A DNA stretch of 64,000 nt, from the NCBI RefSeq assembly GCF_001424565.1, contig NZ_LMOL01000016.1, positions 160,523 through 224,522 on the forward strand, given 5' to 3'. How positions within the stretch are numbered: position 1 is the stretch's first letter; every line of letters begins with the position of its first letter. Shown here piece after piece: positions 1 through 64,000 of this stretch. Source of the DNA: Arthrobacter sp. Leaf141. Its GTDB lineage: Bacteria; Actinomycetota; Actinomycetes; Actinomycetales; Micrococcaceae. The notes under the pieces are model-generated. The model did not search any database, had not been told where the DNA came from, and was given only the letters and a program-made list of their open reading frames with translations. The position numbers and the translations under genes are program-made.

Positions 1-1313
1 ACCACAACAGCGGCAAGGGCAACGGACAGCAGCAGCGATTCGCGGGTCGAATCCAGGATGACCATGCCGATCAGCAGGGCAACGATGCTGCCGATGGCCA
101 ACCAGGTGAGGTACGGGAACAGCCACATTTTCAGTTCAAGGTCCTTGGCCCGGGCACCCATGCGCTTGCGCAGGATCAGCTGCGAGGAGGCGATGACCAG
201 CCAGACAAAGAGGGCAATGGCACCGGAGGTGTTGACCAGGAAGAGGAAAACGGTGTCCGGGGCGATGTAATTCAGGCCAACGGTGACGAACCCCACCACG
301 GTGGAGGCGAGCACAGCGGACGCGGGGACGCCGCGGCGGGAGATCCTGGTCCATGACTTGGGTGCGTCGCCCCGCTTGGACAGCGAGAACAGCATGCGGC
401 TGGCGGTGTAAAGCCCGGAGTTCAGGCAGGAAAGCACTGACGTGAGGACTACAACGTCCATGATGGTGCCCGCCCCGGGGATGCCGAAGAGTTCAATCAC
501 CGCCACGTATGGGCTCTTGGCGACGCTGGCGTCGTTCCACGGCAGGAGGGTCACCACAACGGCGATCGAGCCGATGTAGAACACCAGGATCCGCCACACG
601 GTGGACCGGACTGCCTTCTTGACGGCGTCGACGGGATTCTCGGATTCGCCGGCCGCGATGGTGGCGATTTCCGCGCCGAAGAACGAGAAGACCACCACCA
701 GGATGCCGGCCAGCACGGCGCCTGGTCCGTTGGGGAAGAACCCGCCGTTGTTGACCAGGTTGTCCAGGCCGGGGGCCGGGACGCCCGGCACCAGGCCCAG
801 GATGGCTGCAGCTCCGAACAGCAGGAACAGGGCGATGGCTGTGACCTTGATGGAGGCGAACCAGAATTCGAATTCGCCGAAGGATTTTACGGATCCCAGG
901 TTGGTCAGGGTCAGCAGCACCATGAGGAGCAGCGCCCAGACCCACTGGTCGACACCGGGGACCCAACGGTGCATGATGGCGGCCCCGGCCGTCGCTTCAA
1001 TGCCCAGCACGATGATCCAGAACCAGGCATACAGCCAGCCGATGCTGAATCCTGCCCAGCGGCCCAGCGCCTTATCGGCATAGGTGGAGAAGGAGCCGGT
1101 TTCCGGGTTTGCCGCTGCCATTTCGCCCAGCATCCGCATCACCAGGATGACGACGATGCCCGCGGCCATGTAGGCCACCAGGATCCCCGGGCCGGCCTGC
1201 TGGATCGCCGCGCCGGAGCCCACAAAGAGCCCCGCGCCGATCACACCGGCGATCGCGATCATGGAGAGGTGCCGCGGCTTGAGCGACTTGGCTAACTGTT
1301 GGTCAGCAGGCAT
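1..1313 (-). CDS. gabP: GABA permease-like APC amino acid transporter (C-terminus cut)
   Basis: Amino acid-polyamine-organocation family importer in the cytoplasmic membrane. About 437 residues are visible; the C-terminus lies beyond the left window edge. The N-terminus is short and cytoplasmic, followed by the family motif GVIGAGLFVGSG in the first membrane helix, then PETGSFSTYADKALGRWAGF and GEFEFWFASIKV. All align closely with E. coli GabP from memory. Start ATG is at 1313, with AAGGA about 11 bases upstream. Substrate is inferred from family resemblance; other amino acids (the AnsP/CycA relatives) are possible. It is divergent from the LAL regulator at 1780, which could control it. Confidence 0.85.
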   Translation of the reverse strand, partial: MPADQQLAKSLKPRHLSMIAIAGVIGAGLFVGSGAAIQQAGPGILVAYMAAGIVVILVMRMLGEMAAANPETGSFSTYADKALGRWAGFSIGWLYAWFWIIVLGIEATAGAAIMHRWVPGVDQWVWALLLMVLLTLTNLGSVKSFGEFEFWFASIKVTAIALFLLFGAAAILGLVPGVPAPGLDNLVNNGGFFPNGPGAVLAGILVVVFSFFGAEIATIAAGESENPVDAVKKAVRSTVWRILVFYIGSIAVVVTLLPWNDASVAKSPYVAVIELFGIPGAGTIMDVVVLTSVLSCLNSGLYTASRMLFSLSKRGDAPKSWTRISRRGVPASAVLASTVVGFVTVGLNYIAPDTVFLFLVNTSGAIALFVWLVIASSQLILRKRMGARAKDLELKMWLFPYLTWLAIGSIVALLIGMVILDSTRESLLLSVALAAVV

Positions 1314-1779
1314 GGAGCGCCGTCCTTAGGGTCTTTCAGTGCGGGTTGGGGCGCCGGACGGGTCTCCGGGACGCCACTGCGCGGTACGCAGGGGCCGCAG
1401 CGAGTGCGGCGGGTCACAATGTTTCTCCCACCCTAGACTCCGACTCCGGGGGGGCATTATGTGCAGTGGCACAGATCGTCGGGTGCGAAATCGGATGATC
1501 CCACAGGCATGAGGACCACAAGGAATCAACAGATTCCCTGTGGTCAACGCGGTAATCTTGAGGAAACGCGTGGGCAATCTTGATCCAATCCAGTGACTAA
1601 TCGGTGGAAACGCTTGCATCTGCGGCGCTATATTCCTTCTACGGCTGGGAACCGTGCCGGCAGCACCTCGTTTGCCGGCATGTTGCACTGTTGGCCAGCC
1701 AGCTGGCCGGTGTGCGGCAAACCACATTGGCATCAATAACGCAGAGGACGCGGTCTCACCTTTGATGGGTGGGGACCGT
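1314..1779. promoter_or_regulatory. Divergent intergenic control region with large inverted repeat
   Basis: The 466 bases between the permease and the LAL regulator hold no gene. A 14-bp inverted repeat with one mismatch and a 4-base loop spans 1514-1545 (left arm GACCACAAGGAATC). Two GAAACGC-containing repeats lie near 1563 and 1607, two AATCTTGA-like repeats near 1553 and 1577, and a TATATT -10-like hexamer is at 1629-1634 facing the regulator gene. These are candidate operators; the cognate factor is not known. Confidence 0.5.
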
Positions 1780-4473
1780 ATGTCGCTTATAGGCCGCAGC
1801 AAAGAGTTGGACCGGATCCTTTCTGTGATCCGGGGGCCCAAGGATTCCGCCCTTGCCGTGATCGGCCGGCGCGGATCGGGCAAGTCTGCCTTGCTGTCCG
1901 AGATTCCCACTCTTTCCGAGTACCGGACCGTTTTCCTGCAGGCCAGCGCCGCCGAATCGGATTGGCCGCTGTCCGGGCTGACCGCGCTGCTCAACGGCAT
2001 CGACGACCCGGTCCTGAACCGCATCGCAGATGAACTCCTCCGCGATACAGCCGGCACCATGAACGTCCCCATCGTCTCCGCGATGCTCTTGAACGGCCTG
2101 CAGCAGCGTTCCTCAGCCCGGACAGTGATTGTGATCGATGACGCGGACCAGCTGGATTCCAGCAGCCAGGCCGTCATCGGGTTCCTTTCCCGCCGGTTGG
2201 CCGCAACGGACATCGCCCTCTTCGTCAGCGTCCGTGAAGAAGTGCCGGACAGCCCCTTCACCGGTCTTGCCGTCCTGCCGTTGGGTCCCCTCAGCTACAG
2301 CGACACCGTCAGGTTGCTGGAGGCCATTCCGGCGAAGCAAACCACGACGGCGGCCGCCCACACGGTTGCCGCGGCTACAGGCGGGAACCCGCTCGCCGCC
2401 GTCGAGCTTTACCGCCGGCTGCTGGAACGGCAGGCGGAAGGCAAGCACGCGCTGCCGGTCCCGCTGCCCTGCAAAGGCAGCTTCGAGGCGGAGTTCGCCG
2501 CCGTCGTCGGCGGGATCAGCCGCAGCGCGCGCAACGTGCTGGACCTGCTGTCCCTCTCCTACCGCAGCGATATCCCCAGCCTGGAAAAGGTCAGCCCTGA
2601 TATTTGGGCCGGGGTGGATGAGCTCCTCGCCAGCGGCCTGGTGAACCGTTCCGGGCACCACCTGCGCATCCGGGACCAGCTGCTGCGCGGCTTCGTTTTC
2701 TCAGCCATGACCCCCGCTGTCCGCACGGCAAGCCACCGGACCCTGGCCGAAGCGTCGGAGGCCACCGATCCCTACGCCCGGCGGTGGCACCTCAGCTTCA
2801 CCGCCCTGGAGCGCCAGACCCCGTTCGGCCTGTTGCGCCACGCCGTGGACCTGATCCGGGGCGGGGAGATCTCCTTCGCCGTCGAATACATCGAGCGGGC
2901 CCTCACCATCAACCCGTGGGAGGCCGAAACAGCCTCGCGCCTTGCCACCGTCGCCGAACTGCTGTTTAACCGCGGCGAATTTGTTTATGCCAAGCGCTAC
3001 CTCGAGTGGGCCCAACGGGTCACCCGCAATCCCGCGCTGATCCTGCGGCTCACCGGCCTGTCCTTCCAGATCCAGTTCATCCAGGGCGCGGCGGTGCGCT
3101 CCAGCATGGTGCTGCGGCTGGTGAGGGAATTCGGCCGCCACGATCCGGGATACGCCGCCAGCCTGCTGGCCGTTGGCGCCCTGTACTACGCCGAACGCTG
3201 GGAACTCCGCGACGCCGCCGAACTCCTCCGGCAAGGCGCCGAGTTCCAGGACTCGGCATCCGCCGGGGTGCTTGCCATTTCGGAGCGGGCGAGGATGCTG
3301 GCAGACTCCATCAGCGGCAATACCGGGACGCTGAGCCGGAAGCACGAACCGGCGGGCAGCGCCCGGATGGCAAGCCTGCTGATCCAGGGCCGCGCCCTGA
3401 GCTACGCAGAACGGTACGACCACGCGCAGGAAGCCTTCGCCATGGTCCGCAGTTCCGTTGAGGCAAGCAACACCAACTGGCGGGAAACCGCAGCGTTCCT
3501 TGCGGTGGACAACGAAATCCGGGCCGGCAACATCCGCGCCGCCATCAAGCTCATCGACGACATCGAACGCCACGAACCTGAAGTGAAGTTCCACCGTGGC
3601 CTGCGGCACCTCTACCGCGAGTGGCGGGCCCACGCGCTGGGCGACGAGGCCCTGGCCCATGTCCACGCCGCCGAGGCACAGCGCTACGCCGGTTCGGAAA
3701 GCCACGCTGCGACCACCGCTCAGCTCGCCTCGGTCCGCGGCCATTTTGCCCTGCTCCGCGGCGACCTGGCGGAGGCTTTTGCCCAGTTATCCCGCGCTAC
3801 GGAAATCGGCCTGGGGTTCGGGAATCCAACATTGCTCCGGTGTGAGGCTGACCTGGTGGAAGTCCTCATCCGCATGGGCCGCCACCGCGAGGCCACGCAC
3901 GCGCTGATGATCCTGGAAGGCCGTTCCGTGGGCCTGCGGTCGCCCTGGCTGGCGATCGCTGTGGCCCGCAGCCGCGCCATGCTTGCCGACGGCGAGCAGT
4001 CACTGAATCTTTTTACCCAGGCGCTCGAAGGCCGGGCCGCGCTTGAATCCGTGCTCGAATGCGCCCGGACCCTGATGTGCTACGCCGAAAGGCTGAGCGC
4101 TTTCGGCCGGTTGCGGGATGCCCGCGACGCCCTGCTGCGCGCCAAGGTGATGTTCGATGAGGCCGGGGCCGACGCCTGGACCCAGCATGTGGACGCGCTG
4201 CTGCTCGACGAACGGGTGGAGCCGGCCAAACCGCAGGGCAACCCGGCCATGAGGCTGCTCGCGGACCACGAACGCGCCCTGGCGAAAATGGTGGCGCGCG
4301 GGATGCGGAACAAGGAGATAGCGGCCACGTTGTACGTGTCGGTCCGGACCGTGGAGGTGCGCCTCACGGCCATCTACCGCAAGCTCGGCGTGGAGTCGCG
4401 CGCCCAGCTGACAGCCCTGGCCGCCGGCAAGGAAAACCTTGCGCCGGAGCCGTACGTCCTGCCCGTCCTCTAG
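1780..4473 (+). CDS. LAL-type (large ATP-binding) LuxR family transcriptional regulator
   Basis: A MalT/LAL-like regulator of 897 aa. N-terminal AAA/STAND ATPase: Walker A GRRGSGKS at about residues 29-36 and Walker B TVIVIDDADQL at about 115-125. The middle is a long helical TPR-like region (about 380-800). The C-terminal LuxR-type HTH, around residues 835-885, includes MRNKEIAATLYVSVRTVEVR. The family binds DNA as oligomers after ATP and inducer binding. ATG 1780 is preferred over upstream in-frame starts (1654, 1765) because GGTGGGG sits 5-6 bases before it and the protein then begins directly at the ATPase domain (MSLIGRSKELDRI). It lies between the permease and the polysaccharide locus and may regulate either; this is inference. 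Confidence 0.88.
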   Translation: MSLIGRSKELDRILSVIRGPKDSALAVIGRRGSGKSALLSEIPTLSEYRTVFLQASAAESDWPLSGLTALLNGIDDPVLNRIADELLRDTAGTMNVPIVSAMLLNGLQQRSSARTVIVIDDADQLDSSSQAVIGFLSRRLAATDIALFVSVREEVPDSPFTGLAVLPLGPLSYSDTVRLLEAIPAKQTTTAAAHTVAAATGGNPLAAVELYRRLLERQAEGKHALPVPLPCKGSFEAEFAAVVGGISRSARNVLDLLSLSYRSDIPSLEKVSPDIWAGVDELLASGLVNRSGHHLRIRDQLLRGFVFSAMTPAVRTASHRTLAEASEATDPYARRWHLSFTALERQTPFGLLRHAVDLIRGGEISFAVEYIERALTINPWEAETASRLATVAELLFNRGEFVYAKRYLEWAQRVTRNPALILRLTGLSFQIQFIQGAAVRSSMVLRLVREFGRHDPGYAASLLAVGALYYAERWELRDAAELLRQGAEFQDSASAGVLAISERARMLADSISGNTGTLSRKHEPAGSARMASLLIQGRALSYAERYDHAQEAFAMVRSSVEASNTNWRETAAFLAVDNEIRAGNIRAAIKLIDDIERHEPEVKFHRGLRHLYREWRAHALGDEALAHVHAAEAQRYAGSESHAATTAQLASVRGHFALLRGDLAEAFAQLSRATEIGLGFGNPTLLRCEADLVEVLIRMGRHREATHALMILEGRSVGLRSPWLAIAVARSRAMLADGEQSLNLFTQALEGRAALESVLECARTLMCYAERLSAFGRLRDARDALLRAKVMFDEAGADAWTQHVDALLLDERVEPAKPQGNPAMRLLADHERALAKMVARGMRNKEIAATLYVSVRTVEVRLTAIYRKLGVESRAQLTALAAGKENLAPEPYVLPVL

Positions 4474-4629
4474 GCCTTTTTCCGGCCGTTTTGCAGGTAC
4501 CCGCAGTATCCACAGCGTTACCTCCCGGGACCCACAAAAGCCTCCTTGAACCCGCGTTTCCCCAGGCTTTTCCCAGCTAATTTTTCCTCATGGCCAACTC
4601 AAAAGGCGGATACGCCGGAAAGGTTCACT

Positions 4630-6222
4630 ATGGCAGAAATACCAGTAGCCCGAACCGGACGTGCAGCTTTTAGCTGGCCTGTTGCGTCGGTTGCTGCACA
4701 GCGGACGTCAACTCCGCGGTTGGCGGCGGCGGAAACCGCAGGAACCCGGATTCTGCGGCCGCCAACCAGCGGTCCCGCCCTCGGCGTGGCGAAGGCCACC
4801 GGACGGAAAGCTGCAGCAGCGTGGATCTCGACGCACCTGAACCTGATCCGCGGCGCCGACACGGTCCTGGTGGTGGCCGCCGTCTACCTCGGCTACGTGG
4901 TGACGGGCGCGGCGCCGGACAGCCTGGCGAACCGGGCCGCCACCGTGACGGCCATGGGTGTGGCGGTGGCCTGGCTGGTGGCGCTGGAAATGTACCGGAC
5001 CAGGGACTCCAAGGTCCTGGGCATCGGTGCCGACGAATACAAGCGGGTTGCCTCGGCCACTGTGCGGATCTTCGGCCTGATGGCCATCGCAGCCGTGGTT
5101 TTCTCCGTCGACGGGGCCGACGCCTTCGTCACCGTTTCCCTGCCGCTGGGGCTCGCCGCCCTGACCCTGAACCGGTGGGTGTTCCGCCGCAGGCTCACGG
5201 CAGAAAAGGCCAAGGGCCGGCATCTTTCCCGGGCCATCGTTGTGGGGGACCCCGAGGACGTCCGCTACGTGGTGCAGCAGGTCCGCAGGAAGTCCGGAGC
5301 CGTTTACGACATCCTGGGTGTCTGCCTCCCCGGGGCCCGCCGTGGCGGGATCTTCCGGGTCGAGGACAGCACGGTCCCGGTCCTTTCCTCGACCGATGAC
5401 ATTGCCCGGACGGTCCGGCTGTCCGACGCGGACTCGGTGATTGTCGCCGGTCCCCTGCCGGGCGGCAACCGGTTCATCCGTGAACTGGGTTGGAAGCTTG
5501 AGGAGTCATCAGCGGAGCTGATCCTCGCGGCAACCCTGACCAACGTTGCGGGCCCCCGCATCCACTGGCGGCCCGTCGAGGGACTGCCCCTGATGCACGT
5601 GGACATCCCGCAGTATTCCGGGGCCAAGCATGTGCTCAAGCGGGCCATGGACGCCGCCGCCGCGCTGGGCGCCCTCCTGGCCCTCTCCCCCATCCTGCTG
5701 GCACTGGCACTTATTGTGCGGTTGGACAGCCCCGGGCCGGTGCTGTTCCGACAGGAGCGGATCGGCAAGGACGGCAAGGTGTTCGGCATGTTCAAGTTCC
5801 GCTCCATGGTGGTGGACGCCGAGGCCCGGCTGGCTGACCTTGGCCAGCAGAACGAGGGTGCGGGTGTGCTGTTCAAGATGCGGGACGATCCCCGGGTGAC
5901 CCGTTGCGGACGGTGGATGCGCAAGTACTCGCTGGACGAGCTGCCGCAGCTGTGGAACGTGGTGCTCGGCGACATGAGCATGGTGGGTCCCCGCCCGCCG
6001 CTGGACCGGGAAGTAGGGGCCTACGAGCACCACACCCGGCGCCGGCTGCTGATCAAGCCCGGCATCACCGGCCTGTGGCAGATCAACGGACGCTCGGACC
6101 TCGCCTGGGATGAAGCCGTCCGGCTTGACCTGTACTACGTCGAAAACTGGTCCATCGCCGGTGACCTCCTTATTCTTTGGCGGACTTTCCGGGCAGTGAT
6201 CCGGCCGTCCGGCGCTTACTAA
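4630..6222 (+). CDS. Polyprenyl-phosphate sugar-1-phosphate transferase (initiating glycosyltransferase)
   Basis: Polyisoprenyl-phosphate hexose-1-phosphate transferase (WcaJ/WbaP type, 530 aa), which puts the first sugar phosphate on undecaprenyl phosphate at the membrane. The N-terminal half has several membrane helices and a CoA-binding-like Rossmann segment. The C-terminal catalytic domain begins near KRAMDAAAALGALLAL and contains the signatures PVLFRQERIGKDGKVF, FKFRSMVVDAE, YSLDELPQLWNVV and SMVGPRPP, ending WQINGRSDLAWDEAV. ATG 4630 is preceded by GGAAAGG; an in-frame TTG at 4546 would extend it by 28 residues. First gene of a tightly packed plus-strand polysaccharide operon running to 14417. 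Confidence 0.92.
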   Translation: MAEIPVARTGRAAFSWPVASVAAQRTSTPRLAAAETAGTRILRPPTSGPALGVAKATGRKAAAAWISTHLNLIRGADTVLVVAAVYLGYVVTGAAPDSLANRAATVTAMGVAVAWLVALEMYRTRDSKVLGIGADEYKRVASATVRIFGLMAIAAVVFSVDGADAFVTVSLPLGLAALTLNRWVFRRRLTAEKAKGRHLSRAIVVGDPEDVRYVVQQVRRKSGAVYDILGVCLPGARRGGIFRVEDSTVPVLSSTDDIARTVRLSDADSVIVAGPLPGGNRFIRELGWKLEESSAELILAATLTNVAGPRIHWRPVEGLPLMHVDIPQYSGAKHVLKRAMDAAAALGALLALSPILLALALIVRLDSPGPVLFRQERIGKDGKVFGMFKFRSMVVDAEARLADLGQQNEGAGVLFKMRDDPRVTRCGRWMRKYSLDELPQLWNVVLGDMSMVGPRPPLDREVGAYEHHTRRRLLIKPGITGLWQINGRSDLAWDEAVRLDLYYVENWSIAGDLLILWRTFRAVIRPSGAY

Positions 6223-6249
6223 CAATCCATCTCCGGGAAAGAAACCGCC

Positions 6250-7368
6250 ATGACCGCAGCTGCTACCCCATCACCAGCCCCCGCCCACCGGCAGCAGGGC
6301 AGGAAACTCCGGATCGCCGTCGTTGGCGCCGGCTACTGGGGACCGAACCTGGCCCGCAACCTGCAGGCGAGCCCCGACTGGGACCTGGTGGCCATCTGCG
6401 ACCTGGACCTTGCGCGGGCCCGGAAACTCGCCGCGTCGCTGGGCGAGATCCCCGTGGTGGAAAGCCTGGACGAGCTGCTGGACACATTCGACGTGGATGC
6501 CGTGGCCATCGCGACGCCGGCGCGCACCCACTATGGGACCGTGATGACGGCGCTGCGGGCCGGCAAGCACGTCCTGGTGGAAAAGCCCCTCGCGGACAGC
6601 CGGGCCCACGGGGTGGAAATGGTGGAGACCGCGGAGGCGAACGGCCTGGTGCTGATGGCCGACCACACCTATTGCTACACACCTGCCGTGCTTAAGATGC
6701 AGGAACTGGTGCAGAGCGGCTCCCTGGGGGACATCCTGTACGTGGATTCCACGCGCATCAATCTGGGACTGGTCCAGCCGGACGTGGACGTGTTCTGGGA
6801 CCTGGCGCCGCATGACCTGTCCATCCTGGACTTCATCCTGCCGGGCGGACTGAACCCCAGTGAAGTCTCGGCGTTCGGAGCCGATCCGCTGGGCACCGGC
6901 CGTGACTGCGTGGGACACCTGAACTTCCGCCTCGCCAATGATGCCACCGCCCACGTGCACGTCAATTGGCTCAGCCCCACCAAGATCCGGCAAATGGTGA
7001 TTGGCGGCTCCCAGCGCACGCTGGTCTGGGACGACCTCAACCCGCAGCAGCGGCTCAGTGTCTATGACCGCGGCGTAAGCCTTGACCGGCAGCCGCAGTC
7101 CATCGGTGAAAAAACGTCCACGGCGGTGTCCTACCGGCTCGGTGACACCTGGTCCCCGGCGCTTCCGGAGCGCGAAGCCCTCTCGCAGGTGGTGGAGGAA
7201 CTTGCCACCTGCATCCGCAGCGGCCGCCCGGCCCGCACCGGCGGCGCCTCCGGGCTCCGGGTCCTGTCCGTACTCGAAGCGGTAACCAGGAGCCTGAGCC
7301 GGTCCGGCCAGGCATCACAGGTTGAGGGGTCCGCCCTGGCGGATGCCGGCGCGGAGCGTGCCCGGTGA
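6250..7368 (+). CDS. Gfo/Idh/MocA family NAD-dependent sugar dehydrogenase
   Basis: 372-aa oxidoreductase with an N-terminal Rossmann fold (VVGAGYWGPNLARN), the conserved HVLVEKPLA segment carrying the family lysine, and a C-terminal substrate-binding domain. Members such as WlbA/WbpB oxidise the 3-hydroxyl of nucleotide sugars to a 3-keto intermediate for later transamination. With the two aminotransferases and the acetyltransferase just downstream, that role is likely here; the exact sugar is not readable. ATG 6250 follows GGGAAAGAAA. The stop overlaps the GTG start of the next gene by 4 bases, so the two are translationally coupled. Confidence 0.9.
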   Translation: MTAAATPSPAPAHRQQGRKLRIAVVGAGYWGPNLARNLQASPDWDLVAICDLDLARARKLAASLGEIPVVESLDELLDTFDVDAVAIATPARTHYGTVMTALRAGKHVLVEKPLADSRAHGVEMVETAEANGLVLMADHTYCYTPAVLKMQELVQSGSLGDILYVDSTRINLGLVQPDVDVFWDLAPHDLSILDFILPGGLNPSEVSAFGADPLGTGRDCVGHLNFRLANDATAHVHVNWLSPTKIRQMVIGGSQRTLVWDDLNPQQRLSVYDRGVSLDRQPQSIGEKTSTAVSYRLGDTWSPALPEREALSQVVEELATCIRSGRPARTGGASGLRVLSVLEAVTRSLSRSGQASQVEGSALADAGAERAR

Positions 7369-8360
7369 CCAATCTTGAGGGTGCGGATGTCCTGGTGACA
7401 GGCGGCGCGGGCACCATCGGATCAACCCTGGTGGACCAGCTGCTGGCGGCCGGGGTGGGCCGGGTGGACGTTCTGGACAACCTGGTGCGCGGCCGCCGGG
7501 CCAACCTCTCCGGCGCCTTGTCCTCCGGCCAGGTGGAGCTCGTGGAGGGCACTATCTCGGACCGGGACCTGGTGCATGACCTGAGCCGGGGCAAGGACCT
7601 GGTGTTCCATCAGGCCGCCATCCGGATCACGCAGTGTGCCGAAGAGCCGCGCCTCGCCCTGGAAGTCCTGGTGGACGGCTCCTTCAACGTGATGGAGGCC
7701 GCCGCGGAACACAAGGTGGACAAACTCGTGGCCGCCTCCAGTGCTTCCGTCTACGGGATGGCGGAGGAGTTCCCCACCACCGAACGGCACCACCACGCCA
7801 ACAACGACACGTTCTACGGTGCCGCCAAATCCTTCAACGAGGGCATGGCCAGGAGCTTCAGCGCCATGACCGGACTGAACTGCGTGATGCTTCGCTACTT
7901 CAACGTCTACGGCCCCCGGATGGACGTCCACGGCCTGTACACGGAGGTCCTGGTGCGTTGGATGGAGCGGATCAAGGACGGCAGGCCGCCGCTGATTTTC
8001 GGCGACGGCCAACAGACCATGGACTTCATCCACACCGCGGACGTGGCCCGGGCCAACGTTCTAGCGGCCGGAAGCGGCGTCACCACCGGCGTCTACAACG
8101 TGGCGAGCGGAACTGAAACGAGCCTCCTGGAAATGGCCCAGGCGCTGCTGCGGGCCATGGACTCCGGCCTGGCCGTGGAACATGGCCCCGAACGCCAGGT
8201 CAACGGCGTGGTGCGCCGGCTGGCCGACACGACAGCCGCAGCACGCGACCTGGGCTTCAAAGCCGAAGTGGAGCTGGAAGAGGGCCTTCGCGGCCTGGTC
8301 GCGTGGTGGGCCCCGCTCCGGGACGAAATCGCCGCAGCAAGGAAGGCAGGGTTGTCATGA
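7365..8360 (+). CDS. NAD-dependent epimerase/dehydratase (extended SDR)
   Basis: 331-aa extended short-chain dehydrogenase of the GalE/UDP-sugar epimerase or dehydratase type. Shows the nucleotide-binding motif VTGGAGTIGS near residues 10-20, the catalytic serine context AASSASVYG, and the YxxxK pair in FYGAAKSFNE. It probably modifies a UDP- or dTDP-sugar for the polysaccharide. GTG 7365 overlaps the previous stop (GTGA), and its own stop overlaps the next ATG (ATGA). Whether it is an epimerase or a dehydratase cannot be told from motifs alone. Confidence 0.9.
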   Translation: MTNLEGADVLVTGGAGTIGSTLVDQLLAAGVGRVDVLDNLVRGRRANLSGALSSGQVELVEGTISDRDLVHDLSRGKDLVFHQAAIRITQCAEEPRLALEVLVDGSFNVMEAAAEHKVDKLVAASSASVYGMAEEFPTTERHHHANNDTFYGAAKSFNEGMARSFSAMTGLNCVMLRYFNVYGPRMDVHGLYTEVLVRWMERIKDGRPPLIFGDGQQTMDFIHTADVARANVLAAGSGVTTGVYNVASGTETSLLEMAQALLRAMDSGLAVEHGPERQVNGVVRRLADTTAAARDLGFKAEVELEEGLRGLVAWWAPLRDEIAAARKAGLS

Positions 8361-9511
8361 GCCAGGAAGCAGTCCTCGCGCGGATCAACGTGATGAAGCC
8401 CCTACTGGGCGAAGAGGAAGCGAAGGCCCTGGCCGACGTGGTGGCATCCGGCTGGGTGGCCCAGGGACCCAAAGTCAAGGAGTTCGAAACCCTTTTCGCT
8501 GCCGGGCAAAGCGTCCGCCATGCGGTGGCAACCTCCAGCTGCACCACGGCGCTGCACCTGGCCCTGGTCGTGGCCGGGATCGGGCCGGGCGACGATGTCC
8601 TGGTCCCGTCACTGTCCTTCATTGCCACCGCGAACGCCGTCACCTATGTGGGAGCGCGGCCGGTCTTTTGTGACGTTGATCCGGCCACGGGCAACGTCAC
8701 GGCCGAAACCATCCACGCCGCCCTCACCCTGGACACCCGCGCGGTGATTGTGGTGGACCAGGGTGGGGTACCACTGGACCTTGACCCCATCAGGGAGCTC
8801 TGCGACAGGCACGAAATCACCGTCATCGAGGACGCAGCCTGCGCGGTGGGTTCCACGTACAAGGGAAAACCGGTGGGCACCCGCGCGGACATCGCGGTGT
8901 GGTCGTTCCATCCCCGGAAAATCCTCACTACCGGCGAGGGTGGCATGCTGACCACCAACCGGGCCGACTGGGCGGCCAGGGTACGGACCCTGCGGGAGCA
9001 TTCCATGAGCGTGTCCGCCACCGACCGGCACGGCTCCGTCCTGGCCCCGCCGGAGGTTTACCTTGAGGTGGGCTTCAACTACAGGATGACGGACCTGCAG
9101 GCGGCCGTCGGCATCGTCCAACTCGGCCGGCTGCCCGAAATCCTGCAGCGGCGCCGTGACATCGCTTCCCGTTACGTGGCCGGGCTGGCGGGCCTGCGGG
9201 GACTGCGGCTGGTCTCCGATCCGCCCTACGGCACCACTAATTACCAGTCCTTCTGGATCGAGGTCCTGCCCTCCTTCGCCACCAGCCGGGAGGGGCTGAT
9301 GGAAAAGCTGGCTGACGCCGGGATTTCTGCACGGCGCGGCATCATGGCCGCGCACCGCCAGCCGGCCTACCGCTGGCGGGACGGGGGCAACGCCAGCCTG
9401 CAGCACACGCAACGGCTCAATGACAGGACACTGATCCTGCCTGTCTTCCATGACCTCAGCGACGAAGGACTCGGCCGCATTATCAGCACCATCCGGGCGG
9501 CGGCCACATGA
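8357..9511 (+). CDS. DegT/DnrJ/EryC1 PLP-dependent sugar aminotransferase (first copy)
   Basis: 384-aa aminotransferase of the ArnB/PglE/PseC superfamily, which transfers an amino group to a keto-sugar nucleotide. Visible features: the N-terminal GSGWVAQGP-like start (ASGWVAQGPKVKEFE), the PLP-binding SCTTALHLAL region, the VIEDAACAVGS stretch with the conserved aspartate, and the PLP lysine in SFHPRKILTTGEGG. ATG 8357 is chosen for its ATGA overlap with the epimerase; upstream in-frame starts would run into that gene. A second member of the family lies two genes downstream. Confidence 0.93.
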   Translation: MSQEAVLARINVMKPLLGEEEAKALADVVASGWVAQGPKVKEFETLFAAGQSVRHAVATSSCTTALHLALVVAGIGPGDDVLVPSLSFIATANAVTYVGARPVFCDVDPATGNVTAETIHAALTLDTRAVIVVDQGGVPLDLDPIRELCDRHEITVIEDAACAVGSTYKGKPVGTRADIAVWSFHPRKILTTGEGGMLTTNRADWAARVRTLREHSMSVSATDRHGSVLAPPEVYLEVGFNYRMTDLQAAVGIVQLGRLPEILQRRRDIASRYVAGLAGLRGLRLVSDPPYGTTNYQSFWIEVLPSFATSREGLMEKLADAGISARRGIMAAHRQPAYRWRDGGNASLQHTQRLNDRTLILPVFHDLSDEGLGRIISTIRAAAT

Positions 9512-10167
9512 GCGAGCTGATTCTGATCGCTGCCAGCGGCCTGGCCCGGGAGGTCCTGGCCATGGTGCGCAGCAGCGGGCAGTACGACGTCGTTGGCCTC
9601 CTGGACGATGACCGGGAAATGGCGGGCGTTACCGTGGATGGCGCGCCGGTCCTTGGAACCATCGACGAGGCAGCAAAATACACCCATGCCTTTGTGCTGG
9701 TGTGCATCGGTTCGGGAAGGGCCAGGGAGGCGGTGGTGGACCGGCTTACCGCCATGGGCCTCAACGAGGCCCGCTACGCCACCGCTATCGACCCGTCGGT
9801 GCAGTATCCCGAAGACTGCAGGATCGGCCGGGGCAGCATTTTGCTGCGCAACGTCACCCTCACCGCCGCTGTCACCCTGGGTTCACATGTGGTGGTGATG
9901 CCGTCTGTGACGTTTACGCACGACGACGACGTGGCAGACTTCGCCACGTTTGCCGCCGGCGTGTCCCTGGGCGGCGGCGTCCGGGTGGGCCGGGCAGCCT
10001 ACCTCGGTATGAATTCCAGCGTCCGGGAACGGGTTTCCGTGGGTGCGTACGCAACTGTGGGGATGGGCGCCGCTGTCCTCAGCAACGTACCCGACGGCGA
10101 AACGTGGGTGGGTGTGCCCGCCCGTGAAATCGACAAGGACAGTTTCCTGTTCAAGGGGGCACCGTGA
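9508..10167 (+). CDS. NeuD/PglD-like sugar O- or N-acyltransferase
   Basis: 219-aa acyltransferase. The N-terminal part (LILIAASGLAREVLAMV) is the PglD/NeuD Rossmann-like nucleotide-sugar domain. The C-terminal part is a left-handed beta-helix built from hexapeptide repeats (VTLGSHVVVMPSVTF, VRVGRAAYLGMNSSV) that binds acetyl-CoA. It would acetylate the amino sugar made by the neighbouring aminotransferase. The ATG overlaps the preceding stop and its own TGA overlaps the next GTG, so it sits inside a coupled operon. Confidence 0.88.
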   Translation: MSELILIAASGLAREVLAMVRSSGQYDVVGLLDDDREMAGVTVDGAPVLGTIDEAAKYTHAFVLVCIGSGRAREAVVDRLTAMGLNEARYATAIDPSVQYPEDCRIGRGSILLRNVTLTAAVTLGSHVVVMPSVTFTHDDDVADFATFAAGVSLGGGVRVGRAAYLGMNSSVRERVSVGAYATVGMGAAVLSNVPDGETWVGVPAREIDKDSFLFKGAP

Positions 10168-11303
10168 GCGCGGGATTGGAAGTCTCGGCGCCGGCAATCG
10201 TTCCGTTGGTGGACCTGGCCGCGCAGCAGGCGGAGGTCCACGACGTCGTAATGGCCGAACTGGCCGGGGTGTTTGCGACGGCCGCGTTTGTGGGCGGCAC
10301 AGCCGTGGCGGACTTTGAGTCCGGCTACGCCCGATTTACGGGTGCCCGGCACTGCGTAGGCGTCGCTAACGGCACCGAGGCCCTTGAGCTGGCCCTGCGG
10401 GCAGGTGGCGTGGGGCCAGGCGGCGAAGTCATCCTGCCGGCCAATACGTTCATTGCCACAGCGGAGGCTGTCAGCAGGATCGGGGCGGTTCCCGTCCCCG
10501 TGGATGTGGACGCCCGCTACCTCCTGATGGACCCGGCCGCCGCGGCTGCCGCCGTGACGGGACGCACCCAGGCCATCGTCCCTGTCCATCTCTTCGGGCA
10601 GACGGCGTTTGTGGAACAGCTGCTTCCCGTCGCCGCGTCGTGCGGGGCGGTGATCATTGAGGACGCCGCCCAGGCCCAGGGCGCCACCCGGTTCGGCCGC
10701 TCCGCCGGCACGTTGGGGTTGGCCGCGGGCACAAGTTTCTATCCGGGAAAGAACCTCGGCGCTGCGGGTGACGCAGGCGGGGTCCTGACCAACGATCCGG
10801 ACGTGGCCGCGCATGTCCGGCTGCTGGGCGCTCATGGAAGCTCCGTCAAGTACCGCCACGACGTGGTGGGGATCAACTCCCGCCTGGACACCGTCCAGGC
10901 GGTGGTGTTGAAAGCGAAACTGGCCCGGCTGCAGGAGTGGAACCTCCTGCGGCGTGCTGCAGCCGAGCGGTACGCGTGCCTGCTGGCCGACATTCCGGGT
11001 GTGGAACTGCCCGCGGAAGCGCCCGGCAACACCGACGTCTGGCATCTTTATGTGGTCCGGGTCCCGGACCGGGATACCGTGCTTGCCGGCCTGCTCGCCC
11101 GGGGGATCCAGGCCGGCATCCACTATCCCGTTCCCGTTCACTTGAGCGGTGCGTACGCGGGCGATGGCCGGGGGCCGGGGTCCTTTCCTGTCGCCGAGGA
11201 AGCCGCCGGCCGGATCCTGTCCCTCCCCTTGTTCCCGCACATCACGCCGGACCAGCAGGAGCGGGTGGCCGACGCCCTGAAAGCAGTCCGGAGCAGTCTA
11301 TGA
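10164..11303 (+). CDS. DegT/DnrJ/EryC1 PLP-dependent sugar aminotransferase (second copy)
   Basis: 379-aa aminotransferase, closest in style to DesV/FdtB-type enzymes that aminate 3-keto sugars. Motifs: GVANGTEALELALRA (PLP phosphate region), VIIEDAAQAQGA, and the Schiff-base lysine in SFYPGKNLGAAGDAG. It differs clearly from the first copy, so the two are not a recent duplication. Two aminotransferases with one acyltransferase suggest either a di-amino sugar or two separate amino sugars in the repeat unit. GTG 10164 overlaps the previous stop. Confidence 0.92.
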   Translation: MSAGLEVSAPAIVPLVDLAAQQAEVHDVVMAELAGVFATAAFVGGTAVADFESGYARFTGARHCVGVANGTEALELALRAGGVGPGGEVILPANTFIATAEAVSRIGAVPVPVDVDARYLLMDPAAAAAAVTGRTQAIVPVHLFGQTAFVEQLLPVAASCGAVIIEDAAQAQGATRFGRSAGTLGLAAGTSFYPGKNLGAAGDAGGVLTNDPDVAAHVRLLGAHGSSVKYRHDVVGINSRLDTVQAVVLKAKLARLQEWNLLRRAAAERYACLLADIPGVELPAEAPGNTDVWHLYVVRVPDRDTVLAGLLARGIQAGIHYPVPVHLSGAYAGDGRGPGSFPVAEEAAGRILSLPLFPHITPDQQERVADALKAVRSSL

Positions 11304-12781
11304 CCGCCCCGGTGCAAGGGCCGGGAACGGCTTCGCCGGTTACCGCCAAAGCACCGGGAGCCTCTGCGGCCCTGGCGTGGAGCCTGCTCAATACCGGCGT
11401 TGCCAAGTTGGGAACCCTGGGGATCGGAATCCTGCTTGCCCGGATCCTTGGTCCGGATTCCTACGGCACTTTCGCGGTCGCCATGGTCGCGCTGCTTGCA
11501 GTCCTGACATTCAATGAGCTCGGCGTTAGCCTGGCGATCGTCCGCTGGCCGGGTGATCCCGCCGATATCGCACCTACGGTGACCACAATTTCAATCCTGA
11601 GCAGTTGCCTCTTTTGCCTGGCAGGGCTGTGGGCGGCACCCTGGTTTGCGGCTGCCATGGGCGATCCGGATGCCGCCGGCGTCGTTCGCCTGATGGTCTG
11701 CTGCGTCCCCATCAGTGGCGTCGTCGCAACACCTGCCGCTCTCCTGCAGCGCAGCTTTGACCAGAAAACAAAAATGGCCATCGACCAGGTGAATGTCTGG
11801 CTGGGCGCCGTTATATCCATCGTTCTCGCACTCGCGGGATTCGGGGCCATGAGCCTGGCCATCGGACGCCTGGCCGGAACTGTGGTTTCCGGCATCATGT
11901 TTGTGGTCAAGTCACCGCTGCCACTGCGTGCAGGCCTCGACAGGAAGCTTCTGAAGCCCCTGCTCGGGTTCGGCCTGCCGCTTGCCGGCACCAGCATCAT
12001 CGTCTTTTGCCTGGGCTATTTTGATCAGCTGGTGATCGGCAATCTCCTCGGCCCCACCATGCTGGGCCTGTATGTCCTCGCCTTCAACCTGGCCAGCTGG
12101 CCGGTCTCCGTCCTGTCACAGCCGCTGCGAAGTGTTGCACCCGCTGCCCTGGCCCGGCTCCAGCACGACCCGCCGAGGATGCGGGCGACAGTCACCGCCC
12201 TGACAGGTGTCCTGACGGCCGTAACCTTCCCGGCCGTTACCCTGCTCGCAATCCAGGCCGGGCCCATTGTCCAGTTTGTGTATGGCGACGCCTGGGCAGG
12301 AGCCGCGGCCGCCCTTACCTGGCTCGCCATGTTGGCGGGCCTGCGTATTTTCTTTGAATTGATTTATGACTACCTGGTGGTGGTGGGTCTCACCGGTTCC
12401 ATCCTCACTATCCAGGTGTGCTGGCTCGTGGCCCTGGTGCCGGCCCTCCTCCTGGGCGCTGCTGACGGGATTGCCGGGATTGCCAGGGCACAGTTCCTGG
12501 TTGCGGCAGCCGTGGTGCTTCCCATCTATCTGTGGCGGTTGCGGACGGCCGGTATCGGACCCGCCAGGATGCTGCGCCAAGGCTGGCTTCCGGCGCTCTG
12601 TTCAGCCTTGCTGTCCGGCTTCGCCATACTTGTGGACAGGGCCGGACTGCAACCGCCGTTCGCCCAACTCATTTCAGCGGCTGCGGCCATCGCTATGATG
12701 GCTGGCCTGCTGTGGATCAAACGTGCCGATATTTCGATGCTCAAGGCGATGGGACGGAGCGGGGGCCTTGACGACGACTAG
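11300..12781 (+). CDS. Wzx-like polysaccharide flippase (MOP superfamily)
   Basis: 493-aa multi-helix membrane protein of the polysaccharide transport/MATE-like MOP family, which flips lipid-linked repeat units across the cytoplasmic membrane. Begins around LAWSLLNTGVAKLGTLGIG and continues with about 12-14 hydrophobic segments including LARILGPDSYGTFAVAMVAL, typical of Wzx/RfbX proteins. ATG 11300 overlaps the aminotransferase stop in an ATGA; the much longer open frame upstream is only read-through within that gene. It works with the Wzy-like protein at 15527. Confidence 0.9.
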   Translation: MTAPVQGPGTASPVTAKAPGASAALAWSLLNTGVAKLGTLGIGILLARILGPDSYGTFAVAMVALLAVLTFNELGVSLAIVRWPGDPADIAPTVTTISILSSCLFCLAGLWAAPWFAAAMGDPDAAGVVRLMVCCVPISGVVATPAALLQRSFDQKTKMAIDQVNVWLGAVISIVLALAGFGAMSLAIGRLAGTVVSGIMFVVKSPLPLRAGLDRKLLKPLLGFGLPLAGTSIIVFCLGYFDQLVIGNLLGPTMLGLYVLAFNLASWPVSVLSQPLRSVAPAALARLQHDPPRMRATVTALTGVLTAVTFPAVTLLAIQAGPIVQFVYGDAWAGAAAALTWLAMLAGLRIFFELIYDYLVVVGLTGSILTIQVCWLVALVPALLLGAADGIAGIARAQFLVAAAVVLPIYLWRLRTAGIGPARMLRQGWLPALCSALLSGFAILVDRAGLQPPFAQLISAAAAIAMMAGLLWIKRADISMLKAMGRSGGLDDD

Positions 12782-14417
12782 TCAGAACAGGGAAACCTTC
12801 TGCCAGCTCGTTCGCAGCGCGGCAGCATTTGCGGATTCCGGAGCCTGGGAGCGCGCGGCAGTCCAGGCGCAGCTGGCTGCCCGCTTCGCGTGGACCGACC
12901 ATGCGGGATTTTTCGCCAGCAAGGAACTTGAAGACCTCATCAGCCGGATCAGAACCTCCGTTCCGGCCGCGGTTGGGCGGCCGGAATCAGCGGCCCCGGG
13001 CCGGCAGGTGATTGTTCACGTGGCCACCCAGCTCTACGGCACGGGTGGCCATACCCAGTCCATCGCACGCTGGATTCGTGAAGATCCGCTGTCAAGCCAC
13101 AAGCTGGTGCTCACGCGGCAGGGAATGGCGCAGATACCGGCCAAAGTCACGGCTCATCTCCCCGATTCCAGCGATGTGCTCCTGCTGGACCGTCGACCCG
13201 GGGGCCTGCTTAGACGGGCAGCGGCCCTGCGCCGGTTCGTCCGTGCCGCCGACGTGGTCATAGTCCACGCCCATCCGTACGATGTGGTGCCCGCCCTCGC
13301 CCTCGGGCTCGAGGGATCGCCGCCCGCGGTTTACGTGAACCACGCAGACCACGTCTTCTGGGTTGGTACATCCGCCGCCACCGTGACAATGAATCTGCGC
13401 CAAAGCGGCCGGGACCTGAGCGTCAGCCGGAGGGGAATAGCCCCTGAGCGGTGCATGGTGGCGAACCGGCCGCTTGAGCTGTCCCCTGCCGGGGGGCTTG
13501 ACGGCTTCCAACGCTCGGCAGCCCGGTTGCGGCTTGGCGTGGCGGACGGCGAACTGCTGGTTGTTTCAGCGGCAGCAGGCAGTAAGTACAGTGCGGTGGG
13601 CCAGGAATCCCTGATCGGGCTCTTCTCCGCCCTGATTCGGCACCGCCCCGAAATGCGGCTCCTGGTTGCCGGTCCGGCCGCCGAAGGCCAATGGTTGGAG
13701 GCTGCGGGGGCAAGCGGTGGCCGGATCCGGGCCCTCGGCCGGCTTCCCGAGGTGCAGGGCCTCCTGTCCGTTGCGGACGTTTACCTTGATTCCTATCCGT
13801 TTTCGTCGCTGACCTCCCTGCTGGAGGCCGGCGCGCATGGCCTGCCGCTGGTGACCTTCCGGGGCCACCCGGAAGAGTGTGCGGTACTTGGCTCCGATTC
13901 GCCCGGCATGGTCAAGGAGCTGTTCAGCCCGGCAACCGAGCAGGAGTTCATTGAGACCTTTGCGGCGCTGGCCGACTCTCCCGCGTTAAGGGCCGCCCGG
14001 GGTACAGCGAGCCGGGAGGCGGTTCTTGCCGGCCACAGTCCAGCTGCCTGGGCGGAGACGGTATCCGCCATCTACACCAAAGCCCGGGCTGCCGGTACGT
14101 CCGTCGTGACGGGGGCGACGCCTTGGCAGGACGGACCATTGGATCAGCTGGTAGGCATGATCCAAAGCAGGACAGGTTTTTCGGGCGTTGGAGCCGCAGC
14201 GGCCGACGTTCTCACCCTGCGCGGGCCTGCCGGGCGGATCCGGCACTGGTTGGCATTGCGGAAGTCCCAGCAGTTGGGGCCCTGGCGGCTGCTGCCGGAA
14301 TGGGTCCGTGCCGGGATCGCAGATACCCGGCGCCGGCTCAGCCCGCCCGCATGGCAAACGGCGTTGCCCGCCGTCCACGATAGCCTGCTACCGCTGCGTC
14401 GACGCCAGGTCCGGTAA
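12768..14417 (+). CDS. Glycosyltransferase, GT4-like fold
   Basis: 549-aa cytosolic glycosyltransferase. N-terminal half includes VIVHVATQLYGTGGHTQSI, resembling the GGxxxH motif of GT4 donors. The C-terminal half has a typical GT-B nucleotide-sugar binding region (RIRALGRLPEVQGLLSVADV, then LTSLLEAGAHGLPLV). TTG 12768 is the best start: it sits behind a G-rich stretch and overlaps the flippase end by 14 bases; an in-frame ATG at 12723 would overlap more. The 3' end overlaps the convergent gene at 14338 by 80 bases. Donor and acceptor are unknown. Confidence 0.75.
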   Translation: MTTTSQNRETFCQLVRSAAAFADSGAWERAAVQAQLAARFAWTDHAGFFASKELEDLISRIRTSVPAAVGRPESAAPGRQVIVHVATQLYGTGGHTQSIARWIREDPLSSHKLVLTRQGMAQIPAKVTAHLPDSSDVLLLDRRPGGLLRRAAALRRFVRAADVVIVHAHPYDVVPALALGLEGSPPAVYVNHADHVFWVGTSAATVTMNLRQSGRDLSVSRRGIAPERCMVANRPLELSPAGGLDGFQRSAARLRLGVADGELLVVSAAAGSKYSAVGQESLIGLFSALIRHRPEMRLLVAGPAAEGQWLEAAGASGGRIRALGRLPEVQGLLSVADVYLDSYPFSSLTSLLEAGAHGLPLVTFRGHPEECAVLGSDSPGMVKELFSPATEQEFIETFAALADSPALRAARGTASREAVLAGHSPAAWAETVSAIYTKARAAGTSVVTGATPWQDGPLDQLVGMIQSRTGFSGVGAAAADVLTLRGPAGRIRHWLALRKSQQLGPWRLLPEWVRAGIADTRRRLSPPAWQTALPAVHDSLLPLRRRQVR

Positions 14418-15561
14418 GAAGCCACGCACCGATGTCACCGTCGAACCCGAGAAGGACCTTCCGGCCGGCCAACGCACCTGCAACCTCGCCCACAGCGGCA
14501 AAGCCCGCATTTGTCACAACGACTGTACGGTCCAGTGGTTGTGATGCAACCAGCGGGACCAGTGACGCCTGATCCGCGGTCTCGAACCTGAACGTCACAT
14601 TCCTGCGGGGCAGCTCCACGGCACAGCTGATGGCGGAAAGGCCTGCCCCAGCGGGCACTGCACTGATGACATACGCCTCGGCAAGATCCGCCGCGGAACA
14701 GATGGAATCGATGTCCCAGCGGATGTCGCCAAGTACAGTCGGGGCATCCGCCGGCGCACCGTTGCGGAGCCGGTGGGCGGCCAGTGATTCCCGAAGCCAT
14801 CGATACCGCCATTTCTGGGTGCCCACCATGCGTGCAAGGACTCCGGGGGCCTTCATCCGCGCCTGGACGGTGCCGCACGTGGTAACCACCGGCAACTGCT
14901 CCGGGTAAGCCTTGGCGATCCAGTCATGCGCTTCGGCCAGCAGGTCCACGTTGGTGGAGAGGCTGTTGTGGGTCAATGGAATCGGGGCCGCCGACACCCT
15001 CAGTCCCAGGGACCGCATGCGGACGCAGTACTCCACCGCATAGGCGTGCCATGAAAGGTCACGGACTTCAGCGAGCGGGTGGCGGAGGATTTGTTGCCGC
15101 CGGGCCATAAAAAGTACCTCGTCAAGGGTGTCGACATCGGTCAACCCCGAGAGGGGTTCGCCGGAAAAGACCACGCGGTCGCGGATCAGTCCAAGCTGCC
15201 TGCCGTCACGTGTTACTCCTGTTGCGCCGGCAATGCCCGTCGAGGTGTCACGCATAAGGAGTCCCGCCGCGGCCTCCAGAGCAACAAGGGAGTGGAGGAA
15301 GACGTCTTGGTGCACAAAGACCACCACGTCGTTGGCCGCCAGGCGCGCACCGTGATTGAGGGCGGCGCCGGCGGAAGGAAATTGACCGGCCGTATTGTCA
15401 ACCGGCAGGTACTCGGTATCCGGCGCCGCAGGCAATCCCGAGTGCACAGACGCCGTCAGGCATTCCCTGAGCACGTCCGGACTATTGAAGACACAAATAA
15501 TGGATACCGGTGTGCGTACTCCCACTTCAGTGCTTGGCAACATCAAGATCTCGCTCCTCAT
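14338..15561 (-). CDS. Glycosyltransferase family 2-like protein
   Basis: 407 aa. N-terminal GT-A style domain: SIICVFNSPDVLRECLTAS, a stretch ending LNHGARLAANDVVVFVHQDV, where HQDV occupies the DXD position used by a subgroup of GT2 enzymes. The C-terminal part is a less conserved acceptor region. ATG 15561 is the longest start; ATG 15543 is also possible and leaves a shorter overlap with the polymerase gene upstream, whose stop is at 15527. It is the last gene of the minus-strand half of the polysaccharide locus and runs 80 bases into the end of the plus-strand glycosyltransferase. Confidence 0.8.
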   Translation of the reverse strand: MRSEILMLPSTEVGVRTPVSIICVFNSPDVLRECLTASVHSGLPAAPDTEYLPVDNTAGQFPSAGAALNHGARLAANDVVVFVHQDVFLHSLVALEAAAGLLMRDTSTGIAGATGVTRDGRQLGLIRDRVVFSGEPLSGLTDVDTLDEVLFMARRQQILRHPLAEVRDLSWHAYAVEYCVRMRSLGLRVSAAPIPLTHNSLSTNVDLLAEAHDWIAKAYPEQLPVVTTCGTVQARMKAPGVLARMVGTQKWRYRWLRESLAAHRLRNGAPADAPTVLGDIRWDIDSICSAADLAEAYVISAVPAGAGLSAISCAVELPRRNVTFRFETADQASLVPLVASQPLDRTVVVTNAGFAAVGEVAGALAGRKVLLGFDGDIGAWLLTGPGVDAAVAGYRGRRATPFAMRAG

Positions 15562-16972
15562 CCGGGTTTAGGGGTGCATCACCCGGAAGCGGCCATACCG
15601 GCCGCCGCTCAGGGATCGGGTCTGTTCGTGGGAGCTGCAGTACCACGGTTGAGGCTTTCTCATTCCTCGCAATGCGCCACAAAGCACCGGCGATGCCAAG
15701 CATCAGGAACAGGAATGCGCCGGCCATGGGAAAGCTCAAAGCGTCAAAGAAGGCAAACATCACTCCGGCAGCAGTGAGTGCTGAGGCTACAGCGATACTC
15801 AGCCTGGAAAGCAGCGGGTCCGTCAGGAGCGCCCGGGCGCGGAAACAGCAATAGAGGCCGCTGAGCATAAACAGCAGGAAGGTGAACAGCCCCAGGAAGC
15901 CGGAATCAATCAGCATAAGCAGGTACTCATTATCAAGGATCCTGTACTTGGGCAGGAACGTACCGAAACCGCGCCCCAGAATCCCGTTCCTGATGGCCAG
16001 TTCCAGCACAACTCCATAACTGTCAGTTCTGGATTGGGTACTTGAATCTCCGGAGAGCCCCTCGAACAGGCCGCGCACCGTTCCCACCATGCCCGGCACC
16101 AGGAAGTACACGGCGACGCCGGCGAACATGAACACAAGAAGTGCCCGGAGGCGTAAGGTCCTGGACCAACTCGGGAGCAGCACGATCAGAACAACGGCAA
16201 CGCCTATGAACGTCGAACGTGAAACCGAAAGGGCAACTGCCGCCAGAATTATTCCCACACAGATCCAGCGGAAGATGCTCCTGCCTTTAAGTTCGTTCAG
16301 GGCAAGAGTCACGGCGATGGGAAGGGACATGCACAGCACCACGCCGTACTCGAGCGGGTGGGTCGCTGTACCGGCGGCGCGCAGGAAACCCGCCCTGAGA
16401 TGGATGCTGTCAGCGGCAACTCCTTCGCTGAAGCCAGGGATGGAAATGGCGGAGACAAAAGACTGTCCTGTCACGAACTGGACAAGTCCCAGTGTGGCCA
16501 TCGCCGTTCCCAGCAGCACAACCCGGTCCAGCAGGACCAGGAGTTTTCCGCGGTCAATCACTCCGTCGTTGGCTAGAAGGAAGAGACCGGCCCAACTCAG
16601 TGCCCGCAGCAACCCGGTGTCAGCAGCACGCGCCTCATCGGGGGCCAACCCGGCAAAGTTAGCGACGGCATAAGTGACCGCAACGGCACACAGGAACATA
16701 AACAGTGAACGGCGGGCCGGCTGACTACCGCCAAAAAGCGGAAAGGGCCGCTGTACTTGTTGCCATCCCCACCACAACAGCGCTCCAAGAAACCACAAAA
16801 GACCGGGTCTGCCGATTGAACCAAGTGCCGAGATGGTCAGGTTGGACGGAATGGCGCAGCTCAGGATCATGCCAATCGTCAGCACATCCACTGCATCAAA
16901 CCGCGCCGGGGGCCGGAGCGTAAGCCCCTGCCCGCGCGGGGTGCGCCGCCGGCCGTGCTGTTGACCGCTCAT
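15527..16972 (-). CDS. Wzy-like polysaccharide polymerase / O-antigen ligase family protein
   Basis: 481-aa integral membrane protein with about 10-12 hydrophobic segments and the Wzy_C-type features: a large extracytoplasmic loop with RAAGTATHPLEYG, the SVSRSTFIG helix start and GRGFGTFLP. Such proteins polymerise flipped repeat units on the outer face of the membrane. The ATG at 16972 overlaps the preceding Wzz-like stop (ATGA), linking polymerase and chain-length protein. The cytoplasmic C-terminal tail is charged and low in conservation. Confidence 0.85.
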   Translation of the reverse strand: MSGQQHGRRRTPRGQGLTLRPPARFDAVDVLTIGMILSCAIPSNLTISALGSIGRPGLLWFLGALLWWGWQQVQRPFPLFGGSQPARRSLFMFLCAVAVTYAVANFAGLAPDEARAADTGLLRALSWAGLFLLANDGVIDRGKLLVLLDRVVLLGTAMATLGLVQFVTGQSFVSAISIPGFSEGVAADSIHLRAGFLRAAGTATHPLEYGVVLCMSLPIAVTLALNELKGRSIFRWICVGIILAAVALSVSRSTFIGVAVVLIVLLPSWSRTLRLRALLVFMFAGVAVYFLVPGMVGTVRGLFEGLSGDSSTQSRTDSYGVVLELAIRNGILGRGFGTFLPKYRILDNEYLLMLIDSGFLGLFTFLLFMLSGLYCCFRARALLTDPLLSRLSIAVASALTAAGVMFAFFDALSFPMAGAFLFLMLGIAGALWRIARNEKASTVVLQLPRTDPIPERRPVWPLPGDAPLNPDEERDLDVAKH

Positions 16973-17664
16973 GGGTGTCTCCAGCGCGGTTTGTAAGCCG
17001 TGAGCCAGCGGTCGATCCGGCTGGCGGAAAATGCGGTGAGGGTCAGTCCCAGCAGTCCGATAACCAGGGCTGCCTTGGTGCGGCCCAGCTTGGTGCTTCC
17101 AAGGTCGACAACTACCGGGGCCGCCGGCGATGGTGTGACCTGGATGTAGCCTCCCGGTGGTACCCCCTTGCCCCCCTGCAGACCCTGTGCTTCCAGTTCA
17201 ACCGAGGTCATCACCTGGTCCAGGGTCTGGCGGACCTGCTGGGGGCTGGGTCCGACCACCTGGACGGCCAGCACCGGGCGGGAGAAGCTGACAGCCCATT
17301 GTGTTCCGGTATTCGGGAGGGTGATGGAGTATCCATTGCGGACACCGCTGCCGTAGAGCGTTGCGGTGGACGAGGGCAGCTCAACGGCGCTGCCCTCCTC
17401 CGAAATCCTTTGCTGGACAATTCCGGCGAAGTCAACGAGGGACGGAAGCGCCGCATCCGAACCACTGACGACAGAACCCCTGCCGGGTTCGACAAAAAGC
17501 AGCTCCACTGTTGTTCCGTAGGTTCGCCCAACTCCGGCGAGCAGAAACGCCGACATCGCCGTCAGGGACAGGCCCAAGACAACGACCGCCCATTTCCGCA
17601 AAGAGACCAGGCCCAGGACCCCGCCAATTGAGGCCGAAACCCGCGGGATCTCATTTGTCCTCAC
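16969..17664 (-). CDS. Wzz-like membrane protein (chain-length determinant type), copy 2
   Basis: 231 aa with one membrane helix near residues 25-45 (KWAVVVLGLSLTAMSAFLL), an extracytoplasmic domain of about 150 residues, and a second helix near 195-215 (AALVIGLLGLTLTAF). This is the two-helix topology of polysaccharide co-polymerases (Wzz/CapA/YveK). No Walker motif or tyrosine-kinase domain follows. GTG 17664 has AGGTTAGGA upstream. It is 9 bases after the other Wzz-like gene and overlaps the polymerase gene. Assigned by topology and context, not by strong motif. Confidence 0.6.
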   Translation of the reverse strand: MRTNEIPRVSASIGGVLGLVSLRKWAVVVLGLSLTAMSAFLLAGVGRTYGTTVELLFVEPGRGSVVSGSDAALPSLVDFAGIVQQRISEEGSAVELPSSTATLYGSGVRNGYSITLPNTGTQWAVSFSRPVLAVQVVGPSPQQVRQTLDQVMTSVELEAQGLQGGKGVPPGGYIQVTPSPAAPVVVDLGSTKLGRTKAALVIGLLGLTLTAFSASRIDRWLTAYKPRWRHP

Positions 17665-17673
17665 CCGTTGGTC

Positions 17674-18438
17674 CTAACCTTTGGCGTCGACCGTCAAACG
17701 GTCCTCGACCGGGGGGATGGCCGGTGGCGTGCGCGTGCCCGGTCCAGGTACGGCAGCGTCCACATGTTTGTGATTTCGTGCGCGTCGCAAGGTTCGCAGA
17801 TCGGAAGCTGAGCCGTCCTTGACTGGCGCACCGCGTCGCTCATCGCGGGCCAGCATCCGGCCATCAATAAAACCCGTCAGCAGGATGCTCAGTGCAAACC
17901 CGCCCGCCGCTGCGGTGGCCACTGACAGCGACTTCGATTTGGCGTCTTCCGTCGGAGTCTCATCCATCACCAACGTCATCAAACCAACACGCGACGGGGT
18001 TGGTACCCGCTGCTCATCCTGCATGGCTGTCAGCGTCTTTGGAACCAGAGCAACAACGTCTTCCAGGGCGGGAATGACCTGGCTCGGGTCATCCCCCTCC
18101 ACTGTGACACGGATGATGGAGCCGCTGCTGCCCCGGTCTGGTTCGGTTACGAAGGACATGCCAGGGTATAACTGGCCAAACGGCGGGGCAGTATCCGCTG
18201 TGGATACTTCAACTGCGAGGATGTCGAGTATCTGCCCCATCCCTGTCAAAAACAGGAATGGGTTCCCCTCAGGGCCCACCGTGGAAGTTGGCGGCATCAG
18301 GACCAGGCTCGCGTGGGCCCGGTATGTTGAAGGAAACGACTGCTTGACCACCAAGCAAAGCCCAACAGTCAACAGCAACAGTGCAGCAATGACGTACCAT
18401 CGCCGCAACAGGCTCGAGATCATGTCGCGCAACCACAT
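17674..18438 (-). CDS. Wzz-like membrane protein (chain-length determinant type), copy 1
   Basis: 254 aa from the ATG at 18438. Membrane helix near residues 15-35 (YVIAALLLLTVGLCLVV), then YRAHASLVLMPP, the typical start of the periplasmic/exterior domain in Wzz/YveK proteins. A second helix follows near 170-190 (ATAAAGGFALSILLTGFI), then a basic cytoplasmic tail rich in Arg and Pro. An in-frame ATG at 18579 would add 47 residues and overlap the upstream gene by 74 bases; 18438 (or 18423) fits the membrane-protein start better. It probably sets polymer length with the polymerase. Confidence 0.72.
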   Translation of the reverse strand: MWLRDMISSLLRRWYVIAALLLLTVGLCLVVKQSFPSTYRAHASLVLMPPTSTVGPEGNPFLFLTGMGQILDILAVEVSTADTAPPFGQLYPGMSFVTEPDRGSSGSIIRVTVEGDDPSQVIPALEDVVALVPKTLTAMQDEQRVPTPSRVGLMTLVMDETPTEDAKSKSLSVATAAAGGFALSILLTGFIDGRMLARDERRGAPVKDGSASDLRTLRRARNHKHVDAAVPGPGTRTPPAIPPVEDRLTVDAKG

Positions 18439-18505
18439 TATCCAATACCGCTTTCGATTAGATTTCCATTTGAAACGCAGCGATTGATCACCTGGCTCCA
18501 GCCGG

Positions 18506-19417
18506 CTAGGAATTTCTCCGGAGCAGGACCCGTGAACGAACACCGTCCGTAAGGGTTGCCCGCCAGACCCTGAGGCCATCGAGCCGCGACCGGCCGGAGG
18601 TGCCCTGGATTACTGTCTTGGCCAACCGGCGCAAGGATTCACGGATTTTCCGTCCCGGTGCGGAAATCGCGCGGTCCGCCAAAAGCTGGATTGGGGTGGG
18701 AATTTTTGCATCCTGACCCAGGACCGGAAATCGGTCCAGAAACCCTGTGGGTGAGATGCGTCGTCCGTGCACCCGGTTGCTGACATTGGTCCCATGGATC
18801 ACCTGCAGCCAGGCAGGGTCACCCCGAAGGCGGACCACGGGCATGGAATATTTGAGGTGATTATGCCAATCCTCCCAACAGGTCCTGGCGTCAGGCCAAG
18901 GCGCCAGCACTGAGCAGAATGCATTGTCCCGGTCTTCGTGCAGGTAGATTCCTTTGCTTGCGCTGATCAATCCCCGGGTGAGATAGATCGCCGTTGCACG
19001 ATCAACCGGGCCCACCGCCTGAAGCCGCTCTACAAAATCGCATGCCAATCCGTCATCGTTGTCCAGGTTTGTGGTTAGAAGCAGTTCTTTCGGTGATCCC
19101 AAGACGCCGGCAATATCGGACAGCAACTCACTTCGCGAGACTTCGCTCCGGAATATCGGCGAAAACACCGTGTCGGCGTTTAACTGCTTCATGCGGTCGA
19201 TCAGCCACACTGGACTCGCGGGATCAAGATAGATGATCCACGCGGAGGGTTTTCGGCTTTGTCCACTCACCGAGGGCAGGCAATACTTTTCAAAGAGATC
19301 AGCACGCTCCAGGAGCCATCCACTCCTGGCTCGAACAATGCCCTCGTAGCCTTTTGACGGCAGATTAAAACGCGTGAGAAGAACGTGATCGACGTCCGGA
19401 GATCCAACCAGGTCCAT
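18506..19417 (-). CDS. Putative rhamnosyltransferase family protein
   Basis: 303 aa. Begins with LLTRFNLPSKGYEG and contains CLPSVSGQSRKPSAWIIYLD and LLLTTNLDNDDGLACDFV, matching the recognisable layout of the putative rhamnosyl transferase family (Pfam Rhamno_transf): GT-A-like with an LDNDD metal/nucleotide motif. It would add a sugar, possibly rhamnose, to the repeat unit in the cytosol. No rhamnose biosynthesis genes (rmlABCD) are in this window, so the donor would come from elsewhere. ATG 19417; a 160-base gap without a gene separates it from the next gene upstream. Confidence 0.82.
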   Translation of the reverse strand: MDLVGSPDVDHVLLTRFNLPSKGYEGIVRARSGWLLERADLFEKYCLPSVSGQSRKPSAWIIYLDPASPVWLIDRMKQLNADTVFSPIFRSEVSRSELLSDIAGVLGSPKELLLTTNLDNDDGLACDFVERLQAVGPVDRATAIYLTRGLISASKGIYLHEDRDNAFCSVLAPWPDARTCWEDWHNHLKYSMPVVRLRGDPAWLQVIHGTNVSNRVHGRRISPTGFLDRFPVLGQDAKIPTPIQLLADRAISAPGRKIRESLRRLAKTVIQGTSGRSRLDGLRVWRATLTDGVRSRVLLRRNS

Positions 19418-19577
19418 ACTTCACCGCAATTCGAGTTCCGCTGTGGCACAAATGGGTAACTCCCTGATTTGTTAAGCTATCGTTCAGGGATTGGACCCAC
19501 CAGATCCGCGGGCTGGAAATGTGGGTAGCCACAGCAACTTTGTCGCGTGCTGCCCTGTCCCAGGGTGCCCCTGCCGT

Positions 19578-20504
19578 TCATTGAACAGCGAAGGAGTCAC
19601 TGCCTTCGAGGGCCCGGCGCACTGCGGGCACGTCGTCAATGTCGCCCAGGGTAAGCCGGGGGCTCTCGGACAGCCGCCGCCACAGGAAATAGGTCCGGAA
19701 ACCCACGCCCTTTCGTTCGTGCCGCGACTTGATGACATCCCGCCAGGTGCTGTACCCGAGCTTGAGCGTTGCAGCCAGGCCGCCAAACTGGCTGCACCGG
19801 AACACGAGCAGAGCCAAATGGCTGCCCAGCACAGGTAGTAGAAGCAATGCCGGCGTATGACAGTACTTGAACCGGAATTCGCTCCGCCACCTGAGTTGAC
19901 GCCGCAGCAGCGGTTTACGGTCCGCGTTGGGGCAGTGTGTGACCGGATCGGCGGAGCCGTGCCTGACAACCAGTCCAGCCGCCAGGAACCGAATGGCCAG
20001 GTCTGATTCCTCGCAGTAGAAGCCGTAGGATTCACGCAGGCCGCCGCAGGCGAGGACCGCATCCCGGCGGACAGCATGCGCGGCGCCGATGAAGGACCTG
20101 GCCAGTCCAATCGAGGGTCCGGCTGTTTCACCCTGCATAAGCACGCCATTCTCGGTGAATGGGACGGCAACAGCCCCGATCCGTTCGGAGCTGAAGTCAT
20201 CGAGAGTTTGTTGAACCGTTTTCGGGGAAGTAAAAAAGGCATCATCGTCCAGAATAATAACAAATGGAGTGGACGCCTCCCGGATGCAGATATTCCGGGC
20301 GGCAATAAGTCCAACATTATTTTTTCCGGCAATGACCCTGACTGTCGGAAACTGCGTTCGAACAATTTCCGCGGTCGCATCCAAGGATGCATCATCATAA
20401 ACAATAATGGGAACTTTCGGCACCTGCATGAGTGCGCTTGAAATCAACCGGGTCAGGTCATCAACACGATTATATGTCGAAATACATAAACTTATGCTGT
20501 TCAC
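19578..20504 (-). CDS. Glycosyltransferase family 2
   Basis: 308-aa GT-A enzyme: SLCISTYNRVDDLTRLISS at the N-terminus, the nucleotide-binding DDASLDATAEIV, and the metal-binding VIILDDDAFF (DXD). The C-terminal end has a hydrophobic segment (LLLLPVLGSHLALLVF) that may attach it to the membrane. The start is set by GGAGG five bases before GTG 20504; an in-frame TTG at 20516 lies inside that ribosome-binding site and is unlikely. Confidence 0.88.
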   Translation of the reverse strand: MNSISLCISTYNRVDDLTRLISSALMQVPKVPIIVYDDASLDATAEIVRTQFPTVRVIAGKNNVGLIAARNICIREASTPFVIILDDDAFFTSPKTVQQTLDDFSSERIGAVAVPFTENGVLMQGETAGPSIGLARSFIGAAHAVRRDAVLACGGLRESYGFYCEESDLAIRFLAAGLVVRHGSADPVTHCPNADRKPLLRRQLRWRSEFRFKYCHTPALLLLPVLGSHLALLVFRCSQFGGLAATLKLGYSTWRDVIKSRHERKGVGFRTYFLWRRLSESPRLTLGDIDDVPAVRRALEGSDSFAVQ

Positions 20505-20549
20505 GTAGTCCTCCAATCCAATATCGTCGGATGTTTGCCGGGATTCTTC

Positions 20550-21695
20550 TCACCTGCCGGGAATCGTCAGAATCCGTCGGGGCTTTGTAGCCGCCAGGGT
20601 CTCAGTATTTTCCCGGATCTGCTCTACGAAGTCCTCGAGCCTATGGTTTGCTTCGACGTAAGCCCTTGCCCTGCGCCCTAGGACGGCCGCCGCTGCCGGG
20701 TCGTTGAGGACGTACTCGATGCCGGCCCTGAGGGCGGCAACATCGCCGGGCGGAACCAGAAGTCCGTTCTCTCCGTCCCGGATCACATCAATTTGGCCTC
20801 GTGTCCTGGACGCGATGACCGGGCGCCCAGCGGCCATCCCTTCGAGGATTACGTTCACCCCTGCATCGATGTCGGAGGGGAGCAAGGGAACAACCACCAC
20901 TTTCGCCGCCGCATAGGATGCCCGGAGCTCGGCCGGTGTCAGGGGTCCAACCTCCAGATCCGCCAAATCTCCCAACTGACCACGGACGTCCTTCGTGGCC
21001 GTCCGGAGTCCGTCGTGGGTAACCACCAGGGATGCTGCAATTCGAACCGGAATTTTGAGTCCCCGGGCAGCCTCAACGAGCGTCTGGAAATCGCGCTCAG
21101 TGGACCCTGCCGAAAAGATGATGGTTTGCTCATCGCTGCCCGGATGATAGAACTCCTGGTCAACGGGGTGGTGGACCAGGACGATATCCTCCGGACTGAA
21201 ACCGGAGTTTTCGATGGCGAGGGAGCGCTGGAGGGAACTCCAGGTGATGATGCGGTCGACGCCGGAGCGAAAGATCCTGAGCGGGATACGGACGGAAGGT
21301 TTCGACATCCAGAACATCAGTGCAAGGTGCGGGGTCCGCACCCGGAAGCAGGCAAAGAGGGCTGCAACGGCCACCGTATGCCGCTCGGACCACGTCACCA
21401 CCACGTCATAAGACCTGCTCCGAAGAGCTGCCTCCATCGCCTGGGCCACAAAATATGGGAGGAACTTGTAGACGCGCCCACGCCAGCCCGCCATACCGGT
21501 CACCTCGAACTCGTCCAGAACGTCGCAGCCGAGGACCTCTTCCAGAAGCAGACTGCGGGGCTCCTCGCCAGCCCGCTGCCGGATTGCCCGCTCCGCGTTG
21601 TCCGTGCGGGATCGTCCCCGGCTTTTCACCAGCAGGACCCTGGGAGCCTGCCCGGCTTCGTCTTTGCGCGGCCCGCGCGTCCCGTCCCGCGGCAT
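20550..21695 (-). CDS. Glycosyltransferase family 4
   Basis: 381-aa GT-B glycosyltransferase. The C-terminal donor domain is clear: VVPLLPSDIDAGVNVILEGM, then AAGRPVIASRTRGQIDVI and GENGLLVPPGDVAAL, the E-x7-E region of GT4 retaining enzymes. The N-terminal acceptor domain has YDVVVTWSERHTVAVAAL. The ATG shares one base with the stop of the upstream fused GT2-GT2 gene (TGATG), so the two are coupled. Substrate unknown. Confidence 0.88.
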   Translation of the reverse strand: MPRDGTRGPRKDEAGQAPRVLLVKSRGRSRTDNAERAIRQRAGEEPRSLLLEEVLGCDVLDEFEVTGMAGWRGRVYKFLPYFVAQAMEAALRSRSYDVVVTWSERHTVAVAALFACFRVRTPHLALMFWMSKPSVRIPLRIFRSGVDRIITWSSLQRSLAIENSGFSPEDIVLVHHPVDQEFYHPGSDEQTIIFSAGSTERDFQTLVEAARGLKIPVRIAASLVVTHDGLRTATKDVRGQLGDLADLEVGPLTPAELRASYAAAKVVVVPLLPSDIDAGVNVILEGMAAGRPVIASRTRGQIDVIRDGENGLLVPPGDVAALRAGIEYVLNDPAAAAVLGRRARAYVEANHRLEDFVEQIRENTETLAATKPRRILTIPGR

Positions 21696-23542
21696 CAGGA
21701 AGCCCTACTGCTTTCATCGCGATGCCATCGCACGGCCCGCGAAGACCGTGGTTCCCCTCGTCCGGCCAGCGCAAAACAGGTGTAGACCAGTGCGTCCGCG
21801 GCCGATATCGGCCCACGGATGGAGCGGAGCAGTCCCTTCATCGTGTCCCGCGCACCGGACGGACCGGCTCCGGCCTGCTCGCTGTTCCCCCGGTAGACCC
21901 GCCGGAGGGTCCCCACGAGGGCCTTTGTGGACCGCGGCGTCCGAACGAGTACCGGATCGCAGTCGAGGACGCGTTTCTCGTCCGCCCGATATAGCCGGTC
22001 GATGTAATAGTCGTCGCCTGTGACCGCAGGAAACTCGCCGAGGACGTCGTGTCCGCGTTCGCTGAGGCCGTAAACGCCCGCCCCCCAAAGCGCCGCCGAC
22101 GTGCCGGGGATCCGGCTCCTCGCGCGATAGTAGGACCGCACAGCGTGGCTCGCTTCCCTGAAGTCGTATCGGAATGCCGGCCTGGCCGCGAACGGTGCGT
22201 CCTCGGAGGAAAGCTCCTCAAACGTAAGCCGGAGGGCTTCCTCGGAGATTTCTATGTCAGCGTCCAGGTAGATCCGTGGCCACAGCGTCGCCGCCCGGTC
22301 GCCGGCGTTGAGGGCCGCCACCTTCGACGGTTCCTGCACGCGGATGACTTCCACACCCGGAACGGATGATGCTGCAGCTTCGGTGCCATCGACGCAGCCG
22401 TTGCAGGCCACAATGACCTGGACCTTCCCGGTCCCGAGGGGCCTGGCAAGGCATGCCAACGTCCGCCTGATGACTGCCACTTCATTATGGGCGGGAATGA
22501 TAACGGCGCCGCAGGGGAAATTTTCCGGCAGTCCGGGATCAGGGTACTGAACGGCGTGGGGAAGCATGGCCCATGTCCGTGAACGCAGAACAGCGTGCAA
22601 GGCCCGCCTGTGCGCAGGTTGCCAGGCCCTGGCAAGCTCCGCAAAGCCCACTATGACGTGAACGGAGGTCGAATACATTCCGTGCCCGTACTTCCGTGCG
22701 TACCGGACCCGGTTGACTGCCAGCAAGGCCGTGAGTGCTGGGGAACTTCCGGAGCCTCCCTCCCTGTGGCGCATTCGGGCGGCCGGTTCGAACCAGACCC
22801 CCGCACGACCGAGCCGAACGCGACGGAAAAAATCCGTTTCCTCCGAATAGAGGAAAAATTGCTCGTCCCAGCGTCCGACCAAAGCCGCCACGTCGGGCCT
22901 TATCAGCAAAGCCGCCCCGGTCGCCCAGTCCACGGGATGCGGATGAGTGTAACTGCCGTCGTCGTAAACAGTCTCTGACAGCCACCCGGGCCGGCCCTGG
23001 AACCTGCTTCCCAGCAAGGCATCACCCAGGGAGCGAAGCAGGCCCGGCTCCCTCCGCAGGGAACGGTGCAGCTCACCGGCTGCGTCAAGGAGTGCGGGGA
23101 CCACAACGCCGGCCCCCGAGTCAGTCAGGCGTTGCCGCAGGGTCTTGATCGAACCCCGTTCCACCCAGAGATCCGGATTCAAAACGAGAATGCTGCCGGC
23201 TTCGCCAACCAACTCCATGGCCCGGTTGATGCCTCCGGCGTAGCCCAGATTGCCGCCCGTTGAAAACGAAAGCACGTCACTTTGAAGGGAGAGCACGTCC
23301 AATGTGGCAGGCGCCGGTGAGTTGTCCGCGACGATGACCTTGATGGACTGGTCCTCAGTCTCGCAGCGAAGGCTTGCCAGCAGCTGTGGCACGTCGGATT
23401 CGTTGTTGTACGTCACCACGATGACAGCAACGTCCGCGTAGTCCGTCGCCGGTGTGAAACCGGGCAACCCGTTGAGTCCGGTCAGCGCGGGCCGATCCGG
23501 CTTCGTATTCCGGCTGGGCGGTTCACCGTGTGCAGACTTCAT
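21695..23542 (-). CDS. Fused double-domain glycosyltransferase (GT2-GT2)
   Basis: 615-aa protein with two complete GT-A/GT2 domains. Domain 1 (about 30-290) starts VAVIVVTYNNESDVPQLLAS, has GGNLGYAGGINRAM, LVLNPDLWVERGS and a conserved WATGAALLIRPD, like WbbL-type rhamnosyltransferases. Domain 2 (about 330-560) starts AVIIPAHNEVAVIRRTLACL, with KVAALNAGDRA and IYLDADIEI (DXD). ATG 23542 lies six bases after GGAG; TTG 23554 is an alternative. A fusion of two successive sugar transfers is likely. The 200 bases upstream hold no gene and may carry its promoter. Confidence 0.88.
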   Translation of the reverse strand: MKSAHGEPPSRNTKPDRPALTGLNGLPGFTPATDYADVAVIVVTYNNESDVPQLLASLRCETEDQSIKVIVADNSPAPATLDVLSLQSDVLSFSTGGNLGYAGGINRAMELVGEAGSILVLNPDLWVERGSIKTLRQRLTDSGAGVVVPALLDAAGELHRSLRREPGLLRSLGDALLGSRFQGRPGWLSETVYDDGSYTHPHPVDWATGAALLIRPDVAALVGRWDEQFFLYSEETDFFRRVRLGRAGVWFEPAARMRHREGGSGSSPALTALLAVNRVRYARKYGHGMYSTSVHVIVGFAELARAWQPAHRRALHAVLRSRTWAMLPHAVQYPDPGLPENFPCGAVIIPAHNEVAVIRRTLACLARPLGTGKVQVIVACNGCVDGTEAAASSVPGVEVIRVQEPSKVAALNAGDRAATLWPRIYLDADIEISEEALRLTFEELSSEDAPFAARPAFRYDFREASHAVRSYYRARSRIPGTSAALWGAGVYGLSERGHDVLGEFPAVTGDDYYIDRLYRADEKRVLDCDPVLVRTPRSTKALVGTLRRVYRGNSEQAGAGPSGARDTMKGLLRSIRGPISAADALVYTCFALAGRGEPRSSRAVRWHRDESSRAS

Positions 23543-23755
23543 GTTTTGCTCCAAGCGCGCGGCACAATCACCTTCCGGCCTTACCTGGCGTCTGCACTGC
23601 CTGGCCGAAGGTGCCGGCTGCCCGGCACGTGGTTGTGGTGTTTGGATATTCTGTTACTGATGGCCGGCCGGGGATGGAACCGCGGCCCCGAACCCGGGGC
23701 AGCGTTCCGGCTGGCATCTGTAGTTCCCAACCGTAGGCTCGGCTACCCGCGTTCA

Positions 23756-24973
23756 CTAGCCATGCAGGCCGACATTGTGGGAGTCCGCCTGAGCTTTGTG
23801 GTGCGGCACGGGGGAGTCGGCCTCCCCTGCGGCACGCAGTTGCCGTTCGCTTACCGTACCGGCAGTGGACGCCACGGCAGCTGCCGGATCCGCCAATCGC
23901 ACACGGTGCGGAGCTGCCGGAACAGCGGTTCTCTTTGCCTGCCCCTTGCCCCGGTAGCGGAAACTTCGAAGCTGGCTCTCCAGGACCGGCAAGGGCGGAA
24001 GTTCCCGGGCAGCTTCCAGTTCTTCCTGCCGGAGGGGCTCCCACTGGGCTATCTGTTGCAGGGCGCCGCCCGCATCACCGGACAACGGCAGAATCCTGCC
24101 TAAGCCGCGGCGCAGGATTTCCCGGGCAAAGTGTTCCTGGTGATCATCCACGTGCTCCCCTTGTCGAGCGGAACGCACCGCCAGCAAAGGAACGGCGCCG
24201 TTATCCAGCGCCTGCAGAACCGATCCGACCCCGGCGTGGCAGACAAACGCGTCAGAGTCCCGGATGAGCTGCCCCATCTGTTCCCAAGGCAACTCGCTGT
24301 GCGTTGTTCCAGGCACGTCGTCGCGCGAGGTCGCCCCAAGCTGCCACGTTACGGAGCAATCGTCGGGCAACACCGCCCTGACCGCATCGACCGCCCGGTC
24401 GAACCGGTAGGGCTGGATGGTCCCCAAACTGACAAACACGTTCCTGACGGCGGTGCGCCGCCCGCGTAACCGGGTGTCCCAGTTGTCCAGCACAGATCCA
24501 GAGTATTTCCACCTGTCATTCGCCCATCGTTCATACTGGGTATAGGTCTGGACGCCCGGAAAAAGTCGCAGGAGCCGCCCGGTGGCGGACGGGGCATGAG
24601 TTCTCGCGAGGCTCTCCACGTACAGGGCCTGGACTCCCATCCAGGCAGCGAGCGGCAGGAAGGAAACTGCCACGGCCGCCCCGGTGCTCACTACGTAGTG
24701 GTACGAACCACTGCGAAGAATCCTGTATGCGGCCAGGATCGTGTGCAACGTCCCCCATGCATCCCGGGTGCCTATTGACGGGATGAACTGCACATTGCGG
24801 CCTGACAGCATGGACCGGGCCTGGGGAGTATTGAAGGTGACCCACATGGACCTTGAGTCAAGCTCGGGATAGAGGTCTGCCATCTTTTTGAGTTCGGCCA
24901 GGTGCCCGCCACACGAGGAGACCCACAGAACACGCTTGTCGGGCGGGATCAGGTCGCCCAGGGTCCCGGTCAT
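23756..24973 (-). CDS. Fused Alg14-Alg13-like (PssD-PssE-like) glycosyltransferase
   Basis: 405 aa from ATG 24973. N-terminal Alg14/PssD-like half: VLWVSSCGGHLAELKKM, VSTGAAVAVSFLPLAA, LYVESLARTHAPSATGRLL. C-terminal Alg13/PssE-like half: VFVSLGTIQPYRFDRAVDAV, then SDAFVCHAGVGSVLQALDNG and EHVDDHQEHFAREI. In most bacteria these are two adjacent polypeptides, the membrane-anchoring subunit and the catalytic subunit. Here they form one chain in the order Alg14-Alg13, followed by a basic, low-complexity tail of about 70 residues. An in-frame start at 25090 would add 39 non-conserved residues. First gene of the minus-strand half of the polysaccharide locus. Confidence 0.85.
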   Translation of the reverse strand: MTGTLGDLIPPDKRVLWVSSCGGHLAELKKMADLYPELDSRSMWVTFNTPQARSMLSGRNVQFIPSIGTRDAWGTLHTILAAYRILRSGSYHYVVSTGAAVAVSFLPLAAWMGVQALYVESLARTHAPSATGRLLRLFPGVQTYTQYERWANDRWKYSGSVLDNWDTRLRGRRTAVRNVFVSLGTIQPYRFDRAVDAVRAVLPDDCSVTWQLGATSRDDVPGTTHSELPWEQMGQLIRDSDAFVCHAGVGSVLQALDNGAVPLLAVRSARQGEHVDDHQEHFAREILRRGLGRILPLSGDAGGALQQIAQWEPLRQEELEAARELPPLPVLESQLRSFRYRGKGQAKRTAVPAAPHRVRLADPAAAVASTAGTVSERQLRAAGEADSPVPHHKAQADSHNVGLHG

Positions 24974-25185
24974 CGCCTTGCCAGCCCGGGACGTGGTGGA
25001 ATAAACCGGGAAAATTTTCCGGGTGCAGACTTCATTTTCGGCTCCATTGTCGCGGTACAACCACGCAGCGGCGGGAATCGGGGTCTGCACTGCCCTTGTC
25101 CTGCCATCAGCACCGGCTCGCCGGTGCCTGTCTGTCGCGTTCAGGTAGTTGTTACCGGCGTCCCGCGGGTGGCGTATCCACCGTC

Positions 25186-25280
25186 ATGCGGCCCGGAACC
25201 GGGAACCGCATGCCCTCAGGGCATCCGTACTTTTTAACCGTAGGCACCGTGATCCGGCGTTCCTAGCCGGAATCACGGTG
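25186..25280. terminator. Two hairpins between the aminopeptidase and the polysaccharide genes
   Basis: One interrupted dyad lies at 25186-25211 (ATGCGG-CCCGG / CCGGG-CCGCAT). A stronger one lies at 25245-25280 (CACCGTGAT-CCGGC / GCCGGAATCACGGTG, 7-base loop, one bulged base). They follow the minus-strand aminopeptidase stop at 25334 and precede the glycosyltransferase start. No clear U-run follows the larger stem on the minus strand, so a terminator or a leader structure are both possible. Confidence 0.4.
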
Positions 25281-25333
25281 CGTGTGGGTATCCGCACCAT
25301 CTTTGTGGAGCGCCTGAAGTGGCCGTCCGTCCC

Positions 25334-26638
25334 CTAGGCTGCAGTGCCGAAGAAACGCTCCGCAACAGCAGCCAGCCGGTGGGGGTCCTCGACGCCGCAC
25401 AGTTCGCGCGCCGAGTGCATGGAGAGAAGCGGCACCCCCACGTCCACCGTGCGGATTCCCAGCCGGGTGGCAGTCAGCGGACCGATCGTGGACCCGCAGG
25501 GCATCACGTTATTGGACACAAATTCCTGGTAGGGAACGCTGGATTCGGCGCAGAGCCGGGCCCAGAAGGCGGCCCCCGCAGCGTCAGTGGCGTACCGCTG
25601 GTTGGCGTTGATTTTCAGGAGCGGGCCGCCGTTGAGGACAGGGTGGTTGGCGGGGTCGTGCCGTTCGGCGTAGTTGGGGTGGACTGCATGCCCGGCGTCG
25701 GCCGAGACGCAGAACGATGCCGCCAGTGCCTGCCGGCGCTGGCTGACGGTGGCCCCGAGGCCGTCGGAGATGCGCACCAGCACGTCCTCGAGGATGGGTC
25801 CACAGGCGCCCGAACGGGAGTTGGACCCGATTTCCTCATGATCGAAGGCGGCCAGGACGGCGATCGGAGCGCCGGGGACGGCAGCGGCCGCGGCGTGTGC
25901 CATCAGCGCCGCCAGACCCGCGTGCGTGGCGGACAGGTTGTCCAGCCGGCCGGAGGCAAAGAATTCACTGTTGACGCCGAAAACCGCGGGCGCCTGCGTG
26001 TCTGCAATAACGACGTCGTACCCGCCAATGGCAGCAGGGTCCACCGAACCACCGCCGGCGCGGGCGGCGAGGACGCCGAGGAGGTCAACGTCGCCGGGGG
26101 CGCCCAGGCCCCAGACCGGGTTCATGTGGCGCTGCTTGTCCAGGGTGAGCCCGTCATTGACGGCCCGGTCCAGGTGGATGGCCAGTTGCGGGAACCGGAG
26201 CATGGGGCCGGTGGCGGTGAGGTGTTCGGTGCCGTCCAGCATCACCAGCCGGCCGGCGAGCTGCAGTTCCCGGTCAAGCCAGGAGTTCAGCAGCGGCCCG
26301 CCGTAAACTTCCACGCCCGCCTGCAGCCAGCCGTGCGCGCCCGTTGTGGGTTTGGGCTTGAGCTTGAAGGACGGCGAATCCGTGTGCGCCCCCAGGATGT
26401 TGAACCCGGTGGTGGGTCCGGCGTTCCCGGGGACCACCCAGGCAATCAGTGCCCCGTCCCGGATGATGAAAAAGGAGCCGGCACCCCCATCCCACGGCTC
26501 AAGCTCATCCAGCCGGGCGAAACCCGCAGCTTCAAGCCGCCGGCCCGCCTCGTGCACGGCGTGGAAGCTCGACGGCGAGGCGCTGACGTAGGCGCCAAGG
26601 TCCTGGATGTGCTCTGTAGCGGAGGAAAAGATAGCCAT
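25334..26638 (-). CDS. M18 family metalloaminopeptidase
   Basis: 434-aa cytosolic aminopeptidase of the M18 family (ApeB/DNPEP type), which removes N-terminal, often acidic, residues from peptides using two metal ions. Visible signatures are GAHTDSPSFKLKP (first metal His/Asp), LAAFDHEEIGS (catalytic Glu pair) and CVSADAGHAVHPNYAERHDP, plus the C-terminal LLSMHSARELCG with the last His ligand. Length matches the family. It lies 28 bases after the response-regulator gene and may be co-transcribed, although a housekeeping role independent of that system is more usual. Confidence 0.94.
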   Translation of the reverse strand: MAIFSSATEHIQDLGAYVSASPSSFHAVHEAGRRLEAAGFARLDELEPWDGGAGSFFIIRDGALIAWVVPGNAGPTTGFNILGAHTDSPSFKLKPKPTTGAHGWLQAGVEVYGGPLLNSWLDRELQLAGRLVMLDGTEHLTATGPMLRFPQLAIHLDRAVNDGLTLDKQRHMNPVWGLGAPGDVDLLGVLAARAGGGSVDPAAIGGYDVVIADTQAPAVFGVNSEFFASGRLDNLSATHAGLAALMAHAAAAAVPGAPIAVLAAFDHEEIGSNSRSGACGPILEDVLVRISDGLGATVSQRRQALAASFCVSADAGHAVHPNYAERHDPANHPVLNGGPLLKINANQRYATDAAGAAFWARLCAESSVPYQEFVSNNVMPCGSTIGPLTATRLGIRTVDVGVPLLSMHSARELCGVEDPHRLAAVAERFFGTAA

Positions 26639-26666
26639 CTACCGAGTCTAGGGGGTGCCGTTACCC

Positions 26667-27359
26667 TCAGTAGTCGGGGTTGCTCGGGACCACCAGTCCG
26701 GTCTCATAGGCATAAACCACTGCCTGCACCCGGTCCCGGAGGTGGAGTTTTGTGAGGATCCGGCGCACGTGGGTCTTCACCGTGGCCTCCGAAAGGTAGT
26801 AGCGGTGGGCGATCTCGGCGTTGGAGAGGCCTTCCGCCATGGCCTCGAGCATCTCGGTCTCCCGCGGCGTGAGGTCGGCCAGGAGCGGATCGGGAGCCGC
26901 TGCCGCCGGCGCCGGCCGGGCAGCGCCACGCACATACGTCTCCAGCAGCCGCTGCGTGACCCGGGGCGCCACCACCGCGTCCCCGCTGGCCACCACCCGC
27001 ACGGCGTGGATGAGTTCTTCCGGCGCGGCGTCCTTGAGGAGGAACGCCGACGCTCCGGCCTGCAGCCCGGCGAAGGCGTACTCGTCCACATCGAACGTGG
27101 TCAGGATGATGATCCGGGCGCAGGAGCCTGCAGCCGTGATGGCGCGGGTGGCCTCGATGCCGTCAAGGACGGGCATCCGCACGTCCATGAGCACCACATC
27201 CGGGTTCAACTCCTGAACCCGGCGGATCGCTTCGGCGCCGTCGGAGGCTTCGCCCACAATATGCAGGTCGTCCTCGCCCTCGAGGATGAGGCGGAACCCC
27301 ATCCTCAGCAGCGGCTGGTCATCCACCAGCAGAACGGAGATAAGGGCGTTGTCAGTCAT
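26667..27359 (-). CDS. NarL/LuxR-family response regulator
   Basis: 230-aa response regulator. Receiver domain with the acidic pocket (SVLLVDDQPLLRMG), phospho-acceptor Asp in VVLMDVRMPVLDG and the conserved Lys in ASAFLLKDAAPEELI. The C-terminal LuxR-type HTH begins near LTPRETEMLEAMAEGLSNAE and ends LHLRDRVQAVVYAY. The start ATG overlaps the sensor kinase stop by 4 bases (ATGA), so kinase and regulator are a coupled pair. Its likely target is the ABC exporter genes upstream in the same operon, as usual for such modules. Confidence 0.95.
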   Translation of the reverse strand: MTDNALISVLLVDDQPLLRMGFRLILEGEDDLHIVGEASDGAEAIRRVQELNPDVVLMDVRMPVLDGIEATRAITAAGSCARIIILTTFDVDEYAFAGLQAGASAFLLKDAAPEELIHAVRVVASGDAVVAPRVTQRLLETYVRGAARPAPAAAAPDPLLADLTPRETEMLEAMAEGLSNAEIAHRYYLSEATVKTHVRRILTKLHLRDRVQAVVYAYETGLVVPSNPDY

Positions 27360-28690
27360 GCTTTGCCTTGCAGTTCAGAGGGACGGCTCGTCAGTTCGGG
27401 ATGCTCTCCGGGCCAGGACAACACGGCGTGCACCCGCCAGCCGCGGCTGCTGCGGCCGGCTTCAACGGTGCCCGCATAGATCCGTGCCCGCTCCGCCATG
27501 CCCGCCAGGCCCTGCCCCGAACCGAACGAACCGGCGGACAGCCCAGGTTCGTTGGCGGGCTGGGCGACGGCGCCGTCGTCGAGCACGTCAATGGTAACCG
27601 TGCCACCGGACCGGACGATGTTGACCTCCACCCGCCCCAGCGACCTGCCGTACCGCAACACGTTGGTGAGGGATTCCTGCACAATCCTGTACACGGTGAG
27701 CTGGAAGGCGGCATCTGCGGGCAGTGCGGGGCCCGTGTGGGAAAAGTGCAGCGGCAGGCCTGCCGTCCGGAAGCCGTCCAGCAGTTTGGCAAGGCTGTCG
27801 CCGGATGCCAGCGGCTGCCGGGGCGCTGCCTTGCCGGCGTCGTCCCGGAGGACACCAAGCACCCGGCGCATATCCGCCAGTGCTGTTCGTCCGGTCCTGG
27901 ACAACTCCCCCAGCACGTCGCCGGCGCGGGCAGGATCCTTCCGGACCACAACGGCGGCCCCGTCCGACAGGCTGACCATCACCGTCAGGGAGTGGGCAAC
28001 AACGTCGTGCATCTCGCGTGCGATCCGGTTCCGTTCGTTGACGGAGGCCAGCTGCGCGGCCCGCGCGGCCCAGGCAGCCACTTCCTGTTCGTGTTCGCGC
28101 CGCTGCCGGACGCCGATGCCGATGCCGGTGGCAATGACGTTGGACAGTGCAATGGTGGCGCCGGTGGCAATGCTGGTGATCAGCTGGAAGTCACCGGACG
28201 CTGCAGCAGCCGCCGGTACCAGGCGTTCCTCGATGGGTCCAACGGCGGCCAGGAGGTAAAGCAGGGCCAGCGGCGCTGTGGCAACGGCCATCGTGATGAG
28301 TGCGAACCTCCGGCTGTGAACCACAGCAACGGCGTACAGCGAGAACCAGAGCCCCGCTGAAACGTTGGAGCCCCACGGATGCAGCATCGTGACGGCAACC
28401 TCCACCACCGCCACCAGCGCCACCAGCGCCACAGGGTAGCGGCGGCGCAGGAGCATGGCCCCGCTCACCCCGACCAGCAGGGCCGCCGCGAGCCAGTTGC
28501 CGGACCGGACGGCATCCACCACGGTGGGGGCCACCACCAGGGTGTAGCTGGCGGAAACCACAGCATCCATGGCTTTGGGCCGGCGGTACAGGAAGCCGCG
28601 GATGCGTCCCCGCCGCCTGGCGGTAAGCTCGGCAAAGGACGCGTCAGCCTGGCTGGCCGGCGCGTCCTTTGCGGGTCCTGCGGTGTTCAC
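27356..28690 (-). CDS. NarL-family sensor histidine kinase (HisKA_3)
   Basis: 444-aa membrane kinase. The N-terminus carries about five to six hydrophobic helices and no large extracellular sensor. Then comes the HisKA_3 dimerisation/phospho-acceptor helix ERNRIAREMHDVVAHSL (His in the HD pair) and a C-terminal HATPase with SGGTVTIDVLDDG and GSGQGLAGMAERARIYAG. GTG 28690 is chosen because it lies 13 bases after the permease stop; an in-frame start at 28759 would overlap the permease gene by 56 bases and gives a Cys-rich, unlikely N-terminus. Probably senses membrane stress or a substrate of the ABC transporter. Confidence 0.9.
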   Translation of the reverse strand: MNTAGPAKDAPASQADASFAELTARRRGRIRGFLYRRPKAMDAVVSASYTLVVAPTVVDAVRSGNWLAAALLVGVSGAMLLRRRYPVALVALVAVVEVAVTMLHPWGSNVSAGLWFSLYAVAVVHSRRFALITMAVATAPLALLYLLAAVGPIEERLVPAAAAASGDFQLITSIATGATIALSNVIATGIGIGVRQRREHEQEVAAWAARAAQLASVNERNRIAREMHDVVAHSLTVMVSLSDGAAVVVRKDPARAGDVLGELSRTGRTALADMRRVLGVLRDDAGKAAPRQPLASGDSLAKLLDGFRTAGLPLHFSHTGPALPADAAFQLTVYRIVQESLTNVLRYGRSLGRVEVNIVRSGGTVTIDVLDDGAVAQPANEPGLSAGSFGSGQGLAGMAERARIYAGTVEAGRSSRGWRVHAVLSWPGEHPELTSRPSELQGKA

Positions 28691-28703
28691 GGTGCGGTGC
28701 CGG

Positions 28704-29603
28704 TCAGACGTCGCGCTTCTTGAGGACCAGCAGTGCCGGGACCAGGAACAGCAGCACATAGCCGAGGAAGATCAGGCCGCCCTGCCAGGGATCGATGTAG
28801 GCGTCGATCTCGCCGATGGCCAGGAAGCGGCCGCCGGCTTCACTGGGGATGTATTGGGGAACGTATTTCCAGAAGTCCCCCGGGACCAGCGAAGCGAAGC
28901 CTGAGGCAATGGGGATAACAAAGAAAATCCCCACCAGAACGGTGATGCCGCCGGCGGAGTTGCGCAGCAGGGTACCGAGTGACAGTCCGATCAAAGCGAC
29001 ACCCGCCACGTAGAGGCCCCCGGTGAAGACGCTGTAGATCACACCGTCAGTGGACCAGGACAGATCCACGCCCAGGCCCTGGAACATCGGCAGGGACAGC
29101 AGGAAGGTGACCGCGCCGGCCACCGTGGTGATGACATAGGAAACCACGGCAAGGATGATTGCCTTGGCCAGGAACGCCGGAGTGCGGCGCGGTACGGCGC
29201 TCATGGTGGAGCGGATCATTCCGGTGGCGTATTCAGAGGCCATGAACAGGACGGCAAGGGCCCCGAAGATCAGGATGCCGACCTGCAGGCCGGCGTTGGG
29301 CAGGTTGTAGAGGTCCAGCCCTGATCCCGGCGGCATTGACTGCTCCAGCATGTCCGACGACGGCTCAATCCCCTGTTCCCGGGCGCCGGCCACCATGGAA
29401 TCAAGGATGTTGTAACGGACCCAGGCGGTCAGGACACCGACGCCGATGGTGGCCACCAGGGTCAGCAGGATCAGGATGCGGGTGGACATCAGGCTCCACA
29501 GCTTGATCCATTCGGAGCGGAGCACGCCGCCGAAGGTCAGGCCGTGCCGGGCGGCGGCCGCCGAGCGCGTGGGGGCCGGGGAAGTTTGTGTGGTGGTGCT
29601 CAT
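28704..29603 (-). CDS. ABC-2 type transporter permease
   Basis: 299-aa membrane protein with six hydrophobic segments and an N-terminal cytosolic part (FGGVLRSEWIKLWSLMSTR), typical of ABC-2 (BcrB/YhaP-like) permeases. There is a long extracytoplasmic loop after helix 1, then SEYATGMIRSTMSAVPRR between helices 2 and 3. It pairs with the ATPase that ends five bases upstream. Such pairs next to a NarL-type two-component system usually export antibiotics, peptides or lipids. Confidence 0.9.
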   Translation of the reverse strand: MSTTTQTSPAPTRSAAAARHGLTFGGVLRSEWIKLWSLMSTRILILLTLVATIGVGVLTAWVRYNILDSMVAGAREQGIEPSSDMLEQSMPPGSGLDLYNLPNAGLQVGILIFGALAVLFMASEYATGMIRSTMSAVPRRTPAFLAKAIILAVVSYVITTVAGAVTFLLSLPMFQGLGVDLSWSTDGVIYSVFTGGLYVAGVALIGLSLGTLLRNSAGGITVLVGIFFVIPIASGFASLVPGDFWKYVPQYIPSEAGGRFLAIGEIDAYIDPWQGGLIFLGYVLLFLVPALLVLKKRDV

Positions 29604-29608
29604 CGTGG

Positions 29609-30556
29609 CTACTTTCCTGCCGTGGCCGGAACGGCCGCTGCGGGCCCCCCGGTCAGATGCGAGTGGTATTCCACTTCGTCCTTGGTGAGGTCGAAGTAGG
29701 CGTCTTCCAGGGACGAAACCTGTGGGGTGAGCTCGTAGATGAGGACGCCGTTATCGAGCGCCAGCTTGGCGATGCGGCGCGGCTCAAGACCGGTGACGGT
29801 AAGTGTCTCCGGCTCGCTTTGGTCAACGGTGACGCCGTTGCCCGCGAGGAGCGCGGAGAGCTGGTGCGACTCGCCGGTCCGCACCAGGGTCCGGGTCTGC
29901 CGGGTCCCGGCGATGATGTCCTTGACGGGTGCGTCTGCGATGATGCGGCCTCGGCCAATGACCACCAGGTGGTCGGCGGTCTGTGCCATCTCGCTCATCA
30001 GGTGGGAGGAGAGGAACACGGTTTTGCCCTGGGAGGCGAGGTAGCGGACCAGGTTGCGGACCCACAACACACCCTCCGGGTCCAGCCCGTTGACCGGCTC
30101 GTCCAGGATGAGGGTCTGGGGGTCGCCCAGCAGGGCGGCGGCAATGCCCAGGCGTTGCCCCATGCCGAGGGAGAATCCGCCGGCCTTTTTGCGGGCTACG
30201 GCGTCCAGTCCGGTCATCTCGATGACTTCGCGGACCCTGGACTTGGCAATACCGTGCGTTGCGGCCATGGCCAGGAGGTGGTTGTAGGCGCTGCGGCTGG
30301 TGTGGACGGCCTTGGCGTCCAGCAGCGCACCGACCTCGTGCAGGGGCGCCTTGTGCTGCGCATACGGCAGGCCGTTCACGGTGACGGAGCCGGACGTGGG
30401 TCGGTCCAGCCCCATGATCATGCGCATCGTGGTGGATTTGCCTGCGCCGTTCGGTCCCAGGAATCCGGTGACCTGCCCGGCCCTGACGGTGAAACTGACC
30501 CCACCCACGGCAGTCTTGCTGCCATAGGTCTTGGTCAGGTCGTGTGCCTCTATCAT
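29609..30556 (-). CDS. ABC transporter ATP-binding protein (drug/bacitracin exporter type)
   Basis: 315-aa ATPase. Walker A is GPNGAGKSTTMRMIMGL, the signature is FSLGMGQRLGIAAALL (variant SLGMGQ), Walker B is TLILDEPVNGLD, and the switch His is in VFLSSHLMSEMAQ. A C-terminal extension of about 100 residues (DUF4162-like) is typical of BcrA-class subunits. ATG 30556 starts a five-gene minus-strand unit: ATPase, permease, kinase, regulator, aminopeptidase. The 167 bases upstream hold no gene and probably the operon promoter. Confidence 0.94.
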   Translation of the reverse strand: MIEAHDLTKTYGSKTAVGGVSFTVRAGQVTGFLGPNGAGKSTTMRMIMGLDRPTSGSVTVNGLPYAQHKAPLHEVGALLDAKAVHTSRSAYNHLLAMAATHGIAKSRVREVIEMTGLDAVARKKAGGFSLGMGQRLGIAAALLGDPQTLILDEPVNGLDPEGVLWVRNLVRYLASQGKTVFLSSHLMSEMAQTADHLVVIGRGRIIADAPVKDIIAGTRQTRTLVRTGESHQLSALLAGNGVTVDQSEPETLTVTGLEPRRIAKLALDNGVLIYELTPQVSSLEDAYFDLTKDEVEYHSHLTGGPAAAVPATAGK

Positions 30557-30723
30557 GGTTCCTCCGGCCGGCAGCGGGGCTGCCGGATTCGTGTGAAGAC
30601 GGTGGTGTGGTTCCTACGCTACCGACGCCCGCCCGCTTTCGCGCCGGTCTCAGGGATGATTCAGGGCCGAATCAGGGTACTCCGCTTGGATGAGGATGCC
30701 GCCGGAGCCGGCAGCATGGGGGA

Positions 30724-32220
30724 TTACGGCTGCGGCGAATAGTACGTCAGGGCGCGTGGCCGGACGCTGTAGGCCACTGCGCGCACGCCCGCCAGCGCCT
30801 CACCGTCCACCGCCAGGGCCATGGGTGCACCCCCGGCATCGATGTGCACCTCCGTGGCCTCCTGCAGGTGCGTGATCCGGGAGCCTGCAACGGTTCCGGT
30901 CAGCACCGACCACAGGAGCCGGAGCCGGGCGAAGGACTCATCTGCGGTGATAAGTCGGAGGTCCAGCACGCCGTCATCGAGCACCGGCCGGACCAGGGGC
31001 GCGTGGTCGCGGGGGTAGAACCTGCCCCTGCCCACATAGGCAATCCACACCTTGTGCCGGATGCCGTCAACCGTCAGGGTGGTGGGGGTCCCGGCCGCGA
31101 AGGTCCGGAACATGGCAACCACGCCGGCCAGCGGCTTTCCCAATGCCGGCTGCAGTTGCTCGCGCCGCCGCACAAGGTTGGGATAGAGGCCCACACTCGA
31201 GGTGTTGAGCATGGTCAGCCGGATCACCTCCGGGTCTGTCGCGAGGCCGCGCTCGGCCGTAACCAATCCCACGTCTGCCAGGGCCGCGTGGCCTTCCGTT
31301 GCCGCTGCCAGCGCATCCCGGAGGCTGCCGATGCCGGCGTCGCGGGCAAAATGGTTCAGGGTTCCGCCGGGCAGGGCCAGGAGCGGGAGGCCCCGTTCCA
31401 CGGCGGCTGCGGCCGCAGTGCCGACGGTTCCGTCTCCGCCCCACACCCCGAGAGCCAGGGTTCCGGGATTGTCGGCCGCAGCAGCGATTTGCTCCGCCAG
31501 GTCCTGCCCGCTTTCAACGGTCACTATATGCGCCTTAGGGAATACTTCGTGGAGCGCGCCAGCTGTTTCCGCAGTAAACGATCCGCCCAACGTGTTGACC
31601 ACGATGCTGAGGCCTTCGCCGGCGGGGAGCCTGGGGGCCGGGGCCGCCGTCCTGGTGAGGGCGGGGATGGGCGGGCGCACCGGCCACCACCGCCGGGTTG
31701 CCATGGCTGCGGCAGCGCCGATCGCGGAGCCAAACACCACGTCCGACGGCCAGTGCGCGCCGGTGTGCACCCGTGAGTAGGCGACGCCAATCGCTGCTGG
31801 AGCCAGCGCGGCACCAAGCCCCGGTTTGACCAGTCCTGCGCCGACCGCGAACGCCACCGCTGAGGCGGAGTGCCCGGAGGGCATTGACGAACTGGTGGGC
31901 TGGGGGTGGACGAACCGGAACACCGGCAGGTGTTCCGGTAATGGCCGGCTCCGCGGCAAAAGGGTTTTGAAGACGATATTGGTGACGCCCGATGCCACGC
32001 CCTGGGCGATGAGTCCATGGAGGGCGGCACGCCGCGGGCGGCCTGGGAAGGCTGCCATCACGGCTGCGGCGCCCATCCAGAGCTTGCCGTTGTTGGCGGC
32101 AGCGGAGAGCCTACGGAAGAACGCGTCATGGTTTCCGCCGGGCAGGTCCGAAACATGCCGGACAAGGTATCTATCCAGCCGGCTGATCCACCGGTGCCCG
32201 GCCCGCGCTTTGCTCTGCAT
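30724..32220 (-). CDS. PAP2 phosphatase - diacylglycerol kinase fusion protein
   Basis: 498 aa. N-terminal PAP2 lipid-phosphatase domain with all three motifs: KTLLPRSRP, MPSGHSASA and YSRVHTGAHWPSD (residues about 80-180, with hydrophobic helices). C-terminal diacylglycerol/lipid kinase catalytic domain: VWGGDGTVGTAAAA, LPLLALPGGTLNHFARD (about 260-310) and a C-terminal beta domain ending VDGEALAGVRAVAYSVR. The combination would dephosphorylate and phosphorylate lipids at the membrane, perhaps in undecaprenyl or phosphatidate turnover. The fusion is known in actinobacteria; the substrate is not established by sequence. Confidence 0.9.
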   Translation of the reverse strand: MQSKARAGHRWISRLDRYLVRHVSDLPGGNHDAFFRRLSAAANNGKLWMGAAAVMAAFPGRPRRAALHGLIAQGVASGVTNIVFKTLLPRSRPLPEHLPVFRFVHPQPTSSSMPSGHSASAVAFAVGAGLVKPGLGAALAPAAIGVAYSRVHTGAHWPSDVVFGSAIGAAAAMATRRWWPVRPPIPALTRTAAPAPRLPAGEGLSIVVNTLGGSFTAETAGALHEVFPKAHIVTVESGQDLAEQIAAAADNPGTLALGVWGGDGTVGTAAAAAVERGLPLLALPGGTLNHFARDAGIGSLRDALAAATEGHAALADVGLVTAERGLATDPEVIRLTMLNTSSVGLYPNLVRRREQLQPALGKPLAGVVAMFRTFAAGTPTTLTVDGIRHKVWIAYVGRGRFYPRDHAPLVRPVLDDGVLDLRLITADESFARLRLLWSVLTGTVAGSRITHLQEATEVHIDAGGAPMALAVDGEALAGVRAVAYSVRPRALTYYSPQP

Positions 32221-32285
32221 TTCTTCACCCTACCGCCGCGTCCCCGGCTGCCGGGAAGGCAACGGGGCACGCGCGGCTGGCGTGG

Positions 32286-33497
32286 CTAGCTGGTGGGCGT
32301 TCCCGGCTCAATCTTGAGGGGCTTGGCAGCCTTGGCCAAAACAAGGGCAACCAGGATCGGGATGAGGATGGCAAGCAGCGCCCGGTGGATTCCCGTGACG
32401 TCACCCAGGTAGCCGAGCAGCGGGGGGCCTGCCAGGAAGGAGACGTAGCCCAGGGTTGACACCACTGACACCCGGGCTGCCGCCCGGCGGGGATCGTCCG
32501 CGGCCGCCGACATCCCCATGGGGAAGGCGAGTGCCGCGCCTACGCCCCACAGGGCGGCACCTGCTGCCGCGAGCCAGATGTTCCCGGCGAGGACAAAGAG
32601 GCAAAGGCCCGCCGCAGCGGCCGCCATGCTGGCGCGCAGGACGGCCACCCGGCCGTACGTGTCGATCACGCGGCCGCCCAGGAAGCGCATGGCGGTCATG
32701 GCCAGCACAAAGAGCGCAAACATCAATGCGCCGGTGGACTCCGAGGTGCCCAGTCCATCAACGGAGGCCTTGGCGATCCAGTCATTGCCTGCACCTTCGG
32801 TCAGGGTGGCGCCGAGAACCACCACACCGATGAGCAGGGTGCGGCTGTCACGCCAGGCGGAAGGGCCCTTGGCGGGCTTCGGCTCACCGACGGGAGTCGC
32901 GGTGCTGATGTGCGGCAGGAAGTAACGTGGAGCGACCATGGTGACCACCAGCACCACAGCCACGATCACCAGCAGGTGCAGCGGAAGGTCCACACCGATG
33001 GTCGAGAGCCCTGCACCGACCAGGGCGCCAATAAATGCCCCGCCGCTGAAGGCCGCGTGCAGTTGGGGCATCACGGTGCGCCGGAGCCGGTGCTCAACAT
33101 CGGCGCCTTCAATGTTTTGGGCAACATCCCAGAGCCCTACGGCTATGCCGAAGAAAAACAGGGAGACGGCGGTGCCTGGAATCGAGGCAGCGGACAGCGA
33201 GAAGGCGATCCCGGTTCCGGCGAGGGCGGCCACCAGACCGCCCACACGGACTGTGTTGGCTGTGCCGATCCGGCCCACCACCAGCCCGGCCGTGGGCAGC
33301 GCCAGCAGCGAGCCAACGGCGGTGCACAAGAGCAGGGTTCCCATCTGCCCGGAGGTGATCTGGAGGGTTTGGGTGACGGCCGGGATTCTGGCAGCCCAGC
33401 TGGCAAACACCAGGCCGTTGATTCCGAACACCACGAAGGTGGCCAGCGCGGCCGCCTTCACCGCAGCATCCGGGGAGTCGTTTGTCTTGGTGCTCAT
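32286..33497 (-). CDS. MFS transporter, YbjJ-like
   Basis: 403 aa, about 12 transmembrane helices. The N-terminus FGINGLVFASWAARIPAV followed by SGQMGTLLLCTAVGSLLALP is characteristic of the YbjJ/fucose-permease-like branch of the major facilitator superfamily. ATG 33497 overlaps the DeoR-regulator stop (ATGA), so it is controlled with that gene; a frame open further upstream lies within the regulator. Substrate unknown; given the DeoR partner a sugar or related metabolite is plausible. Confidence 0.88.
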   Translation of the reverse strand: MSTKTNDSPDAAVKAAALATFVVFGINGLVFASWAARIPAVTQTLQITSGQMGTLLLCTAVGSLLALPTAGLVVGRIGTANTVRVGGLVAALAGTGIAFSLSAASIPGTAVSLFFFGIAVGLWDVAQNIEGADVEHRLRRTVMPQLHAAFSGGAFIGALVGAGLSTIGVDLPLHLLVIVAVVLVVTMVAPRYFLPHISTATPVGEPKPAKGPSAWRDSRTLLIGVVVLGATLTEGAGNDWIAKASVDGLGTSESTGALMFALFVLAMTAMRFLGGRVIDTYGRVAVLRASMAAAAAGLCLFVLAGNIWLAAAGAALWGVGAALAFPMGMSAAADDPRRAAARVSVVSTLGYVSFLAGPPLLGYLGDVTGIHRALLAILIPILVALVLAKAAKPLKIEPGTPTS

Positions 33498-34267
33498 ACG
33501 TTCACTACTTCCACTGGATATCCGTCGAGTTGTGCGCGTTCCGCCGCGCTGAATGTCCGGTCCGTGACCACCACGTCCACCTGCTGGAGGCCGGCGACCA
33601 GGACCCTTGCCGAGGCGTGCCATTTGGCTGCACTGGCCGCGAGGATGATCCGGGCCGCAGAGTCGATGCCTGCCCGTTTGACGGCGGCATCCTCAAGGTC
33701 GTGGGCCAACAGGCCATCCTGGAAATCCACGGAACAGGGGGTGAGGACGGCGGTGTCGAACCGCAGCGACCTGATATTGGCTTCGGCCATGGGACCACGG
33801 AAGCCGAGCTCTCCTGGCACCAGGCTCCCACCTGGCAGGAGCAACCCGGTGCGGGAAACCGCCGCACCCTCCGCCAAAGCAACAGCATTGAGTGCCTGCA
33901 GGCCCATGGGCATCACCGTTATTTCACGCCCGGCCAGGGCACGGGCCACCTCCGTGGCGGTGCTGCCACTGTCCAGCCAGAGGTGCTCCCTGTCCCGGAT
34001 CAAATCCGCCACTGCAGCGCCGATGCGCCGCTTTGCGTCGTGGTCCTCAAGTTCGCGCTGGCCGTAGCCGGGGTTCTCGCCATGGCCGATCAGGCTCCTT
34101 GCCCCGCCGTGGATCCGTTTGAGGACACCATTCGCGGCCAGGACGTCGAGGTCCCTGCGGATCGTGGCGCCGGACGCCGCGCAGGCCGTCGTCAGCTCCT
34201 CAACACTTATTTCCACCCGCTGCCGAAGGAGCGCAGCGATTGCCCGGTGCCGCTCTTCCGTCTTCAT
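33494..34267 (-). CDS. DeoR-family transcriptional regulator
   Basis: 257 aa. N-terminal winged HTH: EERHRAIAALLRQRVEISVE, then SGATIRRDLDVLAANGVLKR, the DeoR signature. The C-terminal sugar-phosphate sensor domain has LWLDSGSTATEVARAL, followed by VMPMGLQALNAVAL. It likely represses its own gene and the MFS gene coupled to it, with a phosphorylated sugar as inducer. ATG 34267 has no ribosome-binding site but a TATCAT -10 element six bases upstream, so the mRNA is probably leaderless; an ATG two codons upstream (34273) is the alternative. Confidence 0.9.
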   Translation of the reverse strand: MKTEERHRAIAALLRQRVEISVEELTTACAASGATIRRDLDVLAANGVLKRIHGGARSLIGHGENPGYGQRELEDHDAKRRIGAAVADLIRDREHLWLDSGSTATEVARALAGREITVMPMGLQALNAVALAEGAAVSRTGLLLPGGSLVPGELGFRGPMAEANIRSLRFDTAVLTPCSVDFQDGLLAHDLEDAAVKRAGIDSAARIILAASAAKWHASARVLVAGLQQVDVVVTDRTFSAAERAQLDGYPVEVVNV

Positions 34268-34292
34268 GATCAAATGATATCAATTTTTGATC
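34268..34292 (-). promoter_or_regulatory. Putative DeoR operator overlapping a leaderless promoter
   Basis: Inverted repeat GATCAAA (34268-34274) / TTTGATC (34286-34292) with an 11-base AT-rich spacer. The -10-like TATCAT is at 34274-34279 on the minus strand, six bases before the ATG at 34267. A regulator bound here would block RNA polymerase, giving autoregulation of the DeoR-MFS unit. Confidence 0.55.
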
Positions 34293-34320
34293 GTTTGGCG
34301 TTTTAGCCCGTGCGCACCGG

Positions 34321-36012
34321 TCAGCGGACCCGCTGGACCCGCTTCTCGTCCCAGACCGGCTCCGGGGACTCGTAGACCTTGCCGTCGGAACCAAACACCA
34401 TAAACCGGTCGAACGTCCGCGCGAACCAGCGATCGTGGGTGACAGCCAGGACCGTTCCTTCAAAGTGGTCGATGGCCCGCTCCAGGGCCTCAGCGGAGTG
34501 CAGGTCGAGGTTGTCGGTCGGTTCATCCAGCAGAAGCAGCGTGGCGCCGCTGAGCTGGAGCAGCAGGATCTGGAACCGGGCCTGCTGGCCGCCTGAGAGC
34601 GACTCGTACTTCTGCTCCGACTGCGTCGCCAGCCCGTAGCCGTCCAGTGCCCCTGCAGCGGCTTCGCGGCCCAGCCCGGACCGGTGCTCGTCGCCGCGGT
34701 GCAGGATTTCCAGCAGCGTCTTGCCCAGCAGGTCCGGGCGGACGTGGGTCTGGGCGAAGAATCCGGGGCGGATGCGGGCACCGAGCTTGACTGTGCCTTC
34801 GTGGGGTACCTCGGCAATCTCAACGTCCGACACCGGCAGGTGTTCACGTTCCGGATCGGTGCCACCGGTGGCCAGCAGGCGAAGGAAATGGCTTTTGCCA
34901 GAGCCGTTGGAGCCCAGGACGCCGACGCGGTCACCAAACCACACCTCGGTGGAGAACGCCTTCATGAGTCCTGTCAGCTCCAGGCGCTCGGCCACGATGG
35001 CCCGCTTCGCGGTCCGCCCGCCCTTCAGCCTCATCTGGACGTTCTGCTCGATGGGCAGCGCCTCAGGCGGCCCGGCCTCAAGGAACTTCGCCAGGCGCGT
35101 TTGGGCTGCGTGGTAGCGGTTGGCCATGTCCGAGCGGAAAGCGGCCTTGTTTTTGTACATGTTGACGAGTTCCTTGAGCTTTACGTGCTCCTCGTCCCAG
35201 CGCTTGCGCAGTTCCTCAAACCGGGCGTTCCTGTCCGCGCGGGCGTCAACGTAGGAACCGAACCCGCCGCCGTGGATCCAGGCACCGGCGCCGTTGATGC
35301 CGGGCTCCAGGGTGACGATGCGGCCTGCGGCGTTGTTGAGCAGTTCGCGGTCGTGGCTGATGAAGAAGACAGTCTTCCGGGAACCGTTAAGTTTGTCCTC
35401 CAGCCAGCGCTTCCCCGGAACGTCAAGGTAGTTGTCCGGTTCGTCCAGGAGCAGCAGTTCGTCAGGGCCGGCGAAAAGCGCTTCCAGCACCAGCCGCTTC
35501 TGCTCGCCGCCGGAAAGGGTAGACGCCGGTCGGTGCTGGGCGCGGTCGAAGGGCAGTCCCAGGGCGGCCATGCAAACCTCGTCCCAGACCGTCTCGACGT
35601 CGTATCCGCCGGCGTCGCCCCAGTCAACGATGGCCTGTGCGTACCGCATCTGGCTGGGTTCGTCGTCGTGCTCCACCATGGCGAGTTCCGCGGCGTCCAC
35701 CTCACGCGCGGCGGCTGCCAGTGCCGGCTGGGCAGCGGAAACCAGCAGGTCACGGACAGTGGATCCGTCCCTGACCTGGCCCACGAACTGGCGCATGATG
35801 CCCATGGTGCCGGACCGGCCGATGACGCCTTCGTCCGGAACCAGGTCCCCGGCGATGATCCGGAAGAGCGTGGTCTTACCGGTGCCGTTGGGCCCGATCA
35901 GCGCTGTTTTGGTGCCGTCCGGGACCTTGAAGGTCACGCCGTTCAGCAGTTGGGTGCCGTCGGAGAGGAAGTAATCGATACCGGAAACGTCAATATGGGC
36001 CACGTACTCCAT
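34321..36012 (-). CDS. ABC-F family ATP-binding cassette protein
   Basis: 563-aa soluble protein with two ABC domains and no membrane segment. Domain 1: GPNGTGKTTLFRIIAGD, signature LSGGEQKRLVLEAL, Walker B ELLLLDEPDNYLD. Domain 2: GSNGSGKSHFLRLLATG, LSGGQQARFQILLLQL, LLLLDEPTDNLDL. The linker between them (around residues 260-340, charged and helical) is the P-site tRNA-interaction motif region. ABC-F proteins act on ribosomes in translation or antibiotic protection. Domain 2 has Ser-His after the Walker A lysine where Thr/Ser-Thr is commoner. Its ATG is 19 bases from the end of the PBP gene, so the two may share a transcript. Confidence 0.92.
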   Translation of the reverse strand: MEYVAHIDVSGIDYFLSDGTQLLNGVTFKVPDGTKTALIGPNGTGKTTLFRIIAGDLVPDEGVIGRSGTMGIMRQFVGQVRDGSTVRDLLVSAAQPALAAAAREVDAAELAMVEHDDEPSQMRYAQAIVDWGDAGGYDVETVWDEVCMAALGLPFDRAQHRPASTLSGGEQKRLVLEALFAGPDELLLLDEPDNYLDVPGKRWLEDKLNGSRKTVFFISHDRELLNNAAGRIVTLEPGINGAGAWIHGGGFGSYVDARADRNARFEELRKRWDEEHVKLKELVNMYKNKAAFRSDMANRYHAAQTRLAKFLEAGPPEALPIEQNVQMRLKGGRTAKRAIVAERLELTGLMKAFSTEVWFGDRVGVLGSNGSGKSHFLRLLATGGTDPEREHLPVSDVEIAEVPHEGTVKLGARIRPGFFAQTHVRPDLLGKTLLEILHRGDEHRSGLGREAAAGALDGYGLATQSEQKYESLSGGQQARFQILLLQLSGATLLLLDEPTDNLDLHSAEALERAIDHFEGTVLAVTHDRWFARTFDRFMVFGSDGKVYESPEPVWDEKRVQRVR

Positions 36013-36031
36013 CTTCCCACGCCGGCAATGC

Positions 36032-38020
36032 CTACCCTGCGGCCGTGAGGAACTCCTTCAGGAGGGGCCCGGAGGTGGTGGCGCCCAGGCCGCCGTCCTC
36101 CACAAAGACGGCAACGGCCAGGTCACCGTGGACGGCCACAATCCAGGCGTGGGTTTTGGGCGGTGTTTCGTTGCCGAACTCCGCCGTACCGGTCTTGGCG
36201 CCGACGGGTGCGCCCGGGACGGAGGAAAGGAAACCTGCGTGACCGGACGTGACCACTGCCCGCATCATGTCGGACAACGAGGCGGCTTCGGCGGCAGTGA
36301 TGGGCTGGCCGGATGCTGAGGCCGGGGCCTCGCCGGTGGCCGTGGCGGAAGGCTGGGCCGCCGGTGCGGTGGACCCGTTGGCAGTTCCGGCGGCGGGAGC
36401 CCCGGCGTCGGGATTGAGGACAAGCTGCGGTGCGACGGGAGCACCCTTGGCAACAGAGCCGGCCATCATGGCGGCTGACAAGGGGGAGAGCAGCACCTTG
36501 CCCTGCCCGATCATGGACGCTGCGTGTTCGGTTCCTGCGGCCTCGCCGGGAACTGAACCGAGGAAGGCCTCTGCGCCCAGGGTGGGGGCCTCAACCGCCA
36601 GGCCCATGGCCATGGCCGCAGCTTCGAGCTGGGCCTGGGATACGGAGTCCCTGGCGGCGATGAAGGCGGTGTTGCAGGAGTGGGCGAACGCGTCACGGAG
36701 GGTCACGGATCCCAAAGAACTTTCCGGATAACCTTCAGAGTTTTTGAAGGTCCTTCCGTCCACCGCCAGGGTGGGCGTGCAGGCGACCTTGGAGTCAGGG
36801 GTGAGCCCGTTGCGGAACATGGCCAGGGAATCGACCATTTTGAAGATGGAGCCGGGCGCGTACTGTCCGAGCATGGCGGTGTTGTAGCCGTTGCTGCCGG
36901 GGCCGGACGCCGCGGCCAGGACTGCGCCGGAGGAGGGTCGGAGGGCCACGATGGCCGAGGCCGGTCCGACGTCGGCCAGCGTGGTCTCGGCCAGTGCCTG
37001 CAACCGCTGGTCCAGGGTGGTTTTCAACGGCGTCCCCGGGGCGGGGGCCACTTCGAACAGGGTCCGCCGCGGGTCTGTTGCCGCGGCCTGGATCTGCTCC
37101 CGGGTGAGGTCGGCGCGTTGGGCGCGGATGATCAGCGCTTCGGTTCCCCGGAGCTGCTTGTCGTATTGCTGCTGCAGACCCCCAAGTCCTGTCACATCCC
37201 CTGCGGTCAGTGACCCCCCGGATGCTTCGATCTGTTCGGCAGTGGCCTCGCCGACGGCGCCCAGTACCGGGCGGGCAAAGGTGCGGCTAGGAGCAAGCGG
37301 GACCGATGCGGGAATGGCGCGGGCACCTGGAACCGCCGCGATCTGATCATTGGTGACGGTGCGGCCTTCTTCGCGCAGGGTGATGGCGCGGACAAAGGCT
37401 TCCGGTCCGGCAGCCTTGACCTGGTCGGCGTAGGCCGCCGGGTCCACCCCCACCAGCGTCGCGAGCTTCGAGGCTGCTGCTGCGGGATCCGCTGCGCCCA
37501 ACTGGGGCTTGTCGATGCCCACGTCCACCACGGGACGGTAGGTGACCAACGGAACGTCGCCGGCACCGAGGATGTCCGCCCGCGGCGGCGATTGTGATCC
37601 CTTGCTGAGGATTTCGGAGTCAGCGAGGCCTGGGACCAAAGTGGCTGGGTCCCAGACAGCAAGCCATTCGCCGCCCGACTTCTTGAATTTGGCTGATGCA
37701 GCGTACTTCCATTCGGAGTCCCCGAACGTCCAGGTGTAGTTCAAGGGTGCGGAGGCATTATCGCCGTCGAGGGTCAGATCGCCAGGCTGCACTGCCGGCT
37801 TTTGGGGGTCCAGGGCAGCGAACACGTTCCGGAGCTGCTCATTTGCGCTGGCGGAATCCTTGCCCTCGAAGGCTACGGAGCCAACGTCCAGGGCCGAGAC
37901 TGCGCTGGCCAGGTCCTTGACAGCTGATTCTGCTCCGCTCCGCCCATCGTCGCATCCAACGAGGGAGGTCCCCAGGACGAGCGAGGCCATGGCAAGTGAC
38001 AGCTTTGTTTTTTTCCCCAT
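36032..38020 (-). CDS. Class B penicillin-binding protein, MecA/PBP2-like, with lipobox
   Basis: 662-aa peptidoglycan transpeptidase. The N-terminus is a signal peptide ending in a lipobox (LVGC, Cys 23), so it may be lipid-anchored. A MecA_N/NTF2-like domain follows (EWLAVWDPATLVPGLA near 120-140), then a dimerisation region. The catalytic domain carries SxxK in GSIFKMVDSL (Ser about 391), SxN in AHSCNTAFIA (about 446) and KTG in GAKTGTAEFG (about 607). No transglycosylase domain. Low-complexity Ala/Pro/Thr insert near 540-570. ATG 38020 directly follows a CATAAT element by six bases, suggesting leaderless translation. Confidence 0.92.
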   Translation of the reverse strand: MGKKTKLSLAMASLVLGTSLVGCDDGRSGAESAVKDLASAVSALDVGSVAFEGKDSASANEQLRNVFAALDPQKPAVQPGDLTLDGDNASAPLNYTWTFGDSEWKYAASAKFKKSGGEWLAVWDPATLVPGLADSEILSKGSQSPPRADILGAGDVPLVTYRPVVDVGIDKPQLGAADPAAAASKLATLVGVDPAAYADQVKAAGPEAFVRAITLREEGRTVTNDQIAAVPGARAIPASVPLAPSRTFARPVLGAVGEATAEQIEASGGSLTAGDVTGLGGLQQQYDKQLRGTEALIIRAQRADLTREQIQAAATDPRRTLFEVAPAPGTPLKTTLDQRLQALAETTLADVGPASAIVALRPSSGAVLAAASGPGSNGYNTAMLGQYAPGSIFKMVDSLAMFRNGLTPDSKVACTPTLAVDGRTFKNSEGYPESSLGSVTLRDAFAHSCNTAFIAARDSVSQAQLEAAAMAMGLAVEAPTLGAEAFLGSVPGEAAGTEHAASMIGQGKVLLSPLSAAMMAGSVAKGAPVAPQLVLNPDAGAPAAGTANGSTAPAAQPSATATGEAPASASGQPITAAEAASLSDMMRAVVTSGHAGFLSSVPGAPVGAKTGTAEFGNETPPKTHAWIVAVHGDLAVAVFVEDGGLGATTSGPLLKEFLTAAG

Positions 38021-38023
38021 TTC

Positions 38024-38059
38024 GCCATTATGCCCGTTTTTCCGATGCCATTATGCCCG
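38024..38059 (-). promoter_or_regulatory. Tandem -10-like direct repeats before the PBP gene
   Basis: The 13-base sequence GCCATTATGCCCG occurs twice, at 38024-38036 and 38047-38059, 23 bases apart. On the minus strand each copy holds CATAAT. The nearer one is six bases from the ATG (leaderless start); the further would give a leader of roughly 20 bases. Either tandem promoters or repeated protein-binding sites. Confidence 0.5.
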
Positions 38060-38070
38060 AGGGGGACCGC

Positions 38071-39528
38071 TTAAGCCCGGCCGGCGCCGTCCCGTCCCAG
38101 GGCCGGGACGGGAAGCCCGAAGATGTCCCGGAGAGCATATGTTGCGGCGTGCAGGCCGGGCATGCCGGTCACCCCCGGACCCGGCGGTGTTGAGGAAGAG
38201 CATATGTACACCCCGCGCAGCGGTGTGCGCCACGGGACCCGGGAAACCACGGGGCGCTGGATCAGGCCGCGGAGGTCCATGGTGCCGGCGCTGAAGTCCC
38301 CGCCAACGTAGTTTCGGTTGTATTCCCCCAGCTGCGCCGCCGTGACGGCCTGCGACTGGACCACCAGGTCCCGGAAGCCGGGCGCAAAGCGCTCGAGCTG
38401 GCCGGTGATGGCAGCCGTCATATCGACGGTGGATCCGGCAGGGACGTGGCAGTACGTCCAGAGGGTGTGCCGTCCGGCGGGGGCCCGGCTGGCATCGAAC
38501 GGCGAGGGCTGGGCCACCAGGACATAGGGCTTTTCGGGGTGGCGGCCGCTGGCCACCTGGTTTTCGGCGTGGGCCAGCTCCGCCCTGGTCCCGCCCACGT
38601 GGACGGTTCCGGCCGCTGCCAGGGACCGGGCCGCCCACGGCACGGGCCCGGACAGGATGTAGTCCACCTTGCAGGAACCGTTCCCGTAGCGAAAAGCCTC
38701 CAGTGACCTCCGGTAACCGGCCGGCAATGAACTTCCTGCCAGGTTTGCCAGTCCCTGCGGCGCGACGTCCAGGAGCGTGACGCACGACGGCGGCAAGGCA
38801 GCCAGGCTGTCCACTGCGGAACCGGTGTGGATGACGCCGCCGTGGGCGCTGAGGTCCCCGGCCAATGCCCCGGCGATGGACGCCGAACCGCCGACGGGGA
38901 TTGGCCAGCCGTCCCGGTGACCCAATGCGGCCAGCAACAGCCCCGCCCCGGCCGCAGCCAGGGATGGAAGGTGGGAGACGGCGTGGGCGGCAACACCACT
39001 CAGCAACGATGGTGCAAGGTCTTCGCGGAACCTGGTGTTCCAGAGCCGGGAACCCTGCTCCAGCGTGCGCAGACCGAAGAGGGCAGCGACGAAGGGATGC
39101 CGGGGGATGCGCAGCAGTTGGTTCTGGGTGAACTCAATGACCTCGTCACGGTGCTGGACCAACGGGCCCATCAGCTGACGGTAAGCCCGCCCGTCGCGTC
39201 CCAGTTCAGCAGCCGTCCGGTCCAGCGACCGGTACGCCAGCGCTGCCCGGCCACCGCCCAGGGGTGAGCCGAAGGATATGTCCGGTGTGGCAAAACGGAT
39301 CCGCTCCGACAGTTCAAAGGCGCGGAAGAACGGCGACGCCAGTGCCATTGGATGCACGGCAGAGCATACGTCGTGGAAATGCCCTGGCTGCATCAGCTCG
39401 GCCGTACGTGTCCCGCCGCCAACGGCCTGGGCCGCTTCGAACACTTCGACTGACAGCCCCGCTCTGGCCATGATTACCGCCGCTGCGAGCCCATTGGGTC
39501 CCGCACCCACCACATTGACGTCAGCCAT
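38071..39528 (-). CDS. FAD-dependent oxidoreductase, phytoene desaturase-like (CrtI/PYROXD2 type)
   Basis: 485-aa flavoprotein. N-terminal dinucleotide-binding motif VVGAGPNGLAAAVIMARAGL with the acidic end of strand 2 (VEVFEA) and GGGTRTAEL, as in CrtI-like amine oxidases. The C-terminal FAD-contact region reads VYICSSSTPPGPGVTGMPGL. The lack of any other carotenoid gene nearby makes a carotenoid role unsupported; members of this branch are usually annotated only as NAD(P)/FAD-dependent oxidoreductases. Its ATG lies 8 bases inside the end of the GT87 gene, so the two are coupled. Confidence 0.88.
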   Translation of the reverse strand: MADVNVVGAGPNGLAAAVIMARAGLSVEVFEAAQAVGGGTRTAELMQPGHFHDVCSAVHPMALASPFFRAFELSERIRFATPDISFGSPLGGGRAALAYRSLDRTAAELGRDGRAYRQLMGPLVQHRDEVIEFTQNQLLRIPRHPFVAALFGLRTLEQGSRLWNTRFREDLAPSLLSGVAAHAVSHLPSLAAAGAGLLLAALGHRDGWPIPVGGSASIAGALAGDLSAHGGVIHTGSAVDSLAALPPSCVTLLDVAPQGLANLAGSSLPAGYRRSLEAFRYGNGSCKVDYILSGPVPWAARSLAAAGTVHVGGTRAELAHAENQVASGRHPEKPYVLVAQPSPFDASRAPAGRHTLWTYCHVPAGSTVDMTAAITGQLERFAPGFRDLVVQSQAVTAAQLGEYNRNYVGGDFSAGTMDLRGLIQRPVVSRVPWRTPLRGVYICSSSTPPGPGVTGMPGLHAATYALRDIFGLPVPALGRDGAGRA

Positions 39529-40984
39529 CGGATAAAGCCTTCCTGACGGGGGAGCCGGTGAGGGCTCCCGCGGCCGTCCGCAGCCGGTCAGGCGCCCCGT
39601 CGAAAGGTCCGCCGTGCGGATCGTCGGCGTGTTGGCGGCGGACCGGGTCCAGATTGGGGTCGTAGATGTCCCAGATGACCCGAATCATCAGATATGCCAC
39701 AGCAAGCATATGAATGACGACGGCCAGGACGTAGTACGGCATGTCGAGGTTGTGCTGCGGGGGCCCACCGCTGGTGACCTGGCCAAGGTACAGCCAAATA
39801 GCGGCCCAATGCAGGCCTTCGATTCCCTGCCACACCAGGAAGTCGCGCCAGCGCGGACGTGCCAGCGCGAAGAGCGGGATCAGCCAAATGACGTACTGCG
39901 GCGAATACACCTTGTTGGTGAGGATAAAGGCGGCAACAATCAGGAACGCCAGCTGGGCCAGGCGCGGCCTGCGGGCCGAGCTGAGGGCCACCGCGGCGAT
40001 GCCGGCGCAGGCCAGCAGAAAGAGTCCAATGGACAGCAGGTCCACGGCCGTGCGATCCAGCCCGGCCATTCCGATCCTTGCGGCCACAAGGTTGTAGATG
40101 AACCACGGCGAGCTGTAGCCCGCGTCGCGGTCCGCGCTGAACTGGAAAAAGTAAGCCCAGCCGGCGGGGTTGGCGGCCGCAAACGGCAGGTTGACTGCAG
40201 CCCACGAGGCCGCAGCCGCGGCAGCTGCTATCAGCATCGGCCTGAACCTGCCGGTCCGGACGGCCAGCAGGACAATCGCGCCGAGGATCAGCAGGGGGTA
40301 CAGCTTCGTTGCCGCAGCCAGCCCGATCAGGATGCCGGCGGCCAGTGGCCTGTGCCGGGCGAAGAAGTACATGCCTAGGGCCAGCAGCGCGGCAGCCCAG
40401 AGGTCCCAGTTGATGGTCCCGGCCAACACGATCCCCGGGGCTACTGCGATCATCGCGGCATCCCAGGGGCGCCGGCCGGCCAGGCGCGCCGTAGCCAGGA
40501 CGGTCACCAGCGCCGCAAATGCCAGCAGGGCCGCATTGATGTCGAAGTAGCCCAGGACGCGTGCGTCCGATACACCGGTTCCGGGCACCAGCCAGGCGGT
40601 GATTCCCGCGATGACACCGATCAGGACCGGATATTCGAACTGGCTTCCGCTGCCGGCGATGGGGAACAGTCCGTCCGCCAGGCCCCGGTTGCGGAAGAGT
40701 TCGGGGAAGTCCGAATAGCAGGTCGCATAGAACTGGGTGGGGGTCTCCCACCCATTGACCCGGCAGTAGCCTTTCAGGACCACCCCGACCAGGGCGGCAG
40801 CGACCGTGAGGAGGATCAGGACCCGGTCAACCGTAAAGATCCCCGGTGTGATCACCCCCGGTTCCGACCTGGCACCCAGCGGCCCCCCGGCGATCTCCGT
40901 GAAGTTCCTGAGGGTCAGGTCGCTGCGGGTGGGAACCACCAGACGGGACCGGCCGCGGCGTTCCGGGGGCGTGGTCTCCTGCAT
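39521..40984 (-). CDS. GT87-like polyprenyl-phosphate-mannose mannosyltransferase (DUF2029)
   Basis: 487-aa GT-C membrane glycosyltransferase with about 10-12 helices. Features typical of the GT87/DUF2029 family: ATCYSDFPELFRNRGLADG in the first outer loop with the catalytic Asp, QFEYPVLIGVIAG, and NWDLWAAALLALGMYFFARH, then AAATKLYPLLILGAI. Such enzymes use polyprenyl-phospho-mannose on the outer face to build lipomannan-like glycans. Divergent from the GT39-like gene at 41050 over a 65-base gap. Confidence 0.85.
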   Translation of the reverse strand: MQETTPPERRGRSRLVVPTRSDLTLRNFTEIAGGPLGARSEPGVITPGIFTVDRVLILLTVAAALVGVVLKGYCRVNGWETPTQFYATCYSDFPELFRNRGLADGLFPIAGSGSQFEYPVLIGVIAGITAWLVPGTGVSDARVLGYFDINAALLAFAALVTVLATARLAGRRPWDAAMIAVAPGIVLAGTINWDLWAAALLALGMYFFARHRPLAAGILIGLAAATKLYPLLILGAIVLLAVRTGRFRPMLIAAAAAAASWAAVNLPFAAANPAGWAYFFQFSADRDAGYSSPWFIYNLVAARIGMAGLDRTAVDLLSIGLFLLACAGIAAVALSSARRPRLAQLAFLIVAAFILTNKVYSPQYVIWLIPLFALARPRWRDFLVWQGIEGLHWAAIWLYLGQVTSGGPPQHNLDMPYYVLAVVIHMLAVAYLMIRVIWDIYDPNLDPVRRQHADDPHGGPFDGAPDRLRTAAGALTGSPVRKALSDG

Positions 40985-41037
40985 GCACCGAGCTTACCGC
41001 CGGGTCTTCGGTTGGGCGCCGCCGATCCGCCGGCAGG

Positions 41038-41043
41038 TATGGT
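41038..41043 (+). promoter_or_regulatory. -10 element of a probable leaderless promoter
   Basis: TATGGT (fits TANNNT) ends six bases before GTG 41050, and no purine-rich ribosome-binding site is present. Transcription would then begin at or next to the start codon. Confidence 0.5.
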
Positions 41044-41049
41044 CATGGG

Positions 41050-42549
41050 GTGGAAACCCAGAACGCCGGAGCCAAAATTGCCGGGCGCCGCCGTGCCTTG
41101 ACCACTGAACGGCCGTGGCTTGCACCCGTCGGCATCGGACTCCTCGCCTTCTGCGCGGCGTTTGTCGGCTCCTGGGTCCCGTCGTTCTGGGATGACGAAA
41201 TTGCCACCATTTCGGCTGCTGGACGGTCGCCGGCAGAACTCCTGCTCCTGTTGCAGTCCGTGGACGCCGTCCACGGCATCTACTACTTCCTGATGCACCT
41301 GTGGACCGCTGTTTTCGGTTTCTCCGAGGTGGCGCTGCGGTTTCCTTCCGCCTTGGCCGTTGGTGCTGCGGCAGGCCTGACAGTGGTCCTGGGGCGGAGG
41401 CTGGGATCCGCACCCCTGGGGGTGGCGGCCGGGCTGGTGTTGGCGCTCCTGCCCCGCATGGTGTGGGCAGGCACGGAGTCACGCCAGTCTGCACTGACAA
41501 CCGTGCTGGCAGTTCTCCTGACGCTGCTGCTGTTGCGGGCCTGGGAATCCAACCGGCCGCTGGACTGGGTGCTGTACAGCTTGTGCGCGGTGGTGGGAGT
41601 CGGCGTTTTTATGTTCTTTGCGCTGGCCATCGTGGCCCATGCGGTGGCCGCCGTTGTCCTCCGGCGCAGGATCGTGGCCACGTTGGCGGCCGGTGCCGTT
41701 GCAGGCGTGGCCGCCCTGCCCTTCCTGGTGTTTGCCTTGGGACAAAAGGCACAGGTGGAGTGGATCCAGAACCGTTCGCTGACGGAGCATCTGGTGACGG
41801 CAGTGGTGAAGCAGTACTTCTACGGCGATGACAGGCCAACAGGGAACCTCCCGCCGCAGTGGGTGCTGGCGTTTGTGGTGGTTCTGGGCCTGCTGCAAGG
41901 CGCACTGGTGGTCCGGGGCGTGTGGGCGGCCCGGCTGGACGCGCAGCTCCGCCAAGCAATGGTCCTGGGACTGGCCGGCGTGCTGGTCCCTGTGGGTGGG
42001 CTGCTCCTGGCCAGCCTGATCACCCAACCTGTTTATGTGGCGCGGTACCTGACGTTCACGGCGCCGGCGTTCGCCCTGCTGGTCGGTATGGGCCTGATCA
42101 GCCTGCCGCGGAGGCGCGTAGGGTTCCGATTCCTGGTGGCGGGGCTGGTCCTCTGCAGCCTCGTCCCGCAGCTCACGCTTAAGAGCCTGGTCAATGAGCC
42201 GCCGGACACCGAGCGGCGTATCGCTGCCCTGGTGGACCAGGAGCCCGAACGCCCGGCGGCAGTGGTGTTCGGAGCTCCGTACCTGCGGGACATGGTGCTG
42301 GCCTACCCGGACGATTTCGCCGGCATCGCCGACCTGTCCCTGGCCGCCAGTCCGGCCACTTCCGGCTCGCTGTGGGGTGTTGATGCCCCGGTTGCCCCGG
42401 ACCAGTTGACCGGAAAGGGTGAGGTCCTGTTTGTCGGCACAGGCGGCGGCACTCCCGGCGATACGTCGGCATTTGGGGCCGCGGGTTGCCGGGAGACAGG
42501 GAACCAGCCCTTCCAGCGCCTGGTGCTGATCTCCTTCGACTGCCCCTGA
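41050..42549 (+). CDS. GT39-like membrane glycosyltransferase (GT-C)
   Basis: 499-aa membrane protein with about 10 helices. The first extracytoplasmic loop holds SFWDDEIATISAAGRS, the Asp-Glu motif of protein-mannosyltransferase-like GT-C enzymes, and RFPSALAVGAAAGLTVVLG follows as in GT39 relatives. The C-terminal domain of about 120 residues is extracytoplasmic. GTG 41050 has no ribosome-binding site; TATGGT at 41038-41043 lies six bases upstream, so the message is probably leaderless. Substrate is likely a polyprenyl-phosphate sugar. Confidence 0.85.
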   Translation: METQNAGAKIAGRRRALTTERPWLAPVGIGLLAFCAAFVGSWVPSFWDDEIATISAAGRSPAELLLLLQSVDAVHGIYYFLMHLWTAVFGFSEVALRFPSALAVGAAAGLTVVLGRRLGSAPLGVAAGLVLALLPRMVWAGTESRQSALTTVLAVLLTLLLLRAWESNRPLDWVLYSLCAVVGVGVFMFFALAIVAHAVAAVVLRRRIVATLAAGAVAGVAALPFLVFALGQKAQVEWIQNRSLTEHLVTAVVKQYFYGDDRPTGNLPPQWVLAFVVVLGLLQGALVVRGVWAARLDAQLRQAMVLGLAGVLVPVGGLLLASLITQPVYVARYLTFTAPAFALLVGMGLISLPRRRVGFRFLVAGLVLCSLVPQLTLKSLVNEPPDTERRIAALVDQEPERPAAVVFGAPYLRDMVLAYPDDFAGIADLSLAASPATSGSLWGVDAPVAPDQLTGKGEVLFVGTGGGTPGDTSAFGAAGCRETGNQPFQRLVLISFDCP

Positions 42550-42601
42550 ACACTGTTCCTGAGCCGCAGCAAAAGCCCACCGGCACCCGGCGGCGCCGCC
42601 G

Positions 42602-42647
42602 GAACGGCAAAGAGCCCACGCACCAGTGCGTGGGCTCTTTGCCGTTC
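42602..42647. terminator. Perfect 21-bp bidirectional terminator hairpin
   Basis: Two 21-base arms match perfectly around the 4-base loop CCAG; the arms begin GAACGGCAAAGAGCCC and end GGGCTCTTTGCCGTTC. It lies 52 bases after the GT39-like stop and 50 bases after the stop of the small minus-strand gene, so it can end transcription from both sides. There is no long U-run. Confidence 0.85.
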
Positions 42648-42697
42648 ATGGGGCTGGACGGAAATCATCGGCCCTCCTTTCCTGGACGGTGTGGACC

Positions 42698-42838
42698 TCA
42701 GCGCAGGCCCGACATCTGCTGGTGCAGGACGGCGAACACTTCTTCTCGGCGTTGCTCCAACAGTGCACTGTTGAACGAACCACGGCCGCGTACTGGCCGG
42801 GAACGGGCGAGCAGCAAGCGTTTGAGTCTTTTCATCAC
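42698..42838 (-). CDS. Small basic protein of unknown function (46 aa)
   Basis: A short gene not recognised from any family. It is supported by an almost perfect ribosome-binding site, GGGAGGTGAT, eight bases before GTG 42838 (an ATG follows at 42835). The product begins MKRLKRLLLARSRPVR after the start and ends EEVFAVLHQQMSGLR. The N-terminal half is strongly basic, the C-terminal half looks like an amphipathic helix with Glu/Arg pairs. It ends 50 bases before the strong terminator and lies downstream of the 31-aa gene on the same strand, so the two may form one small operon. Function unknown. Confidence 0.6.
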   Translation of the reverse strand: MMKRLKRLLLARSRPVRGRGSFNSALLEQRREEVFAVLHQQMSGLR

Positions 42839-43168
42839 GGAAATCACCTCCCGGGTTTTATCGTGAATTTGGGCATGACAATTAGGGTCCAATTTGCTGA
42901 TGCAAAAGAGGACTAATTTGGGCATTACGGGGCCTTGCCGGAAATGCACCGAATTTCCCCACGGCAGGATATTGCCGGCGGTACAGCACCGTCCCAAGGG
43001 GAAGCTGGTTCCGATTCAGGGAGGGCGGATGGTACCGCCGCCACGCGCCAGAGTCAGCGGGACTGCGTCAGCAGAACCGGGTCTGCGATCTGGCGTGGGG
43101 AAAGTCAGGCGTCCGGGACGGCCTGCAACGGGTGCCGCGGCTTTCCAGCCAAGCGGCAGGGAACGGGC
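42839..43168 (-). other. Spacer between the two small genes
   Basis: 330 bases without a recognisable gene. The 11-base sequence AATTTGGGCAT occurs twice in direct orientation (near 42865 and 42914), bracketing an AT-rich stretch that could hold a promoter or operator for the 46-aa gene. An in-frame extension of that gene upstream to 42997 exists but lacks a ribosome-binding site. Confidence 0.35.
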
Positions 43169-43264
43169 CTAGGCGCCGAAGTATCCCGCAAAAGCGCGCG
43201 CGTGGACAGCAGGGGCCGGGTCATTGGTGATGGTCATCTTCCATCCGCCAGTCAAAGTATTCAT
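43169..43264 (-). CDS. 31-aa peptide of unknown function with strong ribosome-binding site
   Basis: Very short open frame preceded by AAGGAGGTTGGGAAA and ATG 43264, one of the best Shine-Dalgarno matches in the window. The peptide begins MNTLTGGWKMTITN and ends HARAFAGYFGA; it has 5 Gly, 6 Ala and two aromatic residues near the C-terminus, no Cys and no membrane segment. Not recognised. It could be a regulatory leader, a small functional protein, or a precursor of a modified peptide; no modification enzyme is evident next to it. It lies 162 bases after the histidine-phosphatase stop. Confidence 0.55.
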   Translation of the reverse strand: MNTLTGGWKMTITNDPAPAVHARAFAGYFGA

Positions 43265-43426
43265 TTTCCCAACCTCCTTTTCAGCTATCCGTTGCACCAT
43301 TACCGGGTGCTACGCGGGCGAACGTCCGGGCAGAACGCCCTGGGACTAGGAATAAAAATACACCACAATTTGCGCTGTGACTACCAATTGCCGGTACTTT
43401 CAGGAAATTGGTTGAAAAGAAAGTCC

Positions 43427-44011
43427 TCAGAGTCCCCAGCGGACAATTGCCGGTGTTCTTTTGTCCCAGCCGAGTGTGCAGACTTTCGCGGTTCCCAAAA
43501 CAAAATGCCGGCCTTCCACGGCCGGCAATTCAAGCCACCGGGCCGTCAGGATCCGGGAAAAATGACCGTGGGCCACAATCAGGACGTTATCCATTCCGGA
43601 TTCGAGTACGCGGGCGATGATCTTGTCGGCCCGGGCCGCCACCTCATCCAGCGCTTCGCCGTTGGGGACGCCGTCCGTCCAGATCAGGTAGTCCGGATTG
43701 TCCTTGCGGATGAGGTCCGAACTGATGCCCTCGTAGTCGCCGTAATTCCACTCCACGGCCAGGGGCTCGTGCTGCGCGTCCGGGTAACCCGCCAGTTCGG
43801 CGGTCCGCCGCGCACGCCGGAGCGGCGAGGTCAGCACCAGGTCGAAGTCAACGCCGTCGAGGACCTTGCGGGCCTCCACCGCCTGCTGTTCGCCTTCGAC
43901 GGTCAGGGGGAGGTCTGTGAGGCCTGTGTACTGGCCGCTCTTGGACCATTCCGTTTCGCCGTGGCGCAGGATCCAGAGCTGGGGGCGGGGGGCGAACGCG
44001 GGAACTGTCAC
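43427..44011 (-). CDS. Histidine phosphatase family protein (phosphoglycerate-mutase-like)
   Basis: 194-aa cytosolic enzyme. N-terminal phospho-acceptor motif LWILRHGETEWSKSGQYTGL (RHGET), then LTSPLRRARRTAEL and the second catalytic His in VLIVAHGHFSRIL. SixA/CobC/GpmB-like; the substrate cannot be told. GTG 44011 overlaps the cca stop (GTGA), showing translational coupling; longer upstream frames lie inside cca. Confidence 0.92.
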   Translation of the reverse strand: MTVPAFAPRPQLWILRHGETEWSKSGQYTGLTDLPLTVEGEQQAVEARKVLDGVDFDLVLTSPLRRARRTAELAGYPDAQHEPLAVEWNYGDYEGISSDLIRKDNPDYLIWTDGVPNGEALDEVAARADKIIARVLESGMDNVLIVAHGHFSRILTARWLELPAVEGRHFVLGTAKVCTLGWDKRTPAIVRWGL

Positions 44012-45516
44012 TGGGACTCCTCTGAGGGGGAAAGGTCGACGCCGGCGGAAGGGTTTCCTGCCGCTGGTTCGACAGGTGCTGATTCGGGCTGCCCCGCCCA
44101 CCATTGGAGCAGCCGCGCCTCCGCGACGTCCGCAGGAAGGGGACCGTGGTCCATCCGCTCGTTCAGCAGGAACTTATAGGCCCGGCCCACGACTGGGCCC
44201 GGCCTGATCCCAAGCAGTGCCATGATCCGGGCGCCGTCCAGGTCCGGCCGGACGGCGTCGAGCGATTCCTGCTCCCTCAGCGCCGCGATGCGGTCCTCAA
44301 GGTCGTCGTAGGCAAACGCCAGGCGTTCGGCCTTGCGCTGGTTGCGGGTGGTGACATCGGAGCGGGTCAGCCGGTGCAGGCGCTCCAGCAGGGGACCGGC
44401 ATCGGTGACGTACCGCCGGACTGCGGAATCGCTCCAGCCCGCATCACCGTACCCGTAGAACCGCATGTGGAGTTCCACCAGGCGGGCGACGGCCTTAATG
44501 GTGTCGTTGTCGAAACGCAATGCCTTCATGCGCTTCGTGGTGAGTTTGGCACCCACCATGTCGTGATGGCGGAAACTCACCGCACCGCCCGGTTCGAAGC
44601 GGCGCGTAGCCGGCTTCCCGGCGTCGTGCATCAGCGCGGCGAACCGAAGGACAAAGTCCGGGCCGGGAACGGCTCCGTCCGCAGCCGTTTCCAGGGCCGC
44701 CGCCTGCTCCAGCACCTGCAGGGAATGCTGGTAGACGTCCTTGTGCCGGTGGTGTTCATCCGATTCCAGCCGCAACGCGGAGACTTCGGGCAGGACGTGG
44801 TCGGCCAGCCCGGTATCCACCAGGAGGTCCACGCCCACCCGTGGACTGTCCCCGCAGATGAGCTTCACCAGCTCGTCCCGTACGCGCTCCGCCGAGATGA
44901 TGGCGATCCTGTCAGCCATGTCCGTCATGGCCCGGCGGACGTCGCGGTGGACCGACACCCCCAGTTGGGCAGCGAACCTGGCAGCCCGCATCATCCGCAG
45001 CGGGTCATCCGAAAAGGACGACTCGGGGGACCCCGGCGTGGCAAGGACGGACGCGTGCAGGTCCCGGACGCCGCCGAACGGGTCCACCAGCTCCAGGGAG
45101 GGCAGCCTGAGGGCCATTGCATTGATGGTGAAGTCACGGCGCTGCAGGTCATCCGTCAACGACGTACCGAACGCCACCACTGGTTTGCGCGAGTCGGGAT
45201 CGTAGGCCTCGGCCCGGTACGTGGTGACCTCGATCTGGAACCCGTCCTTGCGCATCCCGATGGTGCCGAACGCGCGCCCGATCTCCCAGTAGTTGTCCGC
45301 CCATTTTTTAATCAGGGCCAAGGTCTGGTCAGGGGTGGCGTCGGTGGTGAAGTCCAGGTCCGGCGACGTCCGGCCCAGGAAGAGGTCACGCACCGGACCG
45401 CCCACCAGCGACAATTCGTGTCCGGCGGCCACGAAGCGACGGCCGAGCTCCAGAACCACCGGGTCCACCCGGAAATCGACGGTGTGGGAATCAATCTTGT
45501 GATGTGCGTGCGCCAT
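44008..45516 (-). CDS. cca: CCA tRNA nucleotidyltransferase
   Basis: 502-aa class II nucleotidyltransferase that adds or repairs the 3'-CCA end of tRNAs. The head domain has LSLVGGPVRDLFLG and the metal-binding DLDFTTDATP; then RRDFTINAMAL, ARFAAQLGVSVHRDVRRAM, and an HD domain (ALMHDAGKPATRRF). This PcnB/Cca-HD form is the standard actinobacterial enzyme. ATG 45516 starts at MAHAHHKIDSHTVDF. Divergent from the NUDIX gene, as in other actinobacterial origin regions. Confidence 0.94.
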   Translation of the reverse strand: MAHAHHKIDSHTVDFRVDPVVLELGRRFVAAGHELSLVGGPVRDLFLGRTSPDLDFTTDATPDQTLALIKKWADNYWEIGRAFGTIGMRKDGFQIEVTTYRAEAYDPDSRKPVVAFGTSLTDDLQRRDFTINAMALRLPSLELVDPFGGVRDLHASVLATPGSPESSFSDDPLRMMRAARFAAQLGVSVHRDVRRAMTDMADRIAIISAERVRDELVKLICGDSPRVGVDLLVDTGLADHVLPEVSALRLESDEHHRHKDVYQHSLQVLEQAAALETAADGAVPGPDFVLRFAALMHDAGKPATRRFEPGGAVSFRHHDMVGAKLTTKRMKALRFDNDTIKAVARLVELHMRFYGYGDAGWSDSAVRRYVTDAGPLLERLHRLTRSDVTTRNQRKAERLAFAYDDLEDRIAALREQESLDAVRPDLDGARIMALLGIRPGPVVGRAYKFLLNERMDHGPLPADVAEARLLQWWAGQPESAPVEPAAGNPSAGVDLSPSEESQ

Positions 45517-45663
45517 AGTTACTTAAGCTTGTCAGAAACCAGCGCCGCGGCAGGCCAATATTCCGTCAAGATCACGGATGATTCCGTGTATCGCCACCAA
45601 ACGGCGTCATATCCCGTCCATATAGGTGTCATGTTCCGGTCATCACGATCGGGCAACTGTCGT

Positions 45664-45669
45664 TAGAGT
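45664..45669 (+). promoter_or_regulatory. -10 element of a probable leaderless NUDIX promoter
   Basis: TAGAGT (TANNNT) ends seven bases before ATG 45677 and no ribosome-binding site is visible between them. Confidence 0.45.
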
Positions 45670-45676
45670 GGACTCC

Positions 45677-46225
45677 ATGGCCCATCCAGTACCGAGCGCT
45701 CCCGGCAGGAGGACAAACGCACCATTGCCGTCGGCAATCGGTGCGCACGTTGCCCCTGCCCAGCATTCGGCGCCGGCTTCGCTTCCCACGGTGGAGGAAG
45801 TTTCCGCCGGGGGCGTTGTGGTGGACACGTCCGACGCCGAACTTCGGGTGGCGATCATCGCCCGCCTTAACCGCGGCGGACGGCTGGAGTGGTGCCTTCC
45901 CAAGGGTCACCCGGAGGGCAAGGAAAACAACGAAGAAGCCGCGGTCCGCGAGATTGCCGAGGAAACCGGCATCGAAGGCATCATCCTGGCGCCGCTGGGC
46001 AGCATCGACTACTGGTTCACCGTAAGCGGGCACCGGGTTCACAAAACGGTGCACCATTACCTCCTGCGCGCCACCGGCGGTGAACTCACCATCGAAAATG
46101 ATCCGGACCAGGAAGCCGTGGACGTGGCATGGGTCCCCATCGCCGAACTCGCCCGGAAACTGTCGTTCCCCAACGAGCGGCGCATTGCCGATCTGGCCCG
46201 CGAAGTCCTGCCCACCCACCTCTGA
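45677..46225 (+). CDS. NUDIX hydrolase
   Basis: 182-aa protein. The NUDIX box is complete: GHPEGKE followed by AAVREIAEETGIE (residues about 78-100), preceded by VSAGGVVVDTSDAELRVAII. Such enzymes cleave nucleoside diphosphates linked to another moiety; at this locus it is the homologue of the mycobacterial gene next to mviN (Rv3908 type). The N-terminal 45 residues are Pro/Ala-rich and probably disordered. ATG 45677 appears leaderless. Confidence 0.92.
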   Translation: MAHPVPSAPGRRTNAPLPSAIGAHVAPAQHSAPASLPTVEEVSAGGVVVDTSDAELRVAIIARLNRGGRLEWCLPKGHPEGKENNEEAAVREIAEETGIEGIILAPLGSIDYWFTVSGHRVHKTVHHYLLRATGGELTIENDPDQEAVDVAWVPIAELARKLSFPNERRIADLAREVLPTHL

Positions 46226-46281
46226 GGTTCTCGGCACCGGCCGCTGTTGTAGTGCGGCGTTATGGGGCCCCGGGTGAGACG

Positions 46282-48453
46282 ATGAAGGCGATGTCAGCTA
46301 CCAATTTTCCTTCTGAGAAGCCCACCCGGCCACCTGCAACCACCTTGGCCGGCCCCGCGGACAGCTCCGGCAACAGCGTTCCAGCGGAGCCCCGGGGCAC
46401 CGGTGGGGAGCCTTCCGGGGCACCTTCGGGGGCCAGCGAAACGCGGTCCAGCGCCATCATGGCCGCCGGAACGCTCGTCTCCCGGTTCCTGGGCTTCGGC
46501 AAGACCTGGATGCTGGGCACCGCCCTGGGGCTTGGCTCCACCGTCAATGACACGTTCATCAACGCCAACAACCTGCCCAACCTGATTTTCCTGCTGGTGG
46601 CCGGCGGCGTCTTCAACGCCGTACTGGTGCCCCAGATCATCAAGGCGAGCAAGGCCCCGGACAGGGGAGCGGACTTCATCAGCAGGCTGCTGACCCTGGC
46701 GGTCCTGCTGCTGCTCGGGCTGACCGCTTTGGTGACCCTTGCCGCGCCGTGGGTCATCGACCTGACGACGCAGGGGTACAACGAGCAGCAGAAGGCGCTG
46801 GCTGTCACGTTTGCGTTCTGGTGCCTGCCGCAGATCTTCTTTTACGGGCTTTACGCCCTGCTCACCCAGATCCTGAATGCCAACGGCGCCTTTGGCCCGG
46901 CCATGTGGGCCCCCATCCTGAACAACCTGGTGGCCATCGGCGGGCTGGGGATGTTCATTTGGCTCTTCGGCACCAACGAATTCAGCCCGCATACGCTCGC
47001 CAACTGGGGTCCCCAGCAGACGCTGCTTGTGGCCGGTTTCTCCACCATCGGCGTGGTGGCCCAAACGGCCATCCTCCTGATCCCCGTGATCCGGCTGAAG
47101 CTCGGGCTGCGGCCGCGCTTCGGCTGGCGCGGTGTGGGCCTGGGGCAGGCCGCGAAGCTGAGCGTGTGGACGCTGCTGACGGCCGCCGTCGGGCAGCTTG
47201 CCTTCCTGTACGTCATGCGGATCGCCACCATCCCCGGCGCCGAGCGCATCCGCCTCACGGAGGCGGGAGACCCAGCCGCTGCGGCGCTGCCGGGCAACGC
47301 CGTCCTGGAAGTAGCCAGCCAGCTGTACCTCCTGCCGCACTCGATCATCGCCCTCTCGCTGGCCACGGTGCTCTTCAACCGGATGACGCGGGCCTCCCAG
47401 GCGGGGAACCGCACGGAGTTGCGGGACGCACTCTCGCACGGCCTGCGGACCATGGCCGTGGCCACCGTTTTCGGAGCCCTGGCGCTCTTTGCGCTGGCTG
47501 GTCCGCTGGGGATGTTCTTCTCCGGCGGTTCCCGGCAGGACGGCGTGATGCTGGCCCAGACGCTGACCATACTGGCGCTGAGCACCCCCTTCCTGAGCGC
47601 AAACTTCATGATGTCGCGGGTCTTTTACGCGAACGAGGATGCCCGGACGCCGTTTTACGTCCAGCTGCTGCTGGCGGTGGTCTACGTGGCAGGGGCCTTC
47701 GCCATCCAGTTCCTGCCGGTGGGCCAGATCATTTACGCTATCGCCATCCTCTATATGGTGGGCAACATCCTGTCCGTGGTGATCAGCGCCGTCTTCCTCC
47801 GCCGGCTCCTGGGCCACCTGGACGGGCCCCGGATCGCTAATTCGTACATCCGGATGGGCTACGCGGCGCTCGGTTCAGCCCTTGCCGGTGCCGGTGCGCT
47901 GTGGCTGATGGGCAGCTACAACGTTGATGGCTTCGCCTGGGCCGACCGTTTAACGGCGCTCATCACCGTTGCCGTGGTGGGTCCGGTCATGCTTGCGGTG
48001 TACCTGGTGTTGTTGAAGCTCTTCCGCGTGAGCGAATTGACTGACCTGCTCCGTCCGCTGCTGGGCCGGTTGGGCCGCGGCGGGCGGAACGACCCCCCTG
48101 CCGGGGACCCGCCGTCGGACGCTTCCAAGGTGCCGCCCACAACAGGCGGGCCTGCCGCAGATTCCCCCCAACGGGCCACGACGTCCGTGGATACCGGACT
48201 GATTCCGCGCATCTCCGGCGAGTTCGACGCCGTGTCCTTCCGGGCCGGCCCGGTGCCGGAGCAGCTGCCCGAGGCGTACGACGGCGGCACCCGGGAAACA
48301 CCGCACGGCGGCTACCTCCCTGGCGAGGATCAGCCCGGCACGGCCAGGGCAGGCTTCCTGCGGGAGAGCATCCCCCTGCCGGGCAGGCGGACCTTCCAGG
48401 GTAAAGCCGGGGAGAACCCGTATTTCAAGCCGCGGACCACCCGGAAAAAGTAG
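46282..48453 (+). CDS. murJ: Lipid II flippase MurJ (MviN)
   Basis: 723 aa (720 if the ATG at 46291 is used). After a hydrophilic N-terminal extension of about 50 residues comes the MurJ core with 14 membrane helices: SSAIMAAGTLVSRFLGFGKT, DTFINANNLPNLIFLLVAGG and VFNAVLVPQIIKASK are diagnostic. It flips lipid II for peptidoglycan synthesis. A C-terminal cytosolic tail of about 150 residues is Pro/Gly-rich. In mycobacteria MviN is fused to a pseudokinase; here the corresponding part is the separate gene at 48620. A weak hairpin (GCCGG/CCGGC, 48457-48472) follows the stop. Confidence 0.94.
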   Translation: MKAMSATNFPSEKPTRPPATTLAGPADSSGNSVPAEPRGTGGEPSGAPSGASETRSSAIMAAGTLVSRFLGFGKTWMLGTALGLGSTVNDTFINANNLPNLIFLLVAGGVFNAVLVPQIIKASKAPDRGADFISRLLTLAVLLLLGLTALVTLAAPWVIDLTTQGYNEQQKALAVTFAFWCLPQIFFYGLYALLTQILNANGAFGPAMWAPILNNLVAIGGLGMFIWLFGTNEFSPHTLANWGPQQTLLVAGFSTIGVVAQTAILLIPVIRLKLGLRPRFGWRGVGLGQAAKLSVWTLLTAAVGQLAFLYVMRIATIPGAERIRLTEAGDPAAAALPGNAVLEVASQLYLLPHSIIALSLATVLFNRMTRASQAGNRTELRDALSHGLRTMAVATVFGALALFALAGPLGMFFSGGSRQDGVMLAQTLTILALSTPFLSANFMMSRVFYANEDARTPFYVQLLLAVVYVAGAFAIQFLPVGQIIYAIAILYMVGNILSVVISAVFLRRLLGHLDGPRIANSYIRMGYAALGSALAGAGALWLMGSYNVDGFAWADRLTALITVAVVGPVMLAVYLVLLKLFRVSELTDLLRPLLGRLGRGGRNDPPAGDPPSDASKVPPTTGGPAADSPQRATTSVDTGLIPRISGEFDAVSFRAGPVPEQLPEAYDGGTRETPHGGYLPGEDQPGTARAGFLRESIPLPGRRTFQGKAGENPYFKPRTTRKK

Positions 48454-48619
48454 GACGCCGGGTATTTCCGGCATCTTTTCTCCACGGCCCAACCGATGCC
48501 ATCCGCTAGGATCGGAAGGGTATGGGGACCGAAATTCCGGGGGAGAGCCGCCAGGCTTCCGCCGCGAGCAGCGGTTGCATCGCTTGAGCCGGCACCGCCG
48601 GACAATCTAGGAGGAACAC

Positions 48620-50134
48620 GTGTCCAACCCGATCGATGTCGGATCAGTACTGGGCGGCCGTTACAAGGTCACAGCCACAGTCCTGACCTCGCACGACCAC
48701 GATCTGGTGCTGGACGGTGTGGATCAGGTCCTGAACCGGCCGGTCAGCATCCTGGTTGCCGGCCCCGAAAACACGGAACAGGTTGCCCAAAGCGCCCGCG
48801 AAGTGGCTACGGGAGAACGCCCGGGGACTGTCCAGGTCCTTGATTTGGGCGTGACGGAAGCGGCCACGTACCTGATTACCAACCACGCGTCCGCGGCGGA
48901 CCTGCTGGACCTGGTGGTGGCCTCCAACCCTCCCTACGTTGAGCCGTTCTTCACGGACACCCTGGGCAGTGAAATTTTTGGCCAGGCACGGTCCAATGAA
49001 CCCGAACCTTACGACGACGACGAGGACGACGTCGACGCCGGGTACATCAACTATGCCGAAACGCACCCAAGCCAGGTGGATCCTTACCCCACCGCGCCTG
49101 TGATGCCGGCCAAGCCGCCGGCCCGCCCCGCAGCCGCCGCGGCCACTGCCGCCGCCGCACCCTCCTCTACTGGTGATGCTGACGCGACAGCGGCCCACCC
49201 CGTCCAGCCTCCGCAGGACGCGGATGCCGGCAGCAGCCAGGCGACCGACAACGCGCAGGGCACCGGAAAGCCCAAGGTTTCGTTGTGGTCCGAGGACGAC
49301 TACGCCCAGGCCGACACCACGGAATCTTATGCAGAGACGCCGGAAGAGAACGCCGGCCCGGCTGTCCGGAAGCCCTCCCGCTTTGCCCGTGCTGCTGCCC
49401 CGGCAGCCGCCGGGGGGGGCATTGCGGCAACAGCCGGCAGCACGGATACCGAGGTCGACGAGGACCGGGACCGGGACGAAACCGAGCGCGAACCCCGGTC
49501 CATGCGTTGGCTGGTGGGTGGCCTGCTGGCGGTTGTCCTCATTGGCGGGTTGATCTTTGCTGTCTCGAATCTGGGCAACCTCATCCCCTCCGGCCCGCAG
49601 GCCAACACCACGGCGCCCCAGGCCACGGGTGGTTCCACGGTGGAGCCCACTCCCTCAGCAGCCCCCAGCTCTGCGGCGCCGGCGGCGCCTCCGGTGATCG
49701 CCAATGTCAGCCGGCTGGGTTCCTTCGATTTCGCCGCCACTTTCGACGGTGACCTGGTCAAGGCCTTTGATGGCAACGCTGCCAGCTACTGGTCCGATAT
49801 GGAGTTCGCAACGGAAAACTGGGGCGGACTGGCTCCGGAAGGCGTGCCGCTGGCAATCGAGCTCAAGGAACCGGCAAAAGTATCCTCCATCACCCTGCAG
49901 CAGCTGGGCGGTTCCGGCGGCAACATCACGGTGTACACCAACGACAAGCCGTCCCTGGACGGTGCCAAGTCCGTGGGTACCAACAGCTTCACCTCCGGAG
50001 ACCTTAACATTCCGTTGGCTGAACCGGCTGAGTCGAAGTACGTGATTGTGGCCATCAACTCCCTGCCAAAGCTGGCTGCCCCGAAAACGCGCTACGGTTT
50101 CGGGCTTCGACTGGCTGAAATCAAGGTCCAGTAG
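48620..50134 (+). CDS. Pseudokinase-like membrane protein (counterpart of the MviN C-terminal region)
   Basis: 504 aa. N-terminal 100 residues (LGGRYKVTATVLTSHDHDLV, then LVAGPENTEQVAQSAREVAT) resemble the N-lobe of a Ser/Thr protein kinase with no catalytic loop. Then an acidic Pro/Ala-rich linker (about 130-290), one membrane helix at 295-317 (MRWLVGGLLAVVLIGGLIF), and an extracytoplasmic discoidin/carbohydrate-binding-like domain (FDFAATFDGDLVKAFDGN, then YWSDMEFATENWGG) of about 140 residues. This is the layout of the C-terminal half of mycobacterial MviN (Rv3910), which binds FhaA. GTG 48620 follows AGGAGG by five bases. Likely regulates MurJ and lipid II export. Confidence 0.85.
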   Translation: MSNPIDVGSVLGGRYKVTATVLTSHDHDLVLDGVDQVLNRPVSILVAGPENTEQVAQSAREVATGERPGTVQVLDLGVTEAATYLITNHASAADLLDLVVASNPPYVEPFFTDTLGSEIFGQARSNEPEPYDDDEDDVDAGYINYAETHPSQVDPYPTAPVMPAKPPARPAAAAATAAAAPSSTGDADATAAHPVQPPQDADAGSSQATDNAQGTGKPKVSLWSEDDYAQADTTESYAETPEENAGPAVRKPSRFARAAAPAAAGGGIAATAGSTDTEVDEDRDRDETEREPRSMRWLVGGLLAVVLIGGLIFAVSNLGNLIPSGPQANTTAPQATGGSTVEPTPSAAPSSAAPAAPPVIANVSRLGSFDFAATFDGDLVKAFDGNAASYWSDMEFATENWGGLAPEGVPLAIELKEPAKVSSITLQQLGGSGGNITVYTNDKPSLDGAKSVGTNSFTSGDLNIPLAEPAESKYVIVAINSLPKLAAPKTRYGFGLRLAEIKVQ

Positions 50135-50280
50135 CCTACCGACCGGGCCGGCAGCATTGTGACTGCGTTTGCTTCCCAGCCGCTGGCCCGGTGGCTGATC
50201 CCGGATAGGGGACGGTAATCTTGTGGGTGCCGGTTTGTGTGCCCGGCTCCGGGCGGGACCGACCTCGCAGCGCAGGCAGC

Positions 50281-50306
50281 GGAATATTCAGCACCAAGTA
50301 TCAGTT
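50281..50306 (+). promoter_or_regulatory. SigR/SigH-type (thiol-stress sigma factor) promoter of trxBA
   Basis: Exact GGAAT - 18 bases - GTT (GGAAT at 50281-50285, GTT at 50304-50306), the ECF sigma R/H consensus known from Streptomyces and Mycobacterium. It lies 60 bases before the trxB start codon. trxBA is the classical target of this sigma factor, so induction under disulfide stress is very likely. Confidence 0.85.
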
Positions 50307-50365
50307 GTGCCATGTGGCCGGCCTCCGCAGGGGGCGCGTCAATCAAGGAAGAGGTTCACAGTTCA

Positions 50366-51322
50366 GTGACCATCGCAGAAAACACGGCGTCAGACGTCCG
50401 TGACGTCATCATTGTCGGCTCGGGCCCCGCTGGATACACCGCAGCGGTCTACACCGCGCGCGCAAACCTGAAGCCGCTGCTGATCGCAGGATCGGTGACT
50501 GCAGGTGGTGAACTGATGAACACCACTGATGTGGAGAACTACCCGGGTTTCCCGGACGGCATCATGGGACCGGACCTGATGGAGAACTTCGAGAAGCAGG
50601 CTGCCCGGTTCGGCACCGAAATCCAGTTCGAGGACGTCACCGCGTTGGACCTCACCGGTCCGATCAAAACGGTCACCATTGCCACGGGTGATAGCTTCCA
50701 GGCACGCGCTGTCATCCTGTCGACAGGATCCGCATACCGCGAGCTTGGTCTCCCGAATGAAAAGCGGCTCTCCGGGCACGGTGTCAGCTGGTGTGCAACC
50801 TGCGATGGTTTCTTTTTCAAGGACCAGGACATTGCAGTGATCGGCGGGGGAGACTCTGCCATGGAGGAAGCCCTGTTCCTCACCAAGTTCGCCAAGTCCG
50901 TCACTGTAATCCACCGCAGGGACACATTGAAGGCCTCCAAGATCATGGCCGACCGCGCCCTGGCCCACGAGAAGATTAACTTCATCTGGAACACCGCCGT
51001 TGAAGATGTCGTGGGAGACGCCAAGGTGGCGGGCTTGAAGCTGAAGAACCTGATCGACGGTACGGTGTCCGACCTGGCCGTGACGGGTGTCTTCGTGGCG
51101 ATCGGCAACGATCCGCGGACCGACTTGGTGAAGGACGTCCTCGCCTTGGCACCGGAGGGCACCATCGCGGTGGAGGGCCGCAGTTCCAGGACCAGCATTG
51201 CCGGCGTCTTCGCTGCCGGCGACGTCGTTGATCCCACCTACCGCCAGGCCATCACTGCATCCGGATCCGGTTGCGTTGCGGCCCTTGATGTTGAACACTA
51301 CCTGGCCGACCTGTCTGCCTAA
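50366..51322 (+). CDS. trxB: Thioredoxin reductase
   Basis: 318-aa NADPH-dependent flavoenzyme that reduces thioredoxin. FAD motif VIIVGSGPAGYTAAVYTARA, redox-active CATC in WCATCDGFFF, NADPH motif IAVIGGGDSAMEEALFL with HRRDTLKASKIM, and the C-terminal FAD motif VFAAGDVVDPTYRQA. GTG 50366 is preferred: it follows AAGGAAGAGG and gives a normal N-terminus before the first strand; the open frame continues upstream through the promoter. Forms an operon with trxA 36 bases downstream. Confidence 0.96.
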   Translation: MTIAENTASDVRDVIIVGSGPAGYTAAVYTARANLKPLLIAGSVTAGGELMNTTDVENYPGFPDGIMGPDLMENFEKQAARFGTEIQFEDVTALDLTGPIKTVTIATGDSFQARAVILSTGSAYRELGLPNEKRLSGHGVSWCATCDGFFFKDQDIAVIGGGDSAMEEALFLTKFAKSVTVIHRRDTLKASKIMADRALAHEKINFIWNTAVEDVVGDAKVAGLKLKNLIDGTVSDLAVTGVFVAIGNDPRTDLVKDVLALAPEGTIAVEGRSSRTSIAGVFAAGDVVDPTYRQAITASGSGCVAALDVEHYLADLSA

Positions 51323-51358
51323 TAAACGTACCGATATTTCACGAAAGAAGGACTAGTT

Positions 51359-51685
51359 ATGAGCAACGCCAAAGATGTAACTGATGCAAGCTTCGGTGCG
51401 GATGTACTGTCTTCCGAGAAGCCGGTAATTGTTGATTTCTGGGCAGAGTGGTGCGGTCCCTGCCGCAAACTGGGCCCTATCCTCGATGAGATCTCCGTCG
51501 AGTACAGCGAGAAGGTTGACGTTGTAAAGGTGAACGTCGATGACAACCCGGCCATTGCAGCCGAGTACGGTATCACGTCGATCCCCGCTGTTTACCTCTT
51601 CCAAGGCGGCGAAGTGAAGAGCACTGTGATCGGCGCGAAGCCGAAGCAGTTCTTTGAGAAGGAATTTGCGGACGTCCTGTCCTAA
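51359..51685 (+). CDS. trxA: Thioredoxin
   Basis: 108-aa thioredoxin with the active site FWAEWCGPCRKLGPI, the conserved cis-proline in ITSIPAVYLFQGGE, and normal length. The ATG follows GAAAGAAGGA. Reduced by TrxB just upstream; supplies electrons to cytosolic disulfide reductions. Last gene of the unit, ended by a strong terminator. Confidence 0.97.
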   Translation: MSNAKDVTDASFGADVLSSEKPVIVDFWAEWCGPCRKLGPILDEISVEYSEKVDVVKVNVDDNPAIAAEYGITSIPAVYLFQGGEVKSTVIGAKPKQFFEKEFADVLS

Positions 51686-51717
51686 GGACTCCACATAGGT
51701 ACGGTCACCGCCGTCCG

Positions 51718-51760
51718 AAAGGAGTGGCTCCGGCTTTCAGCCGGAGCCACTCCTTTTTTT
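51718..51760 (+). terminator. Rho-independent terminator of trxBA
   Basis: Perfect 18-bp stem (left arm AAAGGAGTGGCTCCGGCT), 3-base loop, right arm running into seven Ts. A textbook intrinsic terminator 33 bases after the trxA stop. Confidence 0.95.
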
Positions 51761-51766
51761 AGTGCG

Positions 51767-51782
51767 TGTTTCACGTGAAACA
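51767..51782. promoter_or_regulatory. parS: parS site 1
   Basis: Perfect 16-bp palindrome TGTTTCACGTGAAACA, the bacterial ParB/Spo0J binding site; it begins seven bases after the trxA terminator. Confidence 0.95.
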
Positions 51783-51891
51783 TTTACGTCGGGCACATGC
51801 GATGGGAGGCGATGTGGTCTACTCCACGCTCAGGAAGCTCGGCGTAGCCATGAATGACCCGACTAATCAGCAAGCTCCAGCCCAGCGGGCA

Positions 51892-51907
51892 TGTTTCACG
51901 TGAAACA
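51892..51907. promoter_or_regulatory. parS: parS site 2
   Basis: Perfect consensus TGTTTCACGTGAAACA. Confidence 0.95.
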
Positions 51908-52037
51908 CAGAGATGTAGCAAATCTTCGAAGTAGACAGCTTGTTCCAACAAGCGAGTACGTCAACGAAGCGAACAATGGTGCGCTTAGATCAGTTCCTGG
52001 AGAAGACCGCCGGATCCCATTCCATCGACTGCATCCG

Positions 52038-52053
52038 TGTTTCACGTGAAACA
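52038..52053. promoter_or_regulatory. parS: parS site 3
   Basis: Perfect consensus TGTTTCACGTGAAACA. Confidence 0.95.
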
Positions 52054-52320
52054 TATGTGCGGTGTTCTTTAGGCATTGACTCTGAGTGTCTGCGATCATT
52101 CGTCCATCAAGTTGTCTGGGACGTTGCTGGAACAACAAGGCCGGGCCGGCTGAGGTCGGTTCTTCGGTCTGCCACGACGGAGCAAACACACAGCATCCAG
52201 CAGGGCTGCCGAACATGAACTCGTCATCGGCTGGCTGGGCTGGGAGGTGTTCCGATAACGATAGGGCCTGTTGCAGCTTTCCTCAGCACACGGTCCCCAT
52301 CCTGGCGATGACGGATCGGA

Positions 52321-52336
52321 TGTTTCACGTGAAACA
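52321..52336. promoter_or_regulatory. parS: parS site 4
   Basis: Perfect consensus; the match extends outward to an 18-bp palindrome (A before, T after). Confidence 0.95.
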
Positions 52337-52677
52337 TCCGCCAATAGTCGGTGCTTGGCCATCCGGCTAAATTGCAGGCGGTTCCACTCGATTGATAGGA
52401 AACGTGGGCAGTCAGCCCATTTCAGTTTCCATCATTTAGCAGCATAGCGATCCTAGGTCTTAGAAGGAACCCAGAGGCGTCGATAATCGCTCGCTCACCC
52501 GGAAGAGGGTCCACCGCCCAGCGTACGGATCAAACCGCAGTGTAGCTCCTGAAATGGGGCGAAAAGGGAGATGAAGACTCTCATCGCAGATATGGCCACA
52601 CTTTCCGCTACGGAAACACGCAATTCAGCGTAATGGTGCAAATGGATCCACCCGAGGCAGTCCCAAACGTTGCGCAA

Positions 52678-53158
52678 TCATTTAGCAGGGAAACCGCCAA
52701 GGCACTCCTCAGGGATTGCGACTATCAGGGGTACGGCCTCCGTCCCGCTGGTTTCCGCTGCGAGCACCGAAGTGCCGGGTGAAGCGGTCACCAGGTACCA
52801 TGTGGCCGAAGGAATTCCGAGGGCCTGAGGGTCTGAGGGCCTGCAGCGGTAGCACCATCCCCATGCCTCTAGTGACCTCGCAGTGGCTTCCCTGCCCCTC
52901 GCCATCCTGTCCCCGCAGAGACTCATCGCCGCGGCGGCTAAAACTCGTGTAGATACGTCATCCAGGGTTGAGCACGCCCTGCGTGACAACGATTGGGGTG
53001 CTGACATCGGAAGCCAAGACCTGGATCACGGGAAATAGGAGCCAGGAAAGAACCGCAACGGCCCAGATGCTCCGGAGCAAGCCTCTCCCAAGCCGGAATT
53101 CTTGGCTGTAGCGTGGCCTACCTGCTCTGAGTCGGTCGACCCTATTCATCTCTACCAA
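52678..53158 (-). pseudogene. Possible frameshifted gene for a small membrane-anchored protein
   Basis: Two overlapping minus-strand frames read like one broken gene. The upstream one (52958-53158) has a membrane helix, SIWAVAVLSWLLFPVIQVLA, and stops at NPG. The other frame continues (52678-53007) with GIPSATWYLVTASPGTSVLA and ends IPEECLGGFPAK. The frame change would lie near 52960-53005. Codon third positions are G/C-rich in parts but no ribosome-binding site is seen. Not recognised; it may be chance. Confidence 0.3.
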
Positions 53159-53238
53159 AACTGATTATCCGAAATGATGACTCATGGTAGCCAGCTACTC
53201 GGTAACGTATGGCCCTGGAGCCATTCTGCTCGTGAGTA

Positions 53239-53254
53239 TGTTTCACGTGAAACA
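53239..53254. promoter_or_regulatory. parS: parS site 5
   Basis: Perfect consensus TGTTTCACGTGAAACA. Confidence 0.95.
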
Positions 53255-53375
53255 CCACCTCAAGACGACATTCCGTGAATGCACGCAGCGGGCGGTCTGG
53301 TAGGCACAAGGCGTCCTTCACGGCGCCACCGCTCCCACCATGCCTGGCTGTTGGGCTGGCTGTCCGGTTATCGCC

Positions 53376-53411
53376 CCGTACGGCTCACCGCGGCCCGGGG
53401 GAGCCGTACGG
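53376..53411. repeat. Perfect 11-bp inverted repeat with 14-base loop
   Basis: Arms CCGTACGGCTC (53376-53386) and GAGCCGTACGG (53401-53411) around a GC-rich loop. Each arm contains the smaller palindrome CCGTACGG, so cruciform or protein-bound forms are both possible. No U-run, no gene next to it. Confidence 0.6.
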
Positions 53412-53599
53412 CGCCAGTGCCAGTTGGTTCGGTTCTGTGGGGCGCAAGTTGACTGGCAAGAACCAATAGGAGACTCGTGGCCCGGGTGTATGCCGTTGGT
53501 TCCGGAGTTATGGCAACTGCAAATCGTCTTGGACAACTTCGCAGTCTTGGGGCAATTCCGCAACCTGGGCAGCTGCATATCCGTGAGCGAATACACACG

Positions 53600-53643
53600 T
53601 TGTCCACACGAGCGCGGCCAGCTTATCCACACCTTTATTCACA
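53600..53643 (+). promoter_or_regulatory. Cluster of three DnaA boxes
   Basis: TTGTCCACA (53600-53608), TTATCCACA (53623-53631) and TTATTCACA (53635-53643), all in the same orientation and spaced 14 and 3 bases apart. The first is the G variant used in actinobacterial origins; the second is the perfect consensus. Confidence 0.75.
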
Positions 53644-53846
53644 GCCATCGTCTCAGTGAGGATGCTGCCCCGTGGAGCGTACGGTTTCGTCGTCTCCCAC
53701 CCGGGTAAGTCCCGCTGCGCAGTTTCACCCACTTATCGGCGCAACAAATAGGCAGAAGAGCCCAAAATAGCGGAATAATCAGCCTTTTGTGGCTTATAAT
53801 GTCCGTTCTGCGCCTGAATCTTAGATTGCCTATAAAGGAAGGCGCA

Positions 53847-53862
53847 TGTTTCACGTGAAACA
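53847..53862. promoter_or_regulatory. parS: parS site 6
   Basis: Perfect consensus; lies between the two DnaA-box clusters, directly after the AT-rich stretch 53740-53840. Confidence 0.95.
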
Positions 53863-53957
53863 TGACCTGTCTTGGAGCCCAACCAAGATAACCTTGCGCG
53901 CCTTTTGCTCCGCCGCCTGCTGCCAGCTGGCTAAAGTTAGCCACAACCAGCAACTAG

Positions 53958-53978
53958 ATATCCACACCGTTATCCACA
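53958..53978 (+). promoter_or_regulatory. Pair of DnaA boxes
   Basis: ATATCCACA (53958-53966, one mismatch) and TTATCCACA (53970-53978, perfect), same orientation as the cluster 315 bases upstream. Confidence 0.7.
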
Positions 53979-54924
53979 GCCTGATCAACGAGTGATATCC
54001 GCCAGTGAAATCCATAGAGCCGGTTGATGACAAACACTGGAGATGGTGACTGCAGTTCAATTTGGGGTGGGCCGGGGCCAGCATCAATCGCTCAGCCCAC
54101 CAACCGGAAACCCTCGTGGTCACCCACGGTGCCAGCTGGTCACGAACTGCGCAGCGGGCTCTTTCTAGAGCCCATCGGTGGGATTCCTAACGGCGAGCTC
54201 TGGTCGACTGACCCGTCGATGGATGACACCGCCAGTCCTGGCAAAGAAGTCCGCAGAACTCCATGTGCAGAAGTGAATATTCAGCGAAGCGGGCGCCGCG
54301 GCCCGAGTGGCTCGCCTTGGTCCGGCGAATGAACTATGTCTCGACCGAAGTTGATACTGGCGCGGGATCGGCGACTTGTCCTCCGGGCGCCAAAGGTCGA
54401 AGCGACAACACAACCGGGACGGCCGACGCCAAACTGAAGGGTTAAAGAACGTAGCGTCGTCGCCATCCCTGGGGGGAGTGCAACGGTGTCGGCGCGCATC
54501 GGCGTCTGCACTCAATCAAGATTGTCCGCCGCGGAATGGGAAGGATAACAAACGTTGCTACAGGGACCGCACCCAGGCATGTGTTGGCGGTCTACTCATC
54601 AAGCGCAATGCTGTCAGGTGCTCCGTCTCCGCACACCTCACGATGGGAGGGCGGCCGATAATTCCGCTGAAGACTGTGCTTGCGTACTTTGGTCTTGTGG
54701 AGGCGACAGTGAGGAAGCAGTTGACGGGAACAAGCACCAATAGATCACGGCATTGGTTAGGCAATGAGCGTTGCGTTCCGTAGTTGCACCGGGCCGGAGA
54801 CTACGGCAACGTAAGTGGGTGTGGACCCATACGGATGCCACGTCCACATCTGCGCCTACATTATCTTCGTTACAGCGGCGACCTACTGAGATAGAAGTGC
54901 CGTGGACTCGGGAGTTCGCCGTGG

Positions 54925-55144
54925 CGGCCGGGGCCGGCTCGTCACGGATGTAGGCCCCCTCGCCGGTCTTGCTGCCTGGCGCTGAGCCGACGGGGTCCAC
55001 CGACCCGTCGAAATCATGGTCACTTTCCGTGTTCGGACCCGGGTTCGAGTCGATGTCCCCGTCCTTACCAAGGTCCAGGTTCGCTTTTGCGGCCGGCAAG
55101 TGACTCAATCTGCTGACCTTTACTGGAGGTTTCACGTGAAACAC
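54925..55144 (-). pseudogene. Possible gene fragment encoding an Asp/Gly/Pro-rich segment
   Basis: About 57 minus-strand codons with strongly G/C-ended third positions read LDLGKDGDIDSNPGPNTES, then DHDFDGSVDPVGSAPG and ending near DEPAPAATANS. Codon bias drops sharply beyond this. The composition recalls calcium-binding or linker segments of secreted proteins. The frame opens at parS site 7 without a ribosome-binding site, so it is at best a relic. Confidence 0.3.
55128..55143. promoter_or_regulatory. parS: parS site 7 (one-base variant)
   Basis: GGTTTCACGTGAAACA: inner 14-bp palindrome intact, first base T to G. Confidence 0.9.
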
Positions 55145-55411
55145 AAAACCAGAAAACTGCGGCAGACAGCTTCCAGGTAGTCCATTCGGCGAACCGAAGT
55201 TCTCCTGGCAGGCAAGCCAAACGAGGTAGCGTCTTTCGCATCGGTATTGCCCGATCGCCTGATAGCGATATTTCCGAGTGGCCGATGCCTAGACTGCGGA
55301 AGTATGTAGTGCGGTTGGATTTGCAGCTTCGCTAACGGCCGCCTGGATACAGCAAATGCAAGGAGTAGTCCGATGTTCCATCCAAATGAAGAGCCCCAGC
55401 CATTCCTTTAG

Positions 55412-55427
55412 CGTTTCACGTGAAACA
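55412..55427. promoter_or_regulatory. parS: parS site 8 (one-base variant)
   Basis: CGTTTCACGTGAAACA: inner 14-bp palindrome intact, first base T to C. Confidence 0.9.
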
Positions 55428-55752
55428 TCAGTCTGACTGAGAATGATCGGGGTGCTTGGGTTGATGCCTCGGTGTTGATCTGTCGCACACGGGGCGCGCC
55501 CGTAGCGGGCGATTTCGTACCCTGATCCCATGCTTCTCAGAAGCCGAATCACCTACTGACACGCTAAGACGGCATAGGAAAATTTCATCAGTCTCGCATA
55601 GCCGTCAGGCCCGACCAGTCAAGACACATCCGGGCGCTCCTCAACAGAGGAGAGGGGGACGATCCTTGTACGCCGTCCAAGCCGACTGTTCGGTCTCTCA
55701 TCCTGAAGTGCCCGCCAAGCGGAGTGAGCGCTCTGAGGTCCCGTGTCCCTCG

Positions 55753-55768
55753 CGTTTCACGTGAAACA
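55753..55768. promoter_or_regulatory. parS: parS site 9 (one-base variant)
   Basis: CGTTTCACGTGAAACA: same variant as site 8. Confidence 0.9.
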
Positions 55769-56286
55769 TTTGGTGAATCATTAGTACGAGCACCACCGTT
55801 CTCATCCCGATGGAGCTTCTCTCACTCGGTCGCCACGACGGGCATTCGCTTTTGAGTACTATCAAACTTGCCTTTATGACCATGCCAGAGTGGTTGCCGA
55901 TGACAGCAGAGTGAATCAGCTAATCGTGGCACGCAACACTCGCGTCCTGCAGCGAATCAGAGCGACTGAATGACAACCGGTGGCTGGCCTCCCTGGTCGA
56001 AAATGGAACCTGCCAACTCGAAAGACGACCAGCCTACCGGCCATTTCCTCCGACACCCGGGCGGTGGGGCCCGCCTGGTAGTTCCGCATTCATAAGCCGC
56101 CGGCGCCCCATCAGGGGAGTGGGATGCAGCCCGCATGCACCAGCAGCCGCTGAAGGCATTCAAGGCGCTCAAACAGCCACCAAGCAGCCCAGCGCCAATC
56201 AATTTGATGCTCCGCTCATCCAGGACATCAAGGGATTGGCCTTCCGTGGAGGAGCCATCGCGTACCACGCTTCCCGGAAACAGGAA

Positions 56287-56312
56287 AAGGCCCCGTCCAC
56301 AGACGGGGCCTT
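56287..56312 (-). terminator. Terminator of the parAB transcript
   Basis: Perfect 11-bp stem (AAGGCCCCGTC / GACGGGGCCTT) with 4-base loop, followed on the minus strand by TTTTCC. It begins 25 bases after the parB stop. Confidence 0.85.
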
Positions 56313-56336
56313 GCCAAAGAGAGTAGCTTCAAACTG

Positions 56337-57569
56337 TCAGTTCGCAGAACCCGGACTCAGGACATCCATGATGCGATTCAGATCCTCAACGCTGGCAAAC
56401 TCAATGCTTACCTTGCCCTTACGGACACCAAGCGAAATCTTGACATTTGTGTCCAGCCGGTCCGAAAGGGATGACGCGAGATAATCCAAACGCTCATGCC
56501 TGGCACCGGGGCGGGGAATGTTGTTCTTTGCGGGCTTTGCGGGATCCTGGTGCAGGGTTACCGCCTCTTCGGTTGCCCGGACGGACATTCCCTCGGCCAC
56601 AATCTTCTGCGCCAGCCGCTCCATTGCTGCCGCATCGGGAAGGGAAAGGAGGGCCCGTGCATGGCCGGCCGAAAGAACTCCAGCGGCAACCCGACGCTGT
56701 ACCAGGGCCGGAAGCTTCAGCAGGCGAAGCGTATTGGACACCTGTGGCCTGGACCGGCCGATCCGGTCAGCCAACTGTTCGTGGGTAGTGCCAAAGTCCT
56801 CAAGGAGCTGCTGGTACGCTGCTGCTTCTTCCAGCGGGTTCAGCTGGCTGCGGTGCAGGTTTTCCAGCAGGGCATCCCGCAGAAGGTCATCATCGGTGGT
56901 GTCACGGATGATCGCGGGTACCGTTTCGAGGCCTGCGGCCTGTACTGCCCTCCACCGGCGCTCACCCATAACGAGCTCATAAGGCTCGCCATCGGTTTCG
57001 GTTGATTTACGCACCACAATTGGCTGGAGGACGCCGATTTCGCGGACCGAGTGGACAAGCTCTGCCATGTCGTCTTCATCGAAGACGCTGCGGGGTTGTT
57101 TGCGGTTGGGATGAATGTCCAGCACCGGGATTTCAGCGAACCGGGCACCGGGCACTTCAACAAGTTCTACCGCCGGCGCCGGACGTCCCGTCCTGGTGCC
57201 GGCAGGAACTTTGGCCGTCGTCGGAGCATCGGATGTCTTCGCAGCCGTCGCCTCCGCGTCGGAAGCTGAGACCGGAGACTTCCGCGAGCTGGAACCGGCA
57301 GCAGCCGCAGGCGCCGGCTTTTCGGGAACGGAGCCCGAAGCATCAGTTGCTTTGCCGGAAGCTGGTTTCCGGCCGGGCTTGACTGTCTCATCGCCGGTGC
57401 CGGGCGCGGCAACGGTTTCCTCGACAGGCTCAGTCTTCCGCCGCCCTTCAGGGAAAAAGAGATCCACCGGACGCGAAACGGAAGTGCTGTTGCCTGATTC
57501 GCCGGCGCCAGCCGAGCTGGGAATCAGCGCGCCAAGTCCGCGGCCTAAGCCCCGTCGCTTCTCGCTCAT
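56337..57569 (-). CDS. parB: Chromosome partitioning protein ParB
   Basis: 410 aa. After an N-terminal ParA-interaction motif ([17 protein letters not shown]) and an Ala/Pro/Glu-rich linker of about 120 residues comes the CTP-binding N-domain ([20 protein letters not shown], then [20 protein letters not shown] with the GERRxRA motif). The HTH that reads parS follows ([20 protein letters not shown]), then the C-terminal dimerisation domain. Spreads from the parS sites to organise and segregate the origin. ATG 57569 follows GGAGGG. Encoded just downstream of parA. Confidence 0.96.
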
Positions 57570-57632
57570 GGGTATGTCCCTCCAGTGGTCCGGGTTGCAG
57601 CCCGGGTCCAGTCGTTGCAGTTTCGAAAGATT

Positions 57633-58517
57633 CTAGCGTTCCGCGATTTCAGCAGCGGCTTCCAGGTAGGACAGTGCTCCTGTGGAGGAGGGGTCGTAAG
57701 TCATGACCGTCTGCTGGTAGCTGGGCGCTTCAGAAATCCGCACCGAGCGGGGAACAACCGCAGAGAGTACCTTCTCAGGGAAATGCTGGCGCACCTCCGC
57801 TGCCACCTGGGCGGCCAGGTTGGTGCGGCCGTCGTACATGGTCAACAGGATGGTGGATACTTCCAGATCAGCATTCAGGTGCTTCTGGATCATTTCGATG
57901 TTCTTCAGCAACTGACTCAGTCCCTCGAGGGCGTAGTACTCGCACTGGATGGGGATCAGTACCTCGCCGGCTGCACAGAAAGCGTTGACCGTCAGCAAAC
58001 CCAGGCTGGGCGGGCAGTCAATAAAAATGTAGTCGAGGCGCTCTTCGCCGTTCTTCTCACGGGTCTTCGCATAAAGGTCGATGGCCCTGCGCAGCCGCTG
58101 CTCGCGGGCCACGAGTGAAACGAGTTCAATCTCTGCGCCGGCCAGGTGGATGGTGGCGGGTGCACAGATGAGGTTCTTGATGTCCGGGCACTGGGCCACA
58201 ACATCCGCCAGGGCCACATCGTTGATCAGCACATCGTAGATGCTGTCGACGTCGGCGTGGTGTTCAATGCCGAGGGCTGTGGACGCATTTCCCTGCGGGT
58301 CAATGTCGATGACCAGGACATTAAGTCCGGCAGCTGCAAGGGCTGCGGCGATGTTCACGGTGGTGGTGGTTTTACCCACACCACCCTTCTGGTTGGAGAC
58401 GGTGAAGATTCGTGTCTTTTCGGGGCGGGGCAAGGGACGCCCCAGAAGCTTCTCCCGGCGCTTGGTTTCATGCGCCAGTTCCTTCGCGATGGGACTTGAG
58501 TCATCCATCGCATCCAT
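57633..58517 (-). CDS. parA: Chromosome partitioning ATPase ParA (Soj)
   Basis: 294 aa from ATG 58517. Deviant Walker A KGGVGKTTTTVNIAAALA preceded by TRIFTVSNQ, switch VLVIDIDPQGNASTALG, and YIFIDCPPSLGLLTVNA. Moves ParB-bound origins over the nucleoid. The frame is open further upstream to GTG 58709 and reads through parS site 10, giving a Val-Ser-Arg-Glu-Thr motif that is also found in annotated ParA N-termini of other actinobacteria. The long form (358 aa) is therefore possible; neither start has a strong ribosome-binding site. Confidence 0.93.
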   Translation of the reverse strand: MDAMDDSSPIAKELAHETKRREKLLGRPLPRPEKTRIFTVSNQKGGVGKTTTTVNIAAALAAAGLNVLVIDIDPQGNASTALGIEHHADVDSIYDVLINDVALADVVAQCPDIKNLICAPATIHLAGAEIELVSLVAREQRLRRAIDLYAKTREKNGEERLDYIFIDCPPSLGLLTVNAFCAAGEVLIPIQCEYYALEGLSQLLKNIEMIQKHLNADLEVSTILLTMYDGRTNLAAQVAAEVRQHFPEKVLSAVVPRSVRISEAPSYQQTVMTYDPSSTGALSYLEAAAEIAER

Positions 58518-58541
58518 AACGTTGCTTCTACCGCCGGCGGT

Positions 58542-58557
58542 TGTTTCACGTGAAACG
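58542..58557. promoter_or_regulatory. parS: parS site 10, upstream of parA
   Basis: TGTTTCACGTGAAACG, last base changed, inner 14 bp intact. It lies 24 bases before the parA ATG at 58517, where ParB binding could repress parAB, or inside the coding region if the longer start is used. Confidence 0.9.
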
Positions 58558-58787
58558 GCCGCGGTTGAAGCTGCTGCTACTACCTGTTTCGGGTGATTAC
58601 CACCGCGGGCAGGGGCAGAGACTGGGCCCGCGACAGACCGCGCCGACCCCAAAGACACAAACGGGGGGATCCGTTGCGTGGAGGCTTCGCTACTGCTCAA
58701 TGGGCACACTCACTCTCGTTCAGCCAATACTGCTGCCGTGGACTAGCCTATCCGCTCAACCCGGCGAACCTGGGCCGCCGGGCTCGC

Positions 58788-59438
58788 CTAGGCCTTCTTT
58801 TGGGACTTGTTTACAACAATGCGGACCACGGTGGTGGGTTCCGCCAGGAGGGTCTCGCCAACGGTGACCACGGAGGTGGAAACGCCGCCCAGCCTGCGGA
58901 TGGTTTTCGCGGCTTTCTCGATTTCCTCACCGGCGCTGCGGCCCTTGATGGCCACCACTTCCCCTTTGCCCGCCAGCAGGGGAATGGTGAGTCCCGCCAG
59001 GTTTGTCAGCGCCGAGACAGCGCGGGCCGTCACCACGTCCGCTTCGACGTGGCCCACCGCGAGTTCGGCGCGGGTCCGCATCACCGTGACGTTGTCCAGC
59101 CCCAGGTCATCAACTACTTCCTGCAGCCAGATCACCCGGCGCTCCAAGGGTTCGATCAGCGTCAATTCGAGGTCGGGACGGGCAATCGCCAGGCAGAGTC
59201 CCGGCAGCCCGGCCCCGCTGCCGACGTCGGCCACCTGGCTTCCCTGCGCAATCTCACTTTCGATGACGGCGCAATTGAGCACATGCCGGCTCCAGAGGCG
59301 GGGTACTTCCCTCGGCCCGATAAGGCCACGTTCGGTACCCGAGGTGGCGAGGTGCTCGACATAGCGCTTCGCAAGCTCCAGCCTGTCGCCGAAGATCTTT
59401 TCAGCGGCCACGAGCTCAGCTGCCGTGATTTCAACCAT
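58788..59438 (-). CDS. rsmG: 16S rRNA (guanine-527-N7) methyltransferase RsmG (GidB)
   Basis: 216 aa. SAM-binding motif VADVGSGAGLPGLCLAIARP followed by LTLIEPLERRVIWLQEV, the C-terminal AVSALTNLAGLTIPLL and LAGKGEVVAIKGRSA, all diagnostic of RsmG. Methylates G527 of 16S rRNA; loss gives low-level streptomycin resistance in other bacteria. ATG 59438 lies 21 bases after the jag stop, part of the yidC-jag-rsmG unit. Confidence 0.95.
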   Translation of the reverse strand: MVEITAAELVAAEKIFGDRLELAKRYVEHLATSGTERGLIGPREVPRLWSRHVLNCAVIESEIAQGSQVADVGSGAGLPGLCLAIARPDLELTLIEPLERRVIWLQEVVDDLGLDNVTVMRTRAELAVGHVEADVVTARAVSALTNLAGLTIPLLAGKGEVVAIKGRSAGEEIEKAAKTIRRLGGVSTSVVTVGETLLAEPTTVVRIVVNKSQKKA

Positions 59439-59459
59439 GGTTAGCGGGTCAGCAATTCT

Positions 59460-60026
59460 CTAGTCTGCGGATACAACAATGTGGCGGCCGGCGCCTTCGC
59501 CCTCGGACTCGCTGACAAGTCCCAGATCGGCTACGGCGTCATGGACGATCTTCCGCTCGTAGGCGCTCATGGGCTCCAGGGCCACGGGCTGGCCGGTCTC
59601 CTTGACTGCTGCTGCGGCATCCTCAGCCACCTTCTGCAGGTGACCGGTCCGCTCCTGGCGGTAGCCGTTGATGTCCAGGACAAGGCGCGAGCGGCTGTCC
59701 GTCGCGGACAGCACGGCAAGCCGCGTCAGTTCCTGGAGGGCTTCCAGGACTTCGCCGTCCTCACCCACCAGGTGGTCCAGGTTATCCGTCTCTTCTTCGG
59801 CCACGATCGAGATGTACGTGCGGCCGTTCCGGACCTCAATGTCGATGTCGCCGTCAATGTCCGCAATGTCCAGCAGCTCTTCGAGGTAGTCCGCCGCGAT
59901 GTCGCCTTCTTCTTCGAGGCGGCTGACGGAGGAGACCTTTGCCGGGGAGTCATCGCCGGCAACGACGTCGTCCCGGCCGTTGATGCCGTCTTCCGTAAGG
60001 GCGTGTTCGGTGCTCTCGGCTGACAT
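59460..60026 (-). CDS. jag: Jag/KhpB-type KH-R3H RNA-binding protein
   Basis: 188 aa. Acidic N-terminus without the Jag-N domain of Firmicutes, then a KH-like domain (about 45-120: YLEELLDIADIDGDIDIEV, then LDHLVGEDGEVLEALQELTR) and a C-terminal R3H domain (MSAYERKIVHDAVADLGLV, ending GRHIVVSAD). Binds single-stranded RNA. The ATG shares one base with the yidC stop (TAATG), so it is coupled to the insertase. Confidence 0.93.
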   Translation of the reverse strand: MSAESTEHALTEDGINGRDDVVAGDDSPAKVSSVSRLEEEGDIAADYLEELLDIADIDGDIDIEVRNGRTYISIVAEEETDNLDHLVGEDGEVLEALQELTRLAVLSATDSRSRLVLDINGYRQERTGHLQKVAEDAAAAVKETGQPVALEPMSAYERKIVHDAVADLGLVSESEGEGAGRHIVVSAD

Positions 60027-61000
60027 TACTTCTTCTTCCTGTTCTTGCGCTGGGGCTGGACACGCTGGATCTTGGGCTCAAGGGCGGCGGCAGCAGCGGC
60101 GTCGGCCTCTTCGTCCTTTTTGCCCGTAAGGATGGACAGGGCCGGCAGGCCCTTGGCGGCGCGGCGCTCCGCCAGGGCCTTCGCTGCGGGGGAACCCGGG
60201 GTGGGCATCCGGCGGATCACAAAGAACTGCTGGGCCATGGTCCAAAGGTTGGTGGTGGTCCAGTAGATGAGGACACCGATGGGGAAGTTGATGCCACCCA
60301 CGCCGAAGACCACCGGCAGGATGTACAGCATCATCTTCTGCTGCCGCATAAACGGGCTGGCCATGGCTTCTTCTGACATGTTCTTCGCCATGATCTGCTT
60401 CTGCGTGATGAACTGCGAGGCGGTCATGGCGAGGATCATCACGATGGAAAGAATCCATGTGGCCGTGACGTTGCCGCCGGCCGGTGTGCCGTGCAGCAAG
60501 GTGGCTGAGAGCGGGGCACCGAAGATGCTGGACTGGTCAAACTGAACGACCTGTTCGTGGCTCATGGCGCCAACGCCTTCGCCTTCACGGGCGTTGGTGC
60601 TGATGCCGGAAAGCACCTGGAACAGCGCGAAGAAGAACGGCATCTGGATCAGCATGGGAAGGCAGGCCGAGAACGGGTTGGTCCCGTGCTTCTTGTACAT
60701 GGCCATCTGCTCCTGCGCCATGGCCTGGCGCGAGAGCTGGTCGGTTTTGCCCTTGTACTTGGTCTGCAGCTTCTTCAGGTCGGGCTGCAGGAGCTGCATT
60801 CCGCGCTGGGCCTTGATCTGTTTGACGAAAACAGGGATTAGGGCGGCACGGATCACCAGCACCAGCCCGATGATGGACAGGGTCCACGTCCACCCGTTGG
60901 CAGCGGGCAGGCCAATGATCGTCAGTCCCTCATGAAAACCCACCATGATGATGGACACGAGCCATTTGAACGGAAACATGATTGTTTCAAAGAAGTCCAT
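60026..61000 (-). CDS. yidC: Membrane protein insertase YidC
   Basis: 324-aa Oxa1/YidC/Alb3 insertase, short Gram-positive form with no large extracytoplasmic domain. The first core helix LSIIGLVLVIRAALIPVFV carries the groove arginine; then the coiled cytosolic loop with QLLQPDLKKLQTKYKGK, and PMLIQMPFFFALFQVLSGI. The C-terminal tail is basic (QRVQPQRKNRKKK). Inserts membrane proteins with SecYEG. Confidence 0.96.
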   Translation of the reverse strand: MDFFETIMFPFKWLVSIIMVGFHEGLTIIGLPAANGWTWTLSIIGLVLVIRAALIPVFVKQIKAQRGMQLLQPDLKKLQTKYKGKTDQLSRQAMAQEQMAMYKKHGTNPFSACLPMLIQMPFFFALFQVLSGISTNAREGEGVGAMSHEQVVQFDQSSIFGAPLSATLLHGTPAGGNVTATWILSIVMILAMTASQFITQKQIMAKNMSEEAMASPFMRQQKMMLYILPVVFGVGGINFPIGVLIYWTTTNLWTMAQQFFVIRRMPTPGSPAAKALAERRAAKGLPALSILTGKKDEEADAAAAAALEPKIQRVQPQRKNRKKK

Positions 61001-61015
61001 ACTTATCCCTATTCG

Positions 61016-61402
61016 TCAGGCCGCACTGCGGCCTTCTTCATCAGTCCGAGCAGCCAGGTACTTGTCCGGGTTGTTCAGCACAACAATTGTGGGGGTCCGG
61101 CCCGCAGGCCATTCCCGGCTCCCGGCGGGGACGTGGTCCACACCGCCGGCGTTCCAAGGGTGGCAGCGGCCAAGGCGCCGGGCTGCCAGCCACGTACCCT
61201 TCACGGCACCGTGGACGGTGACCGCTTCGAGGGCGTAGGCAGAACACGATGGGAAAAAACGGCAGACGGGACCGTACAAGGGGGAAATCACCTTGCGGTA
61301 GGCCATCAGCAGGAGGATGAGGATGTTGCGGGGAAGCGTCCAGATGAACTTCCCGACGGCGGCGGCCACGGAAGGGCGGACGACGGCGGTGGCGTTAGGC
61401 AC
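61016..61402 (-). CDS. yidD: Membrane protein insertion efficiency factor YidD
   Basis: 128 aa (usual 70-120). The YidD core is clear: YRKVISPLYGPVCRFFPSCS with the two Cys residues, then AYALEAVTVHGAVKGTWLAA and RRLGRCHPWNAGG. Acts at the membrane with YidC. GTG 61402 lies within the end of rnpA (overlap 8 bases), so the two are coupled. Confidence 0.94.
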   Translation of the reverse strand: MPNATAVVRPSVAAAVGKFIWTLPRNILILLLMAYRKVISPLYGPVCRFFPSCSAYALEAVTVHGAVKGTWLAARRLGRCHPWNAGGVDHVPAGSREWPAGRTPTIVVLNNPDKYLAARTDEEGRSAA

Positions 61403-61805
61403 GCGGTGTCCCCTCCTGTGTTGTACCGGCAGAACCGCTGGGGGCGCCTTTGAGGGCGCGGCCCGCCAGTCGGTTCAGCGTCGATTCGAGTGCAGCGTTG
61501 TAGTCCGAAAGGAGCTGGTCCCAGCTCGCCGATGCGGACGCGGGCAGCGCCCGCACCACGATGGCGAATCCGGTGCCGTGCTCGCGCAGCGAGACGGCTC
61601 CTGCTTCCCTCAGTCTCCTCTTAACGAGGTTCCTGACCACAGCGTTCCCTACACTCTTGGAAACGATGAACCCGATCCGGCTGGGTTCGTCAGCAGCTAG
61701 TGCTGCCGCATATAACACTACGTTCCGGCGTCCATTGCGGACACCGGAACGTACGGTTGTTGAAAAATCGGTCGCAGTCCTCAGGCGGTTGCGGGCGGCA
61801 AGCAC
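61395..61805 (-). CDS. rnpA: Ribonuclease P protein component
   Basis: 136 aa. Begins LAARNRLRTATDFSTTVRSG and holds the RnpA signature SKSVGNAVVRNLVKRRLREA. Protein subunit of RNase P, which trims tRNA 5' ends. The C-terminal 15 residues are poorly conserved. Follows rpmH by 40 bases, the near-universal order. Confidence 0.95.
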   Translation of the reverse strand: MLAARNRLRTATDFSTTVRSGVRNGRRNVVLYAAALAADEPSRIGFIVSKSVGNAVVRNLVKRRLREAGAVSLREHGTGFAIVVRALPASASASWDQLLSDYNAALESTLNRLAGRALKGAPSGSAGTTQEGTPRA

Positions 61806-61845
61806 CTCTAAACTCGCAGGGAAATGTCTACCGACAAGTCAGTGT

Positions 61846-61983
61846 TTAGGCCGACAGTTCGGTGCGGCCCTTGCCACGACGGGCTGCCAGGATGGCGCGG
61901 CCGGCACGGGTACGCATACGAAGGCGGAAGCCGTGCTTCTTGGCTCGACGGCGGTTATTCGGCTGAAAAGTCCGCTTGCTCAC
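61846..61983 (-). CDS. rpmH: 50S ribosomal protein L34
   Basis: 45 aa, too short for usual length cut-offs. Reads [20 protein letters not shown] near the N-terminus and [18 protein letters not shown] at the end, matching bacterial L34. The start is GTG 61983. First gene of the minus-strand rpmH-rnpA-yidD-yidC unit. Confidence 0.97.
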
Positions 61984-62455
61984 GTTAGTTACTCCAGTGG
62001 ATCAAAGGTGCGCCCACCCGATCAGAAAAAGGGGGAAGAACTGGCCGACGCTAAGTTTTGTATGTGCACACGCTTTCCCCCTACTACCCGGACGCGTTGC
62101 GGCTGGGAGATTTCGATGGGGCTAAAAAGCGGACACAAAGGACTTCACAACGTTAGGGCCTTTTGTGCCCCGGAGTCAAACCGGGAGCCATGCCGGCGGC
62201 TATCCCCAGCTGTGGCTAACCTGCCTGCCGGGCCTGTGGATGAAGTGTCCCGGGGGCCCGTTTTTCGAACCACACCCGTGTAATTATCCACAAGCCGATT
62301 GCCAGCTATCTTCTAGGCTTTTCATCCCCTAGAGTGGCTCAGTAGCCGATTATCCACGGACTGTGCATAACCCTGTGGATACAGCTGGGCCAGCCCCCTG
62401 GATTCCGGACTGGCTGCTGGCAATGCAGGCAAAGCAAGTTTTAGGGAACCGATTG
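61984..62455. promoter_or_regulatory. rpmH-dnaA divergent region with DnaA boxes
   Basis: 472 bases with divergent promoters for rpmH and dnaA. DnaA boxes or near matches: TGTGGATGA (62235-62243), TTATCCACA (62284-62292, perfect), TTATCCACG (62350-62358), TGTGCATAA (62362-62370, reads TTATGCACA on the other strand) and TGTGGATAC (62374-62382). Expected role: autoregulation of dnaA and part of the bipartite origin. Confidence 0.8.
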
Positions 62456-63877
62456 ATGACAGTAGACGAATCCAACCACGCCAATACTGTCGGAAGTTCC
62501 TGGCGGCGCGTTATCACCCTGCTGGAGCAGGACCACCGCGTTTCGCCCCGCCAGCGTGGTTTCGTCATTCTGGCCCAGGCCCAAGGCCTGATCGGATCCA
62601 CCCTCCTGGTGGCCGTTCCCAATGAGCTCACCCGCGAAGTTCTGCAGACCCAGGTCAAGGACGCCTTGGACGACGCCCTGCATAACGTCTTTTCCGAGGA
62701 CATCCGGTGCGCCATCGACGTGGACACCGATCTGGTTCCCCTGCACGCGGAGCCCGAACCCGTCGTCGAGCCTTCCTTCACTGCCGACCAGCTGATCGAG
62801 CAGAAGCCGCAGCCCATGCTGCCCAGCACCTCCCACGAGTTCGGCCGGCTCAACCCGAAGTATGTATTTGACACTTTTGTGATCGGCTCGTCGAATCGGT
62901 TTGCCCACGCCGCTGCAGTGGCCGTCGCCGAAGCCCCTGCCAAGGCCTACAACCCGCTTTTCATCTATGGCGATTCGGGCCTGGGCAAAACACACCTGCT
63001 GCACGCGATCGGGCATTATGCCCGCCGGCTGTACAGCGGCATCCGGGTCCGGTACGTCAACTCGGAGGAATTCACCAACGACTTCATCAACTCCATCCGG
63101 GATGACGAAGGCGCCAGCTTCAAGACCACGTACCGCAATGTGGATGTGCTCCTGATCGATGACATCCAGTTCCTGGCCGGCAAGGACCGGACGCTGGAGG
63201 AGTTCTTCCACACGTTCAACTCCCTGCATAACAACAACAAGCAGGTGGTCATCACCTCGGACCTGCCGCCCAAGCAGCTGGCAGGTTTCGAAGACCGGAT
63301 GAAGTCACGCTTCGAATGGGGCCTCCTGACGGACATCCAGCCCCCGGAACTGGAAACCCGCATCGCCATCCTCCGGAAGAAGGCCCTTAGCGAAGGGCTC
63401 TCCGCTCCGGACGACGCGCTGGAATACATCGCTTCCAAGATTTCCAGCAACATCCGCGAACTTGAGGGCGCCCTCATCCGGGTCACGGCCTTCGCCAGCC
63501 TGAACCGGCAGCCGGTCGATGTGGCACTCGCTGAGATGGTACTCAAGGACCTCATCACCGATGACGGGGCCCAGGAGATCACCTCGGCCCAGATCCTGCA
63601 GCAGACAGCTGAGTACTTCAAGCTCAGCATGGAAGAGCTGTGCAGCAAGTCCCGCACCCGGACCCTCGTCACGGCGCGCCAGATCGCCATGTACCTCTGC
63701 CGCGAGCTGACGGACATGTCATTGCCCAAGATCGGGCAGGAGCTCGGCGGCCGCGACCACACCACGGTGATCCACGCGGACCGGAAAATCCGTGAGCTGA
63801 TGGCCGAACGCCGTGTGATCTACAACCAGGTGACAGAGCTGACCAACCGGATCAAGCAGCAGCAGCGCGACTCCTGA
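62456..63877 (+). CDS. dnaA: Chromosomal replication initiator DnaA
   Basis: 473 aa. Domain I begins [20 protein letters not shown]; domain III is the AAA+ core with Walker [17 protein letters not shown] and Walker [15 protein letters not shown]; domain IV has the DnaA signature [16 protein letters not shown]. The linker (domain II) is short, about 90-130. ATG 62456 follows AGGGAACC; an in-frame GTG at 62363 sits inside a DnaA box and would add 31 unlikely residues. Transcription is rightward, toward oriC and dnaN outside the window. Confidence 0.96.
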
Positions 63878-64000
63878 CCGCGCTTCTCTTACCTTATTAA
63901 CAGGCACATGTGGATAAGCCTGTGGATAGTTAAGGGGACAACCGCGCTTAATGGGCTTAAAACCCTTAAGCCGCCTGTGGATCAGCAAACCGGGCAAAAT
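63878..64000. other. oriC: Start of oriC (dnaA-dnaN intergenic), cut by window edge
   Basis: Three reverse-oriented DnaA boxes: TGTGGATAA (63909-63917, perfect), TGTGGATAG (63921-63929) and TGTGGATCA (63976-63984). An AT-richer dyad (GCTTAA-GGG / CCCTTAAGC, about 63947-63972) lies between them. In actinobacteria the origin lies between dnaA and dnaN; only its first 123 bases are here. Confidence 0.85.

Follow-up and report, generated by a model that had tools for sequence, protein, structure and literature searches.

Two small open reading frames (ORFs) on the reverse strand of the window, the 64,000-nucleotide stretch of Arthrobacter sp. Leaf141 DNA that was analysed, are with moderate probability parts of one regulatory unit, in which the first frame, sORF1, is a translated uORF that probably senses translation initiation and controls the second, ORF2. 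sORF1 (43169-43264, (-)) comprises 31 codons with an ATG start and AAGGAGG ahead of it, and is here proposed to be a regulatory uORF. ORF2 (42698-42838, (-)) encodes a 46-aa basic small protein with a GTG start; its length may be 46 or 45 aa, because an ATG immediately follows the GTG. The SD sequence of ORF2, GGGAGGTGAT, lies at 42843-42852 (-) and is a 9-base match. Both ORFs and their near-perfect ribosome-binding sites, reported in an earlier note on this DNA, are present as claimed. Each of the two SD sequences matches the anti-SD complement over 9 bases; in the window's 45 non-overlapping frames of 150 or more codons, the best start within the first half of each reaches no more than 7, which bears out the further claim that these sites are better than those of most large genes. 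Among the papers listed by a literature search, none concerned this locus.

The locus DNA is present in 97 of 101 genomes of the genus, and the ORF pair is therefore not due to chance. The genus set was built from 117 locus ids, of which one was unmatched and 11, identical in the 200 bases around the start, were dropped, so that 105 loci were kept; one genus DNA match (G014) was left out of this set. ORF2 was found by pattern in 82 of these 105 loci, and L021 has an ORF2 that the finder missed. Within a sample of 295 family genomes, the sORF1 and ORF2 profiles matched 21 and 22 of the 24 genus genomes, respectively. The ORF2 profile also weakly matched four genomes of genus g19 (E 0.003-0.005), which reached 2e-16 to 3e-16 when two g19 sequences were added to the profile, an improvement that is partly by construction; the ORF2-like frame of g19 is preceded by AAGGAGG and a 30-codon ORF. 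Weak sORF1-profile matches in other genera (E 1.8e-4 to 0.009, 11 genomes) were judged to be chance hits, being located within other reading frames.

The phosphatase gene beside the pair served as an anchor in other genera. It was found in 32 of 61 genomes and 17 of 32 genera, giving 30 loci, of which 27 belong to other genera. The order of phosphatase, strong-SD short ORF (22-43 aa), spacer and 39-48 aa ORF recurs in 14 of these 27 loci, and it is present in 9 of the 15 other Micrococcaceae genera examined. Three loci (L185, L201, L202) have the first ORF alone and ten have neither, meaning that 14 of the 17 non-genus loci with the first ORF also have the second. Phosphatase matches G137 and G107 are outside the locus set, L196 covered just 425 bases behind the phosphatase, and L184, L199 and L200 contain other strong-SD small ORFs that were excluded from the counts. 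The two ORFs are undescribed, as the earlier note had it, and are conserved together. Of 30 further loci, 26 were scanned (L208-L233), 4 of these 26 being unparsed; in the 17 parsed loci that lie outside the family, no small ORF with an SD score of at least 7 occurs within about 1.5 kb behind the CCA-adding gene.

Among genus loci, the pN/pS of ORF2 is 0.18 among close pairs (n=225) and 0.34 among distant ones (n=198), with 0.08-0.18 over codons 17-47, as compared to 1.26-2.06 in shifted frames; here and below, the pairs are mutually non-independent. Since the in-frame values are far below those of the shifted frames, ORF2 is a protein gene, as had been supposed for the 46-mer, and, judged by these substitution patterns, it is under protein-level selection. 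Aligned ORF2 sequences from other genera are 12-36% identical to that of the window, and the 12 sequences in the alignment share a C-terminus composed of a hydrophobic residue followed by R or K. In L192 (g25), ORF2 diverges from its sister L193 after about 30 residues and runs to 79 aa, as if interrupted. Searches of Pfam, NCBIfam, PHROGs and PDB sequences gave no convincing ORF2 match, returning nothing or single chance-level hits: the best Pfam E-value was 0.017, for one of 48 ORF2 sequences, and the best PDB E-value was 0.34. The profile phrog_35516 was matched by 3 of 17 ORF2 members (best E 6.6e-5), and tblastn with the best-matching member retrieved just ten Vibrio phage records at E 0.06-0.2. 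A phage or plasmid origin of ORF2 was rejected, the tblastn results being negative or at chance level. Membership in DUF1127 (PF06568) was likewise rejected, as this family is absent from the Pfam matches of the 48 sequences at E up to 5; no DUF1127 match was found in the Leaf141 genome itself at E up to 1. AlphaFold2 predicts helices at residues 2-13 and 24-45 (mean pLDDT 75, pTM 0.37). A small basic two-helix protein of this kind could bind RNA, the ribosome or a membrane, which is the weakest step of our interpretation.

In sORF1, pN/pS of codons 9-31 is 0.75 in 264 close pairs and 1.04 in 1347 distant pairs, and 0.90-1.18 in shifted frames (1.04 and 0.90 for close pairs). This suggests little or no selection on the peptide, the close-pair value of 0.75 leaving room for weak constraint. 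The start codon is kept in 105 of 105 genus loci, and together with codons 2-8 (43241-43264, (-)) it is conserved at the nucleotide level, with zero synonymous differences in codons 2-8 across the same 264 and 1347 pairs. ACT TTG ACT is constant in the 100 loci without an inserted codon, and the remaining five loci have one extra codon ahead of the same ACT TTG ACT. Variants occur at codon 2 (ATT/ATG/AAT/AAG) and codons 6-8 (AGC/GGC/CGC, GGA/GAA, TGG/CGG), and each of them changes the residue. Because codons 2-8 vary non-synonymously only, selection there acts on nucleotides. The length of sORF1 is 31 codons in 68 of 105 loci and ranges overall from 25 to 44, and the loci with exactly 31 codons use three different stop codons. 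In L025, L098, L138 and L139 the frame is shifted by an insertion or deletion of one base beyond roughly codon 20, and the nucleotides that follow are still kept (CTCCT at the usual stop). Other genera encode unrelated peptides at this position.

The 31-mer, which ends in a FAGYFGA segment, had been tentatively suggested to be a signalling or precursor peptide. This segment is unconserved, and a peptide hormone or precursor was rejected on the pN/pS values and codon pattern; the variable length and the frame shifts likewise speak against the 31-mer as a peptide gene in its own right. A regulatory uORF fits the substitution pattern better. Leaders based on arrest peptides or amino-acid runs, such as TnaC, SpeFL, ErmCL, trp and ilv, represent a further class, and sORF1 has no conserved peptide or regulatory-codon run of that kind. 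At the sORF1 stop, C(U)CCU is kept in many genus loci, even after the frame shift, and is complementary to both SD sequences; the window has GCCTAGG in its place within the stop zone (43169-43185, (-)).

A helix is predicted between the sORF1 SD sequence and sORF1's own codons; it does not account for the near-invariance of codons 1-8. Its 5' arm is the SD strand GGAGGTTGGG (43268-43277, (-)), where GGAGG occurs in 105 of 105 genus loci, and its 3' arm is formed by the C-rich codons CCCGGCCCCT (43211-43220, (-)), with 9 of 10 pairs in the window. For the genus, the predicted helix joins GGAGGUUGGG with CCCGGCCUC at codons 15-18, and a register with 10/10 pairs exists in 81 loci and one with 9/10 in the other 24. 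The best register is in the common codon phase in 99 of the 105 loci, and in the other six the usual stop region holds a site that scores higher. When 34 genus transcripts were folded by partition function, the sORF1 SD was predicted to be paired at 0.89 on average, mainly (0.64) with the sORF1 body, and the ORF2 SD at 0.84 without a consistent partner. A strong sORF1 SD need not mean high translation, since C-rich codons within sORF1 itself are complementary to it, and the high translation of sORF1 previously assumed from this site does not follow from it.

We scored the helix against 200 dinucleotide shuffles of the downstream stretch. In the window the z-score is -1.23, with 25 of 200 shuffles equally good, and within genus g1 it varies (-1.2 in the window, -2.1 in L176, -0.04 in L175). 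The sORF1 z-score for the genus is -1.90 (n=35, 15 at -2 or below), compared to control values of +0.41 (n=23) and +0.38 (n=12) for ORF2 SD sequences and -0.36 (n=10, one at -2 or below) for window open frames of at least 200 aa, keeping in mind that the best register was picked after the fact and that the loci are related by descent. Lower values were obtained in g19 (-3.7, -3.2), g18 (-2.8), g29 (-2.4), g5 (-3.9, -3.3), g25 (-3.3, -2.7) and g17 (-3.6, -2.5). The helix is weak in g26 (-1.6, -1.0), g28 (-1.3) and g31 (-1.3), and by the shuffle test it is absent in g7 (-0.02) and g32 (+0.3, 0.0).

Comparison of genera points to the helix being maintained, as compensatory pairs occur at helix positions 6-9. 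Both strands have changed together in g19 (GGAGGUUGC/GCAGCCUCC), g5 (GGAGGUGGGG/CCCCGCCUCC), g25 (GGAGGUGGGU/GCCCGCCUUC), g17 (GGAGGUGGG/CCCGCCUCC, with CCCACCUUC in a second g17 locus), g29 (GGCCACG/CGUGGCC) and g28 (GGAGGCC/GGCCUCU). The partner strand starts at +41, +44, +56, +65, +74 or +89 in seven genera (g1, g19, g18, g5, g25, g17 and g29), and despite this varying distance it keeps the same codon phase in all of them. Its codons read PAS/PAF or near forms, namely PAP (window), AAS (g19), PTF (one g17 locus) and VAN (g29). L187 (g26) is also in phase, with 8/10 pairs, and in g31, where the automatic search chose another register, NPAFI codons are in the common phase by eye; g28 and L203 depart from the common phase, as do the helix-less g7 and g32. 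A helix alone would be indifferent to codon phase and the phase is nevertheless kept, therefore it is suggestive, given that the genera are related, that sORF1 is translated through the C-rich codons with the identity of the peptide mattering little. A kissing contact between a 5' hairpin loop, AGUCA, and UGACU of codons 4-5, noticed by eye in part of the loci, was rejected since it is absent in the window, and the consensus fold computed for a single close clade (17 loci) lacked the variation to be informative.

The base composition around sORF1 accords with a putative attenuation mechanism. From codon 9 of sORF1 through to its stop, C is more frequent than G in all 105 loci (0.38 vs 0.25); over the next 80 bases this holds for 82 of 105 genus loci and for 14 of 14 loci from other genera. 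For comparison, C exceeds G in 50/105 loci in the 5' leader, 59/105 in the bases 81-160 behind the stop, 98/105 at 161-240, 78/82 just before ORF2, 58/82 inside ORF2 (mildly) and 48/82 behind it; the excess ahead of and within ORF2 counts against the proposal. A terminator scan of the window found no terminator-like site between sORF1 and ORF2, and the genome encodes Rho. Under the mechanism we propose, prompt ribosome loading would lead to translation of sORF1, with its C-rich codons and the C-rich stretch that follows its stop staying accessible, whereupon a termination factor, most likely Rho, would halt transcription ahead of ORF2. If initiation were slow or stalled, this element would be covered, either by a ribosome waiting at the start or by the helix that the SD forms with the C-rich codons, and ORF2 would be transcribed. 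The output of ORF2 would then be reciprocal to translation capacity, as proposed for the duf1127_1 leader of Sinorhizobium meliloti.

The S. meliloti duf1127_1 leader is the closest described system. According to the part of its description considered here (PMC12218461), the ribosome-binding site of a uORF is predicted to pair with the uORF's own C-rich codons, a C-rich element lies behind the uORF, attenuation is ascribed presumably to Rho, and a small arginine-rich protein is encoded downstream. Synonymous change of the C-rich codons de-repressed a reporter, tetracycline and chloramphenicol were shown to be inducers, and in the authors' proposal the leader monitors translation efficiency along with the availability of ribosomes (PMC12218461). 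As far as that part of the account goes, both loci have in common a predicted pairing of the uORF ribosome-binding site with C-rich codons, a uORF whose RNA counts rather than its peptide sequence (judged here by comparison of loci), a C-rich element behind the uORF with no intrinsic terminator between the two ORFs, and a small basic protein downstream. They differ in that the output here is not DUF1127, the C-rich codons lie at about 14-32 rather than 3-10, the spacer is longer (266-436 bases between sORF1 and ORF2 in our loci), the phylum is different and the present locus is known from sequence alone. From these likenesses we infer the same working principle, and common descent is not claimed.

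Other uORF systems resemble the locus less closely. The uORF in the whiB7 leader of Actinobacteria is said to respond to several ribosome inhibitors, whereas ORF2 encodes 46 aa without cysteine and is not a WhiB-like regulator. In E. coli, the short toiL uORF of topAI-yjhQ is a sensor of translation stress, stalling of ribosomes at its start codon included (PMC12121999); in the portion of that work used here, pairing masks the ribosome-binding site of the downstream gene and a toxin-antitoxin pair is controlled, while the helix predicted at our locus uses the uORF's own SD. The Corynebacterium ilvB-II leader is a case of a conserved actinobacterial uORF found by comparison (PMC10272879). Its peptides, as presented in the part of the study considered, are enriched in branched-chain residues ahead of a biosynthetic gene, unlike sORF1, which has no comparable run of a single kind of residue.

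Three other explanations of the locus were weighed. That it consists of two independent small genes sharing a hairpin, with sORF1 giving a peptide that has its own role (signalling, secreted or toxic) and ORF2 coding for another protein, appears improbable: the start and SD in 105/105 loci, the 68/105 loci of exactly 31 codons with three stop codons and the close-pair pN/pS of 0.75 would be expected of a peptide gene, but distant-pair pN/pS is about 1, codons 2-8 show no synonymous change, lengths vary from 25 to 44 with four frame-shifted loci, and the peptides of other genera are unrelated. We also regard translational attenuation as unlikely, in which C(U)CCU at the sORF1 stop or other leader parts would mask the ORF2 SD and ribosomes would refold the leader. 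The toiL/topAI system operates in this way, as far as its description was considered (PMC12121999), C(U)CCU is present near the sORF1 stop in many genus loci, and the average predicted pairing of 0.84 for the ORF2 SD in 34 transcripts could reflect such masking. Pairing between the ORF2 SD and the stop zone, however, averages just 0.07, with partners varying by locus, and 266-436 bases separate the ORFs.

It is also conceivable, but in our judgement doubtful, that a separate upstream RNA, an sRNA that is possibly part-translated, acts in trans via the start region, and that ORF2 is expressed from a TAATTG..ATGCCC promoter of its own. The near-invariant codons 1-8, the spacer fold described below and the conserved block before ORF2 in 57/105 loci would accord with this; on the other side, the ORFs occur together in 14 of 17 non-genus loci having the first, no Rfam match was found, and the constant phase of the C-rich codons points to translation in cis and argues against an RNA acting in trans.

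Taking attenuation through sORF1 as the preferred explanation, we tentatively raise the broader possibility, which we hold to be rather less probable than not, that the locus is a core translation-capacity sensor of Micrococcaceae, in which the rate of initiation on the uORF, read through the helix of SD and in-frame C-rich codons, would determine how much is made of a fast-evolving small protein acting back on ribosomes or RNA. If true, Actinomycetota and Alphaproteobacteria would both possess the switch, each with its own, unrelated output protein, and it would represent a recurrent class of regulator. The compensatory changes and constant codon phase in several genera lend evolutionary support to an attenuation principle described experimentally in one alphaproteobacterial leader, and tie this principle to a small-protein family beside the same phosphatase gene in Micrococcaceae. 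The cell's reading of ribosome availability becomes testable in an ordinary soil bacterium. The locus also serves as a warning that a superb SD ahead of a short ORF need not signal a functional peptide.

Several further elements were noted in the leader and spacer. Near the presumed transcript start, a possible hairpin (GTCC...GGAC; 43324-43346, (-)) was seen by eye behind the AT-rich block TGTATTTTTATT, which is conserved in an alignment of 105 upstream regions; a promoter scan of 42500-43600 was negative for sigma-70 consensus sites. The spacer folds better than its shuffles (z -3.95, 0/100) and contains the motif TCCCTGAATCGGAACCAGCTTCCCCTTGGGA (42992-43022, (-)), whose core TTCGGAACC is found with at most one mismatch 61-199 bases behind the sORF1 stop in 73 of 105 loci, mostly within CCCCAUAG...UUGUUGGGG. 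The spacer motif CCCCAUAGUUCGGAACC.AGCUUCUUGUUGGGG is missing in clades such as the MMTLTGEW one and has no Rfam match. A known riboswitch or sRNA was rejected for want of an Rfam match at threshold: with Rfam 15, the window region gave none at the gathering score (the one sub-threshold match was Leu_leader on the opposite strand, 20.1 bits, E 0.62), and eight loci gave no match at E up to 0.5.

The repeats AATTTGGGCAT that the earlier note placed upstream of ORF2 exist and are 49 bases apart, the first copy of ATGCCCAAATT lying at 42915-42925 (-) and the second at 42866-42876 (-), inside the block TAATTGTCATGCCC. A TAATTG..ATGCC-type block precedes ORF2 in 57 of 105 loci (by pattern), and a spacing of about 50 bases between two copies of ATGCCCAAATT before ORF2 was also seen by eye in several relatives. 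The block or the repeat pair may be a promoter or operator, and a promoter of ORF2's own would count against the single regulatory unit. An RNA hairpin between the two ATGCCC repeats was rejected, as an alignment of the 57 loci contained no supported helix and the reverse strand folds equally well. In some of the relatives L005, L007, L010, L014 and L023, the ATG within the ATGCCC repeat is in frame with ORF2 and could yield an N-terminally longer form (by eye); in the window, it opens a 10-codon frame that ends at the ORF2 SD (by eye).

Behind ORF2, a near-perfect inverted repeat (42602-42647, (-)) is 96% self-complementary over 46 bases and sits between ORF2 and the convergent open frame 41050-42549 (+), where it is a possible terminator between convergent genes. 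The shared terminator of the earlier note is therefore present as a hairpin, its status as a terminator being assigned by shape, and the terminator scan of the window does not list it because no T run follows the whole stem. G+C-rich hairpins were seen by eye behind ORF2 in relatives as well. In relatives L010, L014, L023, L031 and L008, the counterpart of frame 39521-40984 (-) starts soon behind ORF2, while in the window the convergent, membrane-protein-like frame 41050-42549 (+) intervenes between the two, apparently as an insertion.
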